Source of the DNA: Candidatus Desulfolinea nitratireducens
GTDB taxonomy: Bacteria > Chloroflexota > Anaerolineae > Anaerolineales > Villigracilaceae
Direction: 5' to 3'
Assembly: GCA_014382535.1 (NCBI GenBank)
Contig: JACNJN010000056.1
Location: forward strand, 1 to 32,757
DNA: 32,757 nucleotides
Shown here: positions 1-32,757 of the stretch, one piece after another
How positions within the stretch are numbered: position 1 is the stretch's first letter
Layout: each line of letters opens with the position of its first letter
The notes under the pieces: generated by a model
Databases searched by the model: none
What the model was told of the DNA's origin: nothing
What the model saw: only the letters and a program-made list of their open reading frames with translations
Program-made: the position numbers and the translations under genes

Positions 1-14
1 CCCTGAGTTTATCT

Positions 15-50
15 GCTAATTCGCGATTTCGCTAGATTTTTCAGCGAATG
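15..50. repeat. Degenerate TTCGC/GCGAA intergenic repeat
   Basis: The tract consists of near-repeated units built on AATTCGC, ATTTCGC and CAGCGAAT. A similar tract lies at 12520-12566 (ATTCGGC, ATTCAGC, AATTCGC, AATCAATGAATCG). It supplies the stop codon of the truncated membrane gene. It reads as a spreading intergenic simple-sequence family; the family name is unknown to me. Confidence 0.4.
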
Positions 51-694
51 GACAGTAATAGCGCTAAACTAAAAATAAGGGCGCCATTCATTTCACTGAA
101 ACCACCGATAAAGAAAGTGATGACAAAAAATAGAATTCCCCAACGAAACAACTTCTTTTTAGTATTTCTTTTCCTGATTACAGTTAAAACAGAAGCCGCC
201 AGAAATGTCGTCCATATTAAGGGTGCAAAGTGGACGACAGAACCGACCTCCCAAAAAACCGACTGATACCGATTAGGAGCTTGGTATATCACAAAAAAGG
301 AGGCCAGCCCTGCAAATAGAAAGAGAATCAGATTTTTCCAGTTAGCAGAAAGAGCAATACCCACCTCTCTTAATAACCAAACCAGGGCAATTACCCATAG
401 AATAATTAACAGTGCCGGTAAATACGAAAGTTTATGTGAACCGAAAACTCCTGTCAGATATGGGATGACCAGGATCATATAACGGTTTGAAAAGGTTAAA
501 TAATGCGTTTGGATAGCACCAAAGAAACCATAATTATTTATCAGTCCCCCATGGCAATAATCATCTGAGATGTACCGTGAGAAAAAACCCTGATAAGCAA
601 ACACAGCCAAAGCAACAGATACACTAAAAGTATTAAGCTGTAATATTCTCTGTAAGAGCGTTTTTATTTTGTTTTTTTTCAAGGAGTCAGACAT
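41..694 (-). pseudogene. Truncated multi-span membrane protein, DUF6056/GT-C-like N-terminal part
   Basis: The 217-residue product is strongly hydrophobic, with about five to six likely membrane segments. The first outer loop has a DDYC acidic pair near residues 44-47 and an SNRYM motif follows, an arrangement seen in DUF6056/GT-C-like glycosyltransferase relatives. Those families usually run to 450 residues or more, so only the N-terminal part is here. The reading frame ends in TGA exactly where a repeat-like tract rich in TTCGC/GCGAAT begins (positions 15-50), and the other two frames also close within 40 bp. I infer truncation by repeat insertion or deletion rather than a short functional protein. 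The start is supported by AAGG six bases upstream of ATG. It is the last gene of the minus-strand unit, 18 bp after a GT39-like gene. A functional short membrane protein remains possible. Confidence 0.6.
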
Positions 695-712
695 TCTCTA
701 CCTTATCACAGA

Positions 713-2215
713 TTATTCACGTAAATCAAAAATCAGATATCCGTCACCCTCGGCAAAGAGGGGGTATTGCGCCAGCAGATATTTCTGTAATGCTGATTGT
801 GCTTCCCATTCGTCGAAGTCCGTCACAAGGAAGAAAGAGCGATTTTGGGCGTGTTTTTCAAAAAGCTGTGGAAACACTTGAGGGTCGCCACGTTTCTCCT
901 GATACCACAGATCCCCTTCTGAGGGCCAATGAGAGGTATTCAACCAGCCCCAATAATTCAAACGATAACCATAATCTTTGGCCAAAGCAACTACATTGCC
1001 CTCATCCCTTAGTATGTCACCAATTTCCCGGTAAGTTTCCGCCAGCGGACCATAATCCACCATGCGCATCTCAGAGCGTACCGTCCATGCGGCGCCAAGC
1101 AAAGTGAGCACCCAGATCAGCACAAATGCTGCACGCGGCAACATTCTCTGTTCCCAGCGATCACGGATGGTACGGCTCAAAATCTCTCCCAGGGGCGCTA
1201 TAGAAAGCGCGGCAACCGGGATAAAAGGCATCTGATAATAATCATGTGTTGAAAAATGGTAATTAAAAATCACGCCATAAACAAGGTAGCCGAGCCACAA
1301 CCCAAGGACTATGCCATTTTTCTTTTTAGAGAATAATAACAACCCGAGCAATGAAAATGAGATCGCCAGATATCCGATCACTACATCCAGTTTCAAACCC
1401 CAGCGCAGGTAAAAAACAGGAGAGAGCAGCAATTCAGGAAAAAAGCGCCCCGCATAATTCTGAGCCATCGAGCTACCTAAAACTAATCCATTGAAATAAT
1501 ATAGTGCTGTTGGCAGGAGGGATAAAAAAGCAATGCTCCAAACTTGCGTATCTTTCCATGCCCGGCGCAAAGACAGCGATTTGAGAACTACTACCACCGC
1601 TCCGCCCGCGACAAAGAAAATTGCTACCACCTTGACAAAGATTGCCAGTCCCCCAAAAACTCCCGTCAAAATCGCCCAAGGCCAACTGCGTTCGTCTGAC
1701 CAACCTGCCAAAGCCCAAATAAAGATCGCCAAGAGCGCAACCATTAAAGGGTCAGGTTGAAAACTGCGGCTGGCTAAAACTCCATAAGGCAAAAAGAGAT
1801 AGAAAGATGCGGTCAACAAGGCCCCATCAGGTGAGACCAAACGCCTCGCTGCGAAAAATAAAAAGAGGCCGCCAATCACCCAGAAAATCACGCTGTAAAT
1901 ACGCGGGAGAGCCAGATCTGCAATTCCAGCCTGACGATACGCGGTAACTGCCAGCCATTCAGTAATCTCTGGTTCAAGCGTATGCTGTGATTTCCATTGA
2001 TGCACAGCCATATCTTTTTGCCATTCGGGGATATCTACCAAATCTTGATAATACATGCCGCGCGCCTTCAAGGCAGAGAATAGTTGCCGTGTTGGGTGGA
2101 AATCGAGGGGAAGATCATTGATATCAACCAGGCGAATCCAAATGCTTCCCAGAAAGATAAGGATCACAAAGAGCCAATAGATTTTGATGGAAAAAACAGA
2201 GTTGTTTTGCTTCAC
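713..2215 (-). CDS. GT39-like (ArnT/PMT-type) membrane glycosyltransferase
   Basis: The 500-residue protein has an N-terminal membrane anchor and about ten or more hydrophobic segments. In the GT-C fold the first outer loop carries the catalytic acid; here it holds DFHPTRQ at residues 38-44. SRSFQPDPLM (149-158) and HDYYQMPFIP (324-333) are further landmarks of GT39-like proteins, the last resembling the HxYYL-type motif of ArnT relatives. Such enzymes move a sugar from a polyprenyl-phosphate donor to an acceptor on the outer face of the membrane; donor and acceptor here are unknown. A soluble C-terminal tail ends in GDGYLIFDLRE. The start is GTG with no strong ribosome site. It is a clear paralogue of the gene at 4709-6193, with a matching DFH(P/S)TRQ loop and the same GDGYL(I/L)FDLR ending. 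Confidence 0.8.
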   Translation of the reverse strand: MKQNNSVFSIKIYWLFVILIFLGSIWIRLVDINDLPLDFHPTRQLFSALKARGMYYQDLVDIPEWQKDMAVHQWKSQHTLEPEITEWLAVTAYRQAGIADLALPRIYSVIFWVIGGLFLFFAARRLVSPDGALLTASFYLFLPYGVLASRSFQPDPLMVALLAIFIWALAGWSDERSWPWAILTGVFGGLAIFVKVVAIFFVAGGAVVVVLKSLSLRRAWKDTQVWSIAFLSLLPTALYYFNGLVLGSSMAQNYAGRFFPELLLSPVFYLRWGLKLDVVIGYLAISFSLLGLLLFSKKKNGIVLGLWLGYLVYGVIFNYHFSTHDYYQMPFIPVAALSIAPLGEILSRTIRDRWEQRMLPRAAFVLIWVLTLLGAAWTVRSEMRMVDYGPLAETYREIGDILRDEGNVVALAKDYGYRLNYWGWLNTSHWPSEGDLWYQEKRGDPQVFPQLFEKHAQNRSFFLVTDFDEWEAQSALQKYLLAQYPLFAEGDGYLIFDLRE

Positions 2216-2243
2216 AGAGCTTTACTTCTTTCTCATGGTACTT

Positions 2244-3191
2244 TTATTCGCGTGTCTCTTTTTTCAAAGAGTTCTGCTTAAAACGAAGATAAATTTCACG
2301 AACACGCCCCAAACCTATCAGGCTGAAGAACGCGTAAATGATTCTCTTCCAGGCCTTGTACACAGTTCGCGGATGATGCCTGTAGGCATGATAATAAGCG
2401 ATCAATCCAGCCCGCATTTTACCAGCTTCGACCAGATAGAAGGCATTGAGATGATGTGCACCTGCCATAATTTCCGGCTTATTCTCTAGAAGTCGCCCGG
2501 CCAGCGCAGGTTGTGCTTCCATCCACTCGAGGATTTTAAAGGCCTCACCGCCAAATTGCTCGGCATGTGAGATGTTTTTTGCATCATCATGATAACGCGC
2601 TGCTGCCAGGATTTGCGGAGAGTAGACAAAAGGGGCGAGTTGTACCATCCGCAACCAGAGATGATGGTCGAGAAGAAAGTGATAGCTGGGATCGAGATAG
2701 CCCGCTTTTTCCAGAATGCTGCGACGCATAAAAACCGCAGGCTGACTGATGATCTTGAATGCCATCATATCATCCAGTGTGTAGGGTTGAAAACGTTGGA
2801 TGTTGATCGGATTTCCTTCTCCATCAACCGAGAGGACATTCCCATAGATCAACCCCGCTTCGGGGTGTTTAGCAAAGAGATCCATCACAGCGGGGATCGT
2901 TTTGGGGAGGTAATAATCGTCTGAGTTGAGCCAGGCGACGATTTCCCCACTAGCGCGGGCGAGGCCCTTGTTAATGGCATCAGCTTGCCCCGAATCCGCT
3001 TCGGAAACCCACCACGCCAAACGCCCATCATATTTTCGGATGATGTCCACACTACCGTCAGTCGATTCCCCGTCCACAACCATATACTCGGTCTGAGGAT
3101 AATCCTGCTCCAGAACCGAGCGTATGGTCTGCTCAAGATAAGCAGCCTGGTTATAAGAGGGGGTGATGATGGAGATCACAGGTGAGCTCAT
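2244..3191 (-). CDS. Family 2 glycosyltransferase (GT-A fold)
   Basis: The 315-residue protein opens with VISIITPSYNQAAYLEQTI, the standard GT2 nucleotide-binding start. VDGESTDGS lies at about 40-47 and the metal-binding NSDD at 89-92. HHLWLRM further on resembles the catalytic ED/HD region. No membrane segment is convincing in the GT domain, and a weakly hydrophobic C-terminal stretch may touch the membrane. It should transfer a sugar from a nucleotide-sugar donor in the cytoplasm, either to the growing lipid-linked glycan or to a polyprenyl phosphate that feeds the GT-C enzymes beside it. Its start overlaps the stop of the upstream GT-C gene by 4 bp, which suggests translational coupling. 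The sugar specificity cannot be read. Confidence 0.9.
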   Translation of the reverse strand: MSSPVISIITPSYNQAAYLEQTIRSVLEQDYPQTEYMVVDGESTDGSVDIIRKYDGRLAWWVSEADSGQADAINKGLARASGEIVAWLNSDDYYLPKTIPAVMDLFAKHPEAGLIYGNVLSVDGEGNPINIQRFQPYTLDDMMAFKIISQPAVFMRRSILEKAGYLDPSYHFLLDHHLWLRMVQLAPFVYSPQILAAARYHDDAKNISHAEQFGGEAFKILEWMEAQPALAGRLLENKPEIMAGAHHLNAFYLVEAGKMRAGLIAYYHAYRHHPRTVYKAWKRIIYAFFSLIGLGRVREIYLRFKQNSLKKETRE

Positions 3192-4702
3192 TGCAGGGGG
3201 AAGACCTCATAAACTTCATAATTTCCAAAGTAACGCAGAATTTTGAGAGTGGAAAAATCAAGTTTATATTTCTCTCCGAATTTTTTCCAAACAGTATCGA
3301 GAGACTCTCCGTTTTTAGTCACGACAATCAGCAAGACGCGCTCAAAATTATAATCTCGGATGAAGTTTTTTGAGAAATCACCTTGAATAAGCATTTGATA
3401 TTCGAGAAAGGGTGCATAAGAACCATCCATTAATATCATATCATTCTCGTGAAGTTCTGTTTGTAGATAAGAGGCAGTCATTTCTGCCTTACTTTTTTCG
3501 ACAGGGTAGGTGGATAAATTTGGGATGTGCTGTGCGGCACCCCAAAGCAATATGATAAATGCGATACCAATCACAATCCAATCAAGAAACCAAGCGCGGA
3601 TTTTGAAATTGCTGAGGGGAAAAATAATGCCTGCTGCCACCCACACTAGGATGGGTGCAATAGTAAAAGACCATACACGGGGCCATGCATTGGGGCGTTG
3701 GATCAAGATCATGGTTGAGATTCCCACAACAAATACAATATGTAAAGGAATTTTATGTTTGGCAAATTTCCTATGAAAAATAAAACTTATAATTATGCCC
3801 ACAATTCCGAGCCAAACTAACAATTCTGGAATTGGCGCTGTCCATTCGGCCCAGGTATTGAGAAACTTTCCCCACATCCGATTCGGCAGAACGTCCCAAG
3901 GGACGGGAATCAACCAATGGTGGTTAAAAAGATCATTCCGACTGAAAAGCAATATTGGCGAATAGAGCACGAATGTAGCCAGTCCCGTCAAAATGCCACT
4001 AGAAAACCAATAACTCAAAAAGTCCTGTTTTGACTCATAGCTGCTTCCAAAATCATTTACAAAAACAGAAAAAAGAAGCCAATAATAAAGAATAGTAAAT
4101 GGGAATAGCATCGTTGGGATGGTATATAGTCCCAATGTGAAGAGTATAATCAAGACGGCCCAACCAAAGCGATTTTTCTCTCGGCGCAACTTATCACCTA
4201 GAATCAGTCCTAGAAGGGTTAATAATGCCACAATAATATAGCCGCGAAAAACCGAGGAAAATTGAATTAATTCAGGGAAGACGGCAACCGCAACTGCCGA
4301 AAGCATTCCTGTAGAAGAGCTGTAGAGATTTTTTCCCAATACGTAACTTGCAGGAATCATTAATAAACCAGCAAGGTATGTCGGCATTCTTAAAACCCAA
4401 AGTTCCCCTCCAAATATGCGGAAGGTAAGATTAAGAATTAAACTCAAAAAAATATGGTTGTTCGGAAGATGATAATCAGTTGCCGTTTGCCAAAAACTGC
4501 CCCGAATAAAGGCAAGATAGGTATAGGCCTCATCGTAGGTGACATTATTTCCAATATCTGAATATCGATAAATTGCCGCCGCAAGGGTGATCGCAAAAAG
4601 GAGCGCAGCACGCGGCCAGAGCATCTTTTTCGGAAGAAGGGCTTCGAAAAAGAGTTTGGCATCCTCAAAAAATTGCCGGGTAAATACTTTTATTCCAGCC
4701 AT
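3188..4702 (-). CDS. GT-C-type membrane glycosyltransferase (GT39-like)
   Basis: The 504-residue multi-span protein has a DEAY motif at residues 57-60 in the first outer loop (VTYDEAYTYL) and LPNNH at 79-83. This is the loop-1 acidic signature of the GT39/RgtA-like group. About ten hydrophobic stretches follow, then a soluble C-terminal region of about 100 residues containing MILMDGSYAPFLEYQ. It is only distantly like its neighbours at 713-2215 and 4709-6193, so it is a separate lineage and not part of that pair. The start is backed by AGGA four bases upstream. It follows the upstream gene by 6 bp and overlaps the downstream GT2 by 4 bp. The substrate is unknown. Confidence 0.8.
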   Translation of the reverse strand: MAGIKVFTRQFFEDAKLFFEALLPKKMLWPRAALLFAITLAAAIYRYSDIGNNVTYDEAYTYLAFIRGSFWQTATDYHLPNNHIFLSLILNLTFRIFGGELWVLRMPTYLAGLLMIPASYVLGKNLYSSSTGMLSAVAVAVFPELIQFSSVFRGYIIVALLTLLGLILGDKLRREKNRFGWAVLIILFTLGLYTIPTMLFPFTILYYWLLFSVFVNDFGSSYESKQDFLSYWFSSGILTGLATFVLYSPILLFSRNDLFNHHWLIPVPWDVLPNRMWGKFLNTWAEWTAPIPELLVWLGIVGIIISFIFHRKFAKHKIPLHIVFVVGISTMILIQRPNAWPRVWSFTIAPILVWVAAGIIFPLSNFKIRAWFLDWIVIGIAFIILLWGAAQHIPNLSTYPVEKSKAEMTASYLQTELHENDMILMDGSYAPFLEYQMLIQGDFSKNFIRDYNFERVLLIVVTKNGESLDTVWKKFGEKYKLDFSTLKILRYFGNYEVYEVFPLQ

Positions 4703-4708
4703 CAGATC

Positions 4709-6193
4709 CTAACGCAAATCAAATAATAGGTAGCCATCGCCATCTGCCACGATAGGATAATTTATCAGAATTTCCTGCAAGCCCGGCTGCCTTTCATATT
4801 GTCCAAATGCTGTGATTAGAAAATAATCTTCATTTTCAGTACGTGTTTCAAATTCCTTTTGCGCATCTATTCCTCCACCGCGCACCTTCATCAACGTGGT
4901 CGAAAGCGGCCAGAGTGATACCTTTCGCCAGCCAAATGCCATCAACCGGTAGCCGTAATCCTGTGTCAGGGCGATGGTATCTCGATCAGCAGGGATGGAT
5001 GCGGCAATGTTCTCCCAAAATGCTGGCTCATGCCGAAAATCTTCGCCGACGAGAATCGACCGCGATACCCAGGCGGGATAGGCGACTCCGATCAGCATTA
5101 ACGAAATCAGTGCATATCGCCAGAAACGTCCTTGGCGGGCGGTTTGCTCAATGATCAACTGGGCGATGGGCGCCAACCCCAACGCGATCACGGGGATCAG
5201 TTGAATATGATAATAACTATGCGTATACATCTGGAAGGGCAATGTCAACCCGTAGAGAAAATAACCGACCCAAAGGCTGATAAGGAGGGCACGCCCCCGT
5301 GGGGGCATGAGTAAAACGCCAATCAGACTGAGATAGACCAAAGGTAGCCCAAATAAACTGCCGAGAAAAGTCATCCATTGGAGATAAAATTTTGAGCTAA
5401 AGATCAACTGGATCAAATCCAGAGTCCAGCTGATGAAGTATTCTGTTGAACGCTCACCAGAGCCAAGAATATAATAAGAGAAAGCTGGCAAGATGATCAG
5501 TAATGCCATCACCCAAACCTGAGGAGATTTCCAAAAACGCTTCCACCCATGCGCAGAGATTACCGCAACAATGGCAATTGCCCCGACAAGGAAGGCAATC
5601 ACAATTTTTACAAGGGCTGCCAACCCCAGGAGGAGGGCAGCTAAAATTGTCCATCTCCAGGTTTTTTCCTCGATCCAACGATATAGCGAATATAACCCAA
5701 GGATAAAGAGAGAAGTCATCAATGGATCGGGTTGGAAAGATCGACTGGCTTGCACTGCAAAAGGCAGGACGAGATAAAAAGCGAGAGAAATTAACGCAGC
5801 TTCATCCGATGTTAGACGACGGGCAAGATCGAAAAGGGCAATCCCGGCGAGAAGCCAGAATAGTGTATTCAAAATACGGGGAATGGCGATATTTTCTCCA
5901 CCCGTCCAGGCATAGGTCAACGCCACGATGGATTCAATAATTGGCGGTTCAAATTCACCGACACGATTGCTGAAAGAGATAGCCAGTTCGCGAAGTTGTG
6001 GATCTGCATCAGGGGAAATTTGATAATAGATGCCACGAGCTACAAGAAGATTTCGTAATTGTCGCGTTGAGTGAAAGTCGAGGGGGGGATCAGTTAAATC
6101 TATCAAGCGCAACATCGCGCCTAAGATCAGTAAGCAAGCCAAAATCACCCGTGCGGCGAGTTTGCTCCCAAAAAGTTTAGAAGAGGCTGTCAT
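4709..6193 (-). CDS. GT39-like membrane glycosyltransferase, paralogue of the 713-2215 gene
   Basis: The 494-residue protein has DFHSTRQ at residues 39-45, ASRSFQPDPLM in the middle and THSYYHIQLIP late. It ends in GDGYLLFDLR. All four match the 500-residue protein at 713-2215 in order and spacing, so the two are paralogues separated by a GT2 and a different GT-C gene. The C-terminal soluble region shares TQDYGYRL plus a downstream W..SLWP with KDYGYRL and SHWP in the paralogue, which suggests a common acceptor-binding domain. Its start lies 17 bp inside the upstream DUF115-like gene. A GC-rich hairpin at about 5290-5305 is in frame and does not lengthen the protein relative to the paralogue. 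Confidence 0.8.
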   Translation of the reverse strand: MTASSKLFGSKLAARVILACLLILGAMLRLIDLTDPPLDFHSTRQLRNLLVARGIYYQISPDADPQLRELAISFSNRVGEFEPPIIESIVALTYAWTGGENIAIPRILNTLFWLLAGIALFDLARRLTSDEAALISLAFYLVLPFAVQASRSFQPDPLMTSLFILGLYSLYRWIEEKTWRWTILAALLLGLAALVKIVIAFLVGAIAIVAVISAHGWKRFWKSPQVWVMALLIILPAFSYYILGSGERSTEYFISWTLDLIQLIFSSKFYLQWMTFLGSLFGLPLVYLSLIGVLLMPPRGRALLISLWVGYFLYGLTLPFQMYTHSYYHIQLIPVIALGLAPIAQLIIEQTARQGRFWRYALISLMLIGVAYPAWVSRSILVGEDFRHEPAFWENIAASIPADRDTIALTQDYGYRLMAFGWRKVSLWPLSTTLMKVRGGGIDAQKEFETRTENEDYFLITAFGQYERQPGLQEILINYPIVADGDGYLLFDLR

Positions 6194-6992
6194 AATCTGC
6201 TTTAGGGAAAACTGTCAAATTGCCGCCGATAGTTGCATCCAATATCTGACGCCCATCCTTCTCGTAGGAATCCTTCGCCATGCGATAAGCAATTTCGGAC
6301 ATATCGAGATCAGGAAGCTGCCAGCGGAACCCTTGCCCAAAATAGCGGGGATCGAAGTGATTGGGATCGTCGCCATCGGATGTGATGGTTTTATTTGCCT
6401 CGCCTTTGCTGGTAAAGCTGTGGTCAACCCCGATCAAAACAACCTGCTCGAAACCCATGTGGAAGGCAAGCTGCAGGCACACGTTAGTGACAGTTGCTCC
6501 TTCCCAGACACGGTAACGGACATCATGGGAAAATTTCGGCCCATCGTAAGTGGTGTACAAAAAAGTTGGCAAGTTTGCAGATTGAAAGGTTGAAGGAAAA
6601 AAACGATGGGAACGCCACGAGAAAAATCGGGGCATGTCGAGAGCAAGGAAATCATCCAGACATTGCTCAATTACAAGATCGTTAACAGAGGTGAGAAAGG
6701 TGGTCTGAAAACCCCATTCTTCAAAGGCAAGATAGACGCGGTTCATCCCGAAGGTGAATTCGCTTTTGAGCTTGGATACGTCGGTTTGTCGAAGGCTGGG
6801 ACCGTTACCAATAATGAAGCAACGTTCGCCGCGATATTTATCTTTCAATTCACCCAGTGCAGAGTTACTCTCTCGTCGCCAGGGGTGAAGATAAGCGGCA
6901 GGCAGGTCAGGGAGTTGGCGCGCAGCTATATAGATGTTGCGGGCGAGATTCCAGATCGGAGAAGGTGTGAGTTTTTTGAAGGTGTTTTTCAT
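6177..6992 (-). CDS. DUF115 / MptE-like (Maf-related) protein
   Basis: The 271-residue soluble protein has FIIGNGPSL at about 59-67, FGMNRVYL at about 81-88, a TNVCLQLAFHMGF helix near 169-181 and LIGVDHSF at 186-193. These mark the DUF115 group. Its members are annotated as 6-hydroxymethylpterin diphosphokinase MptE-like, and the domain also occurs in the motility accessory factors (Maf) that glycosylate flagellin with nonulosonates. No other pterin gene is nearby, whereas NeuB- and NeuA-type genes are, so a role in handling nonulosonate or another sugar phosphate is more likely than pterin synthesis. That is inference. The start has no recognisable ribosome site. Its last codons overlap the next gene by 17 bp. 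Confidence 0.7.
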   Translation of the reverse strand: MKNTFKKLTPSPIWNLARNIYIAARQLPDLPAAYLHPWRRESNSALGELKDKYRGERCFIIGNGPSLRQTDVSKLKSEFTFGMNRVYLAFEEWGFQTTFLTSVNDLVIEQCLDDFLALDMPRFFSWRSHRFFPSTFQSANLPTFLYTTYDGPKFSHDVRYRVWEGATVTNVCLQLAFHMGFEQVVLIGVDHSFTSKGEANKTITSDGDDPNHFDPRYFGQGFRWQLPDLDMSEIAYRMAKDSYEKDGRQILDATIGGNLTVFPKADYDSLF

Positions 6993-7069
6993 AGTTTTTG
7001 AAAAGTGAGAAGCGATGCATGAAAGAGGTGAAAAGTGGAGAGTAGATTTTACTCATCACACGTCACTCT
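6993..7069. repeat. Low-complexity GTGAAAAGTGGAGAG-type intergenic tract
   Basis: The 77-bp gap holds degenerate units of the type AAAGTGAGAAG, GTGAAAAGTGG, then CACTCTTTACTC running into the end of the SDR gene, whose last residues (STE) are encoded by it. A related fragment, TTCACTCTTCACTAAGC, occurs at 13480-13496. No promoter or terminator stands out. Confidence 0.35.
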
Positions 7070-7828
7070 TTACTCAGTGCTTAGCCTCGCTGTTGCCCCA
7101 CCGTCTACAACGAGGGCCTGGCCGGTCATAAAGGATGATTGTTCTCCATCAGCAAGGAAATAGATCGCGCTGGCAATTTCTTCCGGAGTGCCAACCTTGC
7201 CACTAACGGTTTTTCGGGCGAGATTTTCAAGTCGGGATTGTACGTCACCATCGCCAACATGGCCGCGCCCCAGTCCGTCACGAAGCATTTGGGTATCTAC
7301 TGCCCCAGGGAGGATGGCATTAACTCGAATTTCATCTGGTGCAAATTCAACCGCCATTGCTCGCGTCAGAGCAAGTAGTCCGCCTTTGCTGGCGGCGTAA
7401 GCGGCAATATTGGCTGAAGTTTGAATGGCGTGAACGGAAGAGACATTTACCACTGCCCCACCATTCCGAGCCTTCAATAAGGGATGCGCAAATTTGACAC
7501 CTAGAAAGACCGAGCGTAAATTGGCGGCCATGACCGCATCCCATTCTTCGACAGAGGTCTCCAGAATCGGCTTGGCAATTTGCAATGCAGCGTTATTGAC
7601 TAGCGCGTCGAGACTATCGGTGAATTCCTGCGCCTGTGTGAAGATAGATTCCATCTCATCACCGCGCGAGATGTCGGCCTGGATAAAAAGACCCCCAGCA
7701 GGAAAATTCTCGCCGAAAGATACTCTATCCACACCGATCACTCGCCAGTCCTTTGATGCAAAGAGATGCACGGTTGCACGGCCGATGCCGCCAGATGCTC
7801 CTGTAATGAGAAGGGTTTTATTTGTCAT
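7070..7828 (-). CDS. Short-chain dehydrogenase/reductase (SDR)
   Basis: The 252-residue classical SDR has the nucleotide-binding TGASGGIG at residues 9-16, VNNAA at 77-81, catalytic Ser near 130-131 and the YAASK pair Tyr144/Lys148. It ends with the usual SSFMTGQALVVDGG C-terminus. It should oxidise or reduce a sugar hydroxyl/keto group with NAD(P); the substrate is not readable. Its ATG overlaps the end of the D-isomer dehydrogenase gene by 11 bp, so the two are probably co-translated and may act in sequence. With a cytidylyltransferase upstream in the same unit, a step in making or modifying an unusual activated sugar is a reasonable inference. Confidence 0.9.
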   Translation of the reverse strand: MTNKTLLITGASGGIGRATVHLFASKDWRVIGVDRVSFGENFPAGGLFIQADISRGDEMESIFTQAQEFTDSLDALVNNAALQIAKPILETSVEEWDAVMAANLRSVFLGVKFAHPLLKARNGGAVVNVSSVHAIQTSANIAAYAASKGGLLALTRAMAVEFAPDEIRVNAILPGAVDTQMLRDGLGRGHVGDGDVQSRLENLARKTVSGKVGTPEEIASAIYFLADGEQSSFMTGQALVVDGGATARLSTE

Positions 7829-8783
7829 TATTCAAATCCTTCGGATCAATTCCCAATCCATCCAACAGATTTTTGATCGTATTCCAATGCACGCGCTCCC
7901 ACGCTGCCGGGCTTGAATTGGCATTATGCGGGGCAAGCATGACATTATCCATTTTTTTCAGAGGACTGTTTTCTGGCAATGGTTCAATTTCAAATACATC
8001 GAGGGCGGCACCGCCAAGTTCTCCAGCTTGCAAAGCCGCAATCAGGGCTTTCTCGTCTACAATGGGGCCACGCGCGGTATTAATCAAGATGGCTGTCGGC
8101 TTCATCTGGGCAAGGGTTTCGGAATTTATAAGATGGTGGCTAGTGGGATTGAGATCACAGTTGATGGAAATAAAATCAGATTTGGAGAGTAAGATGTCAA
8201 GTGTAGTCAGCTCAATACCAGTTTCAGTTAGAAAAACATGATCAATTTCAATAATATCAGTACCGAAAACCTTCATTCCGAAGACTTTTGCGCGGCGGGT
8301 AAGGGCTTTGCCAATATTGCCAACACCAATCACGCCTAAAGTGGATTCACTCAAGGCTTTCCCCGGGATTTTCTCCCATTCTCCAGTCTTCATCGCTTTG
8401 TCCATTAAGGATTGACGACGAGAAAAGGCTAGCAAGTAGCCAAAAATCGAATCAGCAACAGGGGTAGTAAAAGCATTTTGAGTGCGGGCGATTTTCACAC
8501 CATAATGGGAGCAAGCCTCGGTATCGATTGAATCGATCCCTGTCCCCCACTTTGAGATAACTTTCAGACGCGGGGCACATGCTTCGATCACGCGCGCAGT
8601 GTAACGGTCATCCCCGCATATTGCTCCGTCAAATTCTCCGGCATAATTCAGCAGGTCGGCTTCTTCCATCCGTTCTTCCACATCGGGGACGATCATATCC
8701 AGCCCGTAGTTTTCAAAAACAGGCCGGAAGCGGTCGAGAAAGGGGATCATATAAGGGGCGGTGAGGAGGATGGTTTTAGTCAT
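7818..8783 (-). CDS. D-isomer-specific 2-hydroxyacid dehydrogenase (phosphoglycerate dehydrogenase-like)
   Basis: The 321-residue protein has the Rossmann motif GVIGVGNIGKAL at about 150-161 and the catalytic triad Arg238 (NTARGPIVDE), Glu267 (DVFEIEPLP) and His286 (LAPHNANS). It lacks the ACT or ASB regulatory domains of serine-pathway SerA enzymes, so it is a short, probably dedicated enzyme. The expected reaction is NAD-dependent interconversion of a 2-hydroxy acid and a 2-keto acid. Its position between a cytidylyltransferase, a GT-C gene and an SDR suggests a 2-keto or 2-hydroxy sugar acid as substrate rather than central serine synthesis; this is inference. It overlaps the downstream SDR by 11 bp. 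No ribosome site is evident before the ATG. Confidence 0.85.
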   Translation of the reverse strand: MTKTILLTAPYMIPFLDRFRPVFENYGLDMIVPDVEERMEEADLLNYAGEFDGAICGDDRYTARVIEACAPRLKVISKWGTGIDSIDTEACSHYGVKIARTQNAFTTPVADSIFGYLLAFSRRQSLMDKAMKTGEWEKIPGKALSESTLGVIGVGNIGKALTRRAKVFGMKVFGTDIIEIDHVFLTETGIELTTLDILLSKSDFISINCDLNPTSHHLINSETLAQMKPTAILINTARGPIVDEKALIAALQAGELGGAALDVFEIEPLPENSPLKKMDNVMLAPHNANSSPAAWERVHWNTIKNLLDGLGIDPKDLNNDK

Positions 8784-8807
8784 AATTTTATTGTCTTTTC
8801 AAAAGAA

Positions 8808-10913
8808 TCACTCTTGGCATTGAAGATAATCCGTGAGGCGAGTAAGTGAATTGTCGCGTTCTACTGAAGAAGGTGTGGTGTCTTTTATATTGTATAGTGT
8901 TGAACAAAGAATTGAAGCCATGCCTTGAGAAACCTTATTAGCATGTCTTGTCATTTTTTTTACACTCTCCCAATTTTCTTGGTGAGCATAGCCTTCAATA
9001 AAGGGAATATATTCAAAACCGTTTGCCGGGTTTTTATCTGATTTTTGTGCATCCTCCCATAAAGATGTGATTTTAGCCCACTCTCCGCGCTGACGCGCTA
9101 AATCGGCTTTTTGGTAGTATGAGCACCAGTTTTCTGGGATTTCTTTTCCGAATATCTCTGGAGGTAAAAGGCGGGGTGCTTTACTTTCTATCTGGATGCG
9201 GTCAATCGCGGAAATTAGGCTTGCTTTTCGCTCTAATTCTGAAATGAGCCTTAAATCAGAATCTTCAGGACGAAGCACCCACAAGCACTGTTCTAGCTCT
9301 GGCTCAAAGGAAATAATAAGGCTTTCTTTGCTATTACCTGAGAAATCAGAAAGAAGAAAGTTCTCTTCTAAAATCATTCCATCAAAAAACTGATTAAGCA
9401 CTCCATAAAAACTACTATAGATAGCATAAAACCAATAGTTTGACTCTTCTCCCGTCCTTTCGTCGGAATATATTGTATTTAATGCATAAGCGGTAGGGTA
9501 TTCTCCCATGAAAAACAATATTTCTCCTTCAGAAATAATCGCTGTATTTGGTTCTAGATCAGGAACTCGTTGTGTGAATTGTTGGAAGAGGTTAAGTTGT
9601 TTTTCCCAGGATCGTTGGTATTGATGGGCATTATTCAAATGAACTCCTATTGATAAAGCCACCAATAGGGCGACTGCGATATTTGCTTTCCCTTTCTGGG
9701 TAATAAAATAATCAATTACGACCACCAAAATCAAAGTAGCTCCCAACATTGAAGCAAGTCCAAAACGTGTAGCCGCCATTTGATTTTTATGGGAAGAAAT
9801 ATCTTGCCCAATCAACCAAATAGGGAGTGGCCCAAAAGACAGAATCCCTAAGCCAATTCCAAGCATTTCTTTCTGCCATCTTTTTCGTTCAGGAGCAACA
9901 ATATTTTCTTTTCTTAAACCATATGTGTTTTTCAACCAAATAAAAACAAAAATAAAGCTAAACGTGATAACCAATAAAACATAACGGTTAAAAAGGTTCG
10001 TTAAATTTAATACTTTTGCAGCTACAACATTATGCCAACCATTAAACATCACAATAGCAGCATCTTGAATCATCGTGTTGAATAGGCTGGCAAATATTTG
10101 CAAAGGCTCAGAAAAAAATTGAAGCAGCATTACAGGAGTGTTTCGATCTCCACCCGGTAGGGCTAACAAGAAAAAACGCCAATATATATAAACCGCAAGA
10201 ACAAGAAGAAATGGAAGCCATTTCCAAAACACATTCCTCGTTCTGCGTAGAATATTTTTTTCTTTGCGATACAATAATATCCAAAGTATCAAAGGGCGTA
10301 AAAGCTCCAGACCAGAAAAATATTCACTTGAAACTAAATGGGACCATTCAGCAACAAGAGCTATGAGGACGAAAACCGCCCCAAAATATCCTCTCTTTTT
10401 TTCGGCAATCACCATAAGCCAGAGTGATAATGCGTATAGGAAGAACCCCATCCAATGAAGAGAATAGGCTACTGCCATTGGTTGCAACATGAAATAGGGA
10501 TAAACCAAAAAGAGCAATGATATATATACATTTTGTCTTTGAAATTTCCCCCAAAGTGAGCCAAAAATAAGCCAAAAAATCACAACTGTTGCCCATCTCA
10601 AAACAAGCGCAACGATATGCCAGCCCAGCGGCTTATAACCAAATAAATTAAATATAGAATCATAAAACCAAGCTGCATAAGGACGATTACTACCAATTAA
10701 AAGCATATCCCTTAATCCATCAGATCCGAGAATATAAGAGTAGTAAACATGATGCCAATCATCCATATAATATCCCAGATTCGGAATCAACAAGCCAAAA
10801 GCAGTCACAGAAACTCCGAGAAGAAATACTGGAATGGCCCATTTGTGAGAAAACAACTTTTCATACAATGAAATTACTTTCTCATTAATATTTATTTCAC
10901 TTTTTATGCTCAT
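8808..10913 (-). CDS. Large GT-C-like membrane protein with soluble C-terminal helical domain
   Basis: The 701-residue protein carries a DDW motif at 51-53 after the first membrane segment, like the loop-1 acidic pair of GT-C enzymes. About ten hydrophobic segments extend to roughly residue 430. The last 250 residues are soluble and include WCSYYQKADLARQRGEW from residue 596, a short TPR-like helical unit. The same layout and motif occur in the 665-residue protein at 24720-26717, so the pair form a subfamily. The DNA is visibly more AT-rich than the SDR and sulfotransferase genes. Its start overlaps the stop of the cytidylyltransferase by 17 bp. A glycosyltransferase or oligosaccharide-handling role is inferred from fold and context only. 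Confidence 0.7.
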   Translation of the reverse strand: MSIKSEININEKVISLYEKLFSHKWAIPVFLLGVSVTAFGLLIPNLGYYMDDWHHVYYSYILGSDGLRDMLLIGSNRPYAAWFYDSIFNLFGYKPLGWHIVALVLRWATVVIFWLIFGSLWGKFQRQNVYISLLFLVYPYFMLQPMAVAYSLHWMGFFLYALSLWLMVIAEKKRGYFGAVFVLIALVAEWSHLVSSEYFSGLELLRPLILWILLYRKEKNILRRTRNVFWKWLPFLLVLAVYIYWRFFLLALPGGDRNTPVMLLQFFSEPLQIFASLFNTMIQDAAIVMFNGWHNVVAAKVLNLTNLFNRYVLLVITFSFIFVFIWLKNTYGLRKENIVAPERKRWQKEMLGIGLGILSFGPLPIWLIGQDISSHKNQMAATRFGLASMLGATLILVVVIDYFITQKGKANIAVALLVALSIGVHLNNAHQYQRSWEKQLNLFQQFTQRVPDLEPNTAIISEGEILFFMGEYPTAYALNTIYSDERTGEESNYWFYAIYSSFYGVLNQFFDGMILEENFLLSDFSGNSKESLIISFEPELEQCLWVLRPEDSDLRLISELERKASLISAIDRIQIESKAPRLLPPEIFGKEIPENWCSYYQKADLARQRGEWAKITSLWEDAQKSDKNPANGFEYIPFIEGYAHQENWESVKKMTRHANKVSQGMASILCSTLYNIKDTTPSSVERDNSLTRLTDYLQCQE

Positions 10914-11574
10914 TGCGTTGTCTCATCAAAATATCTGCAATTTTAAAATTGGATTCTTCGTCAATATCTACCGCTTCAAATACAGGGATTTCAAACATAA
11001 TCGGATTGGGACCGATACGGTGATTATGCTGCAAAAGATTTTTACGGTTAAAAAGATAAATACAGGAATTTTCCTCGTAGACGGGCGTTAAATCCTGCGT
11101 CTGGATGAGTTCCTGTGGGTTGTGATTGAGAGCTACACCGTGATGATCGTACAGTCGAGTTTGCCACCGCGTTACCGAGAATAATGAGTCTTTTTCAGGA
11201 TATGCTTCGAGGAAGGTCTTAATTGCATGGGATACTGTTTCAGCACGTAAAAGTGGATTGGTGCTGTGTGATTGCAAATAAAAATCTGCTTTTACAAGCT
11301 CCGTGTCATGGAGCAGGATATCGTTCATCGGGCGGTCAACGGCACGAAGTTCTTCCGGGCGGTTGATAACCTTCACGGAAGGGAAATGCTCTCGCAAACC
11401 CGCCATAATTGGCTCTGAATCAGTGTCCACAACGACCACATCGATTTCGGGAACAGCGAGTAAGGTTTCGATGATATGATGAAAAAGGGGCTTTCCAGCA
11501 AGAATACGATAATTTTTACCCGGCACGCGCTGGGAGTGGTGTCTCATGGGGACAAGGGCGGCTATTTTAGTCAT
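10897..11574 (-). CDS. Acylneuraminate cytidylyltransferase-family protein (NeuA-like, single domain)
   Basis: The 225-residue protein starts with the CTP-binding region ALVPMRHHSQRVPGKN at residues 6-21. This is a variant of the PARGGSKGIPRKN signature of CMP-sialate synthetases, with the glycine-rich turn replaced by MRHHSQ. DTDSEP (about 50-55), QSHSTNPLL and the late FEAVDIDEESNFKIA agree with the family. It would activate a nonulosonate or 3-deoxy acid as its CMP form. Unlike the second copy at 19095-20318 it has no phosphatase domain. It lies 2 bp after a GT2 gene and overlaps the downstream GT-C gene by 17 bp. No ribosome site is visible, so translation may depend on coupling. Confidence 0.85.
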   Translation of the reverse strand: MTKIAALVPMRHHSQRVPGKNYRILAGKPLFHHIIETLLAVPEIDVVVVDTDSEPIMAGLREHFPSVKVINRPEELRAVDRPMNDILLHDTELVKADFYLQSHSTNPLLRAETVSHAIKTFLEAYPEKDSLFSVTRWQTRLYDHHGVALNHNPQELIQTQDLTPVYEENSCIYLFNRKNLLQHNHRIGPNPIMFEIPVFEAVDIDEESNFKIADILMRQRNEHKK

Positions 11575-11576
11575 TT

Positions 11577-12512
11577 TTATTGTTTATATCGAATCGGCTC
11601 AATGGAACGCGGGGCTGGCGTTTTCTCAGAAAGGATTCCTGGTGGGTAGTAAAAAGCCTGGTGAAGCTGAGAATCGATCCTGCCTGAATAATTATAGCCC
11701 TGATACGTTCCCCAATATTGCATAAAGCGGAACCAGAAAATACTTTTCCAATGCTCATTCAACACCCTGTCACGCTTTGCCTGTAATAAATCGGAATAAG
11801 TGCTGCTCAAGCAGAGACGCAAAAAGTTCCATAGTGAAAAGGTACTTGTCGGCAGGATCTGCTTCATCGCGATCGCTTCGCGGCGATAGCGATTCTGAAC
11901 TTGGGCTGGCTTTTCGTCATGGAGATGGATAATCTCCGCTTCGGCAGTGTAGGCAATCCCATATCCCTTCTCCATCGCCCAACTGCTCCAGGCCAAATCT
12001 TCGAGACCGGTCAACTGCTCGTTATAGGCATGTTGCTCCCAAAGTACGCGGCGGATGGCAGCATTGGCGTTATGCGAGTAGGGATGTCCCTGCCGGGGTT
12101 GGGAAAGGTCAGGAAAATATTGACGAAAGAATTGATGCTCAGAGTATTGATTGGTTATGCCGCCACGTTGTTTGCCATAACTAACAGCGAGATTTTCATC
12201 GTTGAAGGGTTTTAAGAGCTGTTCCAGCCAATCTGGATAGACCGGGTAACAATGCGCACTGATATTGATGATGAATTCGCCGCTGGCGGCTCTGACGCCG
12301 AAATTGAGCGAACGCCCAAAGGTGAATTCTTCAGGAGTGATGTGGACGATCTTCGCACCATAACTCTCGGCTATGGAGACAGTTTCATCTGTAGAGCCAG
12401 AGTCAACCAGGATGACCTCAACATCACCGAGATTCTGTTGGCGAATCCCCTCCAGCAGACGACCAATATGTTGGGCCTCGTTATAAGCACGGATTACGAC
12501 GGAGCAATTCAT
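11577..12512 (-). CDS. Family 2 glycosyltransferase with SAH in place of DxD
   Basis: The 311-residue protein begins SVVIRAYNEAQHIGRLLEGI, followed by VDSGSTDETV at about 36-45, both typical of GT2. The position normally holding the metal-binding DxD reads NISAHCYP (SAH at 85-87), a known variation in some GT2 branches such as rhamnosyltransferase-like proteins. A catalytic-type GLEDLAW follows at 169-175. The C-terminal region is basic and aromatic with no clear membrane span. It should act in the cytoplasm on a nucleotide-sugar donor. It is 64 bp downstream of a sulfotransferase and 2 bp upstream of a CMP-sugar synthetase-like gene, so the glycan branch it builds may carry the CMP-activated sugar. 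Confidence 0.88.
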   Translation of the reverse strand: MNCSVVIRAYNEAQHIGRLLEGIRQQNLGDVEVILVDSGSTDETVSIAESYGAKIVHITPEEFTFGRSLNFGVRAASGEFIINISAHCYPVYPDWLEQLLKPFNDENLAVSYGKQRGGITNQYSEHQFFRQYFPDLSQPRQGHPYSHNANAAIRRVLWEQHAYNEQLTGLEDLAWSSWAMEKGYGIAYTAEAEIIHLHDEKPAQVQNRYRREAIAMKQILPTSTFSLWNFLRLCLSSTYSDLLQAKRDRVLNEHWKSIFWFRFMQYWGTYQGYNYSGRIDSQLHQAFYYPPGILSEKTPAPRSIEPIRYKQ

Positions 12513-12576
12513 TTGAATAAGTGATTCGGCAATTCAGCAAATCATTTTATTAATTCGCTAAATCAATGAATCGTCT
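12513..12576. repeat. Degenerate ATTCGG/ATTCAGC/TTCGCTAA tract between genes
   Basis: The gap between a sulfotransferase stop and a GT2 start is filled with units such as GTGATTCGGCAATTCAGC and AATTCGCTAAATCAATGAATCG. These resemble the tract at positions 15-50. No promoter or terminator stands out. Confidence 0.35.
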
Positions 12577-13476
12577 TTACCAATCACCGTCTTTTTCATA
12601 CCCCAGGCGAACCAGCAAATCCCCGGCGACATCCTTGAAGATGCGTTTATGCTCATCCGTGAAGTATTTTTTCCATTCACCAGTTTTCCCAGAGCGAAAG
12701 GTTGGCGATTTCTTGGGATTGATACTTGCTTCAAGAATATCAAGAGCATCCTCTCGCTCGATAGGCAAATTCGGGACCCGCATGGAAACGTGATCGTAGA
12801 CTTTGGCCAGGGTGGCCCTACGGTCGTTGATAAAATCTTCAAAATGGAGGGCCAATACTTCGGGGCGATCAAGCCAATCGGTATAGAAGGAAAAACGTTC
12901 GGCGATATTTGGGAATTCCACTCCGGCGTCGGGGAGGCCGAGGATGCTGACTGTAAGCCGTTCATCAAAGCTGTGCAGTTCTTCAGCATAATATCGATGA
13001 TGATGGTGATCGGGTAACATTTCGGCGATATAAAAAACGTGCGAGACGACGACGTCGCGCGGGTCGCGGTAGATGAAAAATGGGATAAAATCCGGGGTCG
13101 AGACTCTCTCAACAACCGGCGGCCAGGCCAAAAGATGTGCGGCGGACACGTCCAATGGACGCAGGGATTTCAGATAGGCAAGGGCTTCATCCACACTGCG
13201 CTTGCGTCCAGTATCCCCATCATAAGCTGCAAAACTGACCGGGATATGATGGGCAAAGGGCGTAAACTCGGAAAATCCGAGCAAGATCTGGTTGAGCAGG
13301 TGCGTGCCACTTTTGGGGAAGGAAATCCCCAACAGGATCGGCCAGCCATTTTCAGGTGCATCAATCTCCGAAAAGCGCGGACGGCGCGCGGCAGTTTCGG
13401 CTCTATAGGCGTAGACGCGCAATTGGTCGCGCAGCTTGGAGGGCATTCGGGCTTTCAGTTTTTTGATTATCGACAT
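12577..13476 (-). CDS. PAPS-dependent sulfotransferase
   Basis: The 299-residue protein has the 5'-phosphosulfate-binding loop SFPKSGTHLLNQIL at residues 52-65 and the 3'-phosphate-binding segment YRDPRDVVVSH at 136-146. The C-terminal FRSGKTGEWKKYF is at 260-272. This order is that of cytosolic-type P-loop sulfotransferases (Sulfotransfer_1). It should transfer sulfate from PAPS to a hydroxyl on a glycan or glycolipid in the cytoplasm. PAPS can be supplied by the fused sulfate adenylyltransferase/APS kinase at 22897-24612. A paralogue with the same three motifs lies at 17138-17992. It is the first gene of its unit, with a candidate promoter at 13515-13543, and diverges from a PilZ gene. The ribosome site is weak. 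Confidence 0.92.
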   Translation of the reverse strand: MSIIKKLKARMPSKLRDQLRVYAYRAETAARRPRFSEIDAPENGWPILLGISFPKSGTHLLNQILLGFSEFTPFAHHIPVSFAAYDGDTGRKRSVDEALAYLKSLRPLDVSAAHLLAWPPVVERVSTPDFIPFFIYRDPRDVVVSHVFYIAEMLPDHHHHRYYAEELHSFDERLTVSILGLPDAGVEFPNIAERFSFYTDWLDRPEVLALHFEDFINDRRATLAKVYDHVSMRVPNLPIEREDALDILEASINPKKSPTFRSGKTGEWKKYFTDEHKRIFKDVAGDLLVRLGYEKDGDW

Positions 13477-13514
13477 AGTTCACTCTTCACTAAGCAATGA
13501 TTTATTCGGTCGCA

Positions 13515-13543
13515 ATTGTATCAGGTGTTCAGGATTATTTCAG
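13515..13543 (-). promoter_or_regulatory. Candidate sigma-70 promoter for the sulfotransferase unit
   Basis: Read on the minus strand, a CTGAAA box (13538-13543) is followed after 17 bp by TACAAT (13515-13520). TGA directly before the -10 gives an extended -10. It lies about 40 bp upstream of the sulfotransferase start and is the only good match in the gap. Confidence 0.5.
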
Positions 13544-13545
13544 CG

Positions 13546-13573
13546 TTGAGCTAAAGAGAAATTTTGCTATAAT
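13546..13573 (+). promoter_or_regulatory. Candidate sigma-70 promoter for the PilZ gene
   Basis: TTGAGC (13546-13551) is separated by 16 bp from a perfect TATAAT (13568-13573) with an extended TGC before it. The predicted transcript would begin near 13580. That falls inside the in-frame ATG at 13576 and makes the ATG at 13621 the working start. Its -35 box sits 2 bp from the -35 box of the minus-strand promoter. Confidence 0.65.
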
Positions 13574-13620
13574 GAATGTATGGTAAACATCAGATTCGAA
13601 TTGGCAGGCAGGAGAATACT

Positions 13621-13995
13621 ATGAGTAAGCATGGGAATCGTAGGAAAGAAGCTCGCGAACTTGTTGTCGAATTTACACTGGTTTATGACTCAAAGAAGGG
13701 AAAATTATTGGGATATTTGCGTGACCTGACGATGAACGGGGCCCAAATTAACGGGAGTAAAAAATTGGAAGAAGGCACAATAGTTTCGTTGTCCATAGAG
13801 CTGCCAAATGACTTGCCAGGCGTGAGGGCAAAAGAATTACGCGTCAGCGCAAAAGTTGCTCGGTGTATTATGGTCAATGAAAACCCTCCCGGTTATGCAA
13901 TTGGTTTCGAATTCACTGATATAAATTCCGAAGAGAGCGAAGTGTTAGAAAAACTTTTGAAACGATATTATTTTTTACGACCTTGGGCGCATTAA
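13621..13995 (+). CDS. PilZ-domain protein (probable c-di-GMP receptor)
   Basis: The 124-residue protein consists of one PilZ domain. RRKEAR at residues 7-12 matches the arginine-rich RxxxR arm and DLTMNGAQI matches the D/NxSxxG motif with Thr for Ser; both contact c-di-GMP in this family. No partner domain is fused. The start was chosen at 13621 because AGGAG (13610-13614) lies six bases before it. The in-frame ATG at 13576 falls at the predicted transcription start. It is one of only two plus-strand genes and diverges from a sulfotransferase with nearly touching promoters. A role in coupling c-di-GMP level to surface-glycan output is plausible but not shown. Confidence 0.88.
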   Translation: MSKHGNRRKEARELVVEFTLVYDSKKGKLLGYLRDLTMNGAQINGSKKLEEGTIVSLSIELPNDLPGVRAKELRVSAKVARCIMVNENPPGYAIGFEFTDINSEESEVLEKLLKRYYFLRPWAH

Positions 13996-14122
13996 TATCG
14001 TAGAATCAATTATCACATTCAACCCAAACAACTTCAAGCATGTATACGGGATGCGTGCAGATGGCTTTAGGGTTTCCAAGTGGATTTCCCAAACAGCAGG
14101 ATGCTTTTCAAAGAGCTGAATC

Positions 14123-14353
14123 ATGAAACTTTCAGGTGATGAATTCCAATTGTTACAAATCCTGGCCGATGGGCACAGAAAAACATATGTACATATAGTG
14201 AAGGGTTTCGGTCAACCGCTAACTCCCTTGGCCCCAACCTTCACAAATCGAATCGCAAAGCGTTTGCTTAAACTTAAGCTTGTGATAAAAGCAGGTATTT
14301 TGCGGGACGGCTACAAAATTACGAGTGAAGGCCTCGCAGCCTTAAAAGATTAA
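14123..14353 (+). CDS. Small winged-helix-like protein, function unknown
   Basis: The 76-residue protein has a helix-rich first half (LSGDEFQLLQILADG) and a second half reading RIAKRLLKLKLVIKAG followed by YKITSEGLAALKD. This looks like the recognition helix and wing of a MarR/PadR-like winged helix: a helix ending in a leucine-rich turn, a beta hairpin, then a closing xxTxxGxxxL helix. The resemblance is by eye only. It has no obvious effector domain. AGAG upstream gives a weak ribosome site. It follows PilZ by 127 bp in the same direction and may share its transcript. The 127-bp gap shows no clear promoter. Confidence 0.6.
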   Translation: MKLSGDEFQLLQILADGHRKTYVHIVKGFGQPLTPLAPTFTNRIAKRLLKLKLVIKAGILRDGYKITSEGLAALKD

Positions 14354-14356
14354 GGT

Positions 14357-14391
14357 CGCATTAGTGCGTGGCATGTACGACGCCATTTTTT
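14357..14391 (+). terminator. Possible weak rho-independent terminator between convergent genes
   Basis: The 38-bp convergent gap contains a short imperfect stem (GCGT with ACGC, or GGC with GCC) directly before a run of eight T residues. The stem is only four base pairs, so this is a weak call that rests mainly on the T run and the location. Confidence 0.3.
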
Positions 14392-14967
14392 TTAACCTGC
14401 TCTAACCCATTTTATTATTCGTCGAAATATTTCTGGCAAGAGAATGAATAGCATAGATGGAAGGAAAATAAAAAAACATCCTCCACAAAGCCCGAAAAAC
14501 AACTCCACAACAAGCCACTCCCCAAAAATATCACTTTGCCAAAAATAGACACTCCCATTTTGACGCAGCGTAAAAACGTAATTCCTGCTCACCCACATTT
14601 CCACGTGACATTGCTCTATTCGTTCTTCAACGTTGAACAGGGGTAATGTTGGTGAACACGTTGTGTCTTTGATTTCTGCCGGATTCGGGTTATCGTACCA
14701 AACAGGATCAGGGAGGCTCTTAACGGTCATCCAACAATCAGTCCGACAATTTTCGGCATCGTTATATTTGTAGAGAATTCCCGATTCGCTCTCCACCCAT
14801 AATTGATCCCGTTCAATTGAGATTAAACTGGCGACAGGCTCTGGGACAGCTTCGATCTGCTGCCAACTTGCGCCGAACCAATCCCAAATAAAGGCGATCG
14901 ATGCCATAAGACCTAGAATCCCCCCAATAGCAGATAATAAAATCACAAGCCCAAATCGCTTTAGCAT
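14392..14967 (-). CDS. Small membrane protein with exposed cysteine-containing domain, unknown
   Basis: The 191-residue protein has an N-terminal membrane segment at about residues 5-28, a soluble middle of about 115 residues and a second hydrophobic segment at about 150-178. The middle contains four cysteines (near 73, 77, 103 and 120), which could form disulfides outside the cell. It also holds two similar stretches, QLWVESESGILYKY and VFTLRQNGSVYFW, that look like single beta-propeller-type strands. I do not recognise the family. Its ATG overlaps the end of the capsule-like gene by 7 bp, with AAGGA just upstream, so the two are translationally coupled and probably work together. It ends convergently with the winged-helix-like gene. 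Confidence 0.7.
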   Translation of the reverse strand: MLKRFGLVILLSAIGGILGLMASIAFIWDWFGASWQQIEAVPEPVASLISIERDQLWVESESGILYKYNDAENCRTDCWMTVKSLPDPVWYDNPNPAEIKDTTCSPTLPLFNVEERIEQCHVEMWVSRNYVFTLRQNGSVYFWQSDIFGEWLVVELFFGLCGGCFFIFLPSMLFILLPEIFRRIIKWVRAG

Positions 14968-16616
14968 AATTCCTTCAACAGGAAGTCCCCATCATCCAAG
15001 ACCCCATCCAGTATTGTCTTCAATGCAGGAGAATTTTCAGGCGATAATCGATCCAAGTCAAAGTCCTGCAATATCGCATGGGAGGTCCGTACGCCTATTT
15101 TCAGATATTCGCCAAAGGGTAGCGAAGAAAAATATAATTGATAGTATAAAAAACGACGAGCATTTCGTTGAAATTCAGGGGGAACTGCGATGATTTCAGC
15201 TTTCAGAAATTCATCGAGCTTTTCGCCATATGCCCCCACGCTTTGCGGGAAGAAAACGGTCGGATATTGTGTAAAACGCGCCTTACCAGCGCAGAGCACC
15301 GGCATCCCCATGATCGAAGCTTCCATCCCGATGGTCGAGTTGTAGATCAGCACGAATTTTGAGCGCTGGATCAACTCGTATGAGCTGAGCGTCTCTTGCG
15401 GTGGAACAAAGATCACATTCGGCTCTTCCACAGCACGCCGATCTGCAATCCAATTTGCCACCGTTTCAAGGCTGGCTTTGCGCAGGCGCATTTCATCCGG
15501 ATGGGCGCGGATCACAAAAAGCGTTTCCGGGTGGGTCCTGATCATCTCCAGCACTGCATCCAGCCAGGTGAACATATCTTCAAAAACGGTGTTGGCATGC
15601 GGCTGGCTGGTATCGAAAATGACGTTGGTAAAGATCGGCACGATCTGTTTAAACGCCGCCGCCTTCGCCAAAAAAGCCTCGTCCAGGCCCTTCATATCCG
15701 CCCAAAACTTCATCCCCGCCATCGTGAAATCACCCTGAAAACGTTTGGAGAGATAGGCATCCAAACGGGCGTTTTGAGCATCGTCCAATTCAAATTCATT
15801 GGGGATGTGGAGAGGGTAGGCCGTCGCTTCGCCATCTGTAAAAAATGCGGATGCGGGCTGTAATCCCACCTCGTGCGTGATCGCTCGTATCCCGTGCTTG
15901 CGAGCGATAAAAAGCGCGGTCGCTTCGGGATACATCTGTCCGTTAAAAACGACCACCGCCCGAGGCTTTATTCGTTTAATCAGCATCTCAAATGCTGCGG
16001 CAATATTCCATGCCGAGCGAATGTACTCTCGCAGCAGATAGCGAGTCGGCTCGTCATCAATGAGATGATGCCGACGCAGGATCCAGCGTAAGCCAGGGAG
16101 ACAGAGTTCGCCTAGTGGGATTCCGTTGAAGCTGAATCCCATCAACTCGGACAGAGGCAAGCCTCCCAACGCGCGATCCAGCTTTTCATCCGCCCTAAAA
16201 GTGAACCAATTAACACCTGATGTAGTAAGGGCTTTAGCCCTTGAACGACTAAAGTCGTTACTACGAGGCAATCCAGAATAGAGCGTTTTCGATTGATAAA
16301 TGCAGGAATTGCAGGGTGGTTTCTGCGTAACCTTTTCCCGATTGGTTCCCAATACGCAGTGTGTCATCCCGGCTTTACAGGCAAAATACTGAACAGGGAT
16401 CCCCTGCAGGCGAAAAGCCCAGGAGGTGAGCAAATGAAAGGCGCTGTTCCAGGAGAAATCGTCGATGCCGGAAGAGGCTTTGAAAAAGACAACTGGCTGC
16501 CCCTCCGAATCTGGAAGCTGACGCGCAACACGCCTCGCCATCCGCCAGATTTGGAGGTTATTGAGATGACGGGTCAGTCGTCGCTGGATGCGTTGTTGAT
16601 AGAATTCTCGGAGCAT
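14961..16616 (-). CDS. Capsule-polysaccharide-synthesis-like protein (KpsC/KpsS-like fold)
   Basis: From the ATG at 16616 the protein has 551 residues. The C-terminal half has THEVGLQP (about 247-254), FVIRAHPDE (367-375) and IYNSTIGMEASIMGMPVL (424-441). These fit the GT-B-like Capsule_synth/KpsC-KpsS group, which handles Kdo linkers or polysaccharide transfer, so a cytoplasmic glycosyltransferase is likely. A CNSC pair sits at 102-105. The frame also runs up to a TTG at 16670, but the added 18 residues (with SQLPNNN) are encoded by a low-complexity repeat, so I prefer 16616; neither start has a good ribosome site. Residues 118-132 (RSNDFSRSRAKALTT) are encoded entirely by a palindromic repeat inserted in frame. 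It is coupled to the downstream membrane gene by a 7-bp overlap. Confidence 0.7.
   Translation of the reverse strand: MLREFYQQRIQRRLTRHLNNLQIWRMARRVARQLPDSEGQPVVFFKASSGIDDFSWNSAFHLLTSWAFRLQGIPVQYFACKAGMTHCVLGTNREKVTQKPPCNSCIYQSKTLYSGLPRSNDFSRSRAKALTTSGVNWFTFRADEKLDRALGGLPLSELMGFSFNGIPLGELCLPGLRWILRRHHLIDDEPTRYLLREYIRSAWNIAAAFEMLIKRIKPRAVVVFNGQMYPEATALFIARKHGIRAITHEVGLQPASAFFTDGEATAYPLHIPNEFELDDAQNARLDAYLSKRFQGDFTMAGMKFWADMKGLDEAFLAKAAAFKQIVPIFTNVIFDTSQPHANTVFEDMFTWLDAVLEMIRTHPETLFVIRAHPDEMRLRKASLETVANWIADRRAVEEPNVIFVPPQETLSSYELIQRSKFVLIYNSTIGMEASIMGMPVLCAGKARFTQYPTVFFPQSVGAYGEKLDEFLKAEIIAVPPEFQRNARRFLYYQLYFSSLPFGEYLKIGVRTSHAILQDFDLDRLSPENSPALKTILDGVLDDGDFLLKELC
16222..16264. repeat. 43-bp double-hairpin repeat inserted in frame in a coding gene
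   Basis: The outer arms are GTAGTAA (16222-16228) and TTACTAC (16258-16264). Inside are two hairpins with 7-bp perfect stems and 2-nt loops: AAGGGCT/AGCCCTT (16227-16242) and AACGACT/AGTCGTT (16244-16259). Read in the gene frame it adds about 15 codons without a stop. Nineteen bases, CTAAAGTCGTTACTACGAG, recur at 31532-31550 in a gap between genes. Confidence 0.85.
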
Positions 16617-16626
16617 GGAGTTGTTA

Positions 16627-16652
16627 TTTGGGAGTTGGGAGTTGGGAATTGT
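16627..16652. repeat. GGGAGTTGGGAGTTGGGAA low-complexity repeat
   Basis: Two to three tandem copies of GGGAGTT end in GGGAATT. Related units occur at 17067-17133. It lies at the junction of the nucleotidyltransferase gene and the capsule-like gene and encodes the SQLPNNN stretch of the latter's longest possible N-terminus. Confidence 0.5.
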
Positions 16653-16672
16653 GCTAAAACGCTCTGCCAAAA

Positions 16673-16996
16673 TTAAACAGCGATTCCCTCTTTGCGAATG
16701 TTAATATAAAGTGGCATTTTACTGTGGCGATATTCCATAACAGAGGCAAATTTGCGAGAAATAACCATATCGTATTGTAAAGATAAAGATGCGATTAGTT
16801 CTGAAGAACGCTTTGATTCTTCCCAATAATCAAATTCTCCATTCAGTACAATCAACACATCAATATCTGAATTAAGCGGATTGGCTTCGCCGCGTGCGTA
16901 AGAACCAAAAAGATAAACTTCTTTTAGTTGTGTACCGTATATGTTCGTTAGTCCCTTTTTGAGGGTATTTAATATCGCTTGTATTTTTTTAGACAT
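16673..16996 (-). CDS. Minimal nucleotidyltransferase (MNT/MntA-like)
   Basis: The 107-residue protein has the polymerase-beta-like core VYLFGSYARGEANPLNSDID (about residues 28-47), giving the GSxxRG...SDIDVLI signature with two metal-binding aspartates, and a third possible carboxylate further on. Single-domain proteins of this kind usually pair with a HEPN (HepT) protein as a toxin-antitoxin module, where MntA AMPylates HepT. No HEPN gene is seen on either side: the next gene is capsule-like and the upstream 141 bp are empty. It is therefore an orphan, or acts alone. A TATAAT-type -10 box lies about 44 bp upstream. There is no ribosome site before the ATG. It is out of theme with the glycan genes. 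Confidence 0.85.
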   Translation of the reverse strand: MSKKIQAILNTLKKGLTNIYGTQLKEVYLFGSYARGEANPLNSDIDVLIVLNGEFDYWEESKRSSELIASLSLQYDMVISRKFASVMEYRHSKMPLYINIRKEGIAV

Positions 16997-17039
16997 AGGA
17001 AATGTTTATGAGCTGAATACCAGTCAGATTGGTTTTGAA

Positions 17040-17045
17040 ATTATA
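17040..17045 (-). promoter_or_regulatory. Candidate -10 box upstream of the nucleotidyltransferase gene
   Basis: Read on the minus strand this is a perfect TATAAT, 43 bp before the ATG at 16996. The -35 region, with TGAACA 16 bp upstream, is a poor match. It may start a short unit of nucleotidyltransferase, capsule-like gene and membrane gene. Confidence 0.35.
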
Positions 17046-17066
17046 CCTTACGTAAATTTGATGTTC

Positions 17067-17133
17067 AGGAGTTGGAAATCGGGAGTTGACGAGTGTGTAA
17101 TCCCCAAATCCCAAATAATGATTCCCAATTTTC
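17067..17133. repeat. Degenerate GGAGTTGG / CCCAAAT tract between genes
   Basis: The gap after the sulfotransferase holds GGAGTTGGAAATCGGGAGTTG and then CCCCAAATCCCAAATAATGATTCCCAA, two half-sites of opposite sense that resemble the repeat at 16627-16652. It may fold into an imperfect stem downstream of the sulfotransferase stop. There is no clean T run, so I do not call it a terminator. Confidence 0.35.
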
Positions 17134-17137
17134 TCTT

Positions 17138-17992
17138 TTACCACTCATTATTCTCTTCGTAGCCAAGTTTTACTAACAAGTCCCCGGCAACATCTTTGAA
17201 AAGATCTTTATTCTCTTCACTGAAGTGGTCACGCCAACCGCCCGTCTTGCCAGAGCGAAAAGTATGCGATTTCTTGGGGTTGATCGCCTCCACAAGAATT
17301 GCTATAGCCTTCTCACGCGGCGTTGGGATTTGATATCCGGTCTTCTCGATTTCATCCAGCATTGCGTTCAGCGTGGCATCCCGATCATTGATCAGATTCT
17401 CGAAGCGGATGCACATCACTTGCGGCTGGTTCAGCCATTCGAAAACACCAGCATAACGCTCTCGGACACTGACCATTTTTAGCCCATCCTGGTCTATTCC
17501 CATGATGGCAACTTTCAGCCGCGCATCAAAATCGGGCAGGGATTGATAATAAGCATGCATCCCATGCCCCGTATGCATATCGGTAGCAAAGAAAGCCTGC
17601 GAAATGAGCATATCGCGTGGATCACGATAGATAAAATAGTTTACACGCCCTTTACGGCACAAAATTGCCAGGTTTTCAGGGGAAGCCTCGACATATCCCC
17701 AACCGATCACGGCAGGATAAATAGTTGCCAGCTCCACTGCAATTTCTCTTGCAGACCTTCGCCCTCCTTCTTTGCGGATAGTGCGCACTGGCTCCGCAGC
17801 TGTATAGGTATAGGGCATGATCTTTGTAAACCCGTTCAGGATTTGCAATAGCAGATGCGATCCGCTTTTGGGTTTGGAGTTACCAAAAATGGGCGGCGCT
17901 TCGCCAAAAGACAAACTCCGCCACCGCAAAGCTGCCTGGGCATATTTGCCCGGCTCGCGGAGTTTTTTGCGTAGGGTGTTTTGGAGAGGCAT
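17138..17992 (-). CDS. PAPS-dependent sulfotransferase, paralogue of the 12577-13476 gene
   Basis: From the ATG at 17992 the protein has 284 residues. Numbered from the TTG-type start at 18025, it has NSKPKSGSHLLLQIL at 49-63 (5'-phosphosulfate loop), YRDPRDMLISQ at 133-143 (3'-phosphate site) and FRSGKTGGWRDHF at 256-268. It ends LGYEENNEW, like LGYEKDGDW in the paralogue. It should sulfate a glycan or lipid hydroxyl using PAPS. Two paralogues in one locus suggest two different acceptor positions. The frame can start at 18025, but those 11 residues (MDSVRSVVNLF) are encoded by a CACAGAG-type intergenic repeat, so 17992 is preferred although no ribosome site precedes it. It follows the neuB-like gene by about 126 bp of repeat. 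Confidence 0.9.
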   Translation of the reverse strand: MPLQNTLRKKLREPGKYAQAALRWRSLSFGEAPPIFGNSKPKSGSHLLLQILNGFTKIMPYTYTAAEPVRTIRKEGGRRSAREIAVELATIYPAVIGWGYVEASPENLAILCRKGRVNYFIYRDPRDMLISQAFFATDMHTGHGMHAYYQSLPDFDARLKVAIMGIDQDGLKMVSVRERYAGVFEWLNQPQVMCIRFENLINDRDATLNAMLDEIEKTGYQIPTPREKAIAILVEAINPKKSHTFRSGKTGGWRDHFSEENKDLFKDVAGDLLVKLGYEENNEW

Positions 17993-18000
17993 AAAAAGAT

Positions 18001-18118
18001 TTACCACAGAGCGCACGGAGTCCACAAAGAAAAACTAAGGTTTGTGAAACAGCAAGGTTTTGCAATATCTCAACAGATAAAAACTCTGTGCCCTTTGTGT
18101 ACTCTGTGGTGAAAAAAA
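18001..18118. repeat. CACCACAGAG/CACAAAG inverted intergenic repeat, copy A
   Basis: The left part reads TTACCACAGAGCGCACGGAG then TCCACAAAGAAAAACTAAGG. The right part, CTCTGTGCCCTTTGTGTACT followed by CTGTGGTGAA, is its reverse complement with a few changes, so the element can fold end to end. The reverse complement of the right arm closely matches the left arm of copy B at 19009-19045. It lies just downstream of the neuB-like gene and reaches into the longest frame of the sulfotransferase. Confidence 0.7.
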
Positions 18119-18994
18119 CTATTTCACGCGGCGGAGTTTCTCGCGTGGACCCATTTCGCTTTCATAGACCTGCTTTACGCCATTCCCAAGTCCCTGCTCG
18201 GTGACTCGAATATATTTGACCAATTTCCTGAATCCGCCCGGCTCAACCGACGCAGATTGATCACTGCCCCACATCGAGCGGTCGATCGTTAAATGACGCT
18301 CAACCATGCAGGCGCCCAAGGCAACCGCAATTGCCGAAGGAACCAATCCGACTTCATGACCGGAGTAACCAATAGGGAGATTTGGGAATTCCTTTTTCAA
18401 GGTCTCGATCATCTTCAAATTTAACTCTTCCGGGTCACAGGGATAAGAACTGGTCGAGTGCATCATCCCCAAATTATCTTCCCCAACAACCTCAACGCCC
18501 TTGCGGATTTCATCCATTGTAGACATTCCTGTTGAGATGATCACAGGTCGACCGGTTGCACGCACATGGCGCAGCAGATCGTAATCTGTCAAAGAAGCGG
18601 ATGGCAGTTTGTAGGCGTGGGTATCAAATTTTTCCATGAAATCCACCGAGCCTTCATCCCAAACCGAGACAAACCAATCGATGCCCTGCTCTTTGCAATG
18701 GCGATCAATTTCCTGATATTCTTCCTCACCAAATTCGACTTTATACCGATAATCCAGATAAGTGATATAGCCCCAGGGAGTCTGGCGCATTTTTAATTGC
18801 TGATCCAACGGGGTGCAAACATCCGGTGTACGCTTCTGAAACTTGACCGCGTCCGCATTGGCGTTGACGGCCGCGTCGATCATTTTCTTGGCTACATCCA
18901 GGTCACCATTATGATTGATGCCTATTTCAGCAATAATATAAGTCTGATGGCCGTCGCCGATCAGTTTTTCTCCAATTTTCATTTCACGAGTCAT
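18119..18994 (-). CDS. NeuB-family nonulosonate synthase without SAF domain
   Basis: The 291-residue protein is a TIM barrel that condenses phosphoenolpyruvate with a hexose- or hexosamine-derived aldehyde. AEIGINHNG (22-30), KFQKR (51-55), STGMS (154-158), GYSGHE (209-214) and ERHLTIDR (232-239) are the family's active-site and metal-binding segments. The following GSDQSASVEPGGF resembles the GSDHSASLEPG stretch of vertebrate NANS rather than the GPDHxxS form of most bacterial NeuB. The protein stops after REKLRRVK, where the antifreeze-like SAF domain normally begins. The start at 18994 is fixed by AGGAG (19000-19004) five bases upstream; the eight extra residues possible from 19018 are repeat-derived. 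Copies of one repeat flank it on both sides. The sugar made could be a Neu5Ac- or KDN-type acid, possibly as a 9-phosphate. Confidence 0.85.
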   Translation of the reverse strand: MTREMKIGEKLIGDGHQTYIIAEIGINHNGDLDVAKKMIDAAVNANADAVKFQKRTPDVCTPLDQQLKMRQTPWGYITYLDYRYKVEFGEEEYQEIDRHCKEQGIDWFVSVWDEGSVDFMEKFDTHAYKLPSASLTDYDLLRHVRATGRPVIISTGMSTMDEIRKGVEVVGEDNLGMMHSTSSYPCDPEELNLKMIETLKKEFPNLPIGYSGHEVGLVPSAIAVALGACMVERHLTIDRSMWGSDQSASVEPGGFRKLVKYIRVTEQGLGNGVKQVYESEMGPREKLRRVK

Positions 18995-19008
18995 ATTTAC
19001 TCCTAATT

Positions 19009-19100
19009 TATTCACCACTGAGACACAAAGGACACAGAGAAAAACTTAGTGCTCTTTGCCTGCACTGTGCGCAGGCACACGTGTGCCTTTGTGGTTATTC
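19009..19100. repeat. CACCACTGAG/CACAAAGG intergenic repeat, copy B
   Basis: TTCACCACTGAGACACAAAG then GACACAGAGAAAAACTTAGT is followed by a right part ending CCTTTGTGGTTATTCAG, the approximate reverse complement of the left end. It also contains an inner imperfect palindrome, GTGCGCAGGCACACGTGTGCC. It matches copy A at 18001-18118 and lies between the cytidylyltransferase/phosphatase stop and the neuB-like start. Confidence 0.7.
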
Positions 19101-20318
19101 AGTTTTTCTACTTAAAATCAAATCACAAATCTCGCGGACAGCGCCGTGCCCACCTTTTTTGGATAATACAAAATCTGCCTGACGAGCCACTTCTGGCATG
19201 GCATCTGCGACGGCGACACCCCATCCAACCAGCGGGAAACAGGGGGTATCATTCAGATCGTTGCCGACAAAGATCGTCTCCGACGGGTCAATCTCTCGTT
19301 TTTCTTGCTCTCGTTTAAGGACACCTGTCTTGTCATCAACACCTTGCAGATATTCAACGTTCATCTTTTTACAGCGTGCCGCCACAACAGGATTTCTCTC
19401 CTTCGAGATGACCACGGTCTCAATGCCCGCCGCTCGCAAAAGGTTGACACCATAACTGTCACTGCGATTGGCGGCTATCGTTTCCCGTCCATCCTGATCC
19501 GTCCAGACGCGGTTATCGGTCAGTACTCCGTCGAAGTCGAGGAAAAGCAATTTAACGGTGGCAGGCATCGGTCGGCGGGCGGGGCCGGGAGAGACAATCT
19601 CCAGGTCGCCAAATTTTACCAGCCATTCATATTTTGCCCAATCTGAGAGATTATCAATATCCACCGTATAGTTTGGGTTGATCATCAAGGGAAAAACCAC
19701 ATCACCTGTCATGGATTTCTTTTCCAAAATTGCGCGGGGTCGGATCGCGTCTATGTGCCCGGTCTGCCAATAGATCGGCGGTAAACTTTGGCGGGGTGCA
19801 TTATAGGGTTCAGCAATGCTTTCCACATCGAGCAGGTTTTGCATGGGCGCTTTTTCACCATTTGGCAGACGCCACATCTTATGCGGATTTTGCCCAGCCG
19901 GGACGACGCCGCGCACCGAATCAGCTTCAGGATGCATCAACAATATTTTAATGGCATCATCTACACAGCCTGGTGGTCGAATCGGCGAGGTGGGGCGAAG
20001 CTGCACAACCACATCAGGATAATAATTCTCGTTTTCGGCCAGCCAACTCAAGGCGTGTTCGAAAACCGGCAAATCGGTGGTGTTATCTTCTGCAAAAACT
20101 GCCGGTCGCATAAAGGGTGTTTCCGCGCCAAATTCACGCGCAACAGCAGCAATCTCTTCATCATCGGTACTGACGATGGTACGCGTGACCAACTCTGATT
20201 CCAGACCCGCCGCGATGCTATACGAAATCAGCGGATAGCCCACAAAGTTGCGGATATTTTTTCGAGGGATGCCTTTGGAGCCGCCTCGCGCGGGGATAAT
20301 TGCCAGGATTTCTGTCAT
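19095..20318 (-). CDS. CMP-nonulosonate cytidylyltransferase fused to KdsC-like HAD phosphatase
   Basis: The 407-residue protein has two domains. Residues 1-235 are NeuA-like: IIPARGGSKGIPRKN at 7-21, STDDEE at 50-55, QLRPTSPIRPPG at 106-117 and the late YTVDIDNLSDW. From about 255 to the end is a HAD phosphatase of the KdsC type: FLDFDGVLTDNRVW (motif I, 259-272), NRSDSYGVNLL, and FVGNDLNDTPCF (motif IV, 350-361). It could remove the phosphate from a nonulosonate 9-phosphate and then load the acid with CMP, serving the NeuB-like enzyme encoded next. The order matches vertebrate CMAS, which has a KdsC-like C-terminal domain. The start is the ATG at 20318; the extra 23 residues possible from 20387 are encoded by a hairpin repeat. 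It lies 46 bp after the SDR. Confidence 0.88.
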   Translation of the reverse strand: MTEILAIIPARGGSKGIPRKNIRNFVGYPLISYSIAAGLESELVTRTIVSTDDEEIAAVAREFGAETPFMRPAVFAEDNTTDLPVFEHALSWLAENENYYPDVVVQLRPTSPIRPPGCVDDAIKILLMHPEADSVRGVVPAGQNPHKMWRLPNGEKAPMQNLLDVESIAEPYNAPRQSLPPIYWQTGHIDAIRPRAILEKKSMTGDVVFPLMINPNYTVDIDNLSDWAKYEWLVKFGDLEIVSPGPARRPMPATVKLLFLDFDGVLTDNRVWTDQDGRETIAANRSDSYGVNLLRAAGIETVVISKERNPVVAARCKKMNVEYLQGVDDKTGVLKREQEKREIDPSETIFVGNDLNDTPCFPLVGWGVAVADAMPEVARQADFVLSKKGGHGAVREICDLILSRKTE

Positions 20319-20333
20319 TTTGTTATTGGTGGG

Positions 20334-20348
20334 GCGGGGTAACCCCGC
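20334..20348. repeat. Short GC-rich hairpin, GCGGGGT-A-ACCCCGC
   Basis: A perfect 7-bp stem closes on a single base, set within GGGGCGGGGTAACCCCGCTC CTAC. It fills the gap between the SDR stop (20365) and the cytidylyltransferase start (20318). No T run follows on the minus strand, so it looks like a REP-type repeat rather than a terminator. It is the only copy in the window. Confidence 0.5.
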
Positions 20349-20364
20349 TCCTACCCATATCAAT

Positions 20365-21192
20365 TTACCACGCCGTCCAACCACCATCCACGACCACGTT
20401 CGAGCCGGTCATGTAAGAGGAGGCATCCGATGCCAAATAGAGCAGCGCGCCATTCATTTCATCTTTATTTGCCATGCGTCCCATGATGGTTTTCGCCGAA
20501 TAGTTGCGCGTAAATGTCTCGTCATGGTCATTATAAACGCCACCCGGTGTGAGCGCATTCACACGGATTTCCGTCTCAGCATAATATGCCGCCAGATATT
20601 TTGTAAAGCCCAGTACACCCGCTTTTGTTGTCGTGTAATAAACGGGTTTGAATGCCACACGTTTGCCATCTTTTAAGTAGATGCGTTGGTCAGGCCCATT
20701 CAACCCATAGGTCGAGCAAATATTGATAATGCTTCCTTTTTTGCCCTGGGCAAGCATTGGTTTCACGCAAGCTTGTGTCACAATGAACATTCCCGTCAGA
20801 TTGACATTCACCGCAGCGTTCCATTGATCAAGCGGATAATCTTCAAACGCGCCCGGGGCAATTCCTTTGGCAGCTGCATCTGCATCAAATTTTGGATCAA
20901 GGGCGGCGCTATTGACAAGAATATCCAAACTGCCAAATTGATGTAGAGTCGTGGAGACCAAATCCTGAGCAGATTCAGGGCGAGTCACATCCAGCCCAAA
21001 ACTTGCCGCTTGGTACCCGGCATCAATCAACGCCTGAGCAGTTTTCCCGGCTGCACCCTGATCAATATCCGCAACAACGACATTTGCTCCAGCTTCAACA
21101 AGCGTGCGGGAAAATTCTGCTCCCAACAGCCCTGAGCCACCAGTGATGATCGCGGTGCGACCAGATAAGTCAAATTTTTCTTGAATGGTCAT
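20365..21192 (-). CDS. Short-chain dehydrogenase/reductase (SDR), second copy
   Basis: The 275-residue SDR has IITGGSGLLGAEF at about 15-27, VNSAALDP, INICSTYGLNGPDQRIY and the catalytic YYTTTKAG, then MTGSNVVVDGGW near the end. The loop between catalytic Ser and Tyr (NGPDQRIYLKDGKRVAFKP) is longer than in the SDR at 7070-7828, so the two are not close duplicates. Versions of this type occur beside CMP-sugar genes, but I cannot name the substrate. The ATG at 21192 has AAGGA six bases upstream; the TTG at 21198 is less likely. It starts 10 bp after the stop of the GT-C gene and precedes the cytidylyltransferase/phosphatase, so it probably acts on the same nonulosonate pathway or on its precursor. 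Confidence 0.9.
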   Translation of the reverse strand: MTIQEKFDLSGRTAIITGGSGLLGAEFSRTLVEAGANVVVADIDQGAAGKTAQALIDAGYQAASFGLDVTRPESAQDLVSTTLHQFGSLDILVNSAALDPKFDADAAAKGIAPGAFEDYPLDQWNAAVNVNLTGMFIVTQACVKPMLAQGKKGSIINICSTYGLNGPDQRIYLKDGKRVAFKPVYYTTTKAGVLGFTKYLAAYYAETEIRVNALTPGGVYNDHDETFTRNYSAKTIMGRMANKDEMNGALLYLASDASSYMTGSNVVVDGGWTAW

Positions 21193-21202
21193 ATCCAATC
21201 CT

Positions 21203-22873
21203 TCAGGGTTGAGCTTGATAAAGATATCCCAAGCCAGATTTTTCTATTGTTACCAAACCGTCTGTCATCTCATCCAACCAGGCCTGAAACTCTGGGCTCT
21301 TATCATCTACCGGCCAGAAAATTGCCAGGACCGCGTCACCAGAACGAAGAGCTTCGGGTTGTTCATCCCAAAGCCGGTAAACTGGACGATCCGTCCAGAA
21401 GTAGACAGCTGGTGGCTGATTGGTGTAAATGGCAGTATCTTCTGGTAATTCGCGGACTGCAACCATAACCGTTGATTCTCGCCAGCGCCAGGAGGCAAAT
21501 CCATGCGCTGATTCCTGCAAATCTTCAACTGTACGAATTTGGGCCCCTATCGCTATGCCAAGAAATAAGGTTGCGATTCCAAAAGCAATAATTCGTGCTG
21601 TTATTTTACCTTGTTGCGCCACCCAATGGATGAAGTAAACCAAAATTACAAGGCAAGCCAGATATACAGGAGAAAGTATGCGGTCGTTGAGCGGTGTAGC
21701 AGCATCAAAGATATTGAGCGAGATCAACAAAGATCCCATATAGGTAAAAATATAAAGCGTGGTTATAAAAGAAAGTATTTCTGGTCGAGTGTTTTCTTTT
21801 GGCTTTAGGAAGTATTTCAAGCCGCGAGGGATAATCCAAAGGAATAAGACGAGCGTAATTAAGGAGGTGATAATTGCTAAAATAAGGGGTTTTTCTATAT
21901 AGGGTGAACATAATTCAGGTTGAGGGATAATGAAGCGAAAAAATGCTCTTAACCCACGTTGAGCATTATCACCTGTAACTGGATGCCATTCAATCGCGCG
22001 ATTGGTCGCACTCCCGCCAACAAGTTTATTGCGCAGCATCCATGCCAACATGACAGGCAAGGCCCCAGCCAAAAAATAGCCTAGGGATGAGAAACGCTTT
22101 TTCCAGCTTGGGCGCAATAGTAAAATAGCGACAATAAAAGTTGCGAATAAGGACAGGGCCGCATAACGGGTGAGATAAGAAAGGCCAGTCAGAATACCAG
22201 CGAGGATGAGCCATTTGCCCCGCATGGGGATTAATCCCCACGCTACAAACACGAAGCCGACTGAAGTCGGCTGCTCTGGCGAGTCCGCTTTAGCGGACTT
22301 TATAAATTTAGCGTGGGCGTTCACGCCCATGCGGGGGCGAAATTCAACCGCTCGATAAAAAGTCAAAAATGCCAAAAGGCTAATAAAAAGATAAAGCGGC
22401 TCGCTAAGCGCCTGGGCATGAAGACGTAAAAGGGTACTATTGCTCAAAAAAAGAAGAGAAAGAAAAATCCCAGCGAGACGGGAATGGGTCATTTTCCAAC
22501 CGAGGAAACCTATAATTCCCGCATTTGCGCCGAAGACAAGAATATTGATAAAACGCGCGCTGCGATAAGGGCTGATTTCGAGGATACTGCTTGTCACTGC
22601 CATTAATGCTGAGAAGAGGGGCGGCCAATGGGTGACCGGTTCCAATCCCGTCGCAAGCCAGATACGGGTGAATCCCTGCCCACCCAGAAGGGCGCGCGCC
22701 GCCGAGATATAGGAAATGGCATCATCTGTCAATCCAAGACCTGTGGGGGTGCTGCTATACAGCAACCACGTTCCGGTCACGGTGAGCAAGCCCAAAAGGA
22801 GGGCGAACACGGCATCTTTGCGGGTAGAGAGAAAACTTTTCATCAAAGTAATCTGAGGGAGGGATTTCCCCAT
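21203..22873 (-). CDS. GT-C-like membrane glycosyltransferase carrying an in-frame palindromic insertion
   Basis: The 556-residue protein has about ten hydrophobic segments. The first outer loop reads GLTDDAISYISAARALLGGQGF with an acidic pair, followed by EPVTHWPPLFS, a pattern of GT39-related membrane proteins. SEPLYLFISLLAFLTFYR follows, and then residues of about 180-218 (PRMGVNAHAK through WGLIPMR) interrupt an otherwise continuous transmembrane pattern. They are encoded entirely by the palindromic element at 22218-22336. Because the insertion keeps the frame, the protein is probably still made with an extra soluble loop. The start could be 22873, within the hairpin after the sulfate adenylyltransferase gene with GAGG five bases upstream, or the ATG at 22843. 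A soluble tail follows the last span. Donor and acceptor are unknown. Confidence 0.75.
   Translation of the reverse strand: MGKSLPQITLMKSFLSTRKDAVFALLLGLLTVTGTWLLYSSTPTGLGLTDDAISYISAARALLGGQGFTRIWLATGLEPVTHWPPLFSALMAVTSSILEISPYRSARFINILVFGANAGIIGFLGWKMTHSRLAGIFLSLLFLSNSTLLRLHAQALSEPLYLFISLLAFLTFYRAVEFRPRMGVNAHAKFIKSAKADSPEQPTSVGFVFVAWGLIPMRGKWLILAGILTGLSYLTRYAALSLFATFIVAILLLRPSWKKRFSSLGYFLAGALPVMLAWMLRNKLVGGSATNRAIEWHPVTGDNAQRGLRAFFRFIIPQPELCSPYIEKPLILAIITSLITLVLFLWIIPRGLKYFLKPKENTRPEILSFITTLYIFTYMGSLLISLNIFDAATPLNDRILSPVYLACLVILVYFIHWVAQQGKITARIIAFGIATLFLGIAIGAQIRTVEDLQESAHGFASWRWRESTVMVAVRELPEDTAIYTNQPPAVYFWTDRPVYRLWDEQPEALRSGDAVLAIFWPVDDKSPEFQAWLDEMTDGLVTIEKSGLGYLYQAQP
22218..22336. repeat. 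119-bp cloverleaf-like palindromic element inside a coding gene
   Basis: The outer 28-nt arms (22218-22245 and 22309-22336) pair through CCCCGCATGGG and CCCACGCTA. Each arm also folds on itself: TGGGG/CCCCA, and TGGGCGT/ACGCCCA. The eight central bases differ between the arms, yet each keeps its own stem. Two inner perfect hairpins with 2-nt loops follow: GCCGACT/AGTCGGC at 22256-22271 and AGTCCGCT/AGCGGACT at 22282-22299. In the gene frame it reads as 39-40 codons with no stop. The tight-stem style matches the 43-bp element at 16222-16264. Confidence 0.9.
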
Positions 22874-22886
22874 CCCTCCCTCAGAT
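22851..22886. promoter_or_regulatory. 15-bp perfect stem-loop between the PAPS-synthesis and GT-C genes
   Basis: ATCTGAGGGAGGGAT pairs perfectly with ATCCCTCCCTCAGAT across a 6-nt loop. On the minus-strand transcript the 5' arm holds GAGGGAGGG, a possible ribosome site, and ends at the ATG of the GT-C frame (22873), which it would hide when folded. No clean T run follows. It could act as a translational block, an mRNA stabiliser or a weak terminator. A 16-nt palindrome, AGATAAATATTTATCT (22883-22898), overlaps its edge and the stop of the upstream gene. Confidence 0.6.
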
Positions 22887-22896
22887 AAATATTTAT

Positions 22897-24615
<1,719 letters not shown>

Positions 24616-24662
24616 TTACTCCTTGCTAATATTCAGCAATTGAATTTTGAACAAACGGCGCA

Positions 24663-24668
24663 ATTATA
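24663..24668 (-). promoter_or_regulatory. Candidate -10 box for the PAPS-synthesis unit
   Basis: Read on the minus strand this is a perfect TATAAT, 50 bp before the ATG at 24612. There is no good -35 hexamer at 16-18 bp. It lies in the 107-bp gap after the stop of the upstream GT-C gene, the largest gap on this side of the window. That gap also holds a weak AT-rich stem, AAATAG/CTATTT (24686-24701). Confidence 0.45.
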
Positions 24669-24719
24669 GCCTAGAATCAAAATAAATAGGATGCTATTTT
24701 CCTACGCTCACCCACCGAT

Positions 24720-26717
24720 TTATTTAGCCAGACAAAATAAATCTTCGGAAAGTTTACCCATCTCCGGGGATAGCTCCATCCCGGTCAGGATTTGGCAAAC
24801 CTGCTGGGTTATAAATGGATTGGCCATCATGGATGGTGCGATCTCTTCCAGGCGCACGCTGTCCCCCATGATTGCACTGGCTTGCAGGAAAGGCATCCAT
24901 TCGATGGAATCTTTCGGGGCACTCCCCTTTTGACTTGCTTCCGTGTCGAGGGCATAGACCAAATTCCAGTCACCGCGTTGACGCGCCAATGTCGCTTTCT
25001 GGTAGATATAACACCAATCGTGAGCAGGTTCAGGACCAAAGACGATTTCGGGCGGCACGTGGGAGGTTTCCTCTGTAAGGATATGTTCTACTTCCGAATA
25101 ATCTCCAACGCTCTTAATCCTCTCAACTTCCCATTCAGAATACTCTGGCTGAAAACCATCAATCACCTGAACACATGAATTCAAAGTCGGCTGTGTCAGG
25201 ATGAGAATATTGCGGTAATTCGGATAGGTTTCAATGCCTCTGCGATTACTATATTCCTGCCGTTCACGAGATTTGATTTTTTCGATTGCATCCTCGTTGA
25301 GCACCACTGCATAAACCCCGGGCTGGACGACTTTTTCGCTTGTTCCTTCAGGATAATAGATTTGATTTGCCGGCCCCCAGATGAAGTAATCCTCTTCCGT
25401 ATTTACACGCGGGTAGTTAACAACCAAGGTTGTTCGCTCCCCAAAATGCGGGACGCGCCAACTTACCTGCCACCAATAATCATTCATTGATTCAGTCTCG
25501 GCGGCAAATTTTGCAGCATTTGCATGATGTGTTAATCCAGATATAAGAAGTAAAAGAACAAAAACAGTTTCTTTTAAATATTTTAAACGAATCGAATAAA
25601 CAAGCGCAACAATAATCATGACTGCACCCAAAGAGCCTGGCAAGGTATAACGCGAGTAAATCGGAAAACTGATCTGCCTATTGACCAACACAACAGGGAT
25701 TTGGCAAATAAAAAGACTAATTACACCAACAAAGAGAGCCTCGCGTTGCCAAATATCCCCCTTTTTCTTGGCAAAAAAGAGGGCATAAATTCCCCACAAT
25801 ACAAGAGCCAGAAAAAGAATGTTCATTCCACTCAACACAGTAGGATAAATTTTATAGAATTGTGATAAAGGAATCGTCCATGCCCCAAAAAGCACCTTGG
25901 TAAAATCTTCGGCCAAATTTTTACCCCAATGCAAAAGGTTCTGTAATGGGTTAGAGAGAAAGCCCGAAAGTTGTTTTCCTGTATCGGTCGCACCGCGTTC
26001 ACTCTCAAAGAGAAATAGCCGCCAATAAAGAAAAGGAAACGAAGCCAATAAAAAGGGCAGGCTTTGCCAAATCGTGCGCCAGATTTTTTGCAGCCAACTT
26101 CCTTCCATGCGCCAAAGAATGACAAAGATGAGCAAAAATCTGAGCGATTCTATGCCGATATAGTATTCCATCAACCCCAAATAAACCGATCCAAGAAAAA
26201 CAGAAAGAGAATAAAAGAGCGTTCGATACCACTTATTGGTGGTCAATACAGCCTTTAAACTAAAGGCAATAGACATGGGAGCGAAAGCTAGCGCCACCTG
26301 ATGGGAAAGATAATCAACACCATTGGGATGGGAAAGAAAGCCCGGATAAACGAGGAAAAGGAGGGCCATCAAAAGTGTGGGGAGTTTTTCTTTTACCCAC
26401 ACCAACCTGAGCGCCCAGAGAAAACTTATTCCGCCAAGCAGCCGAAAGATATAGGAAGCCAGATTGTAATAAAGCGGATTTTCGCCAAAGAGCAAATAGG
26501 CAGGCATCATCACAAAGGCACGCAAAGGTCGATCTTCGCTGAAAATGGTATGAAAGATTGAGATTCCCTTCACCTTTGCGGCGTACATCAGATACCAATC
26601 ATCGTGGGTGTAGCCGAGTTTTGAAACTAAAGAGAGGTAAAACAACGCTGATAAGATGAAGAGCAAGGCCAATGAGAGAAAATTCTTGGAGATAAGGGTT
26701 TCTTTAATTTTTGCCAT
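24720..26717 (-). CDS. Large GT-C-like membrane protein with soluble C-terminal helical domain (paralogue of 8808-10913)
   Basis: The 665-residue protein has a DDW motif at 39-41 (GYTHDDWYLMY) after the first membrane segment, about ten hydrophobic segments and a soluble C-terminal part from roughly residue 430. From residue 568 it reads WCYIYQKATLARQRGDW, nearly the same as WCSYYQKADLARQRGEW in the 701-residue protein. Both then continue with a helical stretch containing (E)W/YMPF or YIPF. PPEIVFGPEP before it matches PPEIFGKEIP there. The conserved tail suggests a docking or acceptor-binding role shared by both proteins. It lies 4 bp after the upstream GT-C gene. There is no clear ribosome site. 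The reaction is unproven; GT-C glycosyltransferase is the best fit. Confidence 0.72.
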   Translation of the reverse strand: MAKIKETLISKNFLSLALLFILSALFYLSLVSKLGYTHDDWYLMYAAKVKGISIFHTIFSEDRPLRAFVMMPAYLLFGENPLYYNLASYIFRLLGGISFLWALRLVWVKEKLPTLLMALLFLVYPGFLSHPNGVDYLSHQVALAFAPMSIAFSLKAVLTTNKWYRTLFYSLSVFLGSVYLGLMEYYIGIESLRFLLIFVILWRMEGSWLQKIWRTIWQSLPFLLASFPFLYWRLFLFESERGATDTGKQLSGFLSNPLQNLLHWGKNLAEDFTKVLFGAWTIPLSQFYKIYPTVLSGMNILFLALVLWGIYALFFAKKKGDIWQREALFVGVISLFICQIPVVLVNRQISFPIYSRYTLPGSLGAVMIIVALVYSIRLKYLKETVFVLLLLISGLTHHANAAKFAAETESMNDYWWQVSWRVPHFGERTTLVVNYPRVNTEEDYFIWGPANQIYYPEGTSEKVVQPGVYAVVLNEDAIEKIKSRERQEYSNRRGIETYPNYRNILILTQPTLNSCVQVIDGFQPEYSEWEVERIKSVGDYSEVEHILTEETSHVPPEIVFGPEPAHDWCYIYQKATLARQRGDWNLVYALDTEASQKGSAPKDSIEWMPFLQASAIMGDSVRLEEIAPSMMANPFITQQVCQILTGMELSPEMGKLSEDLFCLAK

Positions 26718-26721
26718 TTTA

Positions 26722-28740
26722 TTACCGAATTAAATCTCGCACAACCACAAAGACTGCACCTTTCTGCTCAACCTGAAATATAGTAGGGTAACCTATTGCA
26801 TACTCTAAATCTGCATTACCGCGGGTTAATAAGATAGCATAATCATAATCGTCAAGGGAATCATCTTTGATTTTATCTAAATCAAAAATCTTAAGATCTT
26901 CTCTTGCATAATATTCTACATTTTGATAGGGTCCTCCAACAACAATTTTCGCATCAGTAATTGCATTTTCATTAATGAATATCGTTGCTTCATTTATGGA
27001 TATTGCCCAATAATCCATTTCAAATTGTCGAAAAGCCCCTCCAACTCCTCCCACAAAATGATTATAGTAAACATACTCGTAAGGGTGCAGAGTAGTGATA
27101 GCAAGTAACCCAGGCAAGAGAATCGCCAAAGCAATCATTGAGTTTATCCACTTTAGATTTATCTTTACAAAAAGCCAATCTACAGAAATGCCTACAACAA
27201 TAAAGATAGGAGGAAGAATGAAAAAAAATTGCCTAAAATTATCATAGATTGTGGGGTGTAGGAGCATAACTCCTATTAGAGGAAATAAGAACCAAAAAGT
27301 GAGCAACCAAAAATTAGGAGCGGAAATTGTTTTTTTCGTTTTTAGCCAAATTAGAAATGGAATCCCAATAATAAATCCGATCACAACAGGTTCCGTAAGC
27401 TGGATTGCAATTAGCGCAGGCAAATAGCTGAATGGTAAATCTGCCCCAGAGTAAAATTGCCCATTAAATAGCACTGTCCCTTTCCACGGGAAATCAGTCA
27501 TTACTCTAATGGCTTGAATAACCCCACTAAACCCCGTACTCCACAAGAGAGGCCAAATTAGATAGGTAACAGCTGAACCGATTAACAAATAAGCAGTTAA
27601 TGGCGCGAGTGTTTTTTCTTTTTTTCGACATAAGATTACCATTCCTACTAGTCCCGCGGCAACAGGACCCACAATTCGAATTGACGTTGTTATGCCGAGA
27701 AATATTCCTGCCAAAAAGCTCCAAGGATTAATTAAATATGAAGCAGTTTCCCTGATAAATGTTTTTGAAAAAATTTCAGCGATATAAGCTTTTAAAAAAT
27801 TGTTCCATATTTGATTTATCGTCTTGGGCAATAAGCTAATAATAATTATTCCTAATAGAAAAAAGCATAAAAGAAAACTTCTTGTCATGAAGCGACTAAA
27901 TAATATTGTTGCCTTGTGGACATATGCATCGAGAGAGAATATATCGATATTTTGGGCAAAGCGAAGAAATAATTGTCCAGATATTCTTTCGCTTCCCGCC
28001 CTCATACTCTGTTCAACAACTAGTTCTGGCAGTTTTGATATAAAAGACCAAAATATAATAGTCAAGAAAACAGTAACGCTCCAGACCCAAGCAAAGATTA
28101 TTGCAATTTTTTTTCTCTTTGAATTATTTTTTTTCCACTCTAAAATCGCGAATTTACTTATTTTATTATTGATAATAACTGAAGACCCAAGGGATGGTTC
28201 AATTCGATCGATCATATGAAGCCCGATAACAATACTCCCCATTAAAAAAGCCATGAAGGGAATATCCTTGCTGTTAATGAATGCGTGCCCAAATAGAATA
28301 GGCTGAGAAAACAATAAAAATGTAGAAAGAAGCGAAGCCCAAGCCTGCATATATCTTCGGGCGAGGTTGTAGAAAAAAAACATGCCTAACAAGAAGGAAG
28401 AAAAATTTATCCAATAATACAATTGTAATTCTGCAAATTCAAGTTGATATCTTCGAAAGAAATTTGATACCGACTGAATAAGAATTTCGTGAATTGGTCC
28501 ATAATATTTGTCGTGCCCCATTAATTCAAAAGGTGGTGGATTTAGGAAATTCGCTAAAGAAATATACTCCTGATTGTACTTCCCCATCATGATTTGATAT
28601 CGAATATCCCAACTCATCCCATAGTCCGAGGCAAGAAAATAGCCTGCGACCAATGAGCCGATTAAAAAGAAAAACAAAATATATTTAGGCGCAATCACAA
28701 ACTTGTATTTGGAGGTTATTAAATTGTTATTTTCTTTCAT
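26722..28740 (-). CDS. PMT/GT39-like membrane glycosyltransferase
   Basis: The 672-residue protein has a first outer loop with DYGMSWDIRYQ (about 39-49), a GT39-style acidic loop, then about ten or more hydrophobic stretches. Late in the protein, YVYYNHFVGGVGGAFRQFEMDYW and then SINEA give the Y-N-GG-GA-FE-DYW pattern common in bacterial GT39-related proteins. It should move a sugar from a polyprenyl-phosphate donor outside the membrane; the sugar is unknown. The DNA is the most AT-rich stretch in the window by eye, with long A and T runs, unlike the PAPS-synthesis gene nearby, so a separate origin is possible. The ATG has no clear ribosome site. It follows the Gfo/Idh gene by 56 bp that show no clear promoter. 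Confidence 0.78.
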   Translation of the reverse strand: MKENNNLITSKYKFVIAPKYILFFFLIGSLVAGYFLASDYGMSWDIRYQIMMGKYNQEYISLANFLNPPPFELMGHDKYYGPIHEILIQSVSNFFRRYQLEFAELQLYYWINFSSFLLGMFFFYNLARRYMQAWASLLSTFLLFSQPILFGHAFINSKDIPFMAFLMGSIVIGLHMIDRIEPSLGSSVIINNKISKFAILEWKKNNSKRKKIAIIFAWVWSVTVFLTIIFWSFISKLPELVVEQSMRAGSERISGQLFLRFAQNIDIFSLDAYVHKATILFSRFMTRSFLLCFFLLGIIIISLLPKTINQIWNNFLKAYIAEIFSKTFIRETASYLINPWSFLAGIFLGITTSIRIVGPVAAGLVGMVILCRKKEKTLAPLTAYLLIGSAVTYLIWPLLWSTGFSGVIQAIRVMTDFPWKGTVLFNGQFYSGADLPFSYLPALIAIQLTEPVVIGFIIGIPFLIWLKTKKTISAPNFWLLTFWFLFPLIGVMLLHPTIYDNFRQFFFILPPIFIVVGISVDWLFVKINLKWINSMIALAILLPGLLAITTLHPYEYVYYNHFVGGVGGAFRQFEMDYWAISINEATIFINENAITDAKIVVGGPYQNVEYYAREDLKIFDLDKIKDDSLDDYDYAILLTRGNADLEYAIGYPTIFQVEQKGAVFVVVRDLIR

Positions 28741-28796
28741 TATGGTTACAGATTAATCACAATCTTAACTAATGATAGTTATTTTTACGACTATCT

Positions 28797-29783
28797 TTAT
28801 GCCGTCAAAACTAACTCAACTGCGCGCACGCCATCTTCCAGTGAACAGCGCGGCTCGGCGGTTCCTTGAACCACCTCCAGAAAATGCTTCATTTGCTCCA
28901 CAAAAAGATAGTTGCGTTCAAAAGCTGAGGACAATGTAAAAGTATCTTGGATGGTTGCAGCAGGATTTGCTGTCACCGTCCCAAATTCATCAGGCATTGC
29001 GAAATGATGCAAGATCCCATCGGCGTTATCCCAACGTAGCGTTCCTTTTGTGCCGACAATTTCAAGCCGATGGCATGGCGGACGTTGGAAATAATTGACG
29101 TGGATACCGCCGATCGCTCCTGATTTTAGCTTGATACCAATCTCCCCAACATCTTCCACACCTGAAAGTTCCAACGGTGAAACGTGCCCCTGAAGGGATA
29201 CCAGTTCTTCAACTTCTCCCAACAAATAGCGGATGTAATCTATCGGATGAGTCAGTGTACCAATCACCCCCCCGCCTAATTCTGCTCGCGCCGCGTATCT
29301 CTGACGGTAATCTTCCCAGGGATGCCAATTTGGTAAATATTCGCCCCAATGAGAATGAAAGCTTAATATCTTCCCCAGCGCCCCATCCTGAATGAGTTCT
29401 CGTGCCTTATTCAGCGTGGGATGATAACGGAATTGGAATCCCACCAAAATACGCGACCCACTTTTTTGAACGACTCGGCGTAATTCTGCTACTTGAGTGA
29501 GATTATCAGAGATGGGCTTTTCAAGCAGAATATGACATCCAGCCTCTGCGGCGGGGATGGCAACATCCATGTGCAGGGAGGTGGGATTCGCCACCACAAC
29601 GGCATCAGGTTTCAAGGCAAGCGCGTCCCGTAAATCCGTTTCAACGGGGAGTCCAGCTAACTCTTCATCATCCAATGTGGATTGATGAGTCCGAAACAAA
29701 ACAATGTTATCCTGGCCCAATTCACGTAAAATCCGCAAGTGACGACGACCTATGGAGCCAAGCCCTGCAATTAGAAATTTCAT
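28797..29783 (-). CDS. Gfo/Idh/MocA-family NAD(P)-dependent sugar dehydrogenase
   Basis: From the ATG at 29783 the protein has 328 residues. It has the Rossmann GLGSIGRRH at 7-15, the EKP catalytic motif at 88-90 (ILLEKPIS) and the later GGGVIGTLTHPIDY with the likely catalytic His179. It should oxidise or reduce a sugar or sugar nucleotide. AAGG lies five bases before this ATG; the upstream ATG at 29798 has none and overlaps the previous gene, so the shorter form is preferred. It sits 7 bp after a GT-C gene. Whether it acts on the nonulosonate, on its precursor or on another sugar of the same glycan cannot be told. Confidence 0.9.
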   Translation of the reverse strand: MKFLIAGLGSIGRRHLRILRELGQDNIVLFRTHQSTLDDEELAGLPVETDLRDALALKPDAVVVANPTSLHMDVAIPAAEAGCHILLEKPISDNLTQVAELRRVVQKSGSRILVGFQFRYHPTLNKARELIQDGALGKILSFHSHWGEYLPNWHPWEDYRQRYAARAELGGGVIGTLTHPIDYIRYLLGEVEELVSLQGHVSPLELSGVEDVGEIGIKLKSGAIGGIHVNYFQRPPCHRLEIVGTKGTLRWDNADGILHHFAMPDEFGTVTANPAATIQDTFTLSSAFERNYLFVEQMKHFLEVVQGTAEPRCSLEDGVRAVELVLTA

Positions 29784-29790
29784 ATAGACC

Positions 29791-31506
29791 TTATCCATTC
29801 ATAAACCAGTGTGCGCCATAGAGATTAATGGCGATACTGGCGATAACGAGCAATTGAAAATGCCAAGGTATTCTTTTCTTGAAGCCCAGAGCGAGCAACA
29901 CCATTAGTGGGACGAGGAAATCGAGAATATACCTATAGCCAAATTGGTGCGCGCCTGTGTTGTGATACAAGCTGAGCAATCCGACCGTGAGGAAGACAGC
30001 CACCCAAGAGCCGATGATCCACCAGTCTTTTGAATAGCGACGAAAGAGATAGATGAGAGCAGGCGTAGTCAAGAAAATGCTCATGCCTGTTGCGGAGGGT
30101 TCGATGAGCCATCGGCCAGAAGGATTCCAAAATGGCAGTTTAAACAGCATGACTTGTAGATTAATGGGGATGAAATGGGTGGAGAATGTGCCCCATGTTT
30201 GGACATTATAGACTATTTCCGGTCCGGCATTAACGGTAACATAGCCAAAATCGAAGAAGTCTTCAAAGCGAAGATAATTATAGAAGAGCAAGCCAACAAT
30301 GGCTAAACTGATAAAGGGAAGCATTTTTGCTATCCATTGAACAGCTTCTTTTAGCGTCACTTCTCCATTCTCTTCTTTTTTTATTTGCATGGCAATTGCG
30401 AAATAGAAGGGAGATGTCATTAATCCCGTTGGGCGAGCGGTGATGGCAATGGCGATCAGTGCGCCGACGAGCCAGGCAGTTTTTTTACGAAGAGCGGCAT
30501 AAGCCGCGAGAGCCAGAAAGAGGAAAGTTAGAATTTGGCTGAAATACCAGCCGCGCCCACTGATTCCCATCCAAAGATGTGGCGTGCCGAAGAGAAATAA
30601 GATGACGAGCATAAAAACACTGCGCGTAGAGAGGGATATCCACTTTCGAGTATTGAGTTCTTTTAATATCAGGAATAAAAGTACGCCGTTGATCGCGCTG
30701 GCAACCATCGACAAGTAGCTTGTGCTGATATTTGCCGCGCCGACAAGATAAGCAAGAGGCATCAACAAAATAGCGGGCAAGGGCGGCATGGGCGCGTACC
30801 ATTTCCCTTTATAGAGGGTCAGGTCATGCGTATAGGGCGGGTTTTCTATGTAGAGTTTCCCTTTTGTGAATTGTTCTGCAAGCAGATCGAAAAATGAATA
30901 TTTGGTTTTACCGACCCATCCTATTAAGGCAGCGAAATGGGCGTAGAGGAAGAAGGTGATGATGAATAAGCCGAAGAGAGTCAGGATTTGATCCAAACGC
31001 GCAATCAGTTGAGATTTACTTTCTTCTATTGGTGTAATCGTTCTTAGTAGGATGATGAAAAGGATGCTAGAAAAAAAGAACCATCCGATAATGCTACTTA
31101 ATCTTGCGCTGATAGGCTCTAAAAAAAATAAAGGTCGGATTATTGGTGGGACAGAGAGTAATAAAAATGCGCCTGTAAAAATTAAGACAGCATATAATGA
31201 GACCATGATGCCGGCGTAATAATTTGAGGAAAGGTCAACGACTATATTTTTTAGTTTTACCTGCCAAGGCCCGAATTCAAAAATCGCAATCAGAATCGCG
31301 CCAACATTGATTAGTAAAAGTACCAGAAATACAATAGCGATAAGTACCCGTAATGTTGATAATCCGAAAATGAGTTGATTATTTACTTCTGAACGTGGCA
31401 GAATAAAAACAATAAACAAAATTAACCCTGCAATAACATTAAGTCCTAAAAAAAGCGGAAGGATATTTTTTTCTTTTAGACTGAGTTTGGTAATTGGATC
31501 GGACAT
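29791..31506 (-). CDS. Multi-span membrane protein, GT-C-like
   Basis: The 571-residue protein has four N-terminal hydrophobic segments before the first long loop. The loop reads GKTKYSFFDLLAEQFTKGKL and then NPPYTHDLTLYKGKWYAPMPP, a pattern seen in uncharacterised GT39-related proteins with lumenal loops. ITARPTG marks a conserved central turn. The C-terminus ends in short hydrophobic segments without a large soluble domain. The start is the ATG at 31506, backed by AAGGA six bases upstream; the TTG at 31524 is less likely. The family is not one I can name with confidence. It lies between a repeat-bearing gap and the Gfo/Idh gene, in the same direction as both neighbours. Confidence 0.65.
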   Translation of the reverse strand: MSDPITKLSLKEKNILPLFLGLNVIAGLILFIVFILPRSEVNNQLIFGLSTLRVLIAIVFLVLLLINVGAILIAIFEFGPWQVKLKNIVVDLSSNYYAGIMVSLYAVLIFTGAFLLLSVPPIIRPLFFLEPISARLSSIIGWFFFSSILFIILLRTITPIEESKSQLIARLDQILTLFGLFIITFFLYAHFAALIGWVGKTKYSFFDLLAEQFTKGKLYIENPPYTHDLTLYKGKWYAPMPPLPAILLMPLAYLVGAANISTSYLSMVASAINGVLLFLILKELNTRKWISLSTRSVFMLVILFLFGTPHLWMGISGRGWYFSQILTFLFLALAAYAALRKKTAWLVGALIAIAITARPTGLMTSPFYFAIAMQIKKEENGEVTLKEAVQWIAKMLPFISLAIVGLLFYNYLRFEDFFDFGYVTVNAGPEIVYNVQTWGTFSTHFIPINLQVMLFKLPFWNPSGRWLIEPSATGMSIFLTTPALIYLFRRYSKDWWIIGSWVAVFLTVGLLSLYHNTGAHQFGYRYILDFLVPLMVLLALGFKKRIPWHFQLLVIASIAINLYGAHWFMNG

Positions 31507-31531
31507 GTATATTCCTTGATACAAGTTTGTT

Positions 31532-31550
31532 CTAAAGTCGTTACTACGAG
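31532..31550. repeat. Partial copy of the GTAGTAA...TTACTAC repeat
   Basis: CTAAAGTCGTTACTACGAG is identical over 19 bases to 16249-16267, the right half of the in-frame element in the capsule-like gene. Only one hairpin half remains. It lies in the 46-64 bp gap between two GT-C genes. Confidence 0.75.
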
Positions 31551-31570
31551 AGGATCTCTCTAACTATGCT

Positions 31571-32757
31571 TTAAGGGGCACTAAAATCATATCGGTAGAC
31601 GGATGCACCCATAACACGATGTTGATCTTCGATGTGCCCATACTGGTTGAGATATTCGACATAAAATGTCTCCATATCACCTTCGCAGCCGCCACAATCA
31701 ACAATATGGGAGATGATAACCCAGACTCGGCTATTCCCATTTAATTTATTATCGACATGTTTCTTAAATTGAGTAAGAGCTTGTGTACTGCCCAGGTCGA
31801 GACCAGTGATAATATTGCCCGTATCAAGTCCATAGAATGGCGCGTAGTAATTAAAGGACGGGCGAGCTCCGTGATATATGTACACTATATCATCTTCTTC
31901 TCTATGCTCACTGACATATTCCATAACAGGTTTTATATCTGCACTCATCCTTGGCGAAATAAGATTGTCGATGGCGCTATTCACAGGTGTCCAAGTTATA
32001 TACAGCGCAAGAATTAGGTAAGTGACTATTGCCGCAGTGTGATTCCATTTATTAATAATTGTGAAAATACGCCCCAATCCCTCGGCAAGGAACAAAATGA
32101 TGATGGGGATTAAGAATAGAGCCAAACGTCCACGAATAGGATAGATTTCCATTGTAGAGGCTAGAGAAACGATTAAGACTGGGGTGGTGATAATTAGTGC
32201 CTTGTACCAATCCCTGAGAAAAAAAGAAATCAGCCCCATGATAATCAGTGTAGTAGAAAGCAAAAAAAGGTTATCGCGGTCTAAGCCCCAGGAAGTATTC
32301 TGCAACAAGGATGAATATGTCTTTATGAACCATCCCCAATCTTTCCACGGAGGGAAAGGCATAAAAGCATTTCGCCAATAATGTTTCAATGACTCGTCTG
32401 CAGCTAAAGTGCGCAGAGAGATTAGGTAGGTCGTGCCGAAAGAAACTATCCACGCGGCACCCACGCCAAATATCCAGAAAAGACGCGTGTAGTTTTTTTT
32501 GAGCAATTTTTCGAGGGCGAGTACCAAGCCAATTCCGGCAGCGACAAAAGCCGCGGGATGGGATATCCAAATCAAAAAAAAGCCGGTTCTTGCGAGCAAA
32601 AAGATGTCTTTTTTCTTTGCATCTTCTCCAAGAGAGCGAAAGGCGAGATAGATCAAAAGGATTACTGCCATGACATCGCTAGCATATTGTTTTAGGTCAG
32701 AAGAATAATAGACCAAAGACCATGATATTGCGAAGAGGAGCAGGAAAAGGGTTCCGC
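31571..32757 (-). CDS. GT39-like membrane protein, 5' end beyond the window
   Basis: The frame stays open to the right edge. Upstream of the TTG at 32716 it continues in frame as GTLFLLLFAISWS, so the true start lies outside the window and the visible part is about 395 residues. It is hydrophobic with about eight segments. YYSSDLKQYASDV near the visible N-terminus resembles the SPELKQYSSD region of uncharacterised GT39-related proteins. RGRLALFLIPIIILFLAEGLGRI precedes a soluble tail with VYIYHGARPSFNYYAPFYG and two cysteine pairs in IVDCGGCEGDME. A polyprenyl-phosphate sugar transferase is the best fit. It ends in TAA 64 bp before the next gene's start. Confidence 0.65.
   Translation of the reverse strand, partial: GTLFLLLFAISWSLVYYSSDLKQYASDVMAVILLIYLAFRSLGEDAKKKDIFLLARTGFFLIWISHPAAFVAAGIGLVLALEKLLKKNYTRLFWIFGVGAAWIVSFGTTYLISLRTLAADESLKHYWRNAFMPFPPWKDWGWFIKTYSSLLQNTSWGLDRDNLFLLSTTLIIMGLISFFLRDWYKALIITTPVLIVSLASTMEIYPIRGRLALFLIPIIILFLAEGLGRIFTIINKWNHTAAIVTYLILALYITWTPVNSAIDNLISPRMSADIKPVMEYVSEHREEDDIVYIYHGARPSFNYYAPFYGLDTGNIITGLDLGSTQALTQFKKHVDNKLNGNSRVWVIISHIVDCGGCEGDMETFYVEYLNQYGHIEDQHRVMGASVYRYDFSAP

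Follow-up and report, generated by a model that had tools for sequence, protein, structure and literature searches.

How does a long palindrome come to lie in frame inside a gene for a membrane protein, and is it kept there for a function of its own or carried as a passenger? The question is raised by positions 22218–22336 of the window, the whole 32,757-nt stretch of Candidatus Desulfolinea nitratireducens DNA analysed here. An earlier note, made from the sequence alone, had described a cloverleaf-like palindrome inside a membrane glycosyltransferase gene, probably in a Chloroflexota genome, and had likened it to the Rickettsia palindromic elements.

The element and its host gene

The features used below are as follows, with the basis of the assignment or the covariation result given in brackets.

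21203..22873, minus strand: host gene, encoding a multi-spanning membrane protein with the element as residues 180–219 (open reading frame, homologues)
22218..22336, no strand: whole element, an inverted (tail-to-tail) dimer of a two-hairpin unit, 119 nt (repeats, fold, covariation)
22218..22272, read on the minus strand: left half unit, consisting of small hairpin, spacer and GTAG-tagged hairpin (sequence; solitary half units elsewhere)
22222..22243, minus strand: left REP-like hairpin, with 11-bp arms that are 91% complementary (compensatory change in six of nine modelled pairs)
22243..22246, minus strand: GTAG foot of the left hairpin, CTAC on the plus strand (sequence, tag counts)
22255..22272, no strand: inner hairpin 1, AGCCGACT/AGTCGGCT (compensatory change in two of seven pairs)
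22282..22299, no strand: inner hairpin 2, AGTCCGCT/AGCGGACT (compensatory change in two of seven pairs)
22282..22336, read on the plus strand: right half unit (sequence)
22308..22311, plus strand: TTAG foot of the right hairpin, a degenerate tag (tag counts)
22311..22332, plus strand: right REP-like hairpin (compensatory change in six of nine pairs)

A repeat search of the window located four inverted repeats in the element, each 90–100% complementary. The interval 22210–22345 folds with z = −5.66 as minus-strand RNA and z = −5.86 as plus-strand DNA, and in neither case did any of 200 dinucleotide shuffles fold as well, so the palindrome is real. The four hairpins of the earlier note are four in total, two arms and two inner hairpins, and not four set between the 28-nt arms. 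The arms are identical at 23 of 28 positions, and all mismatches do fall within the central eight bases, where five of the eight differ and not all of them. Since both halves, read outward from the centre, show the same arrangement of small hairpin, spacer of about 10 nt and tagged hairpin, the element is an inverted, tail-to-tail dimer; half units are also found singly, for example at locus L190, and next to transposase genes. A search of positions 21100–23000 against Rfam 15 gave no match up to E = 1.

The host open reading frame has 556 codons, and the element is read on its minus strand without a stop. Each strand of the element has one open frame out of three; the host gene is read in that of the minus strand, and the two open frames have similar ends (PRMG...PMR), the outer hairpins being palindromes. 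The earlier note had counted about 39 stop-free codons between two membrane segments. A simple hydropathy scan places it between hydrophobic segments, and the stretch is indeed open and in frame, with a net gain of about 35 codons when the 45-aa loop is compared with the 10-aa loops of the related genomes G003 and G008.

The host protein is probably a GT-C/PMT-like glycosyltransferase. A Pfam search of the window protein gave no family over its cut-off, and the orthologue in G004 barely passes that of PMT (PF02366), with 24.3 against 22.7 bits. A public locus from an Anaerolineae bacterium, with the same alignment values as the G007 locus, encodes a protein 58% identical to it, in agreement with the proposed Chloroflexota origin. 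An AlphaFold2 model made from a two-row alignment was unusable (mean pLDDT 37.6). At the other end of the gene, a strong inverted repeat at 22852–22885, TCTGAGGGAGGGA...TCCCTCCCTCAGA, looks like a terminator of the upstream gene and overlaps the first codons of the reading frame; translation probably begins at the in-frame ATG at 22843 (MKSFLSTRKD).

A dispersed and mostly intergenic repeat family

The earlier note had suggested a mobile element and, as a check, a search of the whole genome for copies. Such copies exist: blastn with the window element found others in its own genome at E = 1.6e-9, 8.2e-7 and 1.5e-6. The model R1, built from five own-genome copies that match it by construction, gave 55 strand-matches in this genome at E ≤ 10, and three full copies from outside the model (contigs C153, C88 and C185) score 74–84 bits. 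Matches to R1 were present in all nine genomes of the genus at E ≤ 0.01 and in 39 of the 61 sampled genomes of the bacterial family at E ≤ 1e-5, the highest numbers being those of G002, G059, G044, G000 (the genome of the window) and G031.

The elements consist of two units in inverted orientation and measure roughly 100–145 nt. Among 66 aligned half units, the tag at the hairpin foot is TTAG in 23, TGAG in 23, GTAG in 8 and something else in 12. At 19 of 43 sites, where 2 would be expected, a CT dinucleotide directly adjoins the left end; at 12 of 43, a CT stands one base away from the right end. When two cluster loci are excluded, the figures are 16/33 and 12/33, respectively. The window copy has CT at neither end. 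No target-site duplication, of the kind that marks a classical MITE of a DDE transposon, was seen by eye among the 43 flank pairs, and no closely related empty site was found that would show the insertion boundaries, target and footprint.

To locate the copies relative to genes, 86 sites were tabulated from 197 strand-matches; only the better strand of each was kept, and additional array copies from C113 were omitted, as were a number of weak or secondary matches. By a mechanical test, in which "inside" means at least 30 nt of reading frame on each side, six of the 86 lie inside an open reading frame. Four of these frames, of only 68–133 aa, were judged spurious, and their removal leaves two of 86 sites in credible genes, namely the host gene in the window and the orthologue in G005. 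Some further sites share sequence with the end of a reading frame; among them, that at L155 is contained entirely in the opening 125 nt of a frame of 543 codons. The family is thus mostly intergenic.

Contig C113 of the window's genome carries a tandem array (L108, 1118–2183) of five 110-nt four-hairpin copies of equal score, spaced mostly at 145 nt with longer units interrupting. A TnpA gene, also with the element at its flanks, is some 2 kb away, and the array looks like a REPIN cluster.

The conserved structure consists of separate hairpins

Which stems are kept was examined in alignment A5, which holds 33 of 45 carried sites at ≥57 bits; the other 12 were excluded because they had gained or lost long internal stretches or belonged to a divergent type. 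It should be noted that the counts below are not independent events, the copies being related and many of them from G002.

The four local hairpins have 93.3% of cells paired in the 33 copies, and compensatory (both-side) change was observed in 16 pairs and 71 cells, compared with 7.2 and 18.7 in shuffles; slid controls reached at most 5 pairs and 9 cells. When the arms are instead paired with each other, both-side change is seen in six pairs, a number that 193 of 500 shuffles attain (5.2 in shuffles), and in 20 cells, which no shuffle attains (10.0 in shuffles). The inner hairpins supply four of these six pairs and 17 of these 20 cells, and the two arm helices only one pair each and three cells together. 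A long arm-to-arm stem was therefore rejected as a conserved structure, its pairs being at shuffle level and its extra cells coming mostly from the inner hairpins.

The conserved structure is the set of separate local hairpins, which is why the centres of the arms can differ while each arm retains its own stem, as the earlier note had surmised from a single copy. Its cloverleaf survives in that the separate hairpins covary; the stem joining the arms, with its three cells, follows from inverted dimerisation.

A Y1 (HUH) transposase group accompanies the element

The nine genus genomes contain 37 hits to Y1_Tnp (PF01797), of which 34 were scanned, three being without a locus. Matches to R1 lie at six of the 34 loci, and a seventh, L126, shows the same arrangement by eye though not by R1; the model search found none at the other 27. 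Among 13 Y1 proteins compared, the seven element-flanked TnpAs are 36–86% identical to one another, and those of L123 and L137, loci with no R1 match, are about 29–38% identical to the seven. Element-type hairpins thus lie near the gene in all seven identified members of the group (six by model, one by eye).

Read in gene orientation, L130, L031, L125 and L126 have a dimer upstream and a half unit downstream; the remaining three, L032, L124 and L129, have units that diverge more or stand chiefly on one side. The highest R1 score among flanking copies, 69.6 bits, belongs to the G004 gene (L130), and the two TnpAs of the group in the window's own genome (C113, C10) carry more divergent versions of the element than G004.

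From the genome-wide counts of R1 matches, 0.49 Y1 genes are expected to have an element within 500 nt, and five were observed at about the score level of those counts (P = 1.6e-4), or six if the weaker match at L125 is counted. A Fisher test of the TnpA group against the rest gives 5e-6 by model alone, a value that is optimistic because the group was delimited after the association had been seen.

The translations show H-x-H motifs. The two TnpAs tested pass the NCBIfam cut-off for IS200/IS605 transposases (72.8 and 71.5 bits against 55) and fall under that for REP-associated transposases (RAYT, REP_Tyr_transpos; 21.8 bits each against 80). The E. coli TnpAREP, according to the relevant sections of PMC8266576, cuts at CT beside the REP and needs GTAG, and the CT at the left end of our family (19/43) resembles these cleavage sites. 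On this sequence evidence, the TnpA group is probably the trans-acting transposase of the element.

A second four-hairpin version, of the GAGCGGGGCTAAAGCC / CCTGCTCA type, was seen by eye at L022 (G000:C89) and L024 (C220) and accompanies the TnpA subgroup of L124, L125 and L126. This pairing of version and subgroup suggests enzyme-specific tags.

One protein loop, several repeats

Homologues of the host protein were found in 56 of the 100 genomes searched, the window's own included, and 29 of 30 homologous loci were aligned (L058, close to L057, was left out). Between the same two hydrophobic stretches, 15 of the 29 have a loop of at most 17 aa and the other 14 one of at least 20 aa; the reading frames contain no internal stops.

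Within the genus, the loop is short in G008 (10 aa), G003 (10 aa) and G001 (7 aa), and these close homologues lack the inserted residues, a point that the earlier note had proposed to check by alignment. The loop of 45 aa in G000 is made by the window element. In G005 it has 25 aa and holds a 73-nt remnant of the same family; the homologues examined offer no case of the same residues without a DNA palindrome behind them, G005 with this remnant being the only one in which similar residues occur. The 50-aa loop of G004 contains a palindrome of a TGTC/CGTC type, TGTCATTGCGA...TCGCAATGACA (z = −4.4), and the 35-aa loop of G007 contains the same repeat in decayed form (z = 0.04). Other hairpins occupy the 34-aa loop of G002 (z = −3.1), and the 20-aa loop of G006 is without excess structure.

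Besides the window family, the inserts of G002, G004, G015 and G059 were checked as repeats, with counts that include the insert itself and in which a self-complementary site may count on both strands. For the insert of G004, 46 matches were counted in its own genome, 42 in G007, 25 in G000 and none in G002; that of G002 gave 20 in G002. Two of the inserts come from genomes beyond the genus: the one in G059 (z = −4.8) gave 10 matches there and none in G016 or G038, and the one in G015 (z = −2.0) gave 54 there and 55 in G037. Judged by these sequences, several repeat families that differ in sequence have entered the loop without closing the reading frame.

The G002 orthologue carries a further, AT-rich palindrome in frame at residue 131 (L043 2723–2826; G002:C11:13245–13348; z = −3.9), which is likewise repeated: G002 has 11 matches to it and G003 has 7. 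In the G057 orthologue (L067), at about residues 343–380 of the window protein, there is a structure peak with z down to −7.6, a possible further insert.

A structure scan of the 29 coding sequences was noisy: it missed the G002 and G015 inserts and flagged other places, including windows across the short G008 loop. As it does not single out the loop, we rejected it as evidence of a hotspot. In the gene tree, G005 groups with G008, G003 and G002 (support 91/86, below the mark of the tool) and G000 is unplaced; the insert junctions of G000 and G005 are a few bases apart.

The TGTC/CGTC-type repeat in other genes

Twenty loci with the TGTC/CGTC-type repeat were chosen from the better of the 46 and 42 matches in G004 and G007, and 5 of their 24 sites lie inside long reading frames. 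The in-frame hosts (L214, L217, L218, L231 and L233) encode an ABC transporter, TilS, a GHMP kinase, a glycosyltransferase and a Sir2 protein; in the ABC transporter, the insert sits between the membrane and ATPase parts. Four of the five inserts encode a VIASEAKQSP-like peptide. TGTC is given as a variant of the CGTC tag in the description of these tags in PMC3733652, and the repeat may be placed in the CGTC family by tag only. Neither VIASEAKQ nor the long form of the repeat was found in the literature searched.

Comparison with known repeats

REPINs and BIMEs are inverted REP doublets thought to be mobilised by RAYTs (PMC3116915). Our family shares with them, as there described, the inverted doublets of a tagged hairpin, the two alternative folds (a long hairpin or a "clover"), near-identical tandem copies clustered near a transposase gene (the C113 array) and an adjoining Y1 enzyme. 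Like REPINs and BIMEs, it has many, mostly extragenic copies. It differs from the published description in the extra small hairpin before the tagged hairpin of each unit, in tags that are mostly TTAG or TGAG, in tested enzymes that score as IS200/IS605 and under the RAYT cut-off, and in its Anaerolineae host. The family would work like a REPIN, though perhaps not as one in the strict sense, given the degenerate tag and the scores of the two tested enzymes.

GTAG repeats are known in Chloroflexi, and tail-to-tail dimers have been described (Di Nocera et al. 2013, PMC3733652, in the parts on these repeats). The same parts report different REPs at about one recB site in two Xanthomonas species, and intragenic REPs are also mentioned in PMC6006769, so the phenomenon has precedent. 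Tail-to-tail dimers, intragenic copies and the TGTC variant thus link our repeats to the GTAG/CGTC REPs; four-hairpin dimers and a glycosyltransferase-like loop are absent from those parts of PMC3733652. In the TnpAREP/TnpAIS200 classification, as outlined in PMC6006769, subclass 2.6 comprises Y1 genes flanked by "atypical" secondary structures of which further copies are scattered over the genome, and subclass 2.4 shows frame-preserving REP insertions; our family resembles the former in its flanked Y1 genes and dispersed structures and the latter in that the frame is kept.

We found no literature on repetitive extragenic palindromes in Anaerolineae and, by title, no paper on in-frame palindromic MITE-type inserts in Chloroflexi. 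The two-hairpin unit, the pairing with an Anaerolineae TnpA and a loop entered by several families were not found in a literature search of mostly open-access papers. The kind of element is already known; what looks new is the variant, its pairing with an enzyme and the fact that a single loop was entered repeatedly.

Discussion

Taken together, the dispersed copies, the conserved hairpins and the neighbouring transposases lead us to regard the element, with good confidence, as a non-autonomous REPIN/BIME-like mobile sequence, probably moved by TnpA and tolerated in the loop of its host. A small IS200/IS605-like Y1 (HUH) transposase would probably have moved it in trans as single-stranded DNA into a short hydrophilic loop between two membrane helices of the glycosyltransferase-like gene. 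With one open frame on each strand and a loop tolerant of length change, the protein probably stayed functional, and the insert would have persisted as a passenger; the same tolerance would have let other palindromic repeats into the loop in relatives. We infer that transposition took place, that the TnpA group was responsible for the window copy, that the host protein functions with its insert and that the insert is neutral.

It is improbable, in our estimate, that the insert is selected in the gene, with RNA hairpins that regulate the mRNA or a 40-residue loop that has a role in the protein. Such co-option would fit the intact fold of the window copy, the recurrence of palindromic repeats in the same loop of several relatives and the discussion of GTAG and CGTC repeats as RNA elements in part of PMC3733652. 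However, three genus members do with loops of only 7–10 aa, and the inserts vary in sequence and length, from the full element to the 73-nt remnant of G005 and the G007 loop with z near 0, with nothing in common beyond loop length.

To the same small degree, the loop may be a true target hotspot, whose DNA or replication strand attracts single-strand transposition beyond what survivorship would leave. Different repeats in one loop (G000/G005, G004/G007 and G002, plus G015 and G059) are what a hotspot would produce. Against this, the junctions differ among genomes, other loops were entered too (residue 131 in G002, and the peak near 343–380 in G057), and tolerance with survivorship accounts for the pattern without targeting. 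Survivorship in a tolerant loop is the simplest reading. More broadly, we give a limited chance, well below even, to the view that the loop is a recurrent docking site for different palindromic mobile elements of the single-strand type, perhaps actively targeted.

Rickettsia palindromic elements are palindromic inserts within protein genes. The window copy resembles them, by description and not by sequence, in being a palindrome in frame in a conserved protein gene with one open frame per strand, and to this outcome the likeness drawn in the earlier note is confined. A selfish element of that type, specialised for coding genes, is very improbable here: only two of the 86 tabulated sites are in credible genes, and a mostly intergenic family with a probable dedicated HUH transposase is nearer to REP/REPIN/BIME. 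A chance palindrome, an assembly artefact or an ordinary variable loop is hardly credible, for although loops vary widely in this protein family (14 of 29 have at least 20 aa) and the genome is a 223-contig draft, the fold z below −5, the family copies and the covariation speak against it, and the dispersed family refutes it.

Our results place a REPIN-like family and its probable HUH enzyme in the Anaerolineae, with an unusual two-hairpin unit. PMC3116915 (Figure S11 legend) gives two alternative folds for REPINs, one long hairpin or a "clover", and our covariation bears on the proposal made there that they are recognised as the clover, in which each end forms its own hairpin. The most interesting part is the recurrently entered loop. 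It offers, at one place in a protein, a natural series of short forms and of various palindromic insertions in frame, on which tolerance can be tested directly against targeting, as can the origin of new protein segments from mobile DNA. If the loop were a docking site after all, HUH-type mini-elements would repeatedly build new protein loops, and elements open on each strand could be absorbed by genes.
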